A stretch of DNA of 64,000 nt from Betaproteobacteria bacterium GR16-43 (lineage in GTDB: Bacteria; Pseudomonadota; Gammaproteobacteria; Burkholderiales; Usitatibacteraceae), in the NCBI GenBank assembly GCA_001953215.1, contig CP019169.1, positions 1,674,001 through 1,738,000 on the forward strand, read 5' to 3'. Shown here piece by piece: positions 1 to 64,000 of this stretch. The first letter of the stretch is position 1, and every line of letters begins with the position of its first letter. The position numbers and the translations under genes were made by a program. The notes beneath the pieces were generated by a model. It worked only from the letters and a program-made list of their open reading frames with translations. It made no database searches and had not been told where the DNA came from.

Positions 1-1294
1 CATGGAGTGCCAGGCCGTTGCCGATGGCCGCCATCGCGAATTCGCGCACGCCGTAGTAGACGTAGTTGCCCGCTTCCTTCGCGGTGACCGCCTTCGTGCC
101 CGACCAGTTGGTCAGGTTGGAGCCGGTCAGGTCCGCGCTGCCGCCCAGGGCTTCGGGCAGCACCGGGGCCAGGCCCTCGATCGCGAGCTGCGAAGCCTTG
201 CGCGTGGCGACGGTCTCGGCTTTCTCGTTCGACTTCGCGAGCAGGGCCTCGGCCGCGGCCTTCCAGCCCGCGGGCAATTCGTTGGCCATGCGGCGGCGGA
301 ACTCGCGGGCGAGTTCGGGGAAGGCCTTTTCGTAGTCCGCGAACTTCGCCTTCCACTCGCTTTCGAGCGCCTTGCCGCGGGCACGCTGGTCCCACGCCGA
401 ACGCACGGCTTCGGGAATCTCGAACGGGGGGTGCTTCCAGCCGATCGCCTCGCGCGTGGCGGCGACTTCCTTCTCGCCCAGCGCGGCGCCGTGGACGCCG
501 TCGGTGCCCTGCTTGTTGGGCGAGCCCTTGCCGATCACCGTCTTGCAGCAGATGAGCGTGGGCTTCGCGGTGTCGGCGCGTGCCTCGGCGATCGCGGCCT
601 CGACCGCCTTCGGGTCGTGGCCGTCCACGTTCGGGATCACGTTCCAGCCGTACGCGGCGAAGCGCATCGGCGTGTTGTCGGTGAACCAGCCCGCGACCTT
701 GCCGTCGATCGAGATGCCGTTGTCGTCGTAGATCGCGACGAGCTTGCCGAGGGCCAGCGTCCCGGCGAGCGAGCACGCCTCGTGCGAGAGGCCTTCCATC
801 AGGCAGCCGTCGCCGACGAAGACGTAGGTGTGGTGGTCGACCACCGTGTGCCCCGGGCGGTTGAACTGCGCGGCGAGCAGCTTCTCCGCGAGCGCCATGC
901 CCACGGCGTTGGCGAGGCCCTGGCCCAGCGGGCCCGTGGTGGTCTCCACGCCCGGCGTGATGCCGACTTCGGGATGGCCCGGCGTGCGCGAATGCAGCTG
1001 CCGGAACGCCTTGATGTCTTCGATGGTGAGGTCGTAGCCCGTGAGATGCAGCAACGCGTACTGGAGCATCGAGCCGTGGCCGTTGGAGAGCACGAAGCGA
1101 TCGCGGTCGGGCCACGCGGGGTTCGACGGGTTGTGGCGCAGGATCCTTCGCCACAGCACTTCGGAGATTTCCGCCATGCCCATCGGCATGCCCGGGTGCC
1201 CGGAATTGGCCTTCTGGACGGCATCCATCGCGAGGGCGCGGATGGCATTCACGAGATCGGGATACGAAGCGGTGCTCACGGGCGAATCGGGCAT
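1..1294 (-). CDS. tkt: Transketolase, C-terminal end cut off by the window edge
   Basis: Thiamine-diphosphate enzyme of the non-oxidative pentose phosphate pathway (cytosol). It moves two-carbon ketol units between sugar phosphates. I translated the minus strand from an ATG at 1294 and obtained 431 codons without a stop before the edge. The N-terminal third carries the family hallmarks [14 protein letters not shown] (about residue 24), [29 protein letters not shown], and the ThDP/Mg motif [13 protein letters not shown]. The central domain ends in [19 protein letters not shown] at the edge. The usual length is about 660 aa, so roughly a third is missing. No good Shine-Dalgarno (SD) precedes the ATG; an in-frame GTG at 1279 is possible but would trim the N-terminus. 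It is transcribed divergently from speD. rpiA, another pentose-phosphate gene, lies about 6 kb away. Confidence 0.95.
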
Positions 1295-1345
1295 GGGAGG
1301 GGGTTTCGGCTGTAACGGCGGCGGAGGGGAACTGAGCGAAAAAAC

Positions 1346-1376
1346 TTGTGCGGGGCAGGAAATATGCCATTATACT
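1346..1376 (+). promoter_or_regulatory. Possible sigma-70 promoter for speD
   Basis: A good -10 hexamer TATACT (1371-1376) follows a weak TTGTGC (1346-1351) with a long 19-nt spacer, in an AT-richer stretch about 170 nt before the speD start. The spacer is suboptimal, so the -35 match may be fortuitous. It would leave a 5' leader of about 165 nt that contains the hairpin at 1452-1487. Confidence 0.35.
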
Positions 1377-1451
1377 TTCGCACTTTTTTCGCGCGATATT
1401 TTTCGCTTGGGTAAACCTCTGCAGCAAGGATTTCCACCGCTAAGCGCCTGA

Positions 1452-1487
1452 GGGCGATCCCGCTTCTTACCGAGAAGCGAGACGCCC
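1452..1487 (+). other. Hairpin in the speD 5' leader
   Basis: CGCTTCT (1461-1467) pairs perfectly with AGAAGCG (1473-1479) across a 5-nt loop. The outer GGGCG (1452-1456) pairs with CGCCC (1483-1487). No U-tract follows, so this is not a simple terminator. It lies 60 nt before the speD start. I recognise no known riboswitch. Confidence 0.5.
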
Positions 1488-1546
1488 GGAACCGGCGATG
1501 GGAAGTCCGCCCCTGCAGAATTTGCTTGATAAGGAGGGGTATCGAA

Positions 1547-1957
1547 GTGAAGGGACTGCACATCATCGCCGACCTGTACGGCTGCCGGAACAGCGAAATG
1601 CTCACGTCGTCGGGAAAGCTGCGCGAAGCCTGCGTGGCCGCCTGCAAGGACGTCGGGCTTACCGTCCTCGGGGACAACTTCTACCAATTCGACGGACTGG
1701 ACGCCACGCAGTTGGGCGGATCCACGGGAACCGTCGTCTTCGCGGAATCGCACCTGGCGATCCATACCTGGCCTGAACGCAGCGGCGCCACGCTCGATGT
1801 GTACGTCTGCAACGTCACATGCGACAACAGCGGCAAGGCGGAGAGGCTCTACGAGCTGCTCGTCGCCCACCTGAAGCCCGCCGACGTGATGGTCGAGCGC
1901 GTGTGGCGCGGCCGGGACCTGCCGGTGAAGAAGAAGCGCCTCGCGGCGGTCAAGTAA
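1547..1957 (+). CDS. speD: S-adenosylmethionine decarboxylase proenzyme
   Basis: Decarboxylates S-adenosylmethionine to give the aminopropyl donor for spermidine (cytosol). The protein is about 136 aa, the size of the short prokaryotic SpeD class. The self-cleavage site AESHLAIHTWPE is intact; Ser68 (codon 1748-1750) should become the pyruvoyl cofactor. C-DLYGC and the DVYVCNV strand are also typical. I chose the GTG at 1547 because a near-perfect SD (AAGGAGG, 1531-1537) lies 9 nt before it. The in-frame TTG at 1526 would put that SD inside the gene. A GC hairpin follows, then speE 40 nt later, so the two genes supply one pathway. Confidence 0.95.
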   Translation: MKGLHIIADLYGCRNSEMLTSSGKLREACVAACKDVGLTVLGDNFYQFDGLDATQLGGSTGTVVFAESHLAIHTWPERSGATLDVYVCNVTCDNSGKAERLYELLVAHLKPADVMVERVWRGRDLPVKKKRLAAVK

Positions 1958-1965
1958 CAGCCTCG

Positions 1966-1989
1966 AAGGCCCCGCGGAAGCGGGGCTTT
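1966..1989 (+). terminator. Hairpin between speD and speE (weak terminator or translational control)
   Basis: GCCCCGC (1969-1975), GGAA loop, GCGGGGC (1980-1986), extended by AAG/TTT to 10 bp and followed by only TTTC. The short U-run suggests partial termination at best. The structure ends 8 nt before the speE ATG and occupies the place where an SD would lie. Confidence 0.55.
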
Positions 1990-1997
1990 CTCCATCC

Positions 1998-2843
1998 ATG
2001 ACCGAAAAGATCTTCGAGCGCCTCACGGACGCGAGCGGCGTCTACTTCGACGGCACCCTCGTCGAGCGCCGGCGCACGCCCTTCCAGCTCCTCGAGGTGT
2101 ACGACACGCCCGAGCTGGGGCGCATCTTCCGCCTCGACGGCTTCAACATGACGTCCGAGCGCGACGAGTTCTTCTACCACGAGAGCCTCGTGCATCCGGC
2201 CGCCGCCGCGCACCCGGATCCGAAGCGCGCGCTCGTGATCGGCGGGGGCGACGGGGGCTCCTCCGAGGAACTGCTCAAGCACGCGACGATGCAGCAGGTC
2301 CACATGGCCGAGCTCGACCCCGAAGTGATCGAGGTGTCGAAGGCGCAGTTCGCGAAGGTGCACGGCGGCGTGTTCGACAACCCGAAGCTGAAGGTGACGG
2401 TGGGCGACGGGCTTGCGTACCTGCGCGCGACCGAAGCGCGCTACGACCTCGTGGCGATGGACCTCACCGATCCGGTCGGGCCTTCGATGGAGCTCTACTC
2501 GCCGGCGACCTTCGCGCTCGCCAAGCGCGCGATGGCGCCCGGGGCTGCGCTCGTGCTGCACCTGGGCTCGCCTTTCTCGCACGCGGAACGCGTGCGCGCT
2601 ACGATGGGGAACCTCCGCCAGGTCTTCCGCGTCGTGGCGCCTTACTTCGTGCACATCCCGGTCTACGGTTCCATCTGGGGCTTCGCCGTCGCCTCGGACC
2701 ACCTCGATGCGCGCTCCGTGACGCCGGAAGACATCGATGCGCGCCTCGCGAAGCGCGGCGTCGGCGGACTGCAGTACTACAACGGCGAGATCCACCGCGC
2801 GGTCTTCGCGCAACCCAACTACGTGCGCAAGCTCCTCGCCTGA
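1998..2843 (+). CDS. speE: Spermidine synthase (polyamine aminopropyltransferase)
   Basis: Transfers the aminopropyl group of decarboxylated AdoMet to putrescine (cytosol). 281 aa, the standard length. The N-terminal beta-hairpin region is followed by a Rossmann methyltransferase-like fold with VIGGGDGGSSEELL (about residue 77), the adenosyl-binding acidic residue in MAELDPEVIE, GDGLAYL, and the catalytic Asp region AMDLTDPVGPS. The end, QYYNGEIHRAVFAQPNYVRKL, matches bacterial SpeE. No SD precedes the ATG; a GC hairpin lies there instead. It is followed 21 nt later by a DUF1190 gene with a strong SD. I infer that speE and the three following genes form one functional unit. Substrate choice (putrescine versus another diamine) cannot be read from the sequence. 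Confidence 0.95.
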   Translation: MTEKIFERLTDASGVYFDGTLVERRRTPFQLLEVYDTPELGRIFRLDGFNMTSERDEFFYHESLVHPAAAAHPDPKRALVIGGGDGGSSEELLKHATMQQVHMAELDPEVIEVSKAQFAKVHGGVFDNPKLKVTVGDGLAYLRATEARYDLVAMDLTDPVGPSMELYSPATFALAKRAMAPGAALVLHLGSPFSHAERVRATMGNLRQVFRVVAPYFVHIPVYGSIWGFAVASDHLDARSVTPEDIDARLAKRGVGGLQYYNGEIHRAVFAQPNYVRKLLA

Positions 2844-2864
2844 AGGCGAGTGAAGGAGGAGGCG

Positions 2865-3257
2865 ATGCTCCGGAAACTCCGCAAGTCCTCGGGGAAGGTG
2901 ACGCTGGTCCTGATCGGCGTCGCCGCCCTGGCCGGTTGCAGCGGCGGCGAGAAGCGCGACGTCTACGCCTCGAAGGAAGACTGCCTCGCCGACTGGGGCA
3001 ACAAGCCCGAGGAATGCACGCCCGCCACCGACAGCAAGAACGCCGGCCGCGGCTTCTACTACGGGCCTTTGTACGCGGCTGCCGGGTACGCGGCCGGAAG
3101 CTACCTCGGGGGCAACAGCTGGGGCCGCTCCACCGGGACGTTCTCCTCGGCGCGCGCCTCCGGTGCGACGAGCCGCGCGATCGGATCGAGCGGATCGTCT
3201 TCGCGCGGCGGCTTCGGCTCGACGGGACGCTCGTCGTCCTCGTCGTCGGGCGGCTGA
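2865..3257 (+). CDS. DUF1190 (YgiB/YjfM-like) lipoprotein
   Basis: 130 aa. An N-terminal lipoprotein signal ends ALAGC, so the mature protein should begin at this Cys and be lipid-anchored in the envelope. Then come KRDVYASKEDCLADWG and a second Cys, typical of the YgiB/YjfM family. The C-terminal half is Gly/Ser/Arg rich (GSSGSSSRGGFGS and a Ser run) and likely disordered. I chose ATG 2865, with AAGGAGG at 2853-2859, over the GTG at 2850. Its stop codon abuts the next gene. In E. coli, ygiB pairs with ygiC and yjfM with yjfC, the same partnership as here. The biochemical role is unknown. Confidence 0.85.
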   Translation: MLRKLRKSSGKVTLVLIGVAALAGCSGGEKRDVYASKEDCLADWGNKPEECTPATDSKNAGRGFYYGPLYAAAGYAAGSYLGGNSWGRSTGTFSSARASGATSRAIGSSGSSSRGGFGSTGRSSSSSSGG

Positions 3258-4382
3258 TTGAAGCGCCACGACCTCATCCCGCGCGCCGACTGGCCCCGCA
3301 AGGTGGAGGAACTCGGATTCCACTTCCACTCGATGGACGGCGTCTATTGGGACGAGCGCGCGTACTACGAGTTCAGCGAACGCGAAGTCGACACGCTGGA
3401 GGCCGCGACCCTCGAGCTGAACGAGCGCTGCCTCGAAGCCGTGGGACGCGTGATCGACCGGGGCGACTTCGCGCGGTTCCAGGTCCCGGAGGCGTTCCAC
3501 AAGCTCATCCGGGACTCCTGGGCGGACGAGGAACCGTCGCTCTTCGGCCGCTTCGACCTTTCGTGGGACGGGAACGGCGAACCGAAGCTGCTCGAGTACA
3601 ACGCCGACACGCCCACCGCGTTGCTCGAGGCCAGCGTGGTGCAGTGGTACTGGCTGCAGGACGTCTTCCCCGATCGCGACCAGTTCAACTCGCTGCACGA
3701 GAAGCTGGTCGAGCGGTGGAAGGCGATCGCCGACAAGGTGCCGGGCGACCGCGTGGTGCACTTCACCGGCGTGACCGACAGCGACGAGGACCAGGGCAAC
3801 CTGGACTACCTGCGCGACACCGCCACGCAGGCCGGGCTGCAGGCCGAGGCGATCGACATCGCCGACATCGGCTGGAACGGCAAGCGCTTCACCGACCTCG
3901 ATGAGCGGCCGATCGCCGTGCTGTTCAAGCTCTACCCGTGGGAGTGGCTGGTGCGCGAGGAATTCGGCGCCCATCTCGCGGAGCGAGCCGTGCTCGTGGT
4001 CGAGCCCGCCTGGAAGATGCTGCTCACCAGCAAGGCGATCCTGCCGGTGCTCTGGGAGATGTTCCCGGACCATCCCAACCTGCTCGCCGCGAGTTTCGAG
4101 CCGGGACGCTTCGCCACCGATTTCGTGAAGAAGCCGATCTACTCCCGCGAGGGCGCCAACGTGTCGATCACCGCGGGCGGGCGCACGCTGGAGGCGCCGG
4201 GCGGCTACGGCGCCGAGGGTTTCATCTGGCAGGCTTACCACGAGCTGCCGCGCTTCGGCGCCAACCACACCGTGATCGGGTCGTGGATCGTGGGCCGCGA
4301 ACCCGCGGGCATCGGCCTGCGCGAAGACGATTCCCCGATCACGAAGAATTCAAGCCGTTTCGTACCCCACTGCTTCACCTGA
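3258..4382 (+). CDS. ygiC: Glutathionylspermidine synthase-like ATP-grasp ligase (YgiC/YjfC family)
   Basis: 374 aa, the size of the stand-alone synthetase-like family; the amidase domain of classical GspS is absent. It should form an amide bond, probably between a carboxylate or peptide and a polyamine, using ATP in the cytosol. Supporting motifs are WPRKVEELGFHFHSMDG..YWDE at the N-terminus, LLEYNADTPTALLEASV, and PWEWLVREEFG. The start is a TTG directly after the preceding stop; the N-terminus then aligns with what I recall of YgiC (M-x-R...RxDW). From memory, E. coli YgiC/YjfC showed no glutathionylspermidine synthetase activity, so the true substrates are open. Its place after speD-speE supports a polyamine substrate (inference). 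Confidence 0.88.
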   Translation: MKRHDLIPRADWPRKVEELGFHFHSMDGVYWDERAYYEFSEREVDTLEAATLELNERCLEAVGRVIDRGDFARFQVPEAFHKLIRDSWADEEPSLFGRFDLSWDGNGEPKLLEYNADTPTALLEASVVQWYWLQDVFPDRDQFNSLHEKLVERWKAIADKVPGDRVVHFTGVTDSDEDQGNLDYLRDTATQAGLQAEAIDIADIGWNGKRFTDLDERPIAVLFKLYPWEWLVREEFGAHLAERAVLVVEPAWKMLLTSKAILPVLWEMFPDHPNLLAASFEPGRFATDFVKKPIYSREGANVSITAGGRTLEAPGGYGAEGFIWQAYHELPRFGANHTVIGSWIVGREPAGIGLREDDSPITKNSSRFVPHCFT

Positions 4383-4416
4383 TCGCCGACGAACAACAAA
4401 CAGGAAGGATTGCCCC

Positions 4417-4827
4417 ATGCGACACGTGATGGACTCTTTCGCCGGATTCGACAATTTCCTCGTCTACCTGGCGCTTTCGCTGGTCCTGCTGGCCGCGTTC
4501 GTCGCGCTCTACGTGCGCATCACGCCGCAGAAGGAGTTCGCGTTGATCCGCGAGGGCAACATCGCCGCCTCCTTCAGCCTCTCGGGCGCGATCCTCGGCT
4601 TCGTGATCCCGCTGGGTGCTTCGATCCGCTTCAGCGTGAGCCTGGTCGACATGGCGATCTGGGGCGTCATCGCGCTCGCCGTGCAGATCGCCGCCTTCGT
4701 CGTGGTGCGCCTCATGGTGCCCACGATCTGCGACGACATCGCGAAGGGCAACGGGGCGCAGGGCTTCTTCCTGGGCTCCACCGCGCTCGCCGTGGGGCTG
4801 CTGAACGCCTCCTGCATGAGCTTCTAG
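4417..4827 (+). CDS. DUF350 (YjfL-like) inner-membrane protein
   Basis: 136 aa with four predicted membrane helices: about residues 12-33, 45-65, 74-97 and 112-133. The SD AGGAAGGA (4403-4409) precedes ATG 4417. The pattern GNIAASFSLSGAILGFVIPL and the paired-helix repeat are typical of DUF350/YjfL. In E. coli yjfL lies next to yjfM (DUF1190) and yjfC, so this is the third member of that trio. Role unknown; I infer a membrane channel, anchor or substrate-presenting component for the polyamine conjugate. It is the last gene of the polyamine unit and sits 5 nt before rsmE. Confidence 0.85.
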   Translation: MRHVMDSFAGFDNFLVYLALSLVLLAAFVALYVRITPQKEFALIREGNIAASFSLSGAILGFVIPLGASIRFSVSLVDMAIWGVIALAVQIAAFVVVRLMVPTICDDIAKGNGAQGFFLGSTALAVGLLNASCMSF

Positions 4828-4832
4828 GGCCG

Positions 4833-5567
4833 ATGGGCCAGCCGCGCATCTTCGTCGACGTGAAGCTCGGGCCCGGGGCACAGTTCTCCCTGGCCGCCGA
4901 CGCGGCGAACCACGTCGGCAAGGCCCTGCGCCTGAAGACCGGCGACACCATCACCGTCTTCGACGGCCGCGGCGGCGAATACGACGCGGTCATCCTGCGC
5001 ATGGACAAGGAAGACGTCGACGTGAAGACCTCGGGCTTCCACGACGTCGATCGCGACTCGCCCGTCTCCGTGGGGCTGGTGCAGGGGCTGCCCGAAGCCG
5101 ACAAGATGGACTGGATCATCCAGAAGTCGGTGGAGCTGGGCGTGGCGTGGATCCAGCCCATCGTGTGCGACCGCAGCGTGGTGCGCCTCGCGGGCGATCG
5201 CGCGGCGCGGCGTGAAGCGCACTGGAAGCGCGTGGCCGTCGCGGCCTGCGAACAGTGCGGACGCAATCGTGTTCCCGAAGTGCGGCCCACGCTGGGCTTC
5301 ATCAACTGGGTGGCCCTTCCGCCCCCGGAGGCCGCGCGCTGGATGCTGGCCCCGGACGGCGTACCGCTCGCCACGCGTGCGGCGCCCGCATTGCCGGTCG
5401 AATTGCTCGTGGGGCCCGAAGGCGGCCTTTCCGAGCGCGAACGCGAGCTCGCGCATTCGCGCGGCTTCGAAGCGACGGGCCTCGGCCCGCGCGTGCTCCG
5501 CACCGAGACGGCGCCGCTCGCCGCGCTCGCTGCCATCCAAACCCTCTGGGGCGACCTCTCCCGCTAG
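4833..5567 (+). CDS. rsmE: 16S rRNA (uracil-1498-N3) methyltransferase
   Basis: SPOUT-class enzyme that methylates U1498 of 16S rRNA (cytosol, on the 30S subunit). 244 aa, normal for the family. It has an N-terminal PUA-like region (NHVGKALRLKTGD), the conserved GLVQGLPEADKMDWIIQKSVELGV, and the SAM-binding knot GPEGGLSERE...LGPRVLRTETA. The ATG at 4833 gives the usual N-terminus MGQPRIFVD. It is closely spaced between the DUF350 gene and argA (7 nt), so it is probably cotranscribed. Confidence 0.95.
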   Translation: MGQPRIFVDVKLGPGAQFSLAADAANHVGKALRLKTGDTITVFDGRGGEYDAVILRMDKEDVDVKTSGFHDVDRDSPVSVGLVQGLPEADKMDWIIQKSVELGVAWIQPIVCDRSVVRLAGDRAARREAHWKRVAVAACEQCGRNRVPEVRPTLGFINWVALPPPEAARWMLAPDGVPLATRAAPALPVELLVGPEGGLSERERELAHSRGFEATGLGPRVLRTETAPLAALAAIQTLWGDLSR

Positions 5568-5574
5568 AACCGAC

Positions 5575-6906
5575 ATGGCCACCAAGACCAAGCCCGCGTT
5601 GAAGACCGAAGCGTTCGTGAAGTGGTTCCGCGCGGCCACGCCCTACATCCACCAGTTCGGCGGCGGCACGTTCGTCATCGCCTTCGGAGGAGAAGTGCTG
5701 GCCGACGGCGAGTTCGCCCAGCTCACCCACGACATCAACGTGCTGATGAGCCTGGAGGTCCGCGTGGTGCTCGTGCACGGCACGCGCCCGCAGATCGAGG
5801 AGCAGATGCGCCAGCACGGCGTGGAGCCGCGCTACGTGAACAACCGCCGCGTCACCGACGACCGAGCGCTCGCCTGCGTGAAGGAAGCCAACGGCATCGT
5901 GCGCGTCGAGATGGAGGCGCAGCTCTCGGTGGAGCTGGCCAACTCGCCCATGTGGGGCGCGGACATCCGCGTGTCGTCGGGCAACTTCGTCACCGCGAAG
6001 CCCGTGGGCGTGGTCGACGGCGTGGACTTCCAGCACACCGGCGAGGTGCGCAAGATCGACGCCGAGGGCATCAAGCGCCGGCTCGACGACCACGAGGTGG
6101 TGCTGATTTCGCCGCTGGGCTTTTCGCCGACCGGCGACGTCTTCAACTGCACCCTCGAGGACGTGGCCACGCAGACCGCCATCGCGCTGAAGGCCGACAA
6201 GCTGATCTTCCTCACCGAGACGATGGGCGCGCCGGACGCCAAGGGCCGCCTCATCTCCGAGCTCATCGTGCCGGAGGCCAAGCGCCTGCAGGAGTCCAAC
6301 AGCCTTCCCGAGGACATCCGCATCTACCTGCCGTGCGCCATCAAGGCGTGCGAGGCGGGCGTGAAGCGCTCCCACCTCGTCTCCCGCCACACCGACGGAG
6401 CCCTGCTGATCGAGATCTTCACCAGTCATGGCATCGGCACGATGGTCGTGCCCGAGTCGCCCGAGCGCATCCGCGGCGCCACGCTGGAGGACGTGCCGGG
6501 CATCGTCCAGATCCTGGAGCCCCTCGAGCAGCAGGGCGTGCTGGTCCCGCGCGAGCGCGCGCAGCTCGAGCGCGAGATCGGCAACTTCTTCGTGATCGAG
6601 GCCGACGGGAACATCCTGGGCTCGGCCGCGCTCTATCCTTTCCCGGAAGAGAAGACCGCCGAGCTGGCCGCCGTGGCGGTGAACCCGTTCTATCGCGACG
6701 GCGGGCGCGGCGAACGCCTGCTGGCCCACGCGGAAGCGCAGGCCCGGTCGAAGGGGCTGAAGACGCTCTTCGTGCTCTCGGCGCGCACGACGCACTGGTT
6801 CCTCGAGCGCGGTTTCGTCGAGGCGGACCTCGCCCGGCTGCCGGAGAGGAAGCAGTCCCTCTACAATTACGACCGGCGTTCCAAGATTTTCGTGAAGGAC
6901 TTGTAG
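5575..6906 (+). CDS. argA: N-acetylglutamate synthase
   Basis: First step of arginine synthesis: acetyl-CoA plus glutamate gives N-acetylglutamate. 443 aa with the classical two-domain layout. An amino-acid-kinase-like domain (about residues 20-285; [29 protein letters not shown]) carries arginine feedback control in this family. A GNAT acetyltransferase domain follows (about 295-440; [29 protein letters not shown]). Having this classical ArgA suggests, but does not prove, a linear or mixed acetyl cycle. The remaining arg genes (argD, F, G) are 24 kb away. Confidence 0.95.
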
Positions 6907-6916
6907 GAGCAATGCG

Positions 6917-7186
6917 ATGGCCAGGATGATCCAGTGCGTGAAGCTGAAGAAGGAGGCCGAGGGCCTCGATTTCCCCCCGTACCCGGGCGAACTCGGCAAG
7001 GAGATCTACGAGAAGGTCTCGAAGGAAGCCTGGAAGGGCTGGACCGAGCACCAGAAGATGCTGGTGAACGAGAACCGCCTTTCGGGCGCCGACCCGAAGG
7101 CTCGCGAGTACCTGCGCGAGCAGATGAAGCGCTACCTCTTCGGTGAGGGCGCGGACGTCGCCTCCGGCTACGTGCCTAAGAACTAG
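6917..7186 (+). CDS. yggX: Fe(2+)-trafficking / oxidative-damage protection protein
   Basis: 89 aa. [24 protein letters not shown] and the C-terminal MKRYLFGEG are diagnostic for YggX. The single Cys lies in MIQCV. In enterobacteria it protects Fe-S enzymes and takes part in iron handling in the cytosol. It starts 10 nt after argA; TAGGAGC overlapping the argA stop supplies the SD. A 158-bp palindromic repeat begins just after its stop. Confidence 0.93.
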
Positions 7187-7190
7187 GTCA

Positions 7191-7348
7191 AAGGCGGAAG
7201 GCGTCCTCCGCAGATAAACGCAGATAAACGCCGATGACCCCCTCGAGCAAACAAGAAGAGCCTTTGGGTTTAACCCAGAGCTTTGTCTTTGCTGCAGGAG
7301 TTCATCGGCGTTTATCCGCGTTTATCTGCGGAGAGCGCCTTTCGCCTT
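7191..7348. repeat. Large palindromic repeat, copy 1
   Basis: The left arm (7191-7237) and right arm (7302-7348) are about 47 nt each and pair with only four or five mismatches. Each contains the motif CGCAGATAAACGC. The 64-nt centre has its own palindrome GGGTTTAACCC (7266-7276) and AGCAAA/TTTGCT pairs. The copy at 35900-36040 matches it across arms and centre. It fills the gap between the convergent genes yggX and rpiA, and the rpiA stop codon overlaps its right end. It could act as a bidirectional terminator or RNA-stabilising stem. No target-site duplication or coding capacity is visible. Confidence 0.85.
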
Positions 7349-8009
7349 AGGCTTTTCGCGTCTCAACCCCGCCAGGGGTTCCGAGCAGGAGGATGTCGGC
7401 GGGCCGCCGGGCGAAGAGCCCGTTCGTGACGACGCCCGTGACCTGGTTCAAGTCGGTCTCCAGCTTCACCGGATCGGTGATCGAAAGCCCGTGCACGTCG
7501 AGGATCACGTTGCCGTTGTCGGTCTTCACGCCCACGCGGTACTCGGGCTGGCCGCCGGTGAGTGCCACGATCTCGCGGGCCACGTAGCTTCGCGCCATCG
7601 GGATCACCTCCACCGGCAGCGGGAATTTTCCGAGCACGTCCACGAGCTTCGATCCGTCGGCGATGCAGACGAACTGCCGGCTCGCCGCGGCCACGATCTT
7701 CTCGCGCGTGAGCGCGGCACCGCCGCCCTTGATCATGCGCAGGTGGCGGTCCACCTCGTCGGCGCCGTCGATGTACACGTCGCAGGTCGTGGCGTCGTTC
7801 AGTTCCAGCACTTCGATCTTCGCCGCGCGCAGGCGCTGGCTGCTCGCCTCGGACGAGGAAACCGCGCCCTTCAACTGGATGCGGCTCGCCGCGAGCGCGT
7901 CGATGAAGCAGTTCACCGTGGAGCCCGTGCCGACGCCCAGCATCATCCCGTCGCGCACGTACTTCAGCGCCGCCTCGCCCACGAGCTTCTTCAGTGCGTT
8001 CTGGTCCAT
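7347..8009 (-). CDS. rpiA: Ribose-5-phosphate isomerase A
   Basis: Interconverts ribulose 5-phosphate and ribose 5-phosphate (pentose phosphate pathway, cytosol). 220 aa from ATG 8009, which aligns with the usual N-terminus (M-x-Q-x-x-LKKxVGxAAL). Motifs are [44 protein letters not shown], and the C-terminal [15 protein letters not shown]. An in-frame GTG at 8027 would add six residues and has an AAGGA six nt upstream, whereas ATG 8009 has no SD. The translated start is therefore uncertain. It is divergent from ilvA with only 35 nt between ATGs. Its TAA lies in the end of the palindromic repeat. Confidence 0.95.
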
Positions 8010-8044
8010 GGGCGGAGGATAACCCACTGGTATCCTTGCAGCTT

Positions 8045-9556
8045 ATGAAGGACGACTACCTCCAGAAAATCCTCGCGGCCCGCGTCTACGACGTGGCCAT
8101 CGAAAGCCCGCTCGACCTGGCGCCCGCCATTTCGAAGCGCATGGGCAACCACCTGCTGCTCAAGCGCGAGGACAAGCAGCCGGTCTTCTCCTTCAAGCTG
8201 CGCGGCGCGTACAACAAGATGGCGCACCTGTCGAAGGCCGCGCTCGAACGCGGGGTGATCTGCGCCAGCGCGGGCAACCATGCGCAGGGCGTGGCACTCG
8301 CCGCCCAGAAGCTCGGCACGGATGCGACCATCGTCATGCCGGTCACCACGCCGCGCATCAAGGTGACGGCGGTCTCGGCGCGCGGCGCGAAGGTCGTCCT
8401 CCAGGGCGACAGCTACCACGAGGCCAACGCGCACGCGCGCAGCCTCGCCCGCAAGCACGGCCTCACCTTCGTGCACCCGTACGACGATCCGCTGGTGATC
8501 GCGGGCCAGGGCACCATCGGCATGGAGATCCTGCGCCAGCACGCGAAGCCCATCGACGCGATCTTCGTCCCCGTCGGCGGCGGCGGCCTGATCGCCGGCA
8601 TCGCCGCGTACGTGAAGCGCGTCTCGCCGCGCACCCGCATCATCGGCGTGGAGCCCGAGGACTCGAATGCGATGGCCGCCTCGCTGAAGGCGGGCAAGCG
8701 CGTGACGCTGCCGCACGTGAACCTGTTCGCCGACGGCGTCGCGGTGCGCCAGGTCGGGAAGGAAACGTTTCGCCTCGCGCGGAAGCTCGTCGACGAGATG
8801 GTGCTGGTCGACACCGACGAGATCTGCGCCGCGATCAAGGACATCTTCGAGGACACGCGCACGGTCGTCGAGCCGTCGGGCGCGCTGGCGCTGGCCGGGG
8901 CCAAGCGCTGGGCCGCGCGGCGCAAGGCGAAGGGCAAGACCCTCGTGGCGATCGCGTGCGGCGCGAACATGAACTTCGACCGCCTGCGCTTCGTCGCCGA
9001 GCGCGCCGAGCTGGGCGAGCATCGCGAAGCGGTCCTGGCCGTCACGATTCCCGAGGAACCCGGCAGCTTCCGCACGCTCTGCGAAGTGCTGGGCAAGCGC
9101 AGCGTGACCGAATTCAACTACCGCTACGCCGACGATCGCGCGGCCCACGTGTTCCTGGGCCTCTCGGTCGCGGGGCGCGAGGAGACCGAGCGGCTGGTGG
9201 CCACGCTCGCGCGGCGCGGCATGAAGCCGGTCGACCTGTCCGACAACGAGCTGGCGAAGCTGCACGTGCGCCATCTCGTCGGCGGCCGCTCGCCCGCGCG
9301 CTCGGGAGAGATGCTGTATCGCTTCGAGTTTCCCGAACGCCCGGGCGCGCTGATGAATTTCCTCACGCACATGGGCTCGGGCTGGAACATCACGCTCTTC
9401 CACTACCGCAACCACGGCGCGGACGTCGGCCGCGTGCTGGTGGGCCTGCAGGTGCCCGAAAGCGAGCGCGGAGCGTTCCGCCGGTTCCTGCGCGATCTCG
9501 GCTACGACTACACCGACGAAACGCGCAACCCCGCTTACCGGCTCTTCCTGCGATGA
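8045..9556 (+). CDS. ilvA: Threonine ammonia-lyase, biosynthetic (long form)
   Basis: PLP enzyme converting threonine to 2-oxobutanoate, the first step to isoleucine (cytosol). 503 aa. The catalytic domain covers about residues 1-320 with the PLP lysine in SFKLRGAYNKM, SAGNHAQGVA, and the phosphate-binding GGGGLIAGIA. It is followed by two ACT-like regulatory repeats (about 335-410 and 430-500; EEPGSFRTLCEVLG and ERPGALMNFL). These imply feedback inhibition by isoleucine, as in the family. Start ATG 8045 has no clear SD. The stop overlaps the ATG of the next gene (ATGA). Confidence 0.95.
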   Translation: MKDDYLQKILAARVYDVAIESPLDLAPAISKRMGNHLLLKREDKQPVFSFKLRGAYNKMAHLSKAALERGVICASAGNHAQGVALAAQKLGTDATIVMPVTTPRIKVTAVSARGAKVVLQGDSYHEANAHARSLARKHGLTFVHPYDDPLVIAGQGTIGMEILRQHAKPIDAIFVPVGGGGLIAGIAAYVKRVSPRTRIIGVEPEDSNAMAASLKAGKRVTLPHVNLFADGVAVRQVGKETFRLARKLVDEMVLVDTDEICAAIKDIFEDTRTVVEPSGALALAGAKRWAARRKAKGKTLVAIACGANMNFDRLRFVAERAELGEHREAVLAVTIPEEPGSFRTLCEVLGKRSVTEFNYRYADDRAAHVFLGLSVAGREETERLVATLARRGMKPVDLSDNELAKLHVRHLVGGRSPARSGEMLYRFEFPERPGALMNFLTHMGSGWNITLFHYRNHGADVGRVLVGLQVPESERGAFRRFLRDLGYDYTDETRNPAYRLFLR

Positions 9557-11670
9557 GTGTTTTCCCCGGGCCCGGCGCCGGCGACCTGCTCGCCCGCGCG
9601 AGGGGTGCGATCCAGTCCGGGCGGCCCGCGGAGGCCGAGGCGCTGCTGGCTCCCGCCGTCGCGGCCGCGCCCGGCAATCCCGATGCGCACTTGTTGCTGG
9701 GCCTGGCGCTCGCGGGGCTGGGACGCCTGCCCGAGAGCCTGGCGCAATTTGACCGCGCGCTGCAGGCGCGGCCGGACCATCCCATCACGCTGCACAACCG
9801 GGCGCAGTCGCTCGCGGGGCTGGGACGCGTGGCGGAAGCGAAGGCCGATGTCGAACGCGCACTCGCGCTCGCGCCGGACTTCGATGCCGCGTGGCTGGCG
9901 CTCGGCAGCTTCACGGCGGCGCTCGGCGATGCGCCGGGGGCCGAACGCGCCTACCGCCGCGCCCTGGCCCTGAAGGCCACGAACCCCGCCGCCCACTACA
10001 ACCTCGCGTTGCTGTTCCAGGGGCAGGGCCGCATCGAGGAGGCGATCGCCGCCTATCGCAAGGCGCTCGCCGCGAACCCCGGCTTTGCCGCGGCCCACAA
10101 CAACCTCGGCAACGCGCTGCGCCAATCGGGACGCACGCCCGAGGCGGTCGCCCACTACGCCGAAGCGCTCCGCCTGGATCCGCGCATGGCGGATGCCTAT
10201 TCGAACTACGGCCTCGCCCTGCAGGACCTGGGCCGCATCACCGAGGCCGCCGCATTGCTGGAGCGCGCCGCGGCGCTGAAACCCGACAGCGCGCCGGTCT
10301 TGAACAACCTGGGCATCGCCCTGTTCGGCGTGAACCGGTTCGTCGAAGCCGAAACCGCGTACCGCGGGGCGCTGGCCCTCGAGCCGCGGTTCTTCGAAGC
10401 GCACAACAACCTCGGCAACACGTTGTCCGGCCAGGGCCGCGAGGAGGAGGCGATGGCCGCGTATCGCGAGTCGATCGCGATCTCGCCGGACTATGCCGAT
10501 GCCCACAGCAACCTGGGCCTCATGCTGCAGGAGCGCGGCGACGTCGACGGCGCGATCGCCTGCTATGAACGCGCGCTCGCCCTGCGGCCCGACCATTCGG
10601 ACGCGCTCACCAACGAGGGCTACCTGCTGCAGGAGAAGGGCCGGCGCCGCGACGCGATGGCCCTGTACCGCCGTGCGCTCGAAGCCAATCCGCGTTCCGC
10701 GCGCGCCGCGTACAACCTGGGCCTGGCCCAGCTTTGCGAGTTCGAGTTCGAAGAAGGTTGGGAGCGCTGCGAGCTGCGCTACTACACGTCGCCTCCGGTG
10801 GCGGTGTTGAGGCCGTTCGCGATGCCGACGTTCAAGCCCGAGGAGTGGGGCAAGGGCCACGCGCTCGCCGTCTGGCGCGAGCAGGGCATCGGCGACCAGT
10901 TGCTCTACGCCACGTTGTTGCCGGAGCTCGAAGAGCGCTCGCAACCGTTCGTGTTCGAAGTGGACGAACGGCTGATCCCGGCCTTCGCGCGCAGCCATCC
11001 CGGATGGAAGGTCACTTCGACCCGCGAGTACGAAGCGGGCTTCGCCGGCTGCGACCGGCAGATCTCCGCCGCCTCGCTGCCGCGTCTTGTCCGGCGCACC
11101 CTCGAGTCTTTCGATCGGCAGCCGCAGGCGTTGCTGCGTGCGGATCCGGTGCGAAGCGCCGCCTATCGCGCGCGCCTCGCAGCGCCCAGACGGCGCGTGG
11201 TCGGCATCTCGTGGCGCAGTTTCCAGCCGAAGGCCCGCGGCTTCCTGCAGCGCAAGAAGACGGCGCCGCTCGCGGCGTTCGCGGACCTGGCGCGCCGCCC
11301 CGACCTCACGCTGCTCGACCTCCAGTACGGCGATACGGCCGCCGAGCGCGAAGCGTTCGCGCGCGAGCCGGGCGTGCGCCTCGCGCGCCTCGAGGAGCTC
11401 GACCTCTTCAACGACATCGATGGCGTGCTCGCCGCCGTCGAGGCGTGCGACGCGATCGTCACCACGAGCAACGTGGCCGCGCACTACGCCGGCGCCCTGG
11501 GCAAGCGGACGCTGCTCCTCTATCCCGGCGACAACCCGCCGTTCCACTACTGGTCCACGGATGCATCGGGGCGTTGCCTCTGGTATCCCTCGGTGCGGAT
11601 CGTGACCGGCCGCGACCTCCACGACTGGCCGCGCCTCCTCGCGCGTGCGCATGAGCTCCTCGACGCCTGA
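9553..11670 (+). CDS. TPR protein with GT9-like C-terminal domain (first of a tandem pair)
   Basis: 705 aa. About eleven tetratricopeptide repeats fill residues 1-385 (units such as HNNLGNALRQSGRTPEAVAHYAEALRLDP). The C-terminal 300 residues resemble the glycosyltransferase-9-like half found in bacterial TPR proteins: WREQGIGDQLLYATLLPEL, VVGISWRSFQPKARGF, LDLQYGDTAAERE, and EACDAIVTTSNVAAHYAGALGKRT. No signal peptide or membrane helix is seen, so it is likely cytosolic. Its ATG overlaps the ilvA stop, although function suggests no link with isoleucine synthesis. A role in protein or glycan glycosylation is inferred from the fold. Donor and acceptor are unknown. Confidence 0.85.
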   Translation: MSVFPGPGAGDLLARARGAIQSGRPAEAEALLAPAVAAAPGNPDAHLLLGLALAGLGRLPESLAQFDRALQARPDHPITLHNRAQSLAGLGRVAEAKADVERALALAPDFDAAWLALGSFTAALGDAPGAERAYRRALALKATNPAAHYNLALLFQGQGRIEEAIAAYRKALAANPGFAAAHNNLGNALRQSGRTPEAVAHYAEALRLDPRMADAYSNYGLALQDLGRITEAAALLERAAALKPDSAPVLNNLGIALFGVNRFVEAETAYRGALALEPRFFEAHNNLGNTLSGQGREEEAMAAYRESIAISPDYADAHSNLGLMLQERGDVDGAIACYERALALRPDHSDALTNEGYLLQEKGRRRDAMALYRRALEANPRSARAAYNLGLAQLCEFEFEEGWERCELRYYTSPPVAVLRPFAMPTFKPEEWGKGHALAVWREQGIGDQLLYATLLPELEERSQPFVFEVDERLIPAFARSHPGWKVTSTREYEAGFAGCDRQISAASLPRLVRRTLESFDRQPQALLRADPVRSAAYRARLAAPRRRVVGISWRSFQPKARGFLQRKKTAPLAAFADLARRPDLTLLDLQYGDTAAEREAFAREPGVRLARLEELDLFNDIDGVLAAVEACDAIVTTSNVAAHYAGALGKRTLLLYPGDNPPFHYWSTDASGRCLWYPSVRIVTGRDLHDWPRLLARAHELLDA

Positions 11671-13639
11671 AGCCGCGGCCTTCGCGCTGCTGCAAGCGGG
11701 CCAGCTCGACGCGGCGGAGGCCGCGGCGCGGCAGCTCCTCGCCGTGCGCCCCGGCAACGCCGACGCGTTGCACTTGCTCGGCCTGGTGCTCGTGCGCACC
11801 GGCCGCGGACCCGAGGGCCTCGCCTTGCTCGACCGCGCGCTCGAAATCGAACCGCGCCATCCCGGGTTCCTCAACAACCGCGCGCTCGTGCTGGCCGAGT
11901 CGGGGCGCATCGCCGAAGCCGAGCGCGACGTGCGCAACGCCCTGCAAGCGGAACCGCGCTTCGCCGAAGCCTTTGCCCACCTGGGCAGCCTGCTGCGCCG
12001 CCAAGGGCGGCTCGAGGAAGCCACGGCCGCATTCCGCCGCGCGTTGCAGGCCGAGCCGCGCCTGCTTGATGCGCACGTAGGCCTCGGCAACGTCTTGCGG
12101 GAACGCGGCGATGTCGATGCCGCGCGCCGCGAATATGAAGCGGTGCTCGCGAGCGATCCGGGTCACGCCGGGGCGCACTACAACCTCGGCGCGATGTTCC
12201 TCGAGGCGGGTGCGCATGCCGAGGCCGAGCACGCCCTGCGCCGCGCACTGGCTCGCGATCCCGCGCACGCCGCGGCCTGGAACAATCTCGGCGTCGTGCT
12301 GCGCCATGCCGGCCGCGCGGAGGAAGCCCTCGCCGCCTTCGACGCGGCCCTGCGAGCCTCCCCGCGCTATGCCGAAGCGCTCAACAACCGCGGCCTCGCG
12401 CTGCGCGACGCGGGCCGTGGCGCCGAAGCGGAGTCGAGCTTTGCCGAGGCCGCGGCCGTGGCGCCCGCGTTCGTCCCGGCGCTCGTCAATCGCGCCAACG
12501 CGATGAAGGACCGCGGCGACTTCGCGGCGGCCTCCGACCTCCTGGATCGCGCGATCCGCGAGGACCCCACGTCGTTCGAGGCCGTGGTCAATCGCGCGGG
12601 CGTCGCGGTCGAAGCGGGCGACCTTTCCTATGCACGCCGCCTCTACAAGCGCTCGCTCGAGATGCAGCCCGAATCTCCCGATGCGCGCTTCGGGATCGCG
12701 CAGATCGACCTGCGCGAAGGCCGCTTCGTCGAGGGTTGGGCGGGATACGAACGCCGCTTCGAAACCGCGCCGCCGCAGGCCACCGCCCGTGCGCCTTCGT
12801 TGCCGCACTTCGAGCGGACCGACCTGGGGCAGGGGCTTTCCGTCGCGATGTGGCCGGAGCAGGGCGTGGGCGACCAGATCCTCTTCTCCACGTTGCTGCC
12901 GGCTTTCGTGGCGAGCGGTGCGCGGCCGGTCGTCGAGGTCGACGCGCGCCTGCTGGAGGCCTACCGCCGGAGCCTGCCGGGCATTGCGTTCGTCGCCCCG
13001 GAAGAGTCGGAGCAGGCGTTTGCGGCGTGTGACCGGCACCTGCCGCTGGGCTCGCTGCCGTGGCTGCTGCGTCCCGATCGCGCGGCGTTCGACGCGCAAC
13101 CGGAAATACTCCTGCGCGCCGATCCGGCACGGGTCGCCGCGATCCGCAAGGCGCTGGGCCCGGGGCGTTGGGTCGGCGTTTCGTGGCGCAGCTTGCAACC
13201 CGCGGCGCGCGCCTATCTCGAAGCGCGCAAGTCGATGCCGGTCGAGGCGATCGCGAGCCTCGCCGAACGCGGGTTGCGCCTGCTCGACCTCCAGTACGGC
13301 GACGTGGAACCGGATCGCGAAAACTTCGCCGCGCGCCACCCCGGAGCGCTCACGCGCGTGCCGGGGCTGGACCTGCGCGACGACCTCGATGGCCTGCTCG
13401 CCGCGCTCGAAGCGTGCGACGCGGTCGTGACGGTCAGCAACGCAACGGCCCACCTCTCGGCCGCGGCCGGCCGCCCGACCGCGGTGCTGTTCCGCGCGAA
13501 CCGCTCGCCGTTCCACTACTGGGACGCACGCCGCGGAACGCGCTCGCTCTGGTACCCGTCGACCGAGGTGGTGACCGGCCACGAGGCGCAGGGCTGGTCC
13601 GACCTCGTGATGGCCGCGGCCGCCCGCCTCGGGTTGTAG
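11651..13639 (+). CDS. TPR protein with GT9-like C-terminal domain (second of a tandem pair)
   Basis: 662 aa paralogue of the preceding gene with the same layout. About ten TPR units cover residues 8-355, then comes a GT9-like half with WPEQGVGDQILFSTLLPAF, WVGVSWRSLQPAARAYLEARK, LDLQYGDVEPDRENF, and EACDAVVTVSNATAHLSAAAGRPT. It begins inside the end of the first gene. ATG 11651 is likely; an in-frame GTG at 11645 is possible. Coupled translation suggests that both proteins work together. The type IV pilin genes start 0.9 kb downstream, but a terminator and a tRNA intervene, so a pilin-glycosylation role is only a guess. Confidence 0.85.
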   Translation: MSSSTPEAAAFALLQAGQLDAAEAAARQLLAVRPGNADALHLLGLVLVRTGRGPEGLALLDRALEIEPRHPGFLNNRALVLAESGRIAEAERDVRNALQAEPRFAEAFAHLGSLLRRQGRLEEATAAFRRALQAEPRLLDAHVGLGNVLRERGDVDAARREYEAVLASDPGHAGAHYNLGAMFLEAGAHAEAEHALRRALARDPAHAAAWNNLGVVLRHAGRAEEALAAFDAALRASPRYAEALNNRGLALRDAGRGAEAESSFAEAAAVAPAFVPALVNRANAMKDRGDFAAASDLLDRAIREDPTSFEAVVNRAGVAVEAGDLSYARRLYKRSLEMQPESPDARFGIAQIDLREGRFVEGWAGYERRFETAPPQATARAPSLPHFERTDLGQGLSVAMWPEQGVGDQILFSTLLPAFVASGARPVVEVDARLLEAYRRSLPGIAFVAPEESEQAFAACDRHLPLGSLPWLLRPDRAAFDAQPEILLRADPARVAAIRKALGPGRWVGVSWRSLQPAARAYLEARKSMPVEAIASLAERGLRLLDLQYGDVEPDRENFAARHPGALTRVPGLDLRDDLDGLLAALEACDAVVTVSNATAHLSAAAGRPTAVLFRANRSPFHYWDARRGTRSLWYPSTEVVTGHEAQGWSDLVMAAAARLGL

Positions 13640-13771
13640 GCCGGCACCGACAGGTTTTTCCGCAGGGCACGGACAGCCTGCGCGAGGCGAACTCCCGAGA
13701 ATGTCCCTCGTATCAGGCGAACGGCTGCGCCAATCCCGGCGCGGCATCGCCCCCAAAAACGAGGTGCGGCC

Positions 13772-13939
13772 ATGCTTTATTACGCGTTGATCTTCTTCGT
13801 GGTGGCGCTTGTCGCCGCCCTCTTCGGTTTCGGCGGCATCGCTGCCGGCGCTGTCGAGATCGCGAAGATCCTGTTCTTCATCTTCCTGATCCTCACCGTG
13901 GTCTCGCTGGTGGTGGGCATTGCCCGCCGCGGGCCCTAG
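13772..13939 (+). CDS. DUF1328 small membrane protein (YtjA-like)
   Basis: 55 aa: [20 protein letters not shown], then [18 protein letters not shown] and [11 protein letters not shown], ending in ARRGP. Two hydrophobic helices with a Gly-rich turn and a basic C-terminus are the hallmark of DUF1328. Role unknown; homologues are often stress-induced. ATG 13772 lies in a non-coding gap of 130 nt after the TPR pair. The following entericidin-like gene starts 62 nt later, and both are tiny envelope proteins. Confidence 0.88.
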
Positions 13940-14001
13940 ATCACGGGAATCGACGAACCCTTTCCCGTAGCAATCCTCCCCACGACAGAAGGAGCTATTC
14001 C

Positions 14002-14151
14002 ATGAAGAAAACCATCCTCGGCCTTTGCGCCATCCTCGCCTCGAGTTTCGTCCTGACGGCCTGCAACACGATCCAGGGCGCGGGCAAGGACATCGAACGC
14101 GGCGGCGAGAAGGTGCAGGACGCCGCGCAGAAGACGAAGGAAAAGATGTAG
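14002..14151 (+). CDS. Entericidin EcnA/B family small lipoprotein
   Basis: 49 aa. The signal MKKTILGLCAILASSFVLTA ends at a lipobox Cys (LTAC). The mature peptide NTIQGAGKDIERGGEKVQDA continues as a short amphipathic helix ending KTKEKM. This fits the entericidin family, a short membrane lipoprotein historically tied to a toxin/antidote pair. Only one such gene is present here. A clear SD (AGAAGGAGC, 13987-13995) precedes the ATG. A strong terminator follows 36 nt after the stop. Confidence 0.88.
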   Translation: MKKTILGLCAILASSFVLTACNTIQGAGKDIERGGEKVQDAAQKTKEKM

Positions 14152-14186
14152 TCCTTCGTATCGGCAGCGATCGAGCGGTACAAGGA

Positions 14187-14218
14187 AAAAGGGCGGGACC
14201 GAAAGGTCCCGCCCTTTT
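14187..14218. terminator. Strong bidirectional intrinsic terminator
   Basis: GGGCGGGACC (14191-14200), GAAA tetraloop, GGTCCCGCCC (14205-14214), flanked by A-run and TTTT. The 10-bp GC stem extends by A:T pairs. It can end the entericidin transcript on the plus strand and the tRNA-Thr transcript on the minus strand, whose 3' end is 20 nt away. Confidence 0.9.
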
Positions 14219-14237
14219 GCTTTGTGGCTGCATTCGG

Positions 14238-14313
<76 letters not shown>

Positions 14314-14327
14314 ACTGAAGGGTCGTT

Positions 14328-14333
14328 ATTATA
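14328..14333 (-). promoter_or_regulatory. -10 element of the tRNA-Thr promoter
   Basis: A perfect TATAAT on the minus strand lies 14 nt upstream of the mature tRNA 5' end, the expected distance for a short leader. I see no good -35 hexamer 16-18 nt further up. Confidence 0.5.
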
Positions 14334-14444
14334 GCGCAGCCCGGCCCCTGCCGCATGGGCTCCGGACCGCCCGAAACCGGGTCCGTGCCGTTCGTCGGGG
14401 GCCCAAACCGTCCGTCGGCCCCGCCCCGCCGCCAGTCGGCCCGA

Positions 14445-14474
14445 TTGGGGTGGTGTTCCGGCCCTACCTAATAT
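14445..14474 (+). promoter_or_regulatory. Possible promoter of the pilin operon
   Basis: TTGGGG (14445-14450) and TAATAT (14469-14474), spacer 18 nt, sit just before the strong SD of the first pilin gene. Both hexamers are imperfect. I looked for a sigma-54 TGGCAC-N5-TTGC site, common for pilin genes, and found none. Confidence 0.3.
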
Positions 14475-14496
14475 TCCGTCCGTGGAGGTTTACCTA

Positions 14497-14922
14497 ATGA
14501 AGAAGAGCCAAGGCTTTACCCTGATCGAACTGATGATCGTCGTGGGCATCGTGGGCATCCTTGCCGCGATCGCCGTGCCGCAATATCTCGACTACATCAC
14601 CCGGTCGCAACTCGTGCCGGCCCATACGGGCCTGCAGGGATTCCGCGTCCGGATGGAGCAGTACTTCCAGGACAATCGCAAGTACGACTGCGACGGTGCC
14701 CTGGGCAAGTCGCCCAGCATCGAGCGCTTCGACGTGAAGTGCGAGAAGACCGACAACACCTTCCTCATCACCGCCACGGGCAGCGACGGGCGCGTGAAGG
14801 GGCCCGGCACGCCGTTCTCGATGACCATCGACCACACGGGCGCGCGTACGACCACCGGCGCGCCGTCGGGCTGGATGCCGAGCCCGGCCAACTGCTTCGT
14901 GGCCCGCAAGGGTTCCTGCTGA
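14497..14922 (+). CDS. pilE: Type IV pilin, PilE-like
   Basis: 141 aa. The class III prepilin leader is MKKSQG, cut before FTLIELMIVV (Phe+1, Glu+5), followed by the hydrophobic assembly helix ILAAIAVPQYLDYITRSQ. Four Cys in the globular part (YDCDG, DVKCEK, ANCFV, GSC) may form disulfides. SD GGAGG (14484-14488) fixes ATG 14497 rather than the in-frame codon just upstream. It leads the operon fimT-pilV-pilW-pilX-pilY1, whereas in many genomes pilE closes it. It is probably a minor pilin, though a major pilin cannot be excluded. Confidence 0.88.
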   Translation: MKKSQGFTLIELMIVVGIVGILAAIAVPQYLDYITRSQLVPAHTGLQGFRVRMEQYFQDNRKYDCDGALGKSPSIERFDVKCEKTDNTFLITATGSDGRVKGPGTPFSMTIDHTGARTTTGAPSGWMPSPANCFVARKGSC

Positions 14923-14924
14923 TC

Positions 14925-15494
14925 ATGGGCCGCCCCCAGCGAGGAATGTCCCTGGTCGAGGTGATGATCGTGGTGCTCGTCGCCGCGATCCTCATCGCCG
15001 CGGCGATCCCGAGCTTCACCATCTGGATCCAGAACACCCAGATCCGGACGGCGAGCGAGAGCGTCCTCAACGGGCTGCAGACGGCGCGTAACGAGGCGAT
15101 CCGCCGCAACAGCTGCGTGCAGATCAAGATGATGGACAGCCCCCTCACGTCCTGGGAGGTGCGGGAGTGCAAGAATGGCGATAGCACCGATCCTGCGACG
15201 CTGATCTCGGGCCGCTCCTACGCGGAGGGCTCGCAGAACGCCACCTCCGAGTTGTTGCCGATCGACAGCAGCATCGTTTCCTTCAATGCGCTGGGCCGCG
15301 TCGTGCTCCCCACCAATCCTTCCGACGGCAGCCCCCCGCTCACGCAAGTCGACCTGCGCAACACCACGCTGCAGGTCGAGGACGAGCGCCGCCTGCGCAT
15401 CGAGATCCCCGTCGGGGGCGCCATTCGCCTGTGCGACCCCAAGAAAACCGTTGCCGCCACCGACCCGCGGCGCTGCGTGACCCCGCTGACATGA
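14925..15494 (+). CDS. fimT: Minor pilin FimT/FimU (GspH-like)
   Basis: 189 aa. The prepilin site MGRPQRG/MSLVEVMIVV has Glu+5 and Met instead of Phe at +1. The assembly helix is followed by the FimT signature (LQTARNEAIRRNSCVQIKM) and a C-terminal strand with RLCDP. It is a pseudopilin thought to sit in the tip-priming complex with PilV, PilW and PilX. The ATG is 2 nt after the pilE stop, and the stop overlaps pilV (ATGA). Confidence 0.9.
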   Translation: MGRPQRGMSLVEVMIVVLVAAILIAAAIPSFTIWIQNTQIRTASESVLNGLQTARNEAIRRNSCVQIKMMDSPLTSWEVRECKNGDSTDPATLISGRSYAEGSQNATSELLPIDSSIVSFNALGRVVLPTNPSDGSPPLTQVDLRNTTLQVEDERRLRIEIPVGGAIRLCDPKKTVAATDPRRCVTPLT

Positions 15495-15940
15495 AAAACC
15501 TCCGCAAAGACCAGGGCGGCGTCATGCTGCTCGAGGCGATGATCGGCATCCTGATCTTCTCCCTCGGCGTGCTGGCGCTCGTCGCGATGCAGGCCGTCTC
15601 CACGAGCAACGTTTCCAACTCCCGCTACCGCTCGGAGGCCGCGTTCCTGGCCAACGAGATCGCGGCGGCCGCCTGGATCGGGCGCGGCGCCAAGGGCGCC
15701 AACATCCCGACGTACAAATGGCCCGGGGGCAACCAGACGACGAAGCTCTGGGTGGACAAGGTCAACTCCCTGCTGCCGCAGGCCACGACCTATCCCCCGA
15801 CGATCACGCAGACGCCGATCCCGGGCATGGCGAACGGCGCCCAACTCACCATCACCGTGCAATGGAAAGCGCCCGATGCGCTCACGCCGAGCAACCATGT
15901 GGCGATCGCGTACGTGAGCGAGCCGGAGCCCACGCCATGA
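15491..15940 (+). CDS. pilV: Minor pilin PilV
   Basis: 149 aa. The leader MKNLRKDQGG is cut before VMLLEAMIGILIFSLG (Glu+5), typical of PilV, followed by ALVAMQAVSTSN. It is translationally coupled to fimT and pilW by ATGA overlaps at both ends, which fits fixed stoichiometry of the priming complex in the inner membrane and pilus tip. The globular part is small and has no Cys. Confidence 0.9.
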   Translation: MKNLRKDQGGVMLLEAMIGILIFSLGVLALVAMQAVSTSNVSNSRYRSEAAFLANEIAAAAWIGRGAKGANIPTYKWPGGNQTTKLWVDKVNSLLPQATTYPPTITQTPIPGMANGAQLTITVQWKAPDALTPSNHVAIAYVSEPEPTP

Positions 15941-17088
15941 GCCAATTCAAATCCAAGGGCTTCACGCTCATCGAGTTGATGGTCGGCATGATGGTCGGCC
16001 TCGTGGCCACGGTCGTCATGTTCCAGGTCTTCGCGGTTTCCGAGGGCCAGAAGCGCACGACCACGGGTGCGGGCGATGCCCAGCAGAACGGCGTCGGCTC
16101 CGTCTTCTCGATCGAGCGCGACGCGCGCCAGGGCGGCTTCGGCATGAGCTACACGCTGATGCTCGGCTGCACCGTGAACGGCTCGTACAACGGTGGCTCG
16201 GCCTTCACGTTCCAGATGGCTCCGTACGTCATCGTCGACGGCACCGGCGGCAAGGCGCCCGATACGCTCACGATCGCCTACGGCGATACGCGCAGCTTCG
16301 CCTCGCCCCTCAAGCTCGCGAAGACCATGACCAGTGCGACCGCCGACATCAAGGCGTACAACCGGTTCGGCCTCGCGCTGGGCGACCTCTTCATCCTGGC
16401 CACGGACACCACCGTCCCCGCGCCGGTGCCCTGCACGCTGCACCAGGTTCAGTCCCGGCCCGGAACGGACGCGATCGGCCACACCACCGGGGGATTCATC
16501 GACGCGACGGGGAACGCCCGCAACACGCTCTACAACTGGGACAGCACGAGGATCTACCCGGCCTGGAACACGACCAAGCGAAGCGGCGGCCGGATCATCA
16601 ACCTCGGCCAGGACCCGACCGTCGTGACCTACCGGCTCGAGGGCAACCAGCTCGTCGCGATCAACGTCCTGACGCCCGGCGATCCCAACAACAAGGTCGT
16701 GGTGTCCGACAACATCGTCCAGTTCCAGGTCCAGTACGCGTTCGACGCCAATGGCGACGGCACGGTGGCCGCGGATGCGCGCCAGGAAACCGTGTTGAAC
16801 CCCGCCCTGGGCGACCAGTGGGCCGACGCGCTTCCGGCGAACCCCACCACGGCGATGTGGGTCGGCATCATCGGCGTTCGCTTCGCCATCGTCTCGCGCA
16901 GCGTGACGGCCGAGCGCCCCGACACCGTGAGCGGCAAATGCCCGACGGACGTGGCGCCCAAGTGGCTGGCCACGGGCCGCGACCTGGACCTCACCGCCGA
17001 CACCAACTGGAAGTGCTACCGCTATCGCGTGTTCGAGGTGACGGTGCCCGCGCGCAACCTCGCCTGGCTGCCGGACGAAACGCAGTGA
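15937..17088 (+). CDS. pilW: Minor pilin PilW
   Basis: 383 aa. Leader MSQFKSKG, cut before FTLIELMVGMMVGLVATVV (Glu+5). The long globular domain begins with the PilW pattern RDARQGGFGMSY, and its size is normal for PilW. Near residue 270 an EF-hand-like acidic loop DANGDGTVAAD could bind calcium. Its ATG overlaps the pilV stop; pilX follows 32 nt later. Confidence 0.9.
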   Translation: MSQFKSKGFTLIELMVGMMVGLVATVVMFQVFAVSEGQKRTTTGAGDAQQNGVGSVFSIERDARQGGFGMSYTLMLGCTVNGSYNGGSAFTFQMAPYVIVDGTGGKAPDTLTIAYGDTRSFASPLKLAKTMTSATADIKAYNRFGLALGDLFILATDTTVPAPVPCTLHQVQSRPGTDAIGHTTGGFIDATGNARNTLYNWDSTRIYPAWNTTKRSGGRIINLGQDPTVVTYRLEGNQLVAINVLTPGDPNNKVVVSDNIVQFQVQYAFDANGDGTVAADARQETVLNPALGDQWADALPANPTTAMWVGIIGVRFAIVSRSVTAERPDTVSGKCPTDVAPKWLATGRDLDLTADTNWKCYRYRVFEVTVPARNLAWLPDETQ

Positions 17089-17120
17089 ACACGCCCTCGA
17101 GCAACCAAGGAATCCACGCC

Positions 17121-17714
17121 ATGCGCTCGCGTCCCCTCCAGCGCCAGAAGGGCATCGTCCTGCTGGTCGCGCTCATCATGCTGGTGGCGATGTCGCTCGC
17201 CGGCGTGGCCCTCATGCGTTCGGTCGAGACCGGCGTCATGGTGTCCGGCAACTTCGCCTTCAAGGAATCGGCCGTCCAGAGCACCGACCTGGGCGTGCAG
17301 ACCGCGGCGGCCTGGCTTTCGACCACCTACCTCGCGGATTCCGGCTCGCTGTTCGAGAGCAATACGGCCGCGGGCTACTTCGCGGCCCTGCCCTCGAAGG
17401 ATCCCGACTATTTCAGCGAGAGCGCGTGGACCGATGCCTACGCGGTGAACGGCGGAGCGGCCGACGCGGCCGGGAACAAGGTTCGCTACATCGTGCACCG
17501 GATGTGCACGGTCGCCTCCCTCAGCTGGAGCGACCCGGACAACGAATGTGCCCTGCAGACGACCGCGGCCTCGGAAGGCGAGGGGTCCAGCAAGCGTCCC
17601 GGAGCCCCGCCGCCCTCGGGAAATCCGATCCTCTATTACCGGGTGACCACGCGCGTCGACGGCCCGCGCGGCACCGTAACCGTCACGCAAACGAGCCTCG
17701 CTCAAAAGATCTAA
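17121..17714 (+). CDS. pilX: Minor pilin PilX
   Basis: 197 aa. N-terminus MRSRPLQRQKG before IVLLVALIMLVAMSLAGVAL. As in other PilX/GspK-type proteins, Glu+5 is absent, which places it at the very tip of the pseudopilus in the family model. ATG 17121 has AAGGA (17107-17111) upstream; a GTG at 17085 overlapping the pilW stop is an alternative start. The C-terminal region has two Cys (RMCTV, NECAL). Confidence 0.88.
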   Translation: MRSRPLQRQKGIVLLVALIMLVAMSLAGVALMRSVETGVMVSGNFAFKESAVQSTDLGVQTAAAWLSTTYLADSGSLFESNTAAGYFAALPSKDPDYFSESAWTDAYAVNGGAADAAGNKVRYIVHRMCTVASLSWSDPDNECALQTTAASEGEGSSKRPGAPPPSGNPILYYRVTTRVDGPRGTVTVTQTSLAQKI

Positions 17715-17749
17715 TCCCGCCCGAGTTGCGGGTCTAAGGAGTCATCCCC

Positions 17750-20700
17750 ATGAGAACCCATCCCCTCCACCGTTCGTTCGCCAGCCTGATGGCGGGCGCG
17801 CTCCTCGGCACCGTCGCCGCTTTCGCACCGATGCATGCGAAAGCGCAGGTCGCCCAGCTCGCGGACGTGCCGCTCGCGCAGGCTCCGTCGACGGCGGTGC
17901 TGCCGAACCTCATGTACATCCTCGATGACTCGGGGTCGATGAACTACAACTACATGCCCGACCAGATCCAGGTCAACAGCGCCCAGACGACGTTCCGGCA
18001 CTGCAAGATCTGCCCGGCACCGAATACGCTCTCCGGCGCGGGCGGCACCACGCGGACCGTGAACTCGGTCGACACCAGCAGCTCGCGTGAACGCATCACG
18101 GCCTCGGGCAACCACAACGGGGCCGTCGGCTCGACGGTCGTGTTCACCGCGGGCACGCCCCCGGCGCCGCTCGCGCTCAACACCAAGTACTACATGGTCG
18201 CGACGGTTGCCGCCACGACGTTCTCGCTCGCGACCACTTCGGGCGGTGCGGCGATCAACCTGACGGGCACCACCACCGGCGCCACGTTCGTCGTCGACCG
18301 CGAGAACATCGCGACGACCAACAACAACGGCGGTGCGGTCGGCCAGACGGTGATGTTCACGTCGGGCACGCCCCCGGCCCCGCTCGCGCTCAACACGATC
18401 TACTACATCGTCGCGGTGGTCGATTCCAAGACCTTCACGCTGGCCCTGACGGCCGGCGGTGCGCCGATCGCCACGACCTCGGCGCCCGTCAACGTGACGG
18501 TCGACGTGAACGGCGGCTATTGCGTCGGCCCGGGCACGCCCGCTCCGTCGAGCAATACCAACCTCGGCAACGGCACGGGCCAGTCGTGCGGCAACGATGG
18601 AACCAACGACGCCAACACCCATAGCACGACGTCCTCGCCCGAGTACGGCGAAGTGCCGTTCTACACGCCGGCATTCAACAAGATCTGGTACAACCCGAAC
18701 ATCAGCTATGCGCCGGCGGTCGACTCCGCGGGCGTGAGCCTGGGCAACATCTCGCCCACGGCGGCCACGAGCGACAAGTTCCTCGGCGGGGGCACCAAGA
18801 ACCTCACGAACGCCTTCGAGGAGGTGGTGTATTGCAACACCTCCACCCCGTCGACGACGGACCTGGCCGACACCAGCAAGTGCCGCTACAACGGCAAGCA
18901 GAACATCGTCGGCGGCTTCTTCCAGTACTACAAGACCACGACGCTGGGCAACGAGGGCTATCCGAACTCGGTGTTCTTCTACAAGGTCCACGTCTCCAAC
19001 AGCAACCCGCACTACTACAACATCTCGCCCAACGAGCATTGCAGCGACACGAACCTCACGCAGTGCGCGCTCACGCCCACGCCCAGTGGCGGCAACACGA
19101 TCCCGGCACTGATTCGCTGGTGCAAACTGCCGGCCGACGCGACGAGCACGGCGGTGGTGACCTCGGCCACGGGCTCCACGCCGAAGTGCCGCAAGAAATT
19201 CGACTACAACTCGGGTTATGTCTACCCGCGCTTCGGCCGCTTCACGCGCGTGGACATCATCTCGGCGAATGGCCCCTTCACGAAGAGCGCCAGTGCGGTC
19301 CGTCCGGACTGCGCGGCCGCCGCGACCTGCACGTACACCGAGGAGCTGCAGAACTTCGCCAACTGGTACGGGTACTACCGTACGCGGATGGCGCTCATGA
19401 AGACCTCGACGGGCCGGGCGTTCCTCACGATCGACGACCGCTATCGCGTGGGTTTCATCACCATCAACCCGAACAACCCGGTCACGGCGCCGAAGTATCT
19501 CGGCGTGAGCGCGTTCAACTCGACGCAGCGTTCGGCCTGGTATACCAAGCTCTACGCCCAGACCACGAACGGCAGCACGCCGCTGCGTGAGGCACTGTCG
19601 CGCGTCGGCCGCTACTACGCCGGCGTGACCAACGGCATCAACTCCGGCATGGGCGCCGACCCGCTGCAGTACTCCTGCCAGACCAACTACGCGCTGCTCA
19701 CGACGGACGGCTACTGGAACCAGACCACCAGCCAGCCGGGCCTCACGATCGGCGGCACCAACATCGGCAACGAGGACAGCGGCGGCACGGGCTACTTCAC
19801 CCGGGGCCAGGGCACGTACGACGGCGGCACGGCGCTGGGCGCCAGCGGCACGCTGGCGGACGTCGCGGCCTACTACTACAAGACCGACCTTCGCACGTCG
19901 GGTGTCCTGGCCACGAACAACGTGCCCACGATCCCGAACAAGGACGACAACAACACGCAGCACATGATCACCTTCGGCCTGGGCCTCGGCCTCGAGGGCT
20001 TGATGGACTACGTGTCCGACTACGAGACCAACTCGAGCGGCGACTTCGCCAAGATCAAGCAGGGCGGGACCGACACGTGCTCGTGGTTCCCCGGTGCCGT
20101 CTGCAACTGGCCGGTGCCCTCGGAGAACCAGCCGTCGACCCTCGACGACCTCTGGCACGCGGCGGTGAACGGACGCGGCGCGTACTTCAGCGCGAGCGAC
20201 CCGAACTCCCTCGCCCAGGGCTTGCAGAGCGCGTTGTCGAAGCTGAAGGTGGCGACCGCCGCGGCCTCCGCATCGGCGACGTCGAGCCCGAACATCACCG
20301 AGACCGACAACTTCATCTTCTCGTCGACTTTCCGCACCGGCCTCTGGGACGGAGAGATCGTCGCGCAGCGCATCGACGTCGCGACGGGCAAGGTCCTGCC
20401 GGCGATCGTGTGGTCGGCCCAGGCCCTGCTGGACGCCCGGACCACCGACAACAGCGACTCGCGCACGATCTACACGATCGACGAATCCGGCGGCAACAAG
20501 CGCAAGAACTTCAAGTACGGCAGCCTCTCGTCCGCGGCGGCCGGGGGCATCGCGGCCGAGCAGCCCTATTTCGCGAACAAGTGCGGTGCGTTCGGCCAGT
20601 GCGTGCTGCTCACGGCGGGCCAGCAGGCGATCGCCAATGACGGCTCGAACCTGGTGGACTGGCTGCGTGGCCAGCGCCAGTACGAGAAGTTCACCAACCC

Positions 20701-22321
20701 GGAGACCGCCGCGCCGTTCCGTACGCGCGAGCACATCCTGGGCGACCCGGTGAACGCGACCCCGGTCTACGTGAGCCGGCCGAACTTCGGCTACATCGAC
20801 TCGGTATCGCCGACCTACGATGACTACAAGACGGCGCAGGACAACCGCCAGGCGGTCCTGTACGCGGCGGCCAACGACGGCATGCTGCACGCCTTCAACG
20901 GGGACACCGGCGAGGAGATCTGGTCCTACGTGCCGCGCCTCGTGATGCCGAACCTGCACAAGCTCGGCAACGCGAACTGGGGTGCCACGCACCGCTTCAA
21001 CGTGGACGGCTCGCCGTCGACGGCCGACGTGTACGTCGGCGGCGGCTGGAAGACGATCCTCGTCGCGGGCCTGAACGGTGGCGGCCGCGGTTTCTACGCG
21101 CTCGACGTCACCAACCCGAGCTCGCCGACCGTGCTGTGGGAGATCTGCTCCGACTCCACGCTGTGCGCGATCGTCGACACGGACATCGGCTACTCCTTCG
21201 GCAACCCGGAGATCGGCAAGCGCGCTTCCGACGGCAAGTGGGTGGTGTACATCACCTCGGGCCTGAACAACATCACCCCGGGCACGGGCAAGGGCTTCCT
21301 CTACGTGCTCGACCTGCAGACGGGTACGGTCCTGAACAAGATCGCCACCAACCAGGGTTCCACCACGGCGCCGACCGGCTTCAGCCGCATCGCGGGCTAC
21401 GTGGACAACCCCTACAAGGACCGCACGATCACGCAGATCTACGGCGGCGACCTTTGGGGCAACCTCTACAAGTTCGACACGACGGTGAACCCGCCGGTGA
21501 TGACCATCCTCGCGACCCTGAAGGATGCGGGCGGCAAGCCGCAGTCCATCACGACGCGACCCGAGCTGACCGCGATCAGCGGCTTCCCGGTGGTCTACGT
21601 CGGGACGGGCCGCTACCTGGGCACGGATGACCTGGTCGACCCGGCGACGCTGGTGCCTTCGCAACCGTTCGCCTACAACAACACGGTCTATGGCATCCGG
21701 GACAAGGGCACGAGCTACGGCAACTTCCGCTCCGGGACCGGCGTGGTCGTGAACACCCTCACTGACAACGGTACGACCCGCTCGTCGACCAGCAACCCGG
21801 TGAACTGGAAGACGCAGGACGGCTTCCTGCTCGACCTCAATCCGGGCGGCACCTCGCCGGGCGAACGCGTGAACCTGGACCCGCAGCTCATCCAGGGCAA
21901 CCTGCTGGTGGTCGGGAACGTCCCGAACAACACGCAGTGCTCGGTCGGTGGCGACGCATTCCTGTACTTCCTCAGCTACAAGAACGGCGCCGGCACGGGC
22001 AGCAAGGTCACCGGCCAGACGGTCGTGGGCTTCACGCCGATCGGCACGGGCGGCTCCGGTAGCGAAGGTGGCGGAGGCGGCGGCGGCGGCGGTGGTGGCG
22101 GCGGTGGCGGTGGTGGTGGCGGCGGTGGCGGCGGTGGTGGTGGCGGCGGCGGCGGCGGCGGCGGTGGTGCCGGCGGCGGCGGCGGCAACAACGACGACCC
22201 GTTCAGCTGCAAGGTGATCTTCACGCTCGCCACGGGTGAGAAGCTCACGATGTCCTGCACGCCCGCAGCGACCTCCGGCATTGCGCGCCGGACGTCCTGG
22301 CGCGAGCTGATCCAGAAGTAG
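17750..22321 (+). CDS. pilY1: Type IV pilus tip-associated protein PilY1
   Basis: 1523 aa, exported by a signal peptide ending near residue 32 (AKA). An N-terminal von Willebrand A-like domain begins with the MIDAS motif DDSGSM (about residue 60). The C-terminal half is the PilC/PilY1 beta-propeller (VLYAAANDGMLHAFNGDTGEEIWSYVP split across blades, YVGGGWKTILVAGLNGGGRG, GNPEIGKR, GDLWGNLYKFD). The VWA part is interrupted by two copies of a 46-residue module (residues 124-169 and 195-240). Near the C-terminus a run of 34 Gly, Ala, 5 Gly precedes a final Cys-containing segment. PilY1 primes pilus assembly, blocks retraction and acts as adhesin or mechanosensor in other bacteria. SD AAGGAG (17736-17741). 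Confidence 0.93.
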   Translation: MRTHPLHRSFASLMAGALLGTVAAFAPMHAKAQVAQLADVPLAQAPSTAVLPNLMYILDDSGSMNYNYMPDQIQVNSAQTTFRHCKICPAPNTLSGAGGTTRTVNSVDTSSSRERITASGNHNGAVGSTVVFTAGTPPAPLALNTKYYMVATVAATTFSLATTSGGAAINLTGTTTGATFVVDRENIATTNNNGGAVGQTVMFTSGTPPAPLALNTIYYIVAVVDSKTFTLALTAGGAPIATTSAPVNVTVDVNGGYCVGPGTPAPSSNTNLGNGTGQSCGNDGTNDANTHSTTSSPEYGEVPFYTPAFNKIWYNPNISYAPAVDSAGVSLGNISPTAATSDKFLGGGTKNLTNAFEEVVYCNTSTPSTTDLADTSKCRYNGKQNIVGGFFQYYKTTTLGNEGYPNSVFFYKVHVSNSNPHYYNISPNEHCSDTNLTQCALTPTPSGGNTIPALIRWCKLPADATSTAVVTSATGSTPKCRKKFDYNSGYVYPRFGRFTRVDIISANGPFTKSASAVRPDCAAAATCTYTEELQNFANWYGYYRTRMALMKTSTGRAFLTIDDRYRVGFITINPNNPVTAPKYLGVSAFNSTQRSAWYTKLYAQTTNGSTPLREALSRVGRYYAGVTNGINSGMGADPLQYSCQTNYALLTTDGYWNQTTSQPGLTIGGTNIGNEDSGGTGYFTRGQGTYDGGTALGASGTLADVAAYYYKTDLRTSGVLATNNVPTIPNKDDNNTQHMITFGLGLGLEGLMDYVSDYETNSSGDFAKIKQGGTDTCSWFPGAVCNWPVPSENQPSTLDDLWHAAVNGRGAYFSASDPNSLAQGLQSALSKLKVATAAASASATSSPNITETDNFIFSSTFRTGLWDGEIVAQRIDVATGKVLPAIVWSAQALLDARTTDNSDSRTIYTIDESGGNKRKNFKYGSLSSAAAGGIAAEQPYFANKCGAFGQCVLLTAGQQAIANDGSNLVDWLRGQRQYEKFTNPETAAPFRTREHILGDPVNATPVYVSRPNFGYIDSVSPTYDDYKTAQDNRQAVLYAAANDGMLHAFNGDTGEEIWSYVPRLVMPNLHKLGNANWGATHRFNVDGSPSTADVYVGGGWKTILVAGLNGGGRGFYALDVTNPSSPTVLWEICSDSTLCAIVDTDIGYSFGNPEIGKRASDGKWVVYITSGLNNITPGTGKGFLYVLDLQTGTVLNKIATNQGSTTAPTGFSRIAGYVDNPYKDRTITQIYGGDLWGNLYKFDTTVNPPVMTILATLKDAGGKPQSITTRPELTAISGFPVVYVGTGRYLGTDDLVDPATLVPSQPFAYNNTVYGIRDKGTSYGNFRSGTGVVVNTLTDNGTTRSSTSNPVNWKTQDGFLLDLNPGGTSPGERVNLDPQLIQGNLLVVGNVPNNTQCSVGGDAFLYFLSYKNGAGTGSKVTGQTVVGFTPIGTGGSGSEGGGGGGGGGGGGGGGGGGGGGGGGGGGGGGGGGGAGGGGGNNDDPFSCKVIFTLATGEKLTMSCTPAATSGIARRTSWRELIQK
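22067..22186 (+). repeat. Glycine-codon tract inside pilY1
   Basis: 34 consecutive Gly codons (22067-22168), one Ala codon, then five GGC codons. The tract mixes GGC, GGT and one GGA. It is flexible-linker coding DNA and prone to in-frame length change. Because the unit is 3 nt, slippage would change linker length, not reading frame. Confidence 0.9.
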
Positions 22322-22323
22322 GG

Positions 22324-22641
22324 ATGGCCATGCGCAAGTTCGTCCCGGCCATCATGCTTGCCTGCGCGGGGTTGGCGGCAGTACCGCCCGCCCTGGCGCA
22401 GGGCAAGCGCTACGAAGCGCCCCAGCGCCTGCGCGTGGGGGCGATGGACACCTGCCTCAAGGACGAAGTGATGAACGGCGCCTACTGCGTGAAGCAGTGC
22501 GCCGAGGGTTTCCGGATGGAAATGGGAAAGCGCGATGCGACGTGCATCGCGACCAGCGCGGATGCGAAAGTCCCGCCGCCCCGCCAGCCGGGCTACGTAA
22601 CGCCCGACAAGCCCCCGCCTCAGGGCGCGAAGGGGACCTGA
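22324..22641 (+). CDS. Small secreted Cys-containing protein of the pil operon, unknown
   Basis: 105 aa. Signal peptide MAMRKFVPAIMLACAGLAAV..ALA, then a mature part of about 79 aa with four Cys (DTCLKD, AYCVKQC, ATCIA) and a Pro-rich tail (PPPRQPGYVTPDKPPP). It begins 2 nt after the pilY1 stop and is surely cotranslated. Four Cys in a small periplasmic domain suggest two disulfides. I do not recognise a family. By position it could be a PilY1 partner or chaperone (inference). It ends 3 nt from the convergent ispH stop. Confidence 0.75.
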   Translation: MAMRKFVPAIMLACAGLAAVPPALAQGKRYEAPQRLRVGAMDTCLKDEVMNGAYCVKQCAEGFRMEMGKRDATCIATSADAKVPPPRQPGYVTPDKPPPQGAKGT

Positions 22642-22644
22642 GCC

Positions 22645-23592
22645 CTAGGCCGCGTCGGCCCGGCCCATCGACTTGGGCAGGGGAAAAGTGACCGCTTCCG
22701 TGATGCCCTCCAGCTCGCGGACGCGCTTGGCGCCGAGCGACTGCAGCCGGGCGATCACGTCCCTCACCAGCACTTCCGGGGCCGAAGCCCCCGCGGTCAC
22801 GCCGATGGTGCGCTTGCCTTCGATCCACTCGGGGCGCAGTTCGTCGGCCGTGTCGATCAGGTAGGCCTCGCGGCCGAGGTTCGCCGCCACTTCCCGCAGG
22901 CGATTCGAATTGGAGCTGTTGGGCGAGCCCACGACGATCACCACGTCGCAGCGCGGCGCCATGAACTTCACCGCGTCCTGGCGGTTCTGCGTGGCGTAGC
23001 AGATGTCGTCCTTCTTCGGGCCCACGATCGACGGGAACCGCGCCTTCAGGGCCGCGATCACGCGCTGGCAATCGTCGATGGAGAGCGTGGTCTGCGTCAC
23101 GTAGGCGAGCATGTCCGGGTTGCGGACCTGCAGGCGCGCGACGTCTTCCTCGCTGTCCACGAGGTGCATGCCGGTCTCCGACTGGCCCATGGTGCCTTCG
23201 GCCTCGGGGTGGCCCTCGTGGCCGATCATGATCACTTCGCGCCCCTGCTCGCGCATCTTCGAGACCTCCACGTGCACCTTGGTCACCAGCGGGCAGGTGG
23301 CGTCGAAGACCTTGAGGCCCCGGGCGTCGGCTTCCTGCCGGACGGCAATGGACACGCCGTGCGCCGAGAAGATCACCGTGGCGCCGGAGGGGACTTCGTC
23401 CAGCTCCTCGACGAAGACCGCGCCCTTGGCGCGCAGGTCCGCGACCACGAACTTGTTGTGCACGATCTCGTGGCGCACGTAGATCGGCGCCCCGTGCATT
23501 TCCAGCGCCTTCTCGACGATGGCGATGGCGCGGTCCACGCCGGCGCAGAAGCCGCGCGGCTGGGCCAGCAGGATCTCGTTGGTTTCGCTCAC
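22645..23592 (-). CDS. ispH: 4-hydroxy-3-methylbut-2-enyl diphosphate reductase
   Basis: Last enzyme of the MEP isoprenoid pathway, an iron-sulfur reductase giving IPP and DMAPP. 315 aa. The three cluster Cys are present: [22 protein letters not shown] and [11 protein letters not shown]. The catalytic SSNSNRL motif and the C-terminal GASAPE are also intact. The start is GTG 23592, overlapping the lspA stop (GTGA). An ispH-lspA-ileS-ribF-murJ order on one strand is common in proteobacteria. Confidence 0.96.
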
Positions 23593-24083
23593 GGCATTTC
23601 CCTTCGCGGTTTCGGCTCGCCCCGCAAACTGTCCCAGGCGAGCAGGATCACGCCGATCGTGATCGCCGAGTCCGCCACGTTGAACGCGGGGAAATAGTAG
23701 CCCGCGGCGTGGACCTGCACGAAATCGACCACGTAGCCCAGCGTGGCGCGGTCCCACAGGTTGCCGGCGGCACCGCCGAGCACGAGCGAAAGCGCGGTGG
23801 CCAGCAGGCGGTTGGAGGACTGCTTGCGCAGCATCGCGAGCAGGACCGCCGAGACGACGAGCGTCACGACGACGAAGAACCAGCGCTGCCACCCGCCCGC
23901 GCCCGCGAGGAAGCTGAACGCCGCGCCGGTGTTGTGCACCAGGACGAGGTTGAAGAACGGCAGGACGTAGAGCGTCTCGTTGAGCTGGAAGATGTGCGTG
24001 ATCCACGCCTTGGAGGCGAGGTCGGCCACGACGATGGCCACGCTCAGCGCGAGCCAGTGATACCAGGGGCGGGCTTCACGCAT
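23589..24083 (-). CDS. lspA: Lipoprotein signal peptidase
   Basis: Inner-membrane aspartyl protease that removes lipoprotein signals. 164 aa with four membrane helices. The conserved boxes are [40 protein letters not shown] and [11 protein letters not shown], including both catalytic Asp. ATG 24083 overlaps the ileS stop by 8 nt. The lipoproteins in this window (DUF1190, the entericidin-like protein and the MSHA secretin) would be its substrates. Confidence 0.96.
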
Positions 24084-26865
24084 GGAGGCGCACCTCGCCC
24101 GGGCCTTCGAGGTTCGAGACGCAGCGCCCGCAGAGCGCCGCATGGCGCGCATCGCCGCCCACGTCGTCGCGGTAGTGCCAGCAGCGTTCGCATTTCATCG
24201 CGCCGCTCGGGCGCACGGTCACCGTGACCTCGCCCCCGTTGTCGGCGATTTCGGCCTTCGAGGTGATGGTCACGAAGCGCAGGTCGTCGCCGAGCGTGCG
24301 CAACGCGCCGAGTTCCGCACCCGAAGCGCCGATCTCCACCTCGGCCTGGAGCGACGAGCCGATGGCGCCCGCGGCACGCTGCTCCTCGAGCTTCGGCGCG
24401 AGGATCGCGCGAATCTCGCGAATGACCTTCCAGCGATTCAGCAGGACGCTTTCGCCCTCCTGCGGGGGCAATACGTCCTGCCAGGTATGGAAGAAGATGC
24501 TCTCGTGCTTGCCAGGATTCAGCACGGACCAGGCCTCCTCGGCGGTGAACGAAAGAATGGGCGCCATGACTCGCAGCAGCGCCTGCGCGATCGCATGCAG
24601 CGCCGATTGCGCGGCGCGCCGGGCCTTCGAATCGCGCCCCGAGGTGTAGAGGCGGTCCTTGAGGATGTCGAGGTAGAAGCCGCCCAGGTCCTCGGAGCAG
24701 AACATCTGCAGGCGCTGGGTGACGGCGTGGAACTCGTAGCGTGCGTACGCGTCGGTCACTTCGGTGAGCATGCCTCGCGTCATCGCAAGCGCGTAGCGGT
24801 CGATCTCGAGCCATTCGGCGGGCGGCAGCGCGTCCTTCGCGGGATCGAAATCGGATGTGTTGGCGAGCAGGAAGCGCAGCGTGTTGCGGATGCGCCGGTA
24901 GCTCTCCACCACGCGCTTCAGGATCTCGTCGGAGATCGCCAGCTCGCCGGAATAGTCCGTCGCCGCGACCCACAGGCGAATGATCTCCGCGCCGAGCGAA
25001 TCGGAGATCGTGCGAGGCGCCGTCGCGTTCTGCTGCGACTTCGACATCTTCTTGCCCTGGCCGTCCACCACGAAGCCGTGCGTGAGCAGCGCGTCGTACG
25101 GTGCGCGGCCCTCCATGGCGCAGGACGACAGCAGGCTCGACTGGAACCAGCCGCGGTGCTGGTCGCTGCCCTCGAGGTAGAGGTCCGCGGGCCAGCGGTG
25201 GTCGGCCAGGCCGCGCAGCACGGTGAAGTGCGTCGTGCCCGAATCGAACCACACGTCGACCGTATCGGTGATCTTGCGGTACTTCGCGGCGTCCACGCCG
25301 AAGTCCTCGCACGTCGCGGCGAACCAGGCCTCGACGCCGCCCTGGTCCACCATCGCGGCGGCTTGCTCGATGAACTTCTCCGTATCCGGGTGCAGCTCGT
25401 CGGTCTCGCGGTGCAGGAAGAACGGCAGCGGCGTGCCCCAGTTGCGCTGCCGGGAGAGCGTCCAGTCCGGGCGGTTGGCGATCATCGCCTCGAGGCGCGA
25501 GCGGCCCCACGCGGGATAGAACTGCGTGGCGTCGATCGCTTCCTTCGCGGTCGCGCGCAGGGTCTTGCCGCTCGCGGCCGGGCGCTCCATGCCGATGAAC
25601 CACTGCACGGTCGCGCGGAAGATGATCGGCGTCTTGTGGCGCCAGCAATGCGGGTACTTGTGGACCAGCGTCGCGTTCTTCAGCAGGGCGCCGTTGGCCT
25701 GCAGGCGCTCGAGGATCGGCTTCTCCACTTCGCGCACGGACATCCCCGCGAAGTGCGGGACGTTCGACTTGAAGCGCCCGAGGTCGTCCACCGGCTGGTC
25801 GAGCGGAAGGTCGTTCTTCACGCCGACGTCGAAGTCCTCCGCGCCGTGCGCGGGTGCCGTGTGCACGAGGCCCGTTCCCGCCTCGAGCGTGACGTGGCCG
25901 CCCAGCACGAGCGGCACCATGCGCGACTCGAACGGATGCTGGAAGCGCAGGCCCGCGAGCGTGGCGCCGTTCGCGCGGCCGAGGACGGACTCGGCCACGA
26001 GGCCGTAGCGCTCGAGGCTGGCGGCGCGCAGTTCGGCCGCGAGGATCAGCGCGCCCTTCGTGGTCTGCACCAGCTCGTATTCGAAGTCGGGATGCGCGGC
26101 GATGGCCTGGTTGCCGGGCAGCGTCCACGGCGTGGTGGTCCAGATGACGGCCGCGGCTTTCGCCGGCACGGCCTTCAGGCCGAACGCGCGCGCGACCTGC
26201 GCCGGGTCGGACGCCTGGAAGGCGACGTCGATCGCGGCCGAGGTCTTGTCCTCGTGCTCGACTTCAGCCTCGGCGAGCGCCGAATGGCAGTCGATGCACC
26301 AGTTCACCGGCTTCAGTCCGCGGTAGAGCAGCCCCGACTTCCAGATGCGTCCGAGCGCGCGGATCTCGCCGCCCTCGGTCTTCGGATCCATCGTGCGATA
26401 GGGATGCTCCCAGTCGCCCAGGACGCCCAGGCGCTTGAAGTCTTCGCGTTGCTTGTCGATCTGCTCGGCCGCGAACGCGCGACAGAGCCGGCGCGCCTCG
26501 TTGGGCTCGAGGTTGCGGCCGTGTTTCTTTTCGATCACGTGCTCGATCGGCAGGCCATGGCAATCCCAGCCGGGAACGTAGGGCGCGTCGAAGCCGGCCA
26601 TCGTCTTGGACTTCACCACGATGTCCTTCAGCACCTTGTTCACCGCGTGCCCGATGTGGATGTCGCCGTTCGCGTACGGCGGGCCGTCGTGGAGGATGAA
26701 CTTGGGGCGCCCCTTCGAGGCGGCGCGGATGCGCTCGTAGAGCTTGCCATCCTGCCAGCCCTTCACCCACGCGGGCTCGCGCTTCGCGAGGTCCCCGCGC
26801 ATCGGGAACGGCGTGTCGGTCAGGTTCAGGGTGCTCTTGTAGTCGGTCTTCTTCGTGTCGTTCAT
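24076..26865 (-). CDS. ileS: Isoleucyl-tRNA synthetase
   Basis: 929 aa class Ia synthetase. HIGH-type motif [13 protein letters not shown] (about residue 58), editing domain with [19 protein letters not shown], and KMSKS loop [10 protein letters not shown]. The C-terminal zinc finger has [17 protein letters not shown], the bacterial eubacterial-type form. ATG 26865 overlaps the ribF stop (ATGA). Confidence 0.97.
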
Positions 26866-27794
26866 CTCGTTCCCGCGGCGGCGAAAAACCCGCGCGCTTC
26901 CTCGCAGTCCCGGTGGATCTGCGCGGTGAGCGCGTCGAGCGAGGCGAAAGGCGCCTCGTCGCGCAGCTTCTTCAGGAACTCGATGGAAAGACGGCGTCCG
27001 TAGAGGTCGCCCTGGAAATCGAAGAGGAACGCTTCGAGTGTCGCCGGGCCGCCGGTTTGCACGGCCGGGTTGTAACCAAGGCTCGCCACTCCCTCGAGTC
27101 CGCGAGTTGCTGCACCGTGGCATTTTATCGCAAACACCCCGGTGAGCGCGGGTTTCGCCCGGCCGAGCCTCACGTTGGCCGTCGGGAACCCCAGCTCCCG
27201 CCCCCGCTTGGCGCCGTGCTGCACGCGGCCGGTGATCGCATACGTGCGGCCCAGCAGGCGCGCGGCCTCGCCCAGGTCGCCCCGCGCCAGGGCCTCGCGG
27301 ATGCGCGTGCTCGAGATGCGGCCGTGGCCGTCGTCGGTCACGTCGGGAACCACTTCGACGTGGAAATCGAGTCGCGCCCCCAGCTCCCTCAGGCGGGCCA
27401 CGTCCCCCGCGCGCTTCGCCCCGAAGCGGAAATCCTCGCCCACCATCACCCAGCGCGCGCCGAGCGCGTCGCGCAGGCGCCACGCGAACTGGTCGGGCTC
27501 GAGCGAGGCGAAGGCCCGGTTGAAGCGCTGGACATAGGCGGTATGGATGCCGTGGGCGTCGATCTGGACCAGCTTCTCGGCCAGCGACGTGAGCCGTGCC
27601 GGCGCTTCACCCCCGGCGAAGAACTCGCGCGGCAGCGGCTCGAAGGTGAGTACCGCGCTGTCCAGGCCCTGCGCGGAAGCGGCGGCCTTCACGTGGTCGA
27701 GGATCGCGCCATGGCCGCGGTGCACGCCGTCGAAGCTGCCGATGGCGATGGCGCAGTCGCGGCGCGCGGTGTGGGGATGACGAAGGAGCTGCAT
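26862..27794 (-). CDS. ribF: Bifunctional riboflavin kinase / FAD synthetase
   Basis: Makes FMN from riboflavin and FAD from FMN (cytosol). 310 aa. The N-terminal nucleotidyltransferase domain has [11 protein letters not shown] and [10 protein letters not shown]. The C-terminal flavokinase domain has [12 protein letters not shown] and [17 protein letters not shown] 27794; 11 nt downstream of murJ. Confidence 0.96.
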
Positions 27795-27805
27795 CGCCGG
27801 GTCGC

Positions 27806-29347
27806 CTAGTGGCGGGTGAAATCGCGCAGCCGCACGCCCATCAGGCGCAGCGCCGCGAAGTAGGTGAGGGCGCCCAGCGCGATCACGAGCGCCAGCTTGC
27901 CCGCGCGCAGGGCGGCCGGGATCTCGAACCACGAGTTCTCGCTGCCCATGGCGTACCAGACCGCGCCGCCCATGAGATAGAGCGCGACCCCAATCTTCAG
28001 CAGGAACGCGGCCCAGCCGGGCTGGGGCGTGTAGTGCCCCGAGCGGACCATGAGCCACCAGAGCCAGCCGGCGTTGAACCACGCCGCGAGCGAGATCGAG
28101 AGCGCGAGCCCGGCATGCTTCATCCGCCCGTCGAGCATGGAAATGAACACCAGGTTGAGGAGCTGCGTGACCACGAGCGTGGCGATCGCCACCTTCACCG
28201 GCGTGCGGATGTTCTGCCGGGCGTAGAAGCCGGGCGCCAGGATCTTGATCGTGATGAGGCCACCCAGGCCCACGGCGTACGCCACGAGGGCGCTTCGCGT
28301 CTGGAAGACGTCGGCGCGCGTGAACTCGCCATGCCAGAAGAGCGTGGAGATGAGCGGCAGGGCGAGCAGGGCCAGGCCCAGCGCGGCGGGCAGCGCCAGC
28401 ACGAGCGACAGGCGCAGGCCCCAGTCGAGCAGGCGCGAGTAGCCCGCCGTGTCGTCGCTCGCATGGTGCCGCACGAGCGAGGGCAGCAGCACGGTGCCCA
28501 GCGCCACGCCCAGCAGCGCCGAGGGAAACTCCATCAGCCGGTCCGCGAAGTAGAGCCAGGACACCGCGCCGGTGCCGAGGAAGGAGGCGATGTTCGTGTT
28601 GATGACGAGGCTGATCTGCGCCACCGAGACGCCCAGCGCCGCGGGGGCCATGAGCTTGAGGATGCGCAGCACCCCCTCGTCCTTCGGGTCCCAGCGCGGG
28701 CGCGGGAACATCCCGATGCGCTTCAGGAAAGGGATCTGGAAGGCCAGTTGCAGGGCCCCGCCCACGAACACGGCGAAGGCGAGTGCCAGCCCCGGCTGGG
28801 CCAGTCGGGGGGCCGCCAGCACGATGAAGCCGATGAACGAGAGGTTCAGCAGGACCGGGGTGAACGCCGGGGCCTTGAACGACCCGTAGGTGTTGAGCAG
28901 TCCGGCGCAGAACGACACCAGCGAGATGAAGAGGATGTACGGGAAGCAGATCCTCAGCATCGTCACCGTGAGGGCGAACTTGTCCGCGTCCTGGGTGAAG
29001 CCCGAGGCGGTCGCATAGACGATGAGCGGGGCCGCGAGGATGCCGGCGAGTGTGGCCACGAACAGCGCCACGGCGAGCACGCCCAGGACCTTGCCGGCCA
29101 GCTCCCGGGTTTTCTCATCGCCGTGCTTCGCCTTGTATTCGCCCAGGATCGGGACGAACGCCTGCGAGAAGGCGCCCTCGGCGAAGAGACGCCGCAGCAG
29201 GTTGGGGATGCGGAAGGCCACGGTGAACGCATCCGTGACGAAACCCGCGCCAAAGAAGATGGCGATCAGGGTGTCCCGGATGAAGCCGGTGACGCGCGAG
29301 GCAAGCGTCATGGCGCTCACCGAAGCGGCCGCGCGCAACAGGTTCAT
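27806..29347 (-). CDS. murJ: Lipid II flippase
   Basis: MATE-like (MOP) transporter moving lipid II across the inner membrane for peptidoglycan synthesis. 513 aa with about 14 hydrophobic helices. The signature N-terminus [20 protein letters not shown] and [22 protein letters not shown] are typical of MurJ. It is the first gene of the minus-strand group and diverges from rpsT. The rpsT promoter lies in the 90-nt space between them. Confidence 0.95.
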
Positions 29348-29362
29348 CCGCGAGCTAAGGCT

Positions 29363-29391
29363 TTGTTTCGTAGGACCAAGCGGGGTATAAT
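29363..29391 (+). promoter_or_regulatory. Promoter of rpsT
   Basis: TTGTTT (29363-29368), 17-nt spacer, perfect TATAAT (29386-29391), and 46 nt to the ATG. Position and spacing suit a strong ribosomal-protein promoter. Confidence 0.7.
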
Positions 29392-29437
29392 ATCAGGCTC
29401 GATTTCGAACACCTCCATACTCAGGGAATTACCAGCC

Positions 29438-29719
29438 ATGGCCAATACCAAGCAGTCCGCCAAGCGGGCTCGCAAATCCGTCGAACAGCGCAGCAAGAAC
29501 GTGAGCCTGCGCACCGCGCTTCGCTCCGCCATCAAGAAGGTGCAGAAGGCCCTCGGCACGGGCGACGCCGCCCAGGCCGGCGCGGCGCTGAACGCGAGCG
29601 CGGCGACGATCGACCGCACGGCGGCGCGCGGCATCATCCACAAGAACAAGGCGGCGCGACAGAAGTCCCGCCTGGCCAAGAAAGTCAAAGCGCTGACACA
29701 GCCGTCGCAGAAGTCGTAG
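29438..29719 (+). CDS. rpsT: 30S ribosomal protein S20
   Basis: 93 aa basic protein: [33 protein letters not shown], and [20 protein letters not shown] are diagnostic of S20. It is a single-gene transcript with its own promoter and terminator, divergent from murJ as often seen in proteobacteria. Confidence 0.97.
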
Positions 29720-29739
29720 TAACCTACTTTCCCGGAGCG

Positions 29740-29770
29740 ACGGCGGCCCGAAGGCCGCCGTTTCCGTTTT
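29740..29770 (+). terminator. Intrinsic terminator of rpsT
   Basis: CGGCGGCC (29741-29748), CGAA loop, GGCCGCCG (29753-29760), extended by A:T, then TTTCCGTTTTT. It ends 5 nt before the SD region of argD, so argD needs its own promoter or read-through. Confidence 0.85.
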
Positions 29771-29781
29771 TGGAGGCCCGC

Positions 29782-30974
<1,193 letters not shown>

Positions 30975-30978
<4 letters not shown>

Positions 30979-31889
30979 AGCACTTCCTGCGGTTCTCGGA
31001 CCTCGATGTGGGGGAGGTGCTGCACCTCTTCCGCCGCACGCGCACGCTGAAGGAACGCTTCAAGAACTACGTGGCCTACCAGCCGCTCGTCGACCGCATG
31101 CTGGCGATGGTCTTCGAGAAGAGCTCCACGCGCACGCGCGTCTCCTTCGAGGCGGGCATCTACCAGCTCGGCGGCTCCTCGATCGTCCTGAACATGGGCG
31201 AGACCCAGCTCGGGCGCGGAGAGCCGATCGAGGATGTCGCGCGCGTCATCACGCGCATGGTCGACCTCGTGATGATCCGCACCTACGACCAGTCGCTCCT
31301 CGAGCGCTTCGCGGCCCATTCGCGCGTGCCGGTGATCAACGGGCTCACCAACGAGTACCACCCCTGCCAGATCCTCGCGGACGCCTATACGTTCGTGGAA
31401 AACCGCGGGAGCCTCGAAGGCAAGGTCGTGGCCTGGGTCGGGGACGCGAACAACATGCTCTATACGTGGCTCGAAGCCGCGCCGCTGCTGGGCTTCCGCC
31501 TGCACGTGGCCACGCCGGAGGGCTACGGGCTGGACCACGTCCGCGTCGGAGCGGCCGGCAGGGACCACTTCGAGGTGTTCTCGACGCCGGCGCAGGCGGT
31601 GGCCGGCGCGCACCTCGTCACGACCGACGTGTGGACCAGCATGGGCTTCGAGGCCGAGACGCAGGCGCGGCTCGAGGCCTTCAAGGGTTTCTGCGTCGAT
31701 CGCGCGATGATGGCCCGCGCGGCGCCGGACGCGCTCTTCATGCACTGCCTGCCGGCGCATCGCGGCGAGGAAGTCGCGGCCGACGTGCTGGAAGGACCGC
31801 AGAGCGTCGTCTGGGAAGAGGCCGAGAATCGCATGCACGTGCAGAAGGCCTTGATGGAATACCTGCTCCTGGGAAAGGTGGACACATGA
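30975..31889 (+). CDS. argF: Ornithine carbamoyltransferase
   Basis: Makes citrulline from ornithine and carbamoyl phosphate. 304 aa. The carbamoyl-phosphate site [30 protein letters not shown], ornithine-binding [13 protein letters not shown], and [11 protein letters not shown] are all intact. It is coupled to argD and to the following unknown gene by ATGA overlaps. Confidence 0.96.
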
Positions 31890-32769
31890 AATCGATCGCC
31901 GCTGGCCTGCTGGTTGCCGCTGCCGCGTATGGCGCGGCCGCATCCGCGCAGGATGCGAAACCCGCCGTGGCGACGAAGCCCACGGTCTACGCGCTCGTCT
32001 CCGCCGTCGGCGGCGACCTCACGTTCGTCCGCCAGCGCGAGCAGGTGGGCTCCAATCGCGTCGATACGTTCGATCGCCTCACGCTCAAGGTGCCCGATGC
32101 GAGCCTCGACGGCGCCGTCCTGCGAGGGTTGGCCAAGGTGCTGAGGAGCAACGAGCCGGATGCCGTCTTCCACTACATGCGCCTGAACCCGCAGGAACTC
32201 GCCGGCATCAAGACGCAGGTCAAGGGCGAGGCCGCGCTCGGCAAGCTCGCCAAGGCCTTCGAAACGATGCCCGAGCGCAAGGACTGGGATCGCATCGTGG
32301 TCGTCACGCCCAAGTACCTCTTCCCCGGCCGCAGCGGCATGGGCTCGAAGCTCTCCGGGCTGGGCGTCTACGTCCAGCCGCTCTACTCGGCCACGGGCAG
32401 CGCCTCGGGCGTCCTGGGCGGCGTCGAGGACCTCGTTCCCGGCGGAGTCTCCGCGGAGGAGGATGCGATGACCCCCGAGGGCGAGCACACGCCCACGTCG
32501 CGCTATGTCGCGCCGTACTTCTACACGCAGCTCTGGATCCTCGATGCGAAGACGCTGACCGTGCTCGACACGGAAGAGCGCTACGACTTCCAGAAGCTCT
32601 ACGATCCGAAGTCCACCGCCATCGACGTGCAGCGTTCGTTCACCCCCGAGCAGTTGAGCTCGGCCGTGGATGCCTTCGTCGAGCGCTCGGCCGCCCGCGC
32701 CCTGCGCGAGGCCGTGGGTACCGTCACCGTGAGCGAACCCAAACCGGTCCAGGAGCCGAAGAAGACCCC

Positions 32770-32773
<4 letters not shown>
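31886..32773 (+). CDS. Exported protein of unknown function between argF and argG
   Basis: 295 aa. Cleavable signal [21 protein letters not shown], then a mature protein without Cys. Recognisable stretches are [26 protein letters not shown], split by [40 protein letters not shown], and a charged Pro/Lys tail. I do not recognise the family. It overlaps argF and argG by ATGA at both ends, so it is locked in the arginine operon although an exported protein has no obvious place there. It may be a periplasmic or outer-membrane-associated factor. Confidence 0.8.
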
Positions 32774-33986
<1,213 letters not shown>

Positions 33987-33987
<1 letters not shown>

Positions 33988-34472
33988 TGCCTTCCTTCGA
34001 CATCGTCAGCGAAGCCAACATGGTCGAGGTGAAGAACGCCCTCGAGACCGCCAACAAGGAAATCGCCAACCGCTACGACTTCAAGGGCTCCGATGCGCGC
34101 ATCGAGCAGAAGGAGCAGGAGCTCACGCTCTTCGCGGACGACGAGTTCAAGCTGGGCCAGGTGCGCGACGTGATGTACTCGAAATTCGCCAAGCGCGGCG
34201 TGGACGTGCGCTTCCTCGAAATCGGCGACCTGGAGAAGATCGGCGGTGACAAGGTGAAGCAGAAGGTCACCGTGAAGAAGGGCATCGAGCAGACGGTGTC
34301 CAAGAAGATCGTGCAGATGTTCAAGGACAACAAGCTCAAGGTGACGGCCTCGATCCAGGGCGAGGCGGTGCGCGTGACCGGCGCCAAGAAGGACATCCTG
34401 CAGGAAGCGATCGCGATGGTGCGCGCGAACGTGAAGGACATCCCGGTCGCGTTCGAGAACTTCCGCGACTAG
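33987..34472 (+). CDS. yajQ: YajQ-family nucleotide-binding protein
   Basis: 161 aa with two ferredoxin-like halves. [51 protein letters not shown] and [21 protein letters not shown] are diagnostic. Homologues bind c-di-GMP and act as signalling partners in Xanthomonas. Here it is the last gene of the arginine operon, a position that says little about its role. Confidence 0.93.
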
Positions 34473-34476
34473 TCCT

Positions 34477-34508
34477 CCCTCTCCTCTGGGAGAGGGCCGG
34501 GGTGAGGG
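34477..34508. repeat. REP-like hairpin after yajQ
   Basis: CCCTCTCC (34477-34484), 4-nt loop, GGAGAGGG (34489-34496), then CCGGGGTGAGGG. This sequence type (short CT-rich stem plus GGGGTGAGGG) recurs as an extragenic repeat in many proteobacterial genomes as I recall. It sits between two convergent genes and may stop both transcripts, although it lacks a U-tract. One copy is seen in this window. Confidence 0.6.
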
Positions 34509-35222
34509 TCAGGTAGCGAGCTTCTCGATCCAGCGCGCGTAAAGCCGCTCGGCCACGTTGCGCAGCGCGGGCAGCCGTTCCTCCATCTGCGCGCGGATCG
34601 TGGCGACGTCCTGCACGGCCGGCGTGCCCAGCGCCTCGCGCACCTCGTCGCCGCCCGTCTCGCACCACAACCGGATCATCTCGGGCGTCATCTCGACGTG
34701 GCATTGCATGCCGAGGTGGCGGTCCCCGACCACGTAGGCCTGGTTGCGGCAATGGGCGCCGCGCAGGATGCGATCGCCCGCGTCGGGAATCGCGAAGGTC
34801 TCGCCATGCCACTGGAACGTGGTGAACTCGTGCAGGTCGGAACCCAGCCAGTGCCGGGCGAGCGAGGTGCTCTCGACTTCCACGCGCCCCCAGCCGATCT
34901 CCTTCACCGGATTGGTGCTCACCTTGGCGCCGAGCGCGCGGGCGAGCAACTGGCCGCCGAGGCAATGGCCGATCACGGGCACCTTGCGCGCGACCGCGTC
35001 GCGCATGAGGTCCAGCACCGGGCGCGTCCACGGCAATTCGTCGTTGGCGCTCATCGGCCCGCCCATGAATCCCAGGCCGCCGAAGGCCGCGCTCGATTCG
35101 GGCACGGCCTCGCCTTCGTCCAGCTTCACGAGCTTCCAGGGCACCCGGTTCATGTCGAGGAATGTGGCAAAATGCCCCGGCCCTTCCGTGCGAGCGTGGC
35201 GGAAGATGAGCACCGGTTTCAT
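34509..35222 (-). CDS. Class I glutamine amidotransferase-like protein
   Basis: 237 aa, single GATase-1 domain. The nucleophile Cys lies in VPVIGHCLGGQLLARALG, and the His is probably in TFQWHGETFAIP or GMQCHVEMT. GFMGGPMSANDELPW and the length match the stand-alone GMP-synthase-like amidotransferases (YfeJ type), whose partners and substrates are mostly unknown. ATG 35222 lies only 12 nt from the divergent ATG of the protease-like gene. Confidence 0.85.
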   Translation of the reverse strand: MKPVLIFRHARTEGPGHFATFLDMNRVPWKLVKLDEGEAVPESSAAFGGLGFMGGPMSANDELPWTRPVLDLMRDAVARKVPVIGHCLGGQLLARALGAKVSTNPVKEIGWGRVEVESTSLARHWLGSDLHEFTTFQWHGETFAIPDAGDRILRGAHCRNQAYVVGDRHLGMQCHVEMTPEMIRLWCETGGDEVREALGTPAVQDVATIRAQMEERLPALRNVAERLYARWIEKLAT

Positions 35223-35234
35223 CGAGGTTCTCCC

Positions 35235-35873
35235 ATGATCCGAAATCTTATCGCGGCCGCCGTGTTGCTGGTGGCTTTCGACGCCGGCGCCACCGAAGTG
35301 AACGTGGTGGGCCTCTTCCCCGGCAAGGCCGTGGTGGTCATCAATCGCGGCGCCCCGCGCACGCTTTCCGTCGGCCAGAAGACTTCCGAGGGCGTGACGC
35401 TGCTCTCGGTCGACAAGACCTCGGCCGTCCTCGAGATCGACGGCAAGAAGCAGACCCTCGAGATGGGCCAGCACTTCGAGTCCGCCGCGGCGACGGGTTC
35501 GCGAGGCGAAGTCTCGATCGCGGCCGGCCAGGGCGGGCACTTCGTCGCTTCGGGCCAGGTGAACGGCATCGGCGTGCGCTTCATGGTCGACACGGGCGCC
35601 ACGCTGGTGGCCATCCCCGCGGTCGAGGCGCGCCGGCTCGGGATCGCCTACGAGAAGGGCCAGCGCGGCTCGTCCTCGACGGCCGGGGGCATCGTGCCGG
35701 TCTTCAAGGTGAAGCTCGATTCGGTGACGGTGGGCGACATCACGCTGCTGGGCGTCGATGCCGTGGTGATGGAGGCGCCGGGAATGGATTTCCTGCTGCT
35801 CGGCAACAGCTTCCTGAGCCGTACCGAGATGCGCCGCGACGGGACGACGCTCACGCTCACGAAGCGGTTCTAG
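35235..35873 (+). CDS. Retropepsin-like aspartic protease (clan AA), exported
   Basis: 212 aa. Signal peptide ending at AGA; the active-site triad RFMVDTGATLVAIP follows at about residue 118. The C-terminal half shows the family pattern VTVGDITLLGVDAVVMEAPGMD and LLLGNSFLSR. This matches the TIGR02281-type single-domain aspartyl proteases of proteobacteria, which probably act as dimers in the periplasm. The N-terminal third (ATEVNVVGLFPGKAVVVINR) is an SH3-like extra part. Substrate unknown. Confidence 0.85.
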   Translation: MIRNLIAAAVLLVAFDAGATEVNVVGLFPGKAVVVINRGAPRTLSVGQKTSEGVTLLSVDKTSAVLEIDGKKQTLEMGQHFESAAATGSRGEVSIAAGQGGHFVASGQVNGIGVRFMVDTGATLVAIPAVEARRLGIAYEKGQRGSSSTAGGIVPVFKVKLDSVTVGDITLLGVDAVVMEAPGMDFLLLGNSFLSRTEMRRDGTTLTLTKRF

Positions 35874-35899
35874 CCGGCATTCGCCGGGTTAAGGCGAAA

Positions 35900-36040
35900 G
35901 GCGTCCTCCGCAGATAAACGCAGATAAACGCCGATGAACCCCTAAAGCAAACATGAAGAGCTTTGGGGTTTTAACCCGGGATCTTGTCTTTGCTGGAGGA
36001 GTTCATCGGCGTCTATCTGCGTTTATCTGCGGAGGACGCC
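35900..36040. repeat. Large palindromic repeat, copy 2
   Basis: The 40-nt arms 35900-35939 and 36001-36040 are inverted copies with a single difference (an A/G that still allows a G:U pair in RNA). The 61-nt centre matches copy 1 (7238-7301) in order: CCCCT, AGCAAACA, GAAGAGC, GGGTTTT AACCC, TTGTCTTTGCTG. It lies in the convergent gap between the aspartic-protease gene and folE2 and directly abuts the folE2 terminator. Confidence 0.9.
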
Positions 36041-36045
36041 GTAAC

Positions 36046-36070
36046 AAAAAAGCCGCCCGAAGGCGGCTTT
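36046..36070 (-). terminator. Intrinsic terminator of folE2
   Basis: On the minus strand AAAGCCGCC, TTCG tetraloop, GGCGGCTTT, ending in a run of six T. A classic short terminator 23 nt after the folE2 stop. Confidence 0.9.
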
Positions 36071-36092
36071 GTTCTTCCCCGGCAACGGGGAA

Positions 36093-36890
36093 CTACATGT
36101 TCTTCACGATCATCGCGTACGCGGAATGATTGTGGATCGACTCGAAGTTCTCCGATTCCACGACGTAGCCGTCGATCCGCGCGTCGGCATTCAGGTCCGC
36201 CGCGATGTCGCGCACCATGTCCTCGACGAATTTCGGATTGTCGTAGGCGTGCTCGGTGACGTATTTCTCGTCGGGGCGCTTCAGCAGGCCCCAGAGCTCG
36301 CTCGAGGCCTCGCTCTCGACCTTGTCGATCAGCTCCTCGATCCACACGAAGGCGTTGATGCGCGCCGAGATCGTGACGTGCGAGCGCTGGTTGTGCGCGC
36401 CGCGGTCGGAGATCTTCTTCGAGCACGGGCAGAGGCTCGTCACCGGCACGAGGACCTTCAGCGTGAAGGTCTCCACGCCGTCGGCGATCTCGCCCACGAA
36501 GGTGACCTCGTAGTCCATCAGGCTCTGCACGCCGGAAACCGGGGCCTTCTTGTTCACGAAGTACGGAAACGTCATCTCGACGTGGCCGCTCTGCGCCTCG
36601 AGCTTCTTCACCATCTCGCGCAGCATCACGCGGAAGGTGTCGGGCGAGATCTCGCGCTCGTGGGCGTTGAGGATCTCCACGAAGCGCGACATGTGCGTGC
36701 CCTTGAACTGGTGCGGCAGGCCCACGTACATGTTGAAGGTGGCGATCGTGTGCTGCACGCCGCCGGCCCGCTCGGCGACCTTCACCGGGTGGCGGATCGC
36801 CTTGATGCCCACGCGGTCGATGGCCAGGTGGCGGGTGTCCGGCGAGCCCTGGACGTCGGGGATGGGCAGCTTGGAGTCACGAGGATTCAT
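36093..36890 (-). CDS. folE2: GTP cyclohydrolase IB (FolE2 type)
   Basis: Converts GTP to 7,8-dihydroneopterin triphosphate for folate (cytosol). 265 aa. It is unrelated in sequence to zinc-only FolE. Family marks are [41 protein letters not shown], the metal-site Cys in [20 protein letters not shown], and [10 protein letters not shown] at the end. FolE2 can use other metals and in many bacteria is controlled by the zinc repressor Zur. A GTTATAAT element lies just upstream. Own terminator. Confidence 0.95.
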
Positions 36891-36897
36891 CCGTCCA

Positions 36898-36905
36898 ATT
36901 ATAAC
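36898..36905 (-). promoter_or_regulatory. -10-like / possible Zur half-site before folE2
   Basis: On the minus strand GTTATAAT ends 7 nt before the folE2 ATG. TATAAT is a perfect -10 but so close that the transcript would be nearly leaderless. GTTATA is also the half-site of the known proteobacterial Zur box (GTTATA-N-TATAAC). The second half is not well kept (TTGGAC). Confidence 0.35.
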
Positions 36906-36987
36906 GCCGCCGAGAATGTCCGAGCGATTTGGTCGGGAATAGCCGGGTGCATTGCGGGGTCATCGCGGGCGGGCTATGGCCATCGAA

Positions 36988-37731
36988 TCAGGGCAACCGG
37001 CCCGAGGCGAGCAGGCGGCTCGCCAGGACGTTCACGGGCGCCCAGGTGACGAGGTGGTCGAAGGTCGGCGTCATCTCGTGGGTGACGAAGACGAGGTCGC
37101 CATCGAGGTTGCGTTCGGCATCGCTTCCGGCCGCCGCGGGCCCGAGCGCGCCGGGCCCCGGGGCCACGAGGACGAAGGCGGCGCGGCGCGTGAGCTGGTT
37201 CGCGGCCAGGCCACACGAGCTCGGCCCCGTCCCGGTGCCGGAGGCGCAGACCAGGAGCAGGTGGGGCGCATTGCCGATCGCGGGCAGGCCCGCAGCCTGA
37301 ATGCCGTTGGCCCGCGTGAGCGCATTGGCGACCTCGTTCACGTGGCCTCCGAAGACCGCGTAGCGCACGCGGTGTGCGGGCAACGGGCCGGCGGCGCGGA
37401 GCAGGCCCGCATCGTCGAGCGGGGCCAGGCCCAGGGCCGCGGCCGGCAGGTAGCCCTCGTGGAAGCGCTCGCAGAGTCCATTCGCGCCGTCGCCGCCCGG
37501 CATGAAACTCTCCTCGCCGCGCGAAGCCTCGCTCGCCGGGCAAGGCAGGCGTCCGTGCGTCGCGGCAAAACCCAGCAACGCTTCGCGCGAGACGTCGAGG
37601 AGCCGGCGCGCGTCCTCGAGGCGGCGCAACTGCACTTGCGCGGCGAGCGGCATCGCCAGCCCCGCGGCCAGCGCGGCGACGATGAGCATCACGATCATCA
37701 TCTCGAGCAGGGTGAACGCGCGGACGTTCAA
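36988..37731 (-). CDS. Pseudopilin-like protein with prepilin N-terminus
   Basis: 247 aa from TTG 37731. The very short leader MNVRA is followed by FTLLEMMIVMLIVAALAAGL (Phe+1, Glu+5), a clear prepilin-peptidase substrate but with Ala instead of Gly at -1. The globular part has SREALLGFAATHGRLPCPAS, then a putative Cys-rich fold (GLCERF, LLLVCASG, SSCGLA). The TTG overlaps the stop of the upstream gene (TTGA). It belongs by position to the MSHA-like cluster and may be a tip-type minor pilin (MshO/MshD-like). No exact family is assigned. Confidence 0.75.
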   Translation of the reverse strand: MNVRAFTLLEMMIVMLIVAALAAGLAMPLAAQVQLRRLEDARRLLDVSREALLGFAATHGRLPCPASEASRGEESFMPGGDGANGLCERFHEGYLPAAALGLAPLDDAGLLRAAGPLPAHRVRYAVFGGHVNEVANALTRANGIQAAGLPAIGNAPHLLLVCASGTGTGPSSCGLAANQLTRRAAFVLVAPGPGALGPAAAGSDAERNLDGDLVFVTHEMTPTFDHLVTWAPVNVLASRLLASGRLP

Positions 37732-39083
37732 GGCGCCGCGACCACGATGTCGGCGCGATTCGCCGCGGGCGGGGCCAGCACCACGCGGTCGCACTCCCCC
37801 GGCGGGCACGGCGCACGCGGTTCGCCGCGGACGCATCCGGGGGCGGGATCCGGATCCCGGCGTTCGAGTTCGCGATGGGGCGCGTCGAGCCACTGACCCA
37901 GGTCCGCCTCGGTCCCCGCCGCGTGCGACGTGCCCGGACGCGCGGCGCCCGCGACGATCACGGCGTACGCCCGGCGGGGGCCCACGGTCCTTCCGGTCTC
38001 GTCGACGGGTTGCACGTCGAGCGCGTAGAAGACGTGGCGGCGCCACGCGAGCCACCAGTTGGGAGCCTCGTTCGTCGCGAGCCCGCAGGCCGAGAGCGTC
38101 CCGTCGGCAACGCGGCCGAAGCGCGCTCCCGCAGCCTCGCGCCACGCGTCATTCCCCGAACTCGAGCGGCACGCCGGTGCCGGCGCGGGAGGGCGTCCCC
38201 CGTTCGCCGCGGCGAATTCGCGCACGCAACGCAGCACTTCCTGTGCGACGCGCTTGCGCGCGCGCGACATCACCTCGCCATAGGTGACGACGGCAAGCCG
38301 GTCGTTCACGCCGAGGTCTCCCGTCGCGGCGCGGACCGGTCCGGCGATGAACCCGTCGCCGTTCGCGCTCCTCACGTCGGTGCGATCGACGAACGCGGCG
38401 TTGTCCTCGTCCCCGAAGGCCGCGCCGCTCGCGACGTCGAGATAGTTGGTCGCGTCCGCGCGTTCGGCCGGCGTGGCGCGCGACTGCGAGCGCGGCAGGG
38501 CCGAGCCCGCGTGCCGCACCAGCGGCGGGCCGGGTGCGATCACCACCGCGACGGCGCCGGAGATTTCCGCGCGCCGGGGATCGTCGATGCGGCCGTCGTG
38601 AAGCACTGCTCCGTGCGAATCGCGAACCGTGAGCGTGCCCAGCGCGGCATCGGGATTCATGTCGACGCAGGCCACGCTCGCGGCGCAGTTGAGCAGGCCC
38701 TTGTACTTCGTCGAGACCGCGTACCAGAGGAGTTCGTCGTGGCCGTCGCGCAGCTCGGGCAATCCGAGCGTCTTCCACGGCAGGCGCCCGAGGCGCTGCG
38801 CCTGGCCCGTTCGCCCGTCGAGGGAGCCGCACGTGCTCTCCGCCCATCCGTCCCCGTCGAGGTCGGGGCACGGCAAGTAGCCGGGGCCCACGACAGGATC
38901 GATCGCGCGTCCCGCGGCGTACGCGAGCAGCGCTTCGCGCGCGGTGTTCAAGGCTTGTTCGCTCGCGGCCTCCCGCGCCAGGCGCGGGCCGCTTCCCGCG
39001 AGACCGAACACGAAGATCGACGCGATCCCGATCGAGAGCAGGCCGGCGAGGGCGAGGAGGATATTTCCGTTGGTGCGGCGCAT
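37728..39083 (-). CDS. Membrane-anchored pilus-associated protein, unknown
   Basis: 451 aa. The N-terminus MRRTNGNILLALAGLLSIGIASIFVF (split at residue 20) is a single hydrophobic helix without Glu+5, like GspK/PilX/MshP-type proteins. The globular part begins REALLAYAAG and has GPGYLPCPDLDGDGWAEST. REALL(G/A)(F/Y)AA and LPCP recur in the next gene, so the two share an origin or fold. DLDGDG could bind calcium. There are several Cys pairs. I infer that the two form a complex at the pilus tip. Upstream is the nested palindrome, not a coupled gene. Confidence 0.7.
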   Translation of the reverse strand: MRRTNGNILLALAGLLSIGIASIFVFGLAGSGPRLAREAASEQALNTAREALLAYAAGRAIDPVVGPGYLPCPDLDGDGWAESTCGSLDGRTGQAQRLGRLPWKTLGLPELRDGHDELLWYAVSTKYKGLLNCAASVACVDMNPDAALGTLTVRDSHGAVLHDGRIDDPRRAEISGAVAVVIAPGPPLVRHAGSALPRSQSRATPAERADATNYLDVASGAAFGDEDNAAFVDRTDVRSANGDGFIAGPVRAATGDLGVNDRLAVVTYGEVMSRARKRVAQEVLRCVREFAAANGGRPPAPAPACRSSSGNDAWREAAGARFGRVADGTLSACGLATNEAPNWWLAWRRHVFYALDVQPVDETGRTVGPRRAYAVIVAGAARPGTSHAAGTEADLGQWLDAPHRELERRDPDPAPGCVRGEPRAPCPPGECDRVVLAPPAANRADIVVAAP

Positions 39084-39174
39084 GCTGCAAAACTACGCGC
39101 GACGGCTTCTCCGCAGGTGTAGGAATGTCAAATGGGACTTGGGAATTCTCTTGTGCATCGCCGACGTTTTATCG

Positions 39175-39376
39175 ACGCAGATGCCCACCCTTGGAAAGAA
39201 TCAAGCCGCCAACAGGCGGCTGTCACTACAGCTTTACGCAGATGGCCGCAGATAGACCCCAATGCAGGTTCACGTACAGGGCCTGGGGTTATCTGCGGCC
39301 ATCTGCGTCCCATGCTTCACCCTAAGCCGCCCTCACTGGGCGGCTTCCTTGTTTCTGGAAGGGTGGGCATCTGCGT
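39175..39376. repeat. Nested double palindrome in the 310-nt gap before mshK
   Basis: This occupies most of the non-coding 39084-39393; I see no gene in that gap. The outer arms 39175-39192 and 39359-39376 are an 18-bp perfect inverted repeat around ATGCCCACCC. The inner arms 39237-39254 and 39290-39307 are another perfect 18 bp (CGCAGATGGCCGCAGATA), extended by ACCCCA/TGGGGT. Between them GCCGCC/GGCGGC pairs occur. The CGCAGAT-N3-CGCAGATA motif is shared with the repeats at 7191 and 35900, but the centre differs. The outer arm ends 17 nt past the mshK stop. Confidence 0.85.
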
Positions 39377-39393
39377 GGACAAACCAACGAAGC

Positions 39394-39762
39394 TCAAGGC
39401 TTTGTGGGAGCAGCCTTCGAGGGAGTGACCTTCACCGCCGAAGGCGGAAGATCCGGCGGCGAAAGGTCGCGAACGATGCGCGGATCGAACAGCGGCGCGG
39501 CCTTGGGGTTCGATGTGGCGAGCGGGCGGCCGTCGATCCACACGGTGTTGCGCCCGTCGCTGCGTTTCACGAAGCCGGTGACTTCCGGTTCGAGCGTGCG
39601 CGTCTCGGGGGCGGCCACGGCGGGCCGCTCCGTTTCGCCGCGCCGCATGCGGTCGAGCTTCTCGCGCTCCTCCGGCGTGTGGAAGAGACGCCCCAGTTCC
39701 GCGGCATTCGCCGGGAGCCAGGCGGCCAGGAGCAGGAGCGGAAGGAGACGGCTAGCTCGCAC
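39394..39762 (-). CDS. Small exported MshK-like protein
   Basis: 122 aa. Signal peptide MRASRLLPLLLLAAWLPANA, then a hydrophilic region with a short beta-rich segment EVTGFVKRSDGRNTVWIDGRPL and a Pro/Lys tail. Sequence similarity to Vibrio MshK is weak by eye. I assign it by order (after the MshI and MshJ equivalents) and by the 'xGxVxRSDGxxTVWIDG' pattern, seen in pilus assembly proteins that bind the secretin or inner-membrane platform. It overlaps the mshJ stop by 11 nt. Confidence 0.65.
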   Translation of the reverse strand: MRASRLLPLLLLAAWLPANAAELGRLFHTPEEREKLDRMRRGETERPAVAAPETRTLEPEVTGFVKRSDGRNTVWIDGRPLATSNPKAAPLFDPRIVRDLSPPDLPPSAVKVTPSKAAPTKP

Positions 39763-40366
39763 GGCCCGCGCCTTTCTTCTCGCGAATGGTGATCCACTCG
39801 AGGCTGCAGTCGGCCTCGACGCGCACGCGCAGCGCGAGGGCCTGCGCGTCGGGCATGCGCTTCAGGGTGCAGCGATCCACCGGGTAGAGGCCGCGCGCGG
39901 ATCGCGAGAGTTCCTCGATGAAGCCCAGCAAGTCGCCTTCGTGCAACGCGCGCGCGCGGAATTTCACGCGGCTCGAGAGGACGTCGACGGAGGCGTAGCT
40001 GCTGCCCGGCAGCGGCCGCTGCGCCGCGATCTCGTAGTCGAGGCTGAGCAGGTTGTAGCGGCGGCGCAGCTCGGAGACGAGTTCGATCAGGTCCAGGCGA
40101 CGCTCGTCCTGCAGGATGCCGCGATCGACGAGCACGCGGAAGACCTCGGCCGATTCGGCGAGGTTGTCGCGCTCGCGGCGCGCGCCGTCGAGCCGCGTTC
40201 GCGCTTCGCGCACGCGCTGTTCGGTGAGCCGCGCCTCGCGCTGGTCGCGCTCGGTGACCCACCGGCCGCCGATCCCGACCGCGATGGCGGCGACGACCGA
40301 GAGCCCGAGCAGGATCCACGAGGCGCGCAGCGCCCGGAAGCCTTCGGGCGAGAAGACCGTCTTCAT
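39752..40366 (-). CDS. mshJ: MshJ/PilO-like inner-membrane assembly protein
   Basis: 204 aa. One N-terminal membrane helix (residues 16-34, WILLGLSVVAAIAVGIGG), a coiled-coil (35-90, rich in Arg/Glu heptads), then a ferredoxin-like periplasmic domain. This is the PilO/GspM layout that aligns the platform with the secretin. ATGA overlap with the upstream mshI. The single-domain size equals MshJ. Confidence 0.8.
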   Translation of the reverse strand: MKTVFSPEGFRALRASWILLGLSVVAAIAVGIGGRWVTERDQREARLTEQRVREARTRLDGARRERDNLAESAEVFRVLVDRGILQDERRLDLIELVSELRRRYNLLSLDYEIAAQRPLPGSSYASVDVLSSRVKFRARALHEGDLLGFIEELSRSARGLYPVDRCTLKRMPDAQALALRVRVEADCSLEWITIREKKGAGRAS

Positions 40367-41973
40367 GGCGCCGCCCGTTCGCGCACCACGCGCAGCGTGA
40401 ACCGGGCTTCGCTCGTCGCGGCCTCGCGCTCGTCGAGCTTCCCGGTGATCCCGACTCCGGGCCGCATGTCGAGGGGGCTGTCGACCACGTCGGCCCTGTA
40501 GCCGGGGACCTTGCCGATCTCGACGGCCAGCTGGTCCACCTCGCCGAGGGCGGCGCGGAAATCGACGCCGTCCATGCGCACCGTCGCCTCGATCAGCGCC
40601 ACCTGGAAGCGGCCGTTGGCGAACGGCGCGTCGGGACTCTCGACGGGCGGGGCGACGGGCGCGTCGCGCTTCGTGGTGCGCACCGGAGGCGCGTCGCGCG
40701 GCGTGGTGCTGGTGAGTGTCGGGGTCACGGCCGCGTCGCTCGCGGTCTGCCACGCGAACTGCATCAACTGCACGCGCGGATGGACCTCGAGCACTTGCGA
40801 GATCGGCAGCATGAAGTCGAGCAGCGACGGGAAACCCCGCAGGTTGCCGTTGTAGAAGGCGACCGATTCGCGCATCGCCGCGCCGCCCACCCCGCGCGAG
40901 GGAAGCGAACGCACGATCTCGTCGTACTCGCGGTTCAGCGATTGCAGCTGTTGCAGGCTCGTCTTGTCGGCGGTGTCGGCGCGCAGCACCTGGCTCGCGA
41001 CGAACCCGCCCCAGCCGACGCCGAGTGCGAGGATGCCGATCGAGGCCTGGTTGATGAGCAGGCGTGCACGCCTTCGCGTCGCGTCGGCGCGCAGCTCGGG
41101 CGAGGCGAAGTGGTTGGGGACGGGCTTGCGCAGGAAGAGGTGCACCAGCACCTCCTCCGCGGACGAGCCGAGCGGGGGCGGCTTCAAGCCCAGCTTCGCG
41201 GCGACCTGCTCGATGTCGAGCAGCCGATACTGGATCTGCGCGAAGTCGCGCAGCGCGGGCTCGATCGACGGCCGGTCCTTCGGGTGCACCAGCACGCAGA
41301 CCTCGAGGCGATCGTCCTGGCCGAAGTGGCGCAGGCTGTCGAGGTATTGCCAGGTCCGCGTGGTTTCCTCGGCGAGCATCGAGCCCAGCGTCTGGCCGGG
41401 TTCGAGGTCGACCGGCGTGAGTCGGCTGAAGCGGATCTCGCGGTCGCGGAAATAGGTCTGGCGCACGGCCTCGCCGGGCGTGAAGGTCACCAGCAGCGTC
41501 TGCGGGAAGACGAGGTCGAGCGCGGCGAGCAGGTTGCCGCTGAACACGGCCGCCGAATGGATGCCGGCCAACGGGACATGCAGGCGCTCGATCGCCTCGA
41601 GCCACGGGCGAAGCACCTCGGCGTTGGTGATCGCGGTGTAGAGCACGCGATCGTCGCGCCGCCCCTCGGGTTCGCGCCCGAGCGGCATGGCGTACTTGTA
41701 CGGCGTGCCGCGGAAGATCTGCGCGAGCTTGCGCGAGATGATCGCCTCGCGGTCGCGGAAGCCCACGTGCGGAATCGTGTCGAGGCGGAAGTCCTCCTCG
41801 ATGAGGTCGGTGATGACGCGCGTGGGGATCTCCCTCAATCCCTTCAGGTGGCGCTCGAAGTCCTCCATGCCTTCGCCGGACACGGCGAACTCGCGCCGCG
41901 CCACGAGCCGGCCGCCGCGCGCCGTGAGGCTCACCATGCGCGTGTTCGTGAGGTAGAGGTAGTGGTTCGCCAT
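40363..41973 (-). CDS. mshI: MshI-like protein (PilM/PilN-type platform component)
   Basis: 536 aa. The N-terminal cytosolic part (1-310) resembles an actin-like PilM/GspL remnant (ITDLIEEDFRLDTIPHVG, SAAVFSGNLLAALDLVFPQTLL). A membrane helix follows near residue 315 (LLINQASIGILALGVGWGGFV split), then a periplasmic PilN/GspM-like coil and domain (LLDFMLPISQVLEVHPRVQL, RFQVALIEATVRMDGVDFR). It would couple the ATPase and platform to MshJ. ATG 41973; 3 nt after mshG. Confidence 0.75.
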   Translation of the reverse strand: MANHYLYLTNTRMVSLTARGGRLVARREFAVSGEGMEDFERHLKGLREIPTRVITDLIEEDFRLDTIPHVGFRDREAIISRKLAQIFRGTPYKYAMPLGREPEGRRDDRVLYTAITNAEVLRPWLEAIERLHVPLAGIHSAAVFSGNLLAALDLVFPQTLLVTFTPGEAVRQTYFRDREIRFSRLTPVDLEPGQTLGSMLAEETTRTWQYLDSLRHFGQDDRLEVCVLVHPKDRPSIEPALRDFAQIQYRLLDIEQVAAKLGLKPPPLGSSAEEVLVHLFLRKPVPNHFASPELRADATRRRARLLINQASIGILALGVGWGGFVASQVLRADTADKTSLQQLQSLNREYDEIVRSLPSRGVGGAAMRESVAFYNGNLRGFPSLLDFMLPISQVLEVHPRVQLMQFAWQTASDAAVTPTLTSTTPRDAPPVRTTKRDAPVAPPVESPDAPFANGRFQVALIEATVRMDGVDFRAALGEVDQLAVEIGKVPGYRADVVDSPLDMRPGVGITGKLDEREAATSEARFTLRVVRERAAP

Positions 41974-41976
41974 CGG

Positions 41977-43185
41977 CTAGCGGCCCAGCCCCACCTTGGA
42001 GATCACGTCGTAGATCGGCAGGAAGATCGTGTAGAGGATGCCGCCCACCAGGCCGCCCAGGACCACCGTGGTGGCCGGGCCCAGGAGCTGCTGCATCTGC
42101 GCGATGCTCTCGCGCACCTGGCGGTTGTAGAAGTAGCTCACGTTGAGCAGCGCGGTATCCAATGCGCCGGTGGATTCACCCACGCGCAGCATGCGGATCA
42201 CCAGCGGCGGGAAGAGCTTGGTCGCGGTGAAGGCCTGCGTGATGCCCTGGCCCTCGGAGATGCCGCGGCCGACGCGCGCGAGGCCCTCCTCCATGATCTT
42301 GTTGCCCATGATCTTCTCGCAGATCGAGATGCACTCCAGCACGCTGATGCCCGAGCGGTAGAGCATGGCGAAGAAGGTCGAGAAGCGCGCGAGGATGATC
42401 TTGTGCCGGATGGGCCCCAGCACCGGGAGCTTCAACGCGGCCTTGTCGAGGAAGCGGCGGCTGCGCGGGTCGGTCTTGGCGAGGACCCAGGCCGCGAACC
42501 CCGCCACGACGGGCACGCCGATCACGAGGTACCACCAGCGCACGAAGAAGGCCGAGACCGCGATCAGGATCTCGGTCTCGCGCGGCAGCTTGGGCGTGAG
42601 CGTCTTGAAAGCGCTGGTGAGCTGCGGGACCAGCACGATCATGAGCGCCAGCAGGACGGCGAGCACGACCACGAGCACGATCGCGGGATAGACGAGCGCC
42701 TTGCGCGCCTGGCTCGCCATCTCGTCCTGCCAGCGGATGTTTTCGGTGAGCTCGTCGAGCACTTCGGTCAGGTTGCCGCTCTTTTCCCCCGCGCTCACCA
42801 GCGAGACGAACACGCCGTCGAAGATGTACGAGTGGTTCGCCATCGCCTCGGAGAGCTTCTGGCCGCCTTCGATGTCCTCGAGCAGGCTCGCGACCACCTG
42901 CTTGAAGCCCGGGTTCTCGAGCGAGTCGCGCAGGTCGGTGAGCGCCTCGATGATGTTCACGCCCGCCTTCAGGAGCTGCGAGAGGTGGAAGCAGAAGGTG
43001 ATCAGTTCCTCGCGCGAGACGCGCCGCGTGCGCGCCGCGACGCTCTTGCGCGCGGCCTCGAAGGTGACGAGGTCCAGGCCCAGGCGGCGCAGGCGCAGCT
43101 CGAGGTCGATCGCGTTGACCGCGTCGAGGTTCCCGGAGGAGAGGGTGCCCTCGGCGTCGACGGCGCGGTAGGCGAAGAGCGGCAA
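41977..43185 (-). CDS. mshG: MSHA platform protein, GspF family
   Basis: 402 aa from TTG 43185 (MPLFAYRAVDAEG). Two GspF domains (about 70-195 and 270-395) each hold a cytosolic helical bundle (LSQLLKAGVNIIEALTDL; FAMLYRSGISVLECISI) followed by membrane helices. It is the inner-membrane platform that the ATPase rotates or pushes in type IV pilus models. A 120-nt gap separates it from mshE. The frame remains open to a GTG at 43263 that would add 26 low-complexity Pro/Arg residues, so I prefer the TTG. The start stays uncertain. Confidence 0.88.
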   Translation of the reverse strand: MPLFAYRAVDAEGTLSSGNLDAVNAIDLELRLRRLGLDLVTFEAARKSVAARTRRVSREELITFCFHLSQLLKAGVNIIEALTDLRDSLENPGFKQVVASLLEDIEGGQKLSEAMANHSYIFDGVFVSLVSAGEKSGNLTEVLDELTENIRWQDEMASQARKALVYPAIVLVVVLAVLLALMIVLVPQLTSAFKTLTPKLPRETEILIAVSAFFVRWWYLVIGVPVVAGFAAWVLAKTDPRSRRFLDKAALKLPVLGPIRHKIILARFSTFFAMLYRSGISVLECISICEKIMGNKIMEEGLARVGRGISEGQGITQAFTATKLFPPLVIRMLRVGESTGALDTALLNVSYFYNRQVRESIAQMQQLLGPATTVVLGGLVGGILYTIFLPIYDVISKVGLGR

Positions 43186-43305
43186 AGGGCTAGGCCTTTC
43201 GGAGGGCGGAGCAGGGGCCCCGCGGGCGGGGATGCGACCCCGGAGGAAGGCCGGTGCCGACACGGAGCTGCATCGATTTCTCCAGGCGCATCGGAGGCAC
43301 CGCTC

Positions 43306-45018
43306 CTAGATCACGCGGTCGGTGAGGTCGACCACCCGCGAGATCTCGTCCAGGCTGGTGATGCCCTGCAGGACGCGGGCGATCCCGTCGTCGGCCAGCG
43401 TCCGGAAGCCCCGCGCCGTGGCCGCGTTGCGGATCTCGCGGGCGGTGGCGCGCCGCGCGATCAGCTCGTCGATCTCCGCGTCGAGCTTGAAGAGCTCCAT
43501 GATCGCCGCGCGCCCGCGGTAGCCCATGTTGTCGCACTTCGCGCAGCCGACGGCCTGGTACACGGGCCGCCCGTCGTCCTCGGACATGCCGAGCAGGCGG
43601 CGCGTGCCGGAATCCGGCGTGGTCGGCGCCTTGCAGTGCGGGCAGAGCTTCCTCAGCAGCCGCTGCGCGATCACGCCGATGATGTTGCCCGCCATGATGT
43701 CGGGCAGCACGCCCAGGTCCATCAGGCGCGGGATGGCGCCGATGGAGGAGTTCGTGTGGAGCGTCGAGTACACCTGGTGGCCCGTCATCGCGGCGCGGAA
43801 GGCCATCTCGGCGGTCTCCTGGTCGCGGATCTCGCCCACGAGGATCACGTCCGGATCCTGGCGCATCATCGAGCGGATGCCGCTCGCGAAATCGAGCTTC
43901 ACCACCTCGTTCACCGAGGTCTGGCGGATCATCGCCATCGGGTACTCGACCGGGTCCTCGAGGGTCATGATGTTCACGCCCTCGGTGTTGATGTACGACA
44001 GGATCGAGTAGAGCGTGGTCGTCTTGCCGCTGCCCGTGGGGCCGGTCACGAGGATGATGCCCTCGGGCCGCGCGAGCATGAGCTTCAGCGTCTTCTGCTC
44101 GTCGGGGGCGAGGCCCAGGTCGTCGATGGGCACGATGCCCTTGTCGCGATCGAGGATGCGCATCACGAGGTTCTCGCCGTGCGTCGTCGGCTGCGACGAC
44201 ACCCGGAAGTCGACCTGGTGGCCCGAGAGCATGAGCGAGATGCGCCCGTCCTGCGGCGCCCGCGTCTCGGCGATGTTCATTCCGCTCATCACCTTGAGCC
44301 GGACCACCATCGCCGCCCAGTAGTTCTTGTGCAGCGAGCGGATCTGGCGCAGCACGCCGTCGATGCGGTAGCGGATGCGCAGGAAGCCCTGCTCGGGCTC
44401 GAAGTGGATGTCGGAGGCGTTCCGCTTCACCGCGTCGTTCAGCAGCGCGTCGACGAGGCGGACCACCGGCTGGCTGTACTCGTCGAAATCGGTGGCGAGC
44501 GACTGGTAGTCGATTTCGCCGGTCTCGATCTCGTTCAGGATCCCGTCGATCGAGAGCTCGAAGCCGTAGTGGTGCTCGATGCCGATGGTGATGTCGGATT
44601 CGCGGGCGAGCACCTGTTCGATGCGCAGGTCCTCGCGCGCGAGCGCCCGGATCTGGTCGAGCGCCACGACGTTGGCCGGGTCGGACACCGCGATCAGCAG
44701 CGTCTTCTTGTCGATGTCGTAGCTCACCGGCAGCACGTGGTACCGGCGCGCCATGTCCTTGGGCACCAGCGCGATGGCCGCGGGGTCGACGATGGTGTTC
44801 TCGAGGTCGATCGAGACCTGGCCCAGCGTCTCCGAGAGGATGTCGCGGATCGTCGCCTCGGTGACGAACCCGAGCGTGACCAGCACCTTGCCGAGCGGCG
44901 ACTTGAACTTCTTCTGCTCGGTGAGCGCGATGTTCAGCTGGTCCTGGCTGATGATGCCCTTGGTGAGCAGCGTCTGGCCCAGCGGGATCTGCGAGATCGG
45001 GGGTTGGAGCGAGCCCAT
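43306..45018 (-). CDS. mshE: MSHA assembly ATPase, GspE/PilB family
   Basis: 570 aa. The N-terminal MshEN-type domain (about 10-75) has two copies of the c-di-GMP motif: IPLGQTLLTKGIISQDQLNI and SPLGKVLVTLGFVTEATIRD. In both copies Pro replaces the usual Arg before LG. A central domain and a C-terminal ATPase follow, with Walker A VTGPTGSGKTTTLYSIL, the Asp box NIMTLEDPVEY, DPDVILVGEIRDQETA, and the zinc tetra-Cys CPHCKAP..GCAKCDNMGYRG. It powers pilus extension. It is in one operon, 5 nt after mshN. Confidence 0.93.
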   Translation of the reverse strand: MGSLQPPISQIPLGQTLLTKGIISQDQLNIALTEQKKFKSPLGKVLVTLGFVTEATIRDILSETLGQVSIDLENTIVDPAAIALVPKDMARRYHVLPVSYDIDKKTLLIAVSDPANVVALDQIRALAREDLRIEQVLARESDITIGIEHHYGFELSIDGILNEIETGEIDYQSLATDFDEYSQPVVRLVDALLNDAVKRNASDIHFEPEQGFLRIRYRIDGVLRQIRSLHKNYWAAMVVRLKVMSGMNIAETRAPQDGRISLMLSGHQVDFRVSSQPTTHGENLVMRILDRDKGIVPIDDLGLAPDEQKTLKLMLARPEGIILVTGPTGSGKTTTLYSILSYINTEGVNIMTLEDPVEYPMAMIRQTSVNEVVKLDFASGIRSMMRQDPDVILVGEIRDQETAEMAFRAAMTGHQVYSTLHTNSSIGAIPRLMDLGVLPDIMAGNIIGVIAQRLLRKLCPHCKAPTTPDSGTRRLLGMSEDDGRPVYQAVGCAKCDNMGYRGRAAIMELFKLDAEIDELIARRATAREIRNAATARGFRTLADDGIARVLQGITSLDEISRVVDLTDRVI

Positions 45019-45023
45019 CGGCG

Positions 45024-46277
45024 TCAGCGCGGAAGTTCGGCGGCCCGGCGCTCGGCGATGCGGGCGTCGAACTGCACGTTGCGGCCGCGGGCCTGCTGCA
45101 CGGCGCGGCGATAGTACTCGCCGGCCAGGCGCGGCTGGTTCATGTTGTCGAGCGACACGGCGAGGTTGTAGAGCACGTCGGCGTTCGCCGGATCGAGGCG
45201 GTGGGCTTCGAAGAACGCGGCCTGCGCTTCACCCCAGCGCGACTGCGAGGCGTACAGGGTACCGAGGGTCATCTGCAGGGCGGCGCTCTGCGGGTAGCGT
45301 GCGATGTCGGCCTTCAGCGTGGGTTCCAGCGCGTCGGGCCGCGAATAGTCCGCGATGGCGGCGAGGCCGGCGAGCGCGTCGGGATTCGAAGCGTCGATCG
45401 CGAGCACCTTGCGGTAGTCGCGGGCTGCCGCCGCGCGTTCACCGGAGCGGGCATTGACCGTCGCCAGCCCCAGCAGCGCGTCGACGCTGTTGGCATCGAC
45501 CGCGAGCGCGGCCTGGTAGCTCTTCCGCGCGCCCGCGAGATCTCCGCGCACGAGGTTGTCGTAGCCCGCGGCGATGTCCGGAGACACGCGCGGTTGTTCC
45601 ATCGAGCGGGCCAGCTTGAGGGGCGGCGTGGTGGCCGGACGTTGCGCGGATTCCTGCAACAGGCCCATGACCGCGCGCTCCGCATCCTGTGCCGGAGGCT
45701 TGGCCCGCTTGGCGCCGGGCGACACGGTTTCGGGGCGATAGGCCGCGACCGGCGGCGCATTGGGCAACGTGGGCGTCACGCCGCTCGCCGGTGGCGGCAC
45801 GGGGGCTTCGGGGGGCATCAGCGGCGTGCGCGCGTTCGCGCCCGTGCCGGCTGCCGGTGGCGCGGCGGCGCGCGCCGCCTGTTCGGCCGGCGTGATCGGC
45901 TTCAGGCCCGCGGACGACGAGGACTTCGCGGCATACGGATTGGTGATCGCGTTCAACTGGACCCACACGTAGGCCCCGCCCGCGACGATGAGCAGCAGGA
46001 CCAGCGCGGCCGCGACGTAGATCGGCGCCTTCGACGGGGTGGGCAGCACGCCGGAGGGCGACTTGGCGGCGAACACGGTTTGCGCGCTCGCGCGTTCGCC
46101 CGGTGAAGCCGGTGCGGGGCCCGGGCCGGCGCGGGGCTTTTCGATCGACTCGAGTTCGAATGACTCTCCGCGCGACGCGGGGCCCGCGGGGGCGTCCAGC
46201 CCGCCATCGGCCCGCCCGGCTTCACGAGCGAGCTTCTCCTGCTCGGCGCGCTTGAGGGCGTCGAGCAGCAGGCTCAT
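45024..46277 (-). CDS. mshN: MshN-like TPR protein
   Basis: 417 aa. N-terminal GspB/MshN motif MSLLLDALKRAEQEKLAREA in the cytosol, one membrane helix (about 84-106), a Pro/Ala-rich spacer, and a periplasmic block of about five TPR units (240-400). The family bridges the AAA protein MshM/ExeA and the secretin. ATGA overlap with mshL. Confidence 0.88.
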   Translation of the reverse strand: MSLLLDALKRAEQEKLAREAGRADGGLDAPAGPASRGESFELESIEKPRAGPGPAPASPGERASAQTVFAAKSPSGVLPTPSKAPIYVAAALVLLLIVAGGAYVWVQLNAITNPYAAKSSSSAGLKPITPAEQAARAAAPPAAGTGANARTPLMPPEAPVPPPASGVTPTLPNAPPVAAYRPETVSPGAKRAKPPAQDAERAVMGLLQESAQRPATTPPLKLARSMEQPRVSPDIAAGYDNLVRGDLAGARKSYQAALAVDANSVDALLGLATVNARSGERAAAARDYRKVLAIDASNPDALAGLAAIADYSRPDALEPTLKADIARYPQSAALQMTLGTLYASQSRWGEAQAAFFEAHRLDPANADVLYNLAVSLDNMNQPRLAGEYYRRAVQQARGRNVQFDARIAERRAAELPR

Positions 46278-48166
46278 TGGAGTTGTCCCGGCACGGCTTC
46301 GGGCACGACCGGGTTCGGCAGGAACTCGATCTTCGCGCGCTCCATGCGCTTCAACGCGTCGTCGAGCTGCGGCGCCATGGTGTCCGAGGGCGGGAAGAAG
46401 TCCTTGCCCGGCAGGTAGCGCCGATACGAGGCGAGGTCCGTTTCGACGTTCGCATCCCTCACGACGACGGGACGCACGAAGATCACCAGCTCGGACTTGC
46501 GCGCCTGGTCGTTGCGATAGCTGAACAGGTCGCCCACGATCGGGAGCCGGCCCGCGACCGGAAGGCCTTCGCGCGATCCCTCGAAGCTGTCGAGCATCAA
46601 GCCCCCGAGGACGGCCGTCTTTCCACTCGCGACCCGCAGCACGCTCTGCATCTCCCGCGTGCGCGTTTCCGGAATGGGATTGGGAATGGCGGCCTGCGTG
46701 AGGCTGCCCCGGAGCGCGGGGTTGGGGTCCTGCACGAACTTGGTGATCGACGTCACGGTCGGGCGCACGCTGAGGATCACGTCGTCCTGTTCGCTGATCT
46801 GCGGCGTGATGTGCATGATCAGGCCGACCGGCACGACGTTCTGCGTCGTCGTGAAGTTGGTGGTCGATCCGACGTTCGCGGTCGAGATCGTCTCGGCCTT
46901 CACGTTGAAGTAGACGCGGTTGTCGACGACCTTCAGCGTGGCGGTCTGGTTGTTCAGCACCATGAGCAGGGGGCTCGAGAGCACGCGCGTGGTCCCGAAC
47001 TGGTTCAGCAGCTTGATCGTTCCGGCCAGGCTCCCGCCCGCGGCGGCATTCGGGTTGCTGTAGGCGAGGGAGAACGGCGTGGTGTTCGTCCCGGAATTGG
47101 AAACGACGCCCGAAGCGAAGCTCTGCGTGATCGAGTAGCCGAGGCCGTCGAGCGCGAGGGCCGACCAGTCGACGCCGGACTGGTACTGGTCGCTCAGGGA
47201 CACCTCGACGATCGTGGTCTCGATCATCACCTGGCGGCTCGCGGACGCGCCGATCTGGTCGAGGAACTCGGCGACCTTCTCGTGCTGGCGGGAATTGGCG
47301 CGCACGGTGACGATGCCCGTCTCCGGGCTCACGATGACCGGCGTGGCCGGCTCGTAGAAGTACCGCGGCGTGCGGGGTTCCTGCTGCGCTGCGCGCTGCG
47401 CGTCCGCCGGCTCGGCCGTGCCGGCCGGCGCGGTACCCGCGGCGCCCGGAGCCGCGACGGGAGCGGCGGGCGCCCTCGCGGCGTTGGCCGCGGCTTGCGC
47501 GCGTTCCGCGGCGGTGGTCGTCGACAACCCGAGTTCCACGCGCTTGTCGGCTTCCTTCAGGATGTCCTTCACGTTGGCCTCGAGCGTCTCCCAGAACCGG
47601 TTGCGGGCGACGCTCGTCACCTTCAGCGTGGAATTGTTGTCCGTGGAAGAGCCCTGGCCGGTCACGGACCCCGAGATCACCTGCGTGGCGATCGAGTTGG
47701 TGTCCGTGGTTTCCTTCGTCATGTTGACGTAGTTGACCTTGTAGCTCTTCAGGTACGGCAGGTCGGGCATGACCGAGATCGTCTGCCCCGTGAATTCGTA
47801 GCGCATGCTGACCTGGCGCTTGATGCGCTCGAGGATCTGCGGGAGCGTCTGGTCGATGGCGTTCAGCGTGACCGCGCCCTCGATGCCGGGATGGATGTCG
47901 AAGTTGAGGCTGGTGTCGCGCGCGATGGCGAGCAGCACGTCGCGCACGTTCTGGTTGGCCACGACGACCGAATAGCGCACGTCCGCGGCACGCGACGACG
48001 GCGGCTGGGGCAGGGGAACGGTGCGGACCGGTTGCGGGATCGGGCTCGTCGCGGGGGCGGGCTGGGGGGCGACGATGTGCGCGTCAGGCTGGGCGAGAGG
48101 TTGTGCGCCGCACCCCGCGAGCAAGACGGCCAGGGCGGTCAGGGGCGCGGTGTAACGAGGGTGCAT
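46274..48166 (-). CDS. mshL: MSHA secretin (outer-membrane lipoprotein)
   Basis: 630 aa from ATG 48166, giving a lipoprotein signal MHPRYTAPLTALAVLLAGC; a longer start at 48223 would bury it. The N-domain (SLNFDIHPGIEGAVTLNAID) is followed by a linker rich in Ala/Pro, then the secretin core (QVMIETTIVEVSLSDQY, VLSSPLLMVLNNQTATLKV, NPIPETRTREMQSVLRVASG, SELVIFVRPVVV). It should form the outer-membrane ring through which the pilus leaves. AT-rich DNA just upstream could hold a promoter. Confidence 0.92.
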   Translation of the reverse strand: MHPRYTAPLTALAVLLAGCGAQPLAQPDAHIVAPQPAPATSPIPQPVRTVPLPQPPSSRAADVRYSVVVANQNVRDVLLAIARDTSLNFDIHPGIEGAVTLNAIDQTLPQILERIKRQVSMRYEFTGQTISVMPDLPYLKSYKVNYVNMTKETTDTNSIATQVISGSVTGQGSSTDNNSTLKVTSVARNRFWETLEANVKDILKEADKRVELGLSTTTAAERAQAAANAARAPAAPVAAPGAAGTAPAGTAEPADAQRAAQQEPRTPRYFYEPATPVIVSPETGIVTVRANSRQHEKVAEFLDQIGASASRQVMIETTIVEVSLSDQYQSGVDWSALALDGLGYSITQSFASGVVSNSGTNTTPFSLAYSNPNAAAGGSLAGTIKLLNQFGTTRVLSSPLLMVLNNQTATLKVVDNRVYFNVKAETISTANVGSTTNFTTTQNVVPVGLIMHITPQISEQDDVILSVRPTVTSITKFVQDPNPALRGSLTQAAIPNPIPETRTREMQSVLRVASGKTAVLGGLMLDSFEGSREGLPVAGRLPIVGDLFSYRNDQARKSELVIFVRPVVVRDANVETDLASYRRYLPGKDFFPPSDTMAPQLDDALKRMERAKIEFLPNPVVPEAVPGQLQ

Positions 48167-48312
48167 GCGATCAAGCTTCGTGGGCGTAAGTGATTGTTTT
48201 ATGTAAGAAACTACCCTGCCCATGCTTTATAGCGCAGCGCGGGGGGAAACGCAATGAAAAACCCCTTCGGCGCCGGGCGAATTCGGCTTCCAAAACCGGG
48301 CTTTAAGAGGCC

Positions 48313-49767
48313 CTAGCGGCGGTCGGTGCGGCGGACGTCTTCGCGCAATCCGTCGAGCGGCCGGACGTAGGGTTTGAACTGCTTCAGGGGCGCCGGCAGC
48401 GCATCGAGCGCCGCGAGCGCATCGCCGCGTTCCGGGAACGCGCCGTAGAGCACGCCGATGCGGGGCGCTTCGCGCGTGCCGGCCGGGAAGAGATACAGCG
48501 ATTCGGGCTTCAACGTGCGCCCGGCTTCGGTGAGATAGCCCTCGAGGTACGCCTTCTCGCGCGCGTCCGTCATCATGAGTTGCACGCCATAGCCGCCCGG
48601 AGTGCCCGAAGCGAGCATCTCGCGGCCCGCGGCGAGGCGCGTGACGACGGCATCCGGAGGCGGCTCGCTCGCAGCGGCCGCGGGGCGCACCTCCGGGGAC
48701 TGCGCCGGGGCCGGTTTCGCATCGGCGGGTTTCGCGACGGCTTTGCCGGCCGCGGCTGGCACGGCAACCGGCGGCGGAGACAGCGTTGCTGCAGCGACTG
48801 GCGGCACGGATTCGGCGACGTTCTTCGGCGCGGCGCTTGCGACCGGCGGGGCCGGGGCCGTCGTGGAGGACTGCATCGCGATGAGGTAGCCGATCGCCAC
48901 GCCGGCCACGAGGCCCATGACACCCGCCACGACCGCAACGCTTTTCGGCGAGCGGCGCGTCATCACGATCTGCGTGTCCGAGACCGCGGCGCGCGCGTGG
49001 TCCGCGTTCACCGTGTGCGTTCCGGCCGCGAAGGCGGCGAGCAGCGTCTTGTCGGCGTAGATGTTGATGCGCCGCGTGAGACCCTCGGAAGCATCGGCAA
49101 TGATCGCGAGCGCCTCGGGGCCGAAGAGGTCGGGGCCGTGGTAGCCGGCCTGGCGCAGGCGGAAGTTCACGTAGTCCTTCACGTCGCGCGGCGGCAGCGG
49201 CGAAAGGTTGAACGCATGCGTGATGCGCTCCTTCAGCTGGCGCATGTTGGGCAATGCGAGGTGCGCGTCGAGCTCGGGCTGGCCGAACAGGACGATCTGC
49301 AGCAGCTTTTCCTTGTTCGTCTCGAGGTTCGAGAGCAGGCGGATTTCCTCGAGCGTGGCGAGCGGCATCGCGTGCGCCTCGTCGATGAGGGCCACCACCT
49401 GCTTGCCCGCGCCGTGGACCTCGATCAGCTTGTCCTGCAGCAGCTTCACGAGCTTGGTGGTGTTGGCGCCGGTGGTGTCGATGCCCAGGTCCACCGCGAT
49501 GGCGGCGAGCATCTCGTCGCGCGACAGGCTCGGCACGGCGAGGTAGATGGTCTCGACCTTCTGTGGCAGGCGCTCCATCAACACGCGGCAGAGCATCGTC
49601 TTGCCGCTGCCCACTTCGCCGGTCACCTTCACCATGCCCTCGCCGGCCGTGATGGCGTAGAGCAGCGCTTCCAGCGTCGCGCCGCGGTTGGCGCCCGAGA
49701 AGAAGAACTCGGTGTGCGGGGTGATGCGGAAGGGAGCTTCGCGCAGCCCGAAGTGTTCGAGGTACAT
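48313..49767 (-). CDS. mshM: MshM/ExeA-like AAA ATPase with C-terminal SPOR domain
   Basis: 484 aa. MYLEHFGLREAPFRITPHTE opens the ExeA family. Walker A GEVGSGKTMLCRVL and Walker B VALIDEAHAM follow in a cytosolic AAA domain (1-265). A single membrane helix lies near 285-305 (VVAGVMGLVAGVAIGYLI), then an Ala/Pro linker and a SPOR-type domain (about 390-484; GVQLMMTDAREKAYLEGYL, RIGVLYGAFPERGDALAAL). SPOR binds denuded peptidoglycan, so the protein may open the wall for secretin insertion. An in-frame ATG six nt upstream (49773) is an alternative start. A T5 run after the gene may be a weak terminator. Confidence 0.9.
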   Translation of the reverse strand: MYLEHFGLREAPFRITPHTEFFFSGANRGATLEALLYAITAGEGMVKVTGEVGSGKTMLCRVLMERLPQKVETIYLAVPSLSRDEMLAAIAVDLGIDTTGANTTKLVKLLQDKLIEVHGAGKQVVALIDEAHAMPLATLEEIRLLSNLETNKEKLLQIVLFGQPELDAHLALPNMRQLKERITHAFNLSPLPPRDVKDYVNFRLRQAGYHGPDLFGPEALAIIADASEGLTRRINIYADKTLLAAFAAGTHTVNADHARAAVSDTQIVMTRRSPKSVAVVAGVMGLVAGVAIGYLIAMQSSTTAPAPPVASAAPKNVAESVPPVAAATLSPPPVAVPAAAGKAVAKPADAKPAPAQSPEVRPAAAASEPPPDAVVTRLAAGREMLASGTPGGYGVQLMMTDAREKAYLEGYLTEAGRTLKPESLYLFPAGTREAPRIGVLYGAFPERGDALAALDALPAPLKQFKPYVRPLDGLREDVRRTDRR

Positions 49768-49789
49768 CGTCATCGTGATCTCGCGGGCT

Positions 49790-51220
49790 CTAACCGCGTC
49801 CTTCGCCCGGGTCGGAGGGGCCGAGTTTAGCACCGGCCCGCCCGGCGGCCTCGAGGCGGCTGTAGAGCGTGGAGCGCGACACGCCCAGCAGCTTGGCCGC
49901 CTGGGACATGTTGCCCTGCGCGACTTCGATCGCGGCGTCCAGGTAGGCCTGCTCGACGCCCTTCAGCACGGTGTCGAGGCTGAAGGGGCGGCCGGAGGTG
50001 AGTTCGGCGCGCGCCCGGGCGAGCGGGTCGTCCCGGGTGCCGGCCCCGTCGGTGGGCGCCAGCTCGGCCTCGAGTTCGGCCGCGCCGACGCGATAGCCCG
50101 CGAATTTCGCGGTGAGGCGGATCACGATGTTCTTCAGTTCGCGGACGTTGCCCGGGAATTCGTAGGCGAGCCAGCGCGCGCGCGCGCCCTCGTCCATCTC
50201 GAAGGCCTGCGTGCCCGACTTGGTGGCGACCACGGAGCGGTAGTGGTCGAGGAGCTTCAGCTTGTCGTCGCCGAGGTCGCGCAGCGGCGGAACCGGCAAC
50301 GTGAACACCGAGAGGCGGTGGTAGAGGTCGGCGCGGAAGCGCCCCTCGCGGATGGCCGAGCGCAGGTCGCGGTTGGTGGCCGCCACGATGCGCGCCTGCG
50401 ACACGCGCGTCTGCGTCTCGCCCACGCGCTGGTATTCCCCGTTCTCCAGCACGCGCAGCAGCTTGGCCTGCAGCTCCGTCGGCAACTCGCCGATCTCGTC
50501 GAGGAAGAGCGTGCCCTCGCCCGCATCCTCGAAGTAGCCGGACTTGGCACCCGCGGCACCGGTGAAGGCGCCCTTCGCATAGCCGAACAAGGTGGGTTCG
50601 ACGAGGCTGGGCGAGATCGCCGCGCAGTTCAGCGCGAGGAAGGGGTGGTTCGCGCGCGCGCTCAGGTGGTGCAGCGACCAGGCCACGCGTTCCTTGCCGC
50701 TGCCCGACTCGCCCTCCACCAGCGCCGGGAAGGAAGACGCGGCATAGAGGTCGATCTGGCTGCGCAGCTTGCGGATCGCGGGGCTGTCGCCGACGATCGC
50801 GCGGTTCGACTCGTCGGCTTCGCCCGAAGCGCCGAGTCCCGGGGATGCGAGCGCGCGTTCGAGCGCCGCGCGCAGGCGTGCGGGCTCGCAGGGCTTGGGC
50901 ACGAGCTCGACGGCGCCCAGCGCGCGGGCGCGCCGCGCATTCGATTCCTCGTTCTGCCCGGTGAGCACGAGGATGCGCACCTGGGGCGCGTGGGCGAGGA
51001 GGTCGCCGATCAGCTTGAAACCTTCGTTGGGCAGGTGGGCCACGGGCGGCAAGCCGAGGTCGATCAGGGCGAGGTCGGGCTTGAATCCGGCCCGCAACGC
51101 GCGCACGGCGCCTTCGCGATCGCCGGCACGCACCACCTCGAGCCCGTCGGCGAGCGCGAAGGCGAGGCTTTCCGAAATCAGGGGGTCGTCGTCGACGAGC
51201 AGGAGCGACGGTTTCTTCAC
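49790..51220 (-). CDS. Sigma-54-dependent response regulator, PrsR-like
   Basis: 476 aa from GTG 51220. The receiver domain (1-120) has LLLVDDDPL, the acceptor region [10 protein letters not shown] and VPKPCEP. The AAA+ domain (about 150-390) has Walker [10 protein letters not shown], the sigma-54 loop GAFTGA, and [15 protein letters not shown] Fis-type helix-turn-helix ends it ([20 protein letters not shown]). [16 protein letters not shown] and [15 protein letters not shown] recall the PrsR regulator of exosortase/PEP-CTERM loci rather than NtrC or PilR. No sensor kinase or exosortase is in the window. It stands at the head of the MSHA cluster, 22 nt before mshM. Confidence 0.9.
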
Positions 51221-51227
51221 ACGCCGG

Positions 51228-51264
51228 AGTATAGGGGAGGCCCGCCGGTGCGATGCGGTAAAAT
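51228..51264. promoter_or_regulatory. Divergent promoter region between the regulator and mlaF
   Basis: In the 79-nt gap, TATACT on the minus strand (51228-51233) faces the regulator start and TAAAAT on the plus strand (51259-51264) faces mlaF. Neither has a good -35 partner. Confidence 0.3.
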
Positions 51265-51299
51265 GCCCGCTGACTCCCCGCCGGATTTCCCTTCCCCGC

Positions 51300-52124
51300 G
51301 TGCCCGCCGACAACCTCGTCGACATCGACTCCGTGAATTTTGGCTATGGCCGCCGTCCCGTCCTGAAGGGCGTGACGATGCGCGTGCCGAAGGGCTCCGT
51401 GGTCGCCATCATGGGCGGCAGCGGCTGCGGCAAGACGACGCTGCTGCGCCTGATCGGCGGGCAGCTCAAGCCTTCGGCGGGCAGCGTCACGATCGCCGGC
51501 GAAGCGGTGCACAAGCTCGACGCGGACGGCCTCTACGCCTTGCGCCGCAAGATGAGCATGCTGTTCCAGTTCGGCGCGCTCTTCACCGACCTCTCGGTGT
51601 TCGAGAACGTGGCGTTTCCGCTGCGCGAGCACACGAGCCTGCCCGAGCGCCAGATCCGCGACCTCGTGCTGCTGAAGCTCGAAGCCGTGGGCCTGCGCGG
51701 AGCCCATCACCTGATGCCGTCCGAAATGTCCGGCGGCATGGCGCGGCGCGTGGCGCTTGCCCGCGCGCTGGTGCTCGACCCGATGCTCGTGCTCTACGAC
51801 GAGCCCTTCGCCGGCCTGGACCCGATCTCGCTCGCGGTGGTGGGCCAGCTGGTGCGCAAATTGAACGATGCGCTGGGCGCGACGTCCATCGTCGTGTCCC
51901 ACGATGTCGTCGAGTGCCTGCAGATCGTCGATTACGTCTACTTCATGGCCGAAGGCCGCATCGTCGCGCAAGGCACGCCCGACGAGATGCGCCGCACGGA
52001 GGATCCACTGGTGCGCCAATTCATCCACGGGGAGACGCATGGCCCCGTCCCGTTCCATGTCCCGACGCGCGGCTACGCGGAGGACGTCGGCCTCGGCCGC
52101 CTGCTCGGAGGTTCCGGTGATTGA
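51300..52124 (+). CDS. mlaF: Phospholipid transport ABC ATPase MlaF
   Basis: Drives retrograde or anterograde phospholipid traffic between membranes (cytosolic side of the MlaFEDB complex). 274 aa from GTG 51300. Walker A GGSGCGKTTLLRLIGG, the Q-loop MLFQFGALF, signature MSGGMARRVALARAL, Walker B MLVLYDEPFAGLDP. It overlaps mlaE. Confidence 0.95.
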   Translation: MPADNLVDIDSVNFGYGRRPVLKGVTMRVPKGSVVAIMGGSGCGKTTLLRLIGGQLKPSAGSVTIAGEAVHKLDADGLYALRRKMSMLFQFGALFTDLSVFENVAFPLREHTSLPERQIRDLVLLKLEAVGLRGAHHLMPSEMSGGMARRVALARALVLDPMLVLYDEPFAGLDPISLAVVGQLVRKLNDALGATSIVVSHDVVECLQIVDYVYFMAEGRIVAQGTPDEMRRTEDPLVRQFIHGETHGPVPFHVPTRGYAEDVGLGRLLGGSGD

Positions 52125-52914
52125 CCGCATGAAGGGCCAGTTCGCCCAGCTGGGCCACGGATTCATCGACGGGCTGTGGCGCGTGGGGTCGATGACGCGC
52201 TTCTTCGTGCTCGTCCTCTCCGCGTCGGGCACCAGTTTCCAGCGCATGCGCCTGGTCCGGCGCGAGATCTACTTCGTCGGCGTGCTCTCGTTCGTGATCA
52301 TCGCGGTGTCCGGACTCTTCGTCGGCATGGTGCTGGGGCTCCAGGGCTACGAGACGCTGCAGCGCTACGGCGCGACGGAATCGATCGGCATGCTGGTGGC
52401 GCTTTCGCTGGTGCGCGAGCTGGGCCCGGTGGTCGCGGCCTTGCTCTTCGCGTCGCGCGCCGGCTCGGCGATCACCGCGGAGATCGGCCTGATGAAGGCC
52501 ACCGAGCAGCTCACCGCGATGGACATGATGGCGGTCTCGCCGATGGCGCGCGTCGTGGCGCCCCGGTTCTGGGCCGGCGTGATCTCGATGCCGCTGCTGG
52601 CCGCGATCTTCTCCGCCATGGGCGTCTTCGGCGGCTACCTGGTCGGCGTCGTGCTGATCGGCGTGGACGCGGGCGCCTTCTGGGCGCAGATGCAGGCCGC
52701 CGTCGACGTGCGCTATGATGTTTTGAACGGCGTGATCAAGAGCATCGTGTTCGGCATCGCGGTGTGCGTGATCGCGACGTTCGAGGGGTTCGACGCCCCG
52801 CCCACGGCGGAAGGCGTGTCCGGTGCGACGACGCGCACCGTCGTGAGCTCGGCGCTCACCATCCTCGCGCTGGACCTCGTCCTGACCGCATTCATGCTCC
52901 GCGCCGGCGACTGA
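52117..52914 (+). CDS. mlaE: Phospholipid transport permease MlaE
   Basis: 265 aa from GTG 52117, which has GGAGG five nt upstream; ATG 52129 is the alternative. Five to six membrane helices; FVGMVLGLQGYETLQRYGA, LVRELGPVVAALLFASRAGS, EIGLMKATEQLTAMDMMAV and EGVSGATTRTVV are diagnostic of MlaE. It overlaps mlaF by 8 nt. Confidence 0.95.
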   Translation: MIDRMKGQFAQLGHGFIDGLWRVGSMTRFFVLVLSASGTSFQRMRLVRREIYFVGVLSFVIIAVSGLFVGMVLGLQGYETLQRYGATESIGMLVALSLVRELGPVVAALLFASRAGSAITAEIGLMKATEQLTAMDMMAVSPMARVVAPRFWAGVISMPLLAAIFSAMGVFGGYLVGVVLIGVDAGAFWAQMQAAVDVRYDVLNGVIKSIVFGIAVCVIATFEGFDAPPTAEGVSGATTRTVVSSALTILALDLVLTAFMLRAGD

Positions 52915-52952
52915 CGCGGCGCGCATCCAACCGGCCACCGAAAAAGAAAACC

Positions 52953-53438
52953 ATGGAAAGAACCACCATCGACATCTGGGTCGGCGCCTTCGTCGCCGTG
53001 GGCTTCGCCGCGCTCCTGATCCTGGCGCTCAAGGTCGGCAACATCGGCGGCGAGGGCCAGCGCGACGCCTACAAGGTCGAGGCTCGCTTCGACAACATCG
53101 GCGGCCTCAAGGTGCGGGCCCCGGTGAAGTCCGCGGGCGTGGTCGTGGGCCGCGTGCAGGACGTGCACTTCGACAACGACCGCTTCCAGGCTTCGGTCAC
53201 GCTGGCGCTCGACAAGCGCTTCGCGTTCCCCAAGGACACCACGGCTTCGATCCTCACCTCCGGCCTCCTGGGAGAGGTGTACATCGGCCTGGATGCCGGG
53301 GGCGACGACAAGAAGCTCGCGAACGGCGACCGGATCGTCATCACGCAGTCGGCGGTGGTGCTGGAGCGCTTGATCGGCCAGTTCCTCTTCCAGAAGGCCT
53401 CGGAAGAGCCCGCGAAGAAAGAGCCCGCGAAGAAATGA
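52953..53438 (+). CDS. mlaD: MCE-domain phospholipid-binding protein MlaD
   Basis: 161 aa. One N-terminal helix (IWVGAFVAVGFAALLILALKV split), then a single periplasmic MCE domain (EARFDNIGGLKVRAPVKSAG, TSGLLGEVYIGLDAGGD) and a short Lys/Glu/Pro tail. Hexamers form the lipid conduit in E. coli. Confidence 0.94.
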   Translation: MERTTIDIWVGAFVAVGFAALLILALKVGNIGGEGQRDAYKVEARFDNIGGLKVRAPVKSAGVVVGRVQDVHFDNDRFQASVTLALDKRFAFPKDTTASILTSGLLGEVYIGLDAGGDDKKLANGDRIVITQSAVVLERLIGQFLFQKASEEPAKKEPAKK

Positions 53439-53509
53439 CCGTCGCGCGGGAACGCCCGCGCGCACCGGCGGTCGCACGAAGGACAAAAAACCAAGGGAGG
53501 TCGTACCCC

Positions 53510-54133
53510 ATGTATCGCACGTTGATCGCCGCTTTCGCGGCCCTCGCCACCTCGGCCGCGCTGGCCCAGGAAGCACCCGACGCCCTCGTGAAGAAGGGGG
53601 TCGACGACGTCCTGTCCGCCATCAAGAACGACAAGGACCTGCAGGCCGGCAACCTCGACAAGGTGATGAAGCTCGCCGAAGAGAAAGTTTTGCCGAACTT
53701 CGACATGACGCGCATGACGCGCCTGGCGGTCGGCCGCCCGTGGGCGCAGGCCACGGATGCGCAGAAGGAAGCGCTCACGAAGGAGTTCAAGACGCTGATC
53801 GTGCGCACGTATTCGTCGTCGCTCTCGCAGTACCGCAACCAGGTCGTCGAGGTGAAGCCGCTCAAGGTCGCCGCGGGCGACACCGACGTCGTGGTGCGAA
53901 CCGAGGTGAAGCAGCAGGGCGGCCCGCCGATCCCGCTCGACTACAGCATGGAGAAGACCGACAAGGGCTGGAAGGTCTACGACGTCGTGGTCGACGGCGT
54001 GTCCCTCGTCACCACGTACCGCGGCTCCTTCGGCGACATCATCCAGAAGAGCGGCGTCGACGGCCTGGTGAAGGCCCTGCAGGAGCGCAACGCCCGCGGC
54101 GGCGCCGACCCGAAGGCCGCCCCGAAGAAATAA
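53510..54133 (+). CDS. mlaC: Periplasmic phospholipid shuttle MlaC
   Basis: 207 aa. SD GGGAGG (53495-53500) precedes ATG 53510. The signal peptide ends at ALA; the mature protein has VLPNFDMTRMTRLAVGRPW, TYSSSLSQYRNQ and VVDGVSLVTTYRGSF, typical of MlaC. In the family it carries lipid between MlaA at the outer membrane and MlaD. No mlaA gene lies between mlaD and mlaC. Confidence 0.93.
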   Translation: MYRTLIAAFAALATSAALAQEAPDALVKKGVDDVLSAIKNDKDLQAGNLDKVMKLAEEKVLPNFDMTRMTRLAVGRPWAQATDAQKEALTKEFKTLIVRTYSSSLSQYRNQVVEVKPLKVAAGDTDVVVRTEVKQQGGPPIPLDYSMEKTDKGWKVYDVVVDGVSLVTTYRGSFGDIIQKSGVDGLVKALQERNARGGADPKAAPKK

Positions 54134-54135
54134 CG

Positions 54136-54438
54136 ATGGACGACACGGCGCGCACCGAAGTCCTCAAGCTCGAAGGGCCGCTGTCCTTCGAGAGCCTGCC
54201 GCGCGTGCTCGCCGAGAGCGACGCGTACGAGGCCCGCGCCGATCTTCCCGAGCGCCTCACCATCGACTTCGCCGCGGTCTCCGCGGTCGATTCCTCGGCG
54301 GTCGCGCTGCTGCTCGAGTGGCGCCGGCGGGCGCTCGCGCGCGGCAAGCAGCTCACCTTCGTGAACCTCCCGGCGAACCTCCTCGCGCTGGCGGACCTCT
54401 ACGGCGTGACCGAACTCATCCAGGCCTGCCGGGCCTGA
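54136..54438 (+). CDS. mlaB: STAS-domain protein MlaB
   Basis: 100 aa STAS fold: LTIDFAAVSAVDSSAVALLL has the conserved DSS. It binds MlaF and supports ATPase assembly in E. coli. It starts 2 nt after mlaC and is followed 2 nt later by an ABC ATPase. Confidence 0.9.
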   Translation: MDDTARTEVLKLEGPLSFESLPRVLAESDAYEARADLPERLTIDFAAVSAVDSSAVALLLEWRRRALARGKQLTFVNLPANLLALADLYGVTELIQACRA

Positions 54439-54440
54439 CC

Positions 54441-55361
54441 ATGGACGCCGCGGCAGGTCCCGCCGTCGAAATCCGCGGCGTCGAGAAGCGCTATGGCGCG
54501 GTGCAGGCGCTCGCGGGCGTGAACCTCGAAGTGCGGCGCGGCGAGTTCTTCGCGCTCCTGGGTCCCAACGGCGCCGGCAAGACCACGCTCATCTCCGCGC
54601 TGGGCGGCCTCGCGATCCCCGATGCCGGCAGCCTCGCCATCCTCGGCCACGACGTGCGATCCGCGTATCGCGAGGCGAGGCGCAACGTCGGCATCGTCCC
54701 GCAGGAGCTGGTGTTCGATCCCTTCTTCACCGTGCGCGAGACGCTCGAGATCCAGTCGGGCTACTTCGGGCTGCGCGACAACGGCCCGTGGATCGCGGAA
54801 CTGCTCGACAAGCTGGCGCTCGCCTCGAAGGCCAACGCGAACATGCGCAGCCTCTCGGGCGGAATGAAGCGGCGCGTGATGGTCGCGCAGGCCCTCGTGC
54901 ACCGCCCGCCGGTGATCGTGCTGGACGAGCCGACGGCCGGCGTGGACGTGGAATTGCGCCAGACGCTCTGGGCTTTCGTGCGCGAGCTGAACGCCGCCGG
55001 CCACACGATCGTGCTGACCACCCACTACCTGGAAGAGGCGCAGGAGCTGTGTTCGCGCATCGCGATGATGCGCGACGGGCGCATCGTGGCGCTCGACACC
55101 ACCGCGAACCTGCTGGCCGAATTCTCGGAGCGCGTGCTGCGCGTGAAACTCGGCTGCGAGCTGCCGGCCACGCTGGCGGCTACCGCGCGCGCCGACGCCG
55201 CGGGCTGGTGGCGCATCCCGATCGAGAATACGGCCCACGTGGAAGACGCGCTCGCGAAGCTGCGCGCGGCGGGTGCCACCGTGGAAGCCCTCGAAGTGGC
55301 CGAGCCGGAGCTGGAGGAAGTCTTCCTGCGCATCATGCGGCGCGAGGCGCTCGTGGCATGA
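54441..55361 (+). CDS. ABC transporter ATP-binding protein (YadG-like)
   Basis: 306 aa. Walker A GPNGAGKTTLISALGG, signature LSGGMKRRVMVAQAL, Walker B PPVIVLDEPTAGVD, and H-loop LTTHYLEEAQEL. It pairs with the ABC-2 permease that overlaps its stop (ATGA). Exporters of this kind, next to mla and murA, are common in betaproteobacteria. Substrate unknown. Confidence 0.92.
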   Translation: MDAAAGPAVEIRGVEKRYGAVQALAGVNLEVRRGEFFALLGPNGAGKTTLISALGGLAIPDAGSLAILGHDVRSAYREARRNVGIVPQELVFDPFFTVRETLEIQSGYFGLRDNGPWIAELLDKLALASKANANMRSLSGGMKRRVMVAQALVHRPPVIVLDEPTAGVDVELRQTLWAFVRELNAAGHTIVLTTHYLEEAQELCSRIAMMRDGRIVALDTTANLLAEFSERVLRVKLGCELPATLAATARADAAGWWRIPIENTAHVEDALAKLRAAGATVEALEVAEPELEEVFLRIMRREALVA

Positions 55362-56113
55362 GCGGCTTCCGCACGCTGCTCTACAAGGAGGTGCTGCGCT
55401 TCTGGAAGGTGAGCTTCCAGACGGTGGCCGCGCCCGTGCTCTCGGCGCTGCTCTTCCTGCTGGTGTTCTCGCACGCCTTGTCGGGCCGCCTCGAGCCGTT
55501 CCCCGGCGTGGGCTACGCGCAGTTCCTGGTCCCGGGCCTCGCGATGATGGCGATGCTGCAGAACGCGTTCGCCAACACGTCCTCGTCGCTCATCCAGTCG
55601 AAGATCACCGGCAACATCGTGTTCATCCTGCTTCCCCCGCTGGGCCCGGGCGAGATCTTCGCGGCCTACCTGCTCGCGGCGCTGGTGCGCGCCGTGGCGG
55701 TGGGGGCCGGCGTGTTCGCCGCGAGCGTGTGGCTGATTCCGGTCCCGGTCGCCCAGCCGCTCTGGATCGCGGCCTTCGCCCTCGTGGGTTGCGGCATCTG
55801 CGCGGTCCTGGGAATCCTCGCGGGCATCTGGGCCGAGAAGTTCGACCAGCTCGCCGCGTTCCAGAATTTCCTCGTGACGCCGCTCACGTTCCTCGCCGGC
55901 GTGTTCTATTCGGTGCACTCGCTGCCGCCCTTCTGGCAGGCGGCGTCGCACCTGAATCCGTTCTTCTACGCCATCGACGGCTTCCGCTTCGGGTTCTTCG
56001 GCCAGTCCGACGTGGCGCCGGGCTCCAGCCTTGCGATTGCGACGGGCGCCTTCGCTGCCCTATCATTCCTCACTCTCCAGCTGCTGCGCTCCGGCTACAA
56101 GCTGCGCAACTAG
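55358..56113 (+). CDS. ABC-2 type permease (YadH-like)
   Basis: 251 aa, about six membrane helices. KEVLRFWKVSFQTVAAPVLS, GYAQFLVPGLAMMAML, ITGNIVFILLPPLGPGE and NFLVTPLTFLAGVFYSV are ABC-2 family motifs. Membrane partner of the preceding ATPase. Substrate unknown. Confidence 0.92.
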   Translation: MSGFRTLLYKEVLRFWKVSFQTVAAPVLSALLFLLVFSHALSGRLEPFPGVGYAQFLVPGLAMMAMLQNAFANTSSSLIQSKITGNIVFILLPPLGPGEIFAAYLLAALVRAVAVGAGVFAASVWLIPVPVAQPLWIAAFALVGCGICAVLGILAGIWAEKFDQLAAFQNFLVTPLTFLAGVFYSVHSLPPFWQAASHLNPFFYAIDGFRFGFFGQSDVAPGSSLAIATGAFAALSFLTLQLLRSGYKLRN

Positions 56114-56115
56114 AC

Positions 56116-56352
56116 ATGGTCGAACCAGCCTCCATCGAAAGATCCATCCGCGCGGGCCTCGACGTCACCCACCTCGAGGTGTCGGGCGATGGCGCGCATT
56201 TCGAGGCGGTGATCGTGAGCCCGGCGTTCGCGGGCCTGTCCCGCGTGCGCCAGCACCAGCTCGTGTACGGCGCCCTCGGCGACCGCATGCGCGAGGAAAT
56301 CCATGCGCTGTCCATGAAGACCTTTTCCCCGGACGAGTGGGCGGCGCGCTGA
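56116..56352 (+). CDS. ibaG: BolA-family protein (IbaG/YrbA-like)
   Basis: 78 aa. HFEAVIVSPAFAGLSRVRQH is the BolA fold core with the nucleic-acid-binding strand; the conserved LV(Y)xAL and the C-terminal IHALSMKTFSPDEW match IbaG. No Cys is visible. Like E. coli yrbA it directly precedes murA. Its likely work is in acid stress or with monothiol glutaredoxin. Confidence 0.9.
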   Translation: MVEPASIERSIRAGLDVTHLEVSGDGAHFEAVIVSPAFAGLSRVRQHQLVYGALGDRMREEIHALSMKTFSPDEWAAR

Positions 56353-56393
56353 AACGAAACTAGCCGGCGCCACGCCGGCATCCACAGGCAACC

Positions 56394-57644
<1,251 letters not shown>

Positions 57645-57648
57645 ACCC

Positions 57649-58287
57649 ATGATCACACTCGCCCTCTCGAAGGGACGCATCTACGACGAGGCCGGGCCCC
57701 TGCTGGCGGCGGCCGGTCTCGCGCTCACGGAAGACCCCGAGGCCACGCGGAAGCTCATCCTGGCCACGAAGCGTCCGGACGTGCGCGTGATCATCGTTCG
57801 CGCCTCGGACGTGCCGACCTACGTGCAATACGGCGCGGCGGACCTCGGCGTGGCCGGCAGCGACGTGCTTGCCGAACATGGGGGCCAGGGCCTGTACCAG
57901 CCGCTCGACCTGCGCATCGCGCGCTGCCGCATGGTGGTCGCGGTGCCCGAAGGCTTCGACTACGCGAGCGCCGTGAAGCAGGGCGCGCGGCTGCGCGTGG
58001 CCACGAAGTACATCGGCACGGCGCGCGAGCACTTCGCGGCCAAGGGCGTCCACGTCGACCTGATCCACCTCTACGGTTCCATGGAGCTGGCCCCGCTGGT
58101 CGGTCTCGCCGACGCGATCGTCGACCTCGTGGACACCGGCAACACGCTGAGGGCCAACCGCCTCAAGGTGGTCGAGGAGATCGCGCCCATCTCCAGCCGG
58201 CTGGTCGTGAATCCCGCCTCGATGAAGCTGAAGCGCGACGAGCTGGCGCCGATCCTCGAGGCCTTCGGCAAGGCGATCCGTGGCTAG
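57649..58287 (+). CDS. hisG: ATP phosphoribosyltransferase, short form
   Basis: First step of histidine synthesis. 212 aa: this is the short HisG without the C-terminal regulatory domain, which in its class needs His[25 protein letters not shown], and [14 protein letters not shown] (PRPP site) are intact. No hisZ is in the window. Its stop overlaps hisD by 8 nt. Confidence 0.96.
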
Positions 58288-59587
58288 TCCGCGCCGCCTC
58301 GCCACGGACGCGCCGGGCTTCGAGGCGGAGCTCGCGAAGCTCCTCGCCTTCGAGACCACGCAGGACGCCTCCGTGGACCGCGCCGCCGCTGAGATCCTCG
58401 ACGCGGTGCGCACGCGCGGCGATGCCGCCCTGCTCGAATTCACGACGCGCTTCGACCGGTGGACGCCGGCCGCCGCGAAGGAACTCCACGTCGACATGCG
58501 GGATGCGGGCAAGGCCCTCTCGCGCATTCCCGCGCCCGAACGCGAAGCCCTCGAGTCGGCCGCGGCGCGCATCCGCGCCTTCCACGAGCGCCAGCGCCAG
58601 GACTCGTGGCGCACGGAAGAGGGCGATGGCACGGTGCTCGGCCAGCAGGTGACGCCGCTCGACCGCGCCGGCCTCTACGTGCCGGGCGGAAAGGCGGCTT
58701 ATCCCTCGTCCGTGCTGATGAACGCGATCGCCGCGAAGGTGGCGGGCGTTCCCGAGCTCGTGATGGTGACGCCCACCCCGGGCGGCGAAATGAACGACTA
58801 CGTGCTGGCCGCCGCCGCGATCGCGGGCGTGGATCGCATCGTGCGCATCGGCGGCGCGCAGGCGATCGGGGCGCTCGCGTTCGGCACCGCGAGCGTGCCC
58901 GCCGTCGACAAGATCGTGGGCCCCGGCAATGCGTACGTCGCCGCGGCCAAGCGAAGGGTCTTCGGCCACGTCGGCATCGACATGGTCGCGGGGCCTTCCG
59001 AGATCCTCGTGATCGCCGATGCGAGCGCCAACGCCGACTGGGTCGCGATGGACCTCTTCTCGCAGGCCGAGCACGACGAAGTGGCCCAGGCGATCCTGCT
59101 CACGCCCGATGCCGGATTGATCGAGCGCGTGGCCGCCGCGATGCAACGCGAGGCCCCGTCGATGCCGCGCCGCGCGATCCTCGAGGCGTCGCTCGCGGGG
59201 CGTGGCGCGCTGATCCGCGTGCGCGACCTGGCCGAGGCTTGCGAGATCGCGAACCGCATCGCGCCCGAACACCTCGAGCTGGCCGTGGCCGATCCCGAAG
59301 CGCTGTTGCCGAAGATCCGCCACGCGGGCGCGATCTTCCTCGGCCACCACGCGTCGGAAGCGATCGGCGATTACTGCGCCGGCCCGAACCACGTCCTGCC
59401 GACGTCGCGTACCGCGCGCTTCTCCTCTCCGCTGGGCGTCTACGACTTCCAGAAACGCTCGAGCGTGATCCGCGTCTCGCCCGAAGCGGCCGATCGCCTC
59501 GGCCGCACCGCCGCGACGCTGGCGCGCGCCGAAGGCCTCGAAGCGCACGCGCGCAGCGCGGAGTACCGCTTCAAGAAGCCGCGATGA
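58280..59587 (+). CDS. hisD: Histidinol dehydrogenase
   Basis: 435 aa, zinc enzyme for the last two oxidations. [49 protein letters not shown] and APEHLEL carry the catalytic and metal residues. GTG start 58280. ATGA overlap with hisC. Confidence 0.97.
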
Positions 59588-60654
59588 AGGATCCGGCGAG
59601 CCTCGTCCGCGACGAGATCCGTGCGCTGCAGGGCTACCACGTGCCGCCCGCCGAGGGCCTCGTGAAGCTGGACGCGATGGAGAACCCGTATCCGCTTCCG
59701 CCGGACCTCGCGCGGGAACTGGGCGAGACGCTCTCGCACGTGGCGATCAATCGCTATCCGCATCCCGGCGCGCCGGTGCTGAAGCGTCGGTTGCGCGAGG
59801 CGTTCTCCATCCCCGATGCCCTCGAGATCGTGCTCGGCAACGGCTCGGACGAGATCCTCCAGCTGATCGGCATGGCGGTCGCGAAACCGGGCGCGTGCGT
59901 GCTCTCCGTGGAGCCCGCGTTCGCGATGTTCCGCATCAGCGCCATCGCCGTGGGCCTGCGCTACGAGGGCGTGGCGCTGCGCCCCGACTTCACGCTCGAC
60001 GAGCCGGCGTTGCTCGCCGCGATCGAACGCCACCGCCCGGCGCTCACGTGGATTGCGTACCCCAATAACCCGACCGGCAACCTCTTCCCGCGCGAGGCCA
60101 TCCTTCGCGTGGTCGAGGCGTCGCCGGGGCTGGTCGTGGTCGACGAGGCGTACTTTCCGTTCGCGGGCGGCGCGACCTTGCTGGACGAAGTGGGACGCCA
60201 CCCGAACCTCGTGCTGATGCGCACGGTCTCGAAGCTGGGACTGGCGGGATTGCGCCTCGGATTCGCCGTCGCCCCCGCCGCCTGGGCCGCGGAGCTGGAA
60301 AAGCTGCGCCTGCCCTACAACGTGAACGTGCTCACGGCCGCGGCGGCCGAGCTGGTGCTGCGCCGGCGCGACGTGCTGGACGACCAGACCCGGCGCATCG
60401 TCGCCGAACGCGCCCGCCTCGAGCGCTCGCTGGACGCCATGCCCGGCGTCACGCGTTTCCCGTCGGCCGCCAATTTCGTGCTCGCCCGCGTTCCCGATGC
60501 CGTCGCCGGCTTCGAGGGCCTGAAGGCGCGTGGTATATTGGTTCGCACCTTGCACGGGTCGCATCCGCTCCTGGAAAACTGCTTGCGATTCACCCTCGGA
60601 ACGCCCGACGAGAACGACCGCCTCGCGGCCGCCCTCCAACAGATCCTCGCCTGA
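59584..60654 (+). CDS. hisC: Histidinol-phosphate aminotransferase
   Basis: 356 aa, PLP fold type [48 protein letters not shown], and the PLP lysine [17 protein letters not shown] 59584. Confidence 0.96.
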
Positions 60655-60655
60655 C

Positions 60656-61243
60656 ATGCGCACCGCCGAAATCCAGCGCGACACCCGCGAGACCCAGGTC
60701 TTCGTGGCCGTGAACCTGGACGGAACGGGCGAGGCGAAGCTCGACTCCGGCATCCCCTTCCTGGACCACATGCTCGACCAGGTGGCCCGCCACGGCGCGA
60801 TGGACCTCACCGTGCGCGCGAAGGGCGACCTCGAGATCGACGCGCACCACACCGTCGAGGACATCGGCATCACGTTCGGCATGGCCGTCGCGAAGGCCGT
60901 GGGCGACAAGAAGGGCATTCGCCGCTATGGCCATGCCTACGTCCCGCTCGATGAAGCGCTCTCGCGCGCCGTGGTCGATTTCTCCGGCCGCCCGGGGCTC
61001 GAGTTCCACGTCGAGTTCAGCCGCGCCCGCGTGGGCGAGTTCGACGTCGACCTCACGCACGAATTCTTCCAGGGCTTCGTGAACCACGGGCTCGCGACGG
61101 TGCACATCGACAACCTGCGGGGCGAGAACTCGCACCACCAGTGCGAGACCGTCTTCAAGGCGTTCGCCCGCGCGCTGCGCATGGCCCTCGAGCCGGATGC
61201 GAAGGCCGCCGGCATCGTGCCCTCCACCAAAGGATCCCTCTAG
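60656..61243 (+). CDS. hisB: Imidazoleglycerol-phosphate dehydratase
   Basis: 195 aa, monofunctional: no N-terminal histidinol-phosphatase domain. [28 protein letters not shown] and [15 protein letters not shown] hold the Mn ligands. The phosphatase must be encoded elsewhere. ATG 60656 directly after hisC. Confidence 0.96.
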
Positions 61244-61283
61244 GACGATTGACGTGGACGCCCGCGGGCGCCCGCGCACCGAC

Positions 61284-61913
61284 ATGTCCCAGCGCATCGC
61301 CATCGTCGACTACGGCATGGGCAACCTCCGCTCCGTGCAGAAGGCCCTCGCCCATGTCGTGCCCGGCGCCTCGGTCGAGATCACGGCGGACCCGGCCGGC
61401 ATCGAGCGCGCCGACCGCGTCGTGTTCCCCGGCCAGGGCGCGATGCCCGATTGCATGGGTGCCCTGCGTGCGAGCGGACTCGGCCGCGCCGTCGAGCAGG
61501 CCGCGCGCACCAAGCCCTTCCTCGGCTTGTGCATCGGGCTGCAGATGCTGTTCGATCGCAGCGACGAGGGCGACACCCCGGGCCTGGGCCTGCTGCCCGG
61601 CGAAGTGGTGGGGTTCGGGCCCACGGCGCGCGCCGCCGGCCTCAAGGTGCCGCACATGGGATGGAACGAAGTGCGCCAGGAGGCGCCGCACGCACTCTGG
61701 CGGGGCATCGCCGACGGAACGCGTTTCTATTTCGTGCACAGCTACTACTGCCGTCCGTCGGAACCGGGGCTCGCGGCCGGCAGCACGCGCTACCCTTCCG
61801 ACTTTACCTCCGCCATCGCCCGCGCTAACATTTTCGCGACGCAATTCCACCCCGAGAAAAGCAGCGCCGCGGGACTGACGCTCCTCAGCAACTTCGCCAG
61901 CTGGAACCCCTAG
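61284..61913 (+). CDS. hisH: Imidazole glycerol phosphate synthase, glutaminase subunit
   Basis: 209 aa. [26 protein letters not shown], nucleophile Cys in [12 protein letters not shown], and ATQFHPEKS with the catalytic His and Glu. ATG 61284, 40 nt after hisB, the widest gap in the operon. It works with HisF. Confidence 0.95.
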
Positions 61914-61926
61914 CGGTCCCCATCCC

Positions 61927-62661
61927 ATGCTGATCATCCCCGCGATCGACCTGAAAGACGGACGCTGCGTCCGCCTCCGCCAAGGCGACATGGCCAACGA
62001 GACCGTGTTCTCCGAGCAACCTTCGGCGATGGCCTCGAAGTGGACCCAGCTCGGGGCCCGGCGCCTGCACGTGGTGGACCTGAACGGCGCCGTGGCCGGC
62101 AAGCCGCGCAACGAGGAAGCCGTGAAGGCGATCGTGGCGGCGGTGAACCCGGATATTCCCATCCAGCTGGGCGGCGGCATCCGGGACCTGGACACCATCG
62201 AGCGCTACCTGGACGACGGCGTTTCGTACGTCATCATCGGAACCGCCGCGGTCAAGAACCCCGGCTTCCTGCACGAGGCGTGCGATGCATTCCCCGGCCA
62301 CATCATGGTCGGCCTCGACGCGAAGGACGGAAAGGTCGCCACCGACGGCTGGTCGAAGCTGACCGGCCACGACGTGCTCGACCTCGCCAAGCGTTTCCAG
62401 GACTACGGCGTGGAAGCCGTCATCTACACCGACATCGGACGCGACGGGATGCTGGGCGGCGTGAACGTCGCGGCGACCGTGAAGCTCGCCCAGGCGCTCT
62501 CGGTGCCGGTGATCGCGAGCGGCGGCCTCACCAACCTCGACGACGTGAAGCAGCTCTGCGCCGTGGAATCCGAAGGCATCACCGGTGCCATCGCCGGACG
62601 TTCCATCTACGAGGGCACGCTCGACTTCGCCGCCGCGCAGAAGCTCGCCGACGGCTCCTGA
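61927..62661 (+). CDS. hisA: ProFAR isomerase
   Basis: 244 aa beta/alpha barrel. [18 protein letters not shown] with the catalytic Asp, [17 protein letters not shown], and [12 protein letters not shown] with the second Asp. One-nt overlap with hisF (TGATG). Confidence 0.96.
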
Positions 62662-63422
62662 TGGGCCTCGCGAAGCGCATCATCCCCTGTCTCGACGTGC
62701 ACGCCGGCCGCGTGGTGAAGGGCATCAACTTCGTCCAGCTGCGCGACGCCGGCGATCCGGTCGAGGCGGCTCGCCGCTACAACGAGGCGGGTGCCGACGA
62801 GCTCACGTTCCTCGACATCACCGCGTCGAGCGATGCGCGCGACACGATCCTCGACGTCATCTCGCGCGTGGCCGACGAAGTGTTCATCCCGCTCACGGTG
62901 GGCGGCGGCGTGCGGCGCGTGGAGGACGTGAGGAAGCTCCTCAACGCGGGCGCCGACAAGGTCAGCATCAACACCTCCGCAGTCGAGAACCCGGCGCTGG
63001 TGGAGGAGTCCGCGCGCCGCTTCGGCTCGCAGGCGATCGTGGTCGCGATCGACGCGCGCGGCCGCGAAGGCGGCGGCTGGGAGGTCTATACCCATGGCGG
63101 CCGCAAGGCCACGGGCAAGGACGTGGTGGCGTGGGCGCGCGAGATGACGGAGCGGGGCGCCGGCGAGATCCTGCTCACGAGCATGGACCGCGACGGCACC
63201 AAGAGCGGTTTCGATTGCGCGCTCACGCGCGCGGTCTCCGACGCGGTCGCCGTGCCGGTGATCGCGAGCGGGGGTGTCGGCACGCTCGAGCACCTCGCCC
63301 TCGGCATCGAGGACGGCCGGGCGGACGCGGTGCTCGCCGCATCCGTGTTCCACTTCGGCGAGATCACCGTTCCCGAGGCGAAGCGCTTCCTCGCCGCGCG
63401 CGGCATCGAGATGCGGCTGTGA
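62661..63422 (+). CDS. hisF: Imidazole glycerol phosphate synthase, cyclase subunit
   Basis: 253 aa barrel, partner of His[19 protein letters not shown] (catalytic Asp), [32 protein letters not shown] (second Asp), [13 protein letters not shown]. Confidence 0.97.
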
Positions 63423-63811
63423 GCGACTGGATCGAAGCGGTGGCCTGGAACGCCGAAGGGCTCGTGCCCGCCGTCGCGCAGGATGCGACGTCCGGGGAGG
63501 TGCTCACGCTCGCGTGGATGAACCGCGACGCGCTGCGCCGCACGGTGGAATCGGGCGAGGCCGTGTACTGGTCGCGCTCGCGCAAGGCGCTCTGGCACAA
63601 GGGCGAGAGCTCGGGCCATTTCCAGAAGGTGGTCGAGATCCGCATCGATTGCGACGCCGACGCGGTCCTGCTGCGCGTCGAATCGGTGGGCGGCGTGGCC
63701 TGCCATACGGGCCGGCGCCGCTGCTTCTTCAACAAGCTCGAGGGCGCGGGCGGCGAGCGCCGCTGGGTGGCCACCGAATCCGTGATCGAGGAGCCGCGCG
63801 GCCATGGCTGA
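63419..63811 (+). CDS. hisI: Phosphoribosyl-AMP cyclohydrolase
   Basis: 130 aa, monofunctional; the HisE activity is a separate gene. [31 protein letters not shown] and [12 protein letters not shown] supply the zinc and magnesium residues. GTG 63419 overlaps the hisF stop. Confidence 0.96.
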
Positions 63812-64000
63812 GCGCGACGTGCTGAAGCAGCTCGAGGAAACGATCGCGAAGCGCCGCGCCGCCGACCCGAAGTCGTCCTACGTCGCGTCGCTGAACGCGA
63901 AGGGCCTGGATGCGATCCTGAAGAAGGTGGGCGAGGAGGCGACCGAGACGGTCATCGCGTCGAAGTCCGGCGAGCGCTCGGCGATCGTGCACGAGACCGC
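63804..64000 (+). CDS. hisE: Phosphoribosyl-ATP diphosphatase, cut off by the window edge
   Basis: 65 codons visible: [20 protein letters not shown] and [15 protein letters not shown] are typical of HisE; the usual length is about 105 aa, so about 40 residues are missing. ATG 63804 overlaps hisI by 8 nt. Confidence 0.93.

What the first reader, a model, noticed from the sequence alone, without database searches (positions are those of the whole stretch)
1547..4827. A polyamine-conjugation unit: speD, speE, DUF1190 lipoprotein, GSPS-like ligase, DUF350 membrane protein
Seen: five same-strand, close-packed genes join AdoMet decarboxylase and spermidine synthase to the YjfM-YjfC-YjfL trio. Known: E. 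coli keeps the trio without spe genes, and the ligases there lack the GspS amidase half. I also recall comparative-genomic predictions linking such ligases to polyamine genes. Inference: spermidine made on the spot is ligated to a peptide, lipid or other acceptor and delivered through the DUF350 protein to a surface lipoprotein. This is my best candidate for an under-described system.
Basis: partly seen in the sequence, partly recalled or inferred. Interest (0 to 1): 0.75.

Follow-up and report, generated by a model that had tools for sequence, protein, structure and literature searches.

The report
Spermidine ligase with tagged lipoprotein partner
The five genes are real and belong to a partly known bacterial system in which an enzyme attaches spermidine to peptides; comparing many genomes suggests that its natural target is the tail end of the lipoprotein encoded next to it, which can be tested directly in E. 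coli.

Summary
In detail: speD, speE, a DUF1190 lipoprotein, a stand-alone GSP_synth ligase and DUF350 lie close-packed on the + strand at 1547-4827. The outline is in print: E. coli YgiC/YjfC are reported peptide-spermidine ligases (Pederick 2023, title seen only), and ligase-DUF350-DUF1190 operons with polyamine genes were catalogued (Ravi 2024). The speDE link is local: 6 of the 80 nearest ligase loci, all with transketolase upstream of speD.

New here: the lipoprotein beside the ligase ends in a linear tail, R-G-G-F-G plus 7-27 residues, often ending Gly-Gly. A tailed protein lies on the same strand within 0.7 kb of the ligase in 78 of 81 loci. Among Pseudomonadota it lies near 89 of 93 stand-alone ligases (14 by a looser motif, 8 at 2.4-5.2 kb), but near 0 of 14 full-length glutathionylspermidine synthetases. 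A divergent ligase clade has a lipoprotein of different body with R-S-G-F-F-G...GG (4 of 4). Best-supported reading: the tail's C-terminal carboxylate is the ligase's acceptor, giving a lipoprotein capped with spermidine. This is inferred, not shown. The main difficulty is topology: conjugation would have to precede export.

The parts
1547..1957 (+). speD, class 1b S-adenosylmethionine decarboxylase (E-S-H site in ...FAESHLAIHTWPE; role of the motif recalled)
   Evidence: only AdoMet_dc match in the genome
1998..2843 (+). speE, aminopropyltransferase / spermidine synthase
   Evidence: best of five Spermine_synth matches in the genome
2850..3257 (+). DUF1190 lipoprotein: lipobox Cys (residue 30), Cys pair (45, 56), disordered Gly/Ser linker, C-terminal tail
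   Evidence: invariant L19 C30 C45 C56 R119 G121 F122 G123 in 23 sequences; predicted fold
3204..3254 (+). codons of the C-terminal tail R-G-G-F-G-S-T-G-R-S-S-S-S-S-S-G-G (residues 119-135), proposed recognition motif and acceptor carboxylate
3258..4382 (+). stand-alone GSP_synth ATP-grasp ligase, YgiC/YjfC type, TTG start, no amidase domain
   Evidence: (7uk8 E=2e-113, 7uk6 E=5.8e-95)
4417..4827 (+). DUF350 (YjfL) membrane protein, four long helices in two similar halves
   Evidence: similarity of the halves weak

Best explanation
The ligase recognises the C-terminal linear tail of the DUF1190 lipoprotein made from the gene directly before it. It activates the tail's C-terminal carboxylate with ATP and joins it to an amine of spermidine, which SpeD and SpeE make from decarboxylated AdoMet and putrescine. 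The lipoprotein is then exported and anchored with a polycationic cap at its free end, probably to neutralise or bridge anionic envelope sites; DUF350 may act at the membrane step. Shown: the genes, family membership, conserved catalytic residues, the tail and its frequent pairing with stand-alone ligases. Reported for the E. coli homologues: peptide-spermidine ligase activity (title only). Inferred: that the tail is the acceptor, that conjugation precedes export, and the envelope role.
For: A tailed protein on the ligase's strand in 78 of 81 loci, 73 of the 78 within 150 nt; shuffling the last 50 residues of those 78 proteins gives a mean of 0.8 matches, at most 5. Phylum survey: near 89 of 93 stand-alone ligases, 0 of 14 full-length GspS. 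A divergent ligase clade pairs with a lipoprotein of other body but R-S-G-F-F-G...GG, 4 of 4. A profile trained without the tail finds proteins of which 59 of 59, 10 of 11 and 60 of 76 carry the strict tail. Gly-Gly ends 37 of 78 against a shuffled mean of 6.4, maximum 16; 71 of 78 post-motif tails have no Asp/Glu, so the C terminus is their only carboxylate. The tail does not need DUF350: 27 of 30 loci without a DUF350 profile hit have it. E. coli YjfM and YgiB end RGGYG...WGG and RGGFG...MGG. Catalytic residues are kept while six positions of the acceptor region differ together from GspS (five stand-alone and two GspS sequences; roles recalled). The tail is predicted disordered. Precedent: SUMO and ubiquitin C termini are joined to spermidine (PMC12270671).
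Against: No conjugate has been seen. The lipoprotein has a lipobox, while I saw no export signal on the ligase, so modification must precede export; localisation was judged by eye and by a crude hydropathy scan that flagged neither protein. Last residues vary: of 78, 39 end in Gly and 5 in none of G/S/A/T. AdoMet decarboxylase is not enriched in ligase genomes (8 of 13 against 211 of 370). L090 keeps the partner with a decayed motif; L023 and L039 lack a visible partner. 14 of the 89 rest on a looser motif accepted after looking, and 8 more lie 2.4-5.2 kb away, 6 of them on the other strand. Shuffles ignore shared ancestry, and the first regex was widened for two variants.
Confidence: 0.6

Rival explanations
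1. The tail docks the lipoprotein to the ligase (or to DUF350) as a regulatory or localisation signal, while the real acceptor is a small peptide or metabolite, giving a soluble peptidyl-spermidine.
For: The E. coli enzymes are reported to have peptide-spermidine ligase activity (reference titles) and are called 'peptidylpolyamine synthetases'. Terminal residues vary.
Against: Gly-Gly is enriched at the very C terminus and Asp/Glu are rare in the tail, expected of an acceptor but not of a docking site. For DUF350 docking: 27 of 30 loci without a DUF350 profile hit still carry the tail (some loci are short).
Confidence: 0.2
2. RiPP-like: the tail is modified and then cut off, releasing a short spermidine-capped peptide; the lipoprotein is the precursor carrier.
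For: A short conserved segment follows a disordered linker, as in precursor peptides.
Against: None of the five genes matches a protease family, and the Cys domain is conserved too.
Confidence: 0.08
3. The tail is an envelope motif (for example an outer-membrane or peptidoglycan contact) that merely shares an operon with the ligase; speDE is ordinary spermidine synthesis that happens to lie beside it.
For: speDE linkage is confined, in the 80 loci, to one syntenic betaproteobacterial arrangement; two relatives in the same order have SpeD-SpeE fusions without the ligase.
Against: The tail occurs on two different protein bodies but tracks stand-alone ligases and was not found beside GspS.
Confidence: 0.12

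Closest known systems
E. coli YjfL-YjfM-YjfC and YgiB-YgiC (peptide--spermidine ligases; PDB 7uk6, 7uk8)
   Same: Ligase over its full length, catalytic residues, DUF1190 partner with R-G-G-[FY]-G...GG tail; DUF350 in the yjf operon
   Different: speD and speE are in the same run here; no PspA, DUF2170 or DUF2491 gene among the five
PspA-linked SpermGS-ATPgrasp operons (Ravi 2024, PMC11237479, passages read) and AdoMet decarboxylase gene linkages (Li 2019, cited there, not read)
   Same: ATP-grasp ligase, DUF350, DUF1190, polyamine genes
   Different: The passages read call DUF1190 a metal-chelating lipoprotein and do not mention the tail; the window has a five-gene version without PspA
Bifunctional glutathionylspermidine synthetase/amidase (E. 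coli Gss, 2io7) and trypanothione synthetase
   Same: Synthetase domain; catalytic residues shared with Gss
   Different: No amidase domain here; positions 335, 337, 392, 441, 539 and 610 of Gss differ in the five stand-alone ligases aligned; no tailed lipoprotein beside GspS in the loci examined
SUMO/ubiquitin-spermidine conjugation (PMC12270671, abstract and passages read)
   Same: A protein C-terminal carboxylate joined to spermidine with ATP (works-like only)
   Different: E1/E2 enzymes, shown in eukaryotes, not an ATP-grasp ligase; no kinship claimed
P. aeruginosa PA4773-PA4775 surface spermidine (PMC3572637, abstract and passages read)
   Same: speD- and speE-like genes and an envelope polyamine
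   Different: Said there possibly to bind electrostatically; no ligase in the passages read; PA4774 was later identified as a thermospermine synthase (PMC11107197, passages read)

Membership tests
YgiC/YjfC stand-alone peptide-spermidine ligases | Full-length sequence relationship to YgiC and YjfC | tested here: met
   7uk8 383 bits over residues 1-373, 7uk6 322 bits over residues 1-372
YgiC/YjfC stand-alone peptide-spermidine ligases | ATP-grasp catalytic residues kept (Gss R316 D318 E330 N332 K498 K533 R538 R598; roles recalled) | tested here: met
   identical in all seven sequences aligned
YgiC/YjfC stand-alone peptide-spermidine ligases | Ligation of spermidine to a peptide | not testable with these tools
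   reported for the E. coli enzymes, title only seen
Bifunctional GspS | N-terminal amidase domain | tested here: not met
   374 aa, only PF03738 found
Bifunctional GspS | Acceptor-region residues S335 S337 E392 T441 C539 D610 (roles recalled) | tested here: not met
   T, T, D, L, E, R in the window ligase
DUF1190 (PF06693) | Curated Pfam cut-off | tested here: met
   22.4 against 22 bits for the predicted protein; 21.3, just under the cut-off, when searched in the genome
DUF350 (PF03994) | Curated Pfam cut-off and helical membrane fold | tested here: met
   122 against 26 bits; hydrophobic segments; predicted helices, pLDDT 95
AdoMet decarboxylase class 1b (SpeD) | TIGR03330 cut-off and E-S-H cleavage site | tested here: met
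   80.3 against 75.65; motif in sequence; role of the motif recalled
Spermidine synthase (SpeE) | NCBIfam equivalog cut-offs | tested here: inconclusive
   NF002010 met (294/260), TIGR00417 not met (210/250); substrate not tested

The most novel reading that the evidence does not exclude
A widespread bacterial protein-modification system: stand-alone GSP_synth ligases cap the C terminus of dedicated lipoproteins with spermidine (or another polyamine), reading a portable R-[GS]-G-F-(F)-G...(G)G tag found on lipoproteins with different bodies. It would be a bacterial counterpart of -GG C-terminal conjugation, with speDE-linked loci a self-supplying version.
Probability: 0.5. Interest if true: 0.87.

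Novelty: new variant of a known kind. Interest (0 to 1): 0.7.

Why it matters
The natural acceptor of YgiC/YjfC-type ligases and the role of YgiB/YjfM (DUF1190) are open questions as far as the passages I could read show. The tail gives a specific candidate acceptor, a predicted mass shift, and a test in E. coli K-12. If true, bacteria covalently attach a polyamine to envelope lipoproteins, which bears on surface charge and envelope stress, where PspA-linked versions of the operon were reported.

Tried and rejected
Considered and dropped: (1) speDE linkage as the core of the system: all 6 linked loci have transketolase upstream of speD (within 0.5 kb in five, 3.6 kb in L010) and 5 of 6 have rsmE downstream, so it looks like one old locus, although linked ligases fall in three subclades of a 22-leaf clade in one FastTree run. 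(2) An attenuator: the hairpin between speD and speE is strong in the window (-23.2 kcal/mol, z -4.3) but the corresponding stretches of L005, L006 and L025 fold no better than shuffles; the terminator scan did not list it and Rfam gave nothing for window 1-9000. (3) DUF350 function from structure: confident model, no PDB match at E 0.001. (4) Tail on wholly unrelated proteins: L011, L029 and L096 are multi-helix proteins with a DUF1190-like end, so they look like fusions; only the clade of L128-L131 has a body that matched neither my DUF1190 profile at E 1e-3 (which scanned the same genes in L099-L102) nor, for the one searched, Pfam at E 1. (5) Counts as first printed were corrected by eye: L180 and L248 and L039 are chance ORFs; 14 partners were accepted with looser motifs after inspection.

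Literature: 'RGGFG' with 'lipoprotein' found 0 papers. The listings of searches showed none about the tail, but most listed papers were not opened. Pederick 2023, Li 2019, Sui 2012 and Iyer 2009 are not held, so they may already mention it.
Full report
What is there. Five genes lie on the + strand of a one-contig 4.8-Mb genome (nearest named relatives are Burkholderiales and Betaproteobacteria assemblies). They are speD 1547-1957, speE 1998-2843, a DUF1190 lipoprotein 2850-3257, a stand-alone GSP_synth ligase 3258-4382 and DUF350 4417-4827. The ligase starts with TTG directly after the lipoprotein's stop codon. The genome has one match to the ligase family and one to AdoMet decarboxylase. It also has matches to decarboxylase families that include ornithine and arginine decarboxylases, so putrescine and spermidine synthesis is plausible.

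What is known. The best solved relatives are E. coli YgiC (7uk8) and YjfC (7uk6), E 2e-113 and 5.8e-95. RefSeq names both 'peptide--spermidine ligase'. I saw the supporting paper (Pederick 2023) only as a reference title. A 2025 paper states that YgiC does not have the glutathionylspermidine synthase activity, citing Sui 2012 (passage). Ravi 2024 (PMC11237479, passages) describes operons with an ATP-grasp ligase related to glutathionylspermidine synthetase, DUF350, a 'metal-chelating lipoprotein (DUF1190)', PspA and, in variants, AdoMet decarboxylase, and credits Li 2019 with noticing the link.

How general is the speDE link? In L009, L010 and L022 both domains are in one open frame. In all 6 transketolase lies upstream of speD on the other strand (3.6 kb away in L010, within 0.5 kb in the others), and in 5 of 6 rsmE lies downstream, so this looks like one orthologous locus. 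SpeE identity to the window runs from 43 to 79%, so the arrangement is old. In the class sample, AdoMet decarboxylase occurs in 8 of 13 genomes with a YgiC/YjfC-type ligase and in 211 of 370 overall, so no enrichment is seen. Of the six such genomes whose speD position was listed, only the window's is adjacent to the ligase. Two genomes of the same order (G198, G284) have SpeD-SpeE fusions and no ligase match.

The tail. Printing the partner lipoproteins showed a shared C-terminal segment, R-G-G-F-G followed by a short Gly/Ser-rich end. I first used a regex on all 6,814 ORFs of 81 loci. After widening it for two variants, 78 of 78 partner proteins match (74 DUF1190-profile hits plus four more divergent neighbours), that is 78 of 81 loci; L023 and L039 show no partner and L050 is cut by its contig end. 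All 78 are on the ligase's strand, 73 within 150 nt and the farthest at 676 nt; 75 are upstream. Shuffling the last 50 residues gives a mean of 0.8 and at most 5 of 78. The segment after the motif is 7-27 residues, most often 10-11. It ends Gly-Gly in 37 of 78 (shuffled mean 6.4, maximum 16 in 2000), ends in G/S/A/T in 73 of 78 (shuffled mean 57.7, maximum 70), and lacks Asp/Glu in 71 of 78. These shuffles do not correct for shared ancestry. In 23 aligned relatives the invariant columns are L19, the lipobox C30, C45, C56, R119, G121, F122 and G123. E. coli YjfM and YgiB have the tail. Of 30 loci without a DUF350 profile hit, 27 have the tail, so it does not track DUF350.

Is the tail tied to the ligase? 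Class sample, 370 genomes: 21 have PF03738, and all 11 genomes with a DUF1190 match are among them, including G000, whose match is 21.3 bits against a cut-off of 22. I class 13 ligases as YgiC/YjfC type: 11 have a tailed neighbour; one (G124) has it on another contig; one (G252, L090) has a DUF1190 partner whose motif reads R-G-I-A-G. Four ligases of a divergent clade are preceded by a lipoprotein with another body and the tail R-S-G-F-F-G...GG, 4 of 4. It matched neither my DUF1190 profile nor, for the one searched, Pfam at E 1. The other four of the 21 (two full-length GspS, L103 and L104; L105; and a fragment, L106) showed no tailed neighbour.

Phylum sample, 397 genomes, 101 with PF03738. 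I examined 107 ligase places (L146-L252), leaving out 8 places already held from earlier searches. By a length-and-score rule 93 are stand-alone and 14 full-length GspS. A strict tail lies on the same strand near 67 stand-alone ligases (the script's 68 includes a chance ORF in L180); 14 more have a looser form accepted by eye; 8 more have a tailed DUF1190-type protein 2.4-5.2 kb away, 6 of these 8 on the other strand, one found only at E 0.88 and accepted for its tail. That makes 89 of 93; the exceptions are L227, L235, L243 and L252 (a fragment). For GspS the count is 0 of 14 (one chance ORF, L248). Control: a profile trained on partners with the tail cut off finds proteins of which 59 of 59, 10 of 11 and 60 of 76 carry the strict tail in the three ORF sets (training sequences come from these sets). 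Strict matches on the opposite strand were 4 against 70 on the same strand.

The enzyme side. In an alignment of the window ligase with YgiC, YjfC, Gss, two ligases of the divergent clade and one GspS, the catalytic positions of Gss are kept in all seven. Positions 335, 337, 392, 441, 539 and 610 change together between the two GspS and the five stand-alone ligases, including the divergent clade. The roles of these residues are from memory. This fits one common acceptor site that is not the glutathione site.

Mechanism proposed. SpeD and SpeE supply spermidine. The ligase captures the new tail of the lipoprotein made from the preceding gene, phosphorylates its C-terminal carboxylate and joins it to spermidine. 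The lipoprotein is exported and anchored by its lipidated Cys, with a small Cys-paired domain, a disordered linker and a cationic end (model confidence is low outside residues 31-70). The chemistry has a eukaryotic parallel in SUMO-spermidine (PMC12270671, abstract and passages). An envelope role is suggested by PspA-linked operons and, loosely, by surface spermidine in P. aeruginosa (PMC3572637, abstract and passages). Only gene content and conservation are shown; the conjugate is inferred.

Weak points. Export topology, judged by eye; variable last residue; no AdoMet decarboxylase enrichment; loosened motifs in 14 cases and distant partners in 8; no genome-wide scan for the tail away from ligases; and key biochemical papers unread.

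Verdict. The five-gene arrangement is a minimal variant of a known group. The tail-ligase pairing was not met in the literature searches listed under Tried and rejected, and it makes the acceptor question testable.

Noticed in passing
G000:C1:465714-467278 (L127 5517-7303): A second, half-length DUF350 lies beside a 556-aa frame with a C-terminal spermidine-synthase domain, resembling the membrane-fused aminopropyltransferase-DUF350 clusters in Ravi 2024; the window's speD is the genome's only AdoMet decarboxylase match and may serve both.
   Followed up: partly
L009, L010, L022, L118, L119: SpeD-SpeE in one open frame; L118 and L119 come from genomes of the same order in which no GSP_synth ligase matched.
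   Followed up: partly
L011 6796-7998, L029 2559-3758, L096 2617-3930: About 400-aa multi-helix membrane proteins ending in a DUF1190-like segment with the tail R-G-G-F-G-F...GG, directly before the ligase.
   Followed up: partly
L128 8328-9008 and the matching genes of L129-L131: Lipoprotein with a Gly-rich hydrophobic stretch and tail R-S-G-F-F-G...GG beside a divergent GSP_synth clade; no Pfam family for the one searched.
   Followed up: partly
window 4417-4827: DUF350 looks internally duplicated (long helix, short helix, helix, twice); profile comparison of the halves is weak (probability 21%) and no PDB fold matches.
   Followed up: partly
window 1965-1990: Strong GC-rich hairpin between speD and speE (z -4.3); the corresponding stretches of L005, L006 and L025 do not fold better than shuffles, so it is not conserved.
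   Followed up: yes
L166 1075-1464, L178 2142-2468: Second small DUF1190-like ORFs with G-F-G-G-T and a His/Gly-rich end near ligase loci.
   Followed up: no
L235, L243: Divergent stand-alone GSP_synth ligases without a tailed partner in view; L235 follows a DUF3109-like gene (below that family's cut-off).
   Followed up: no
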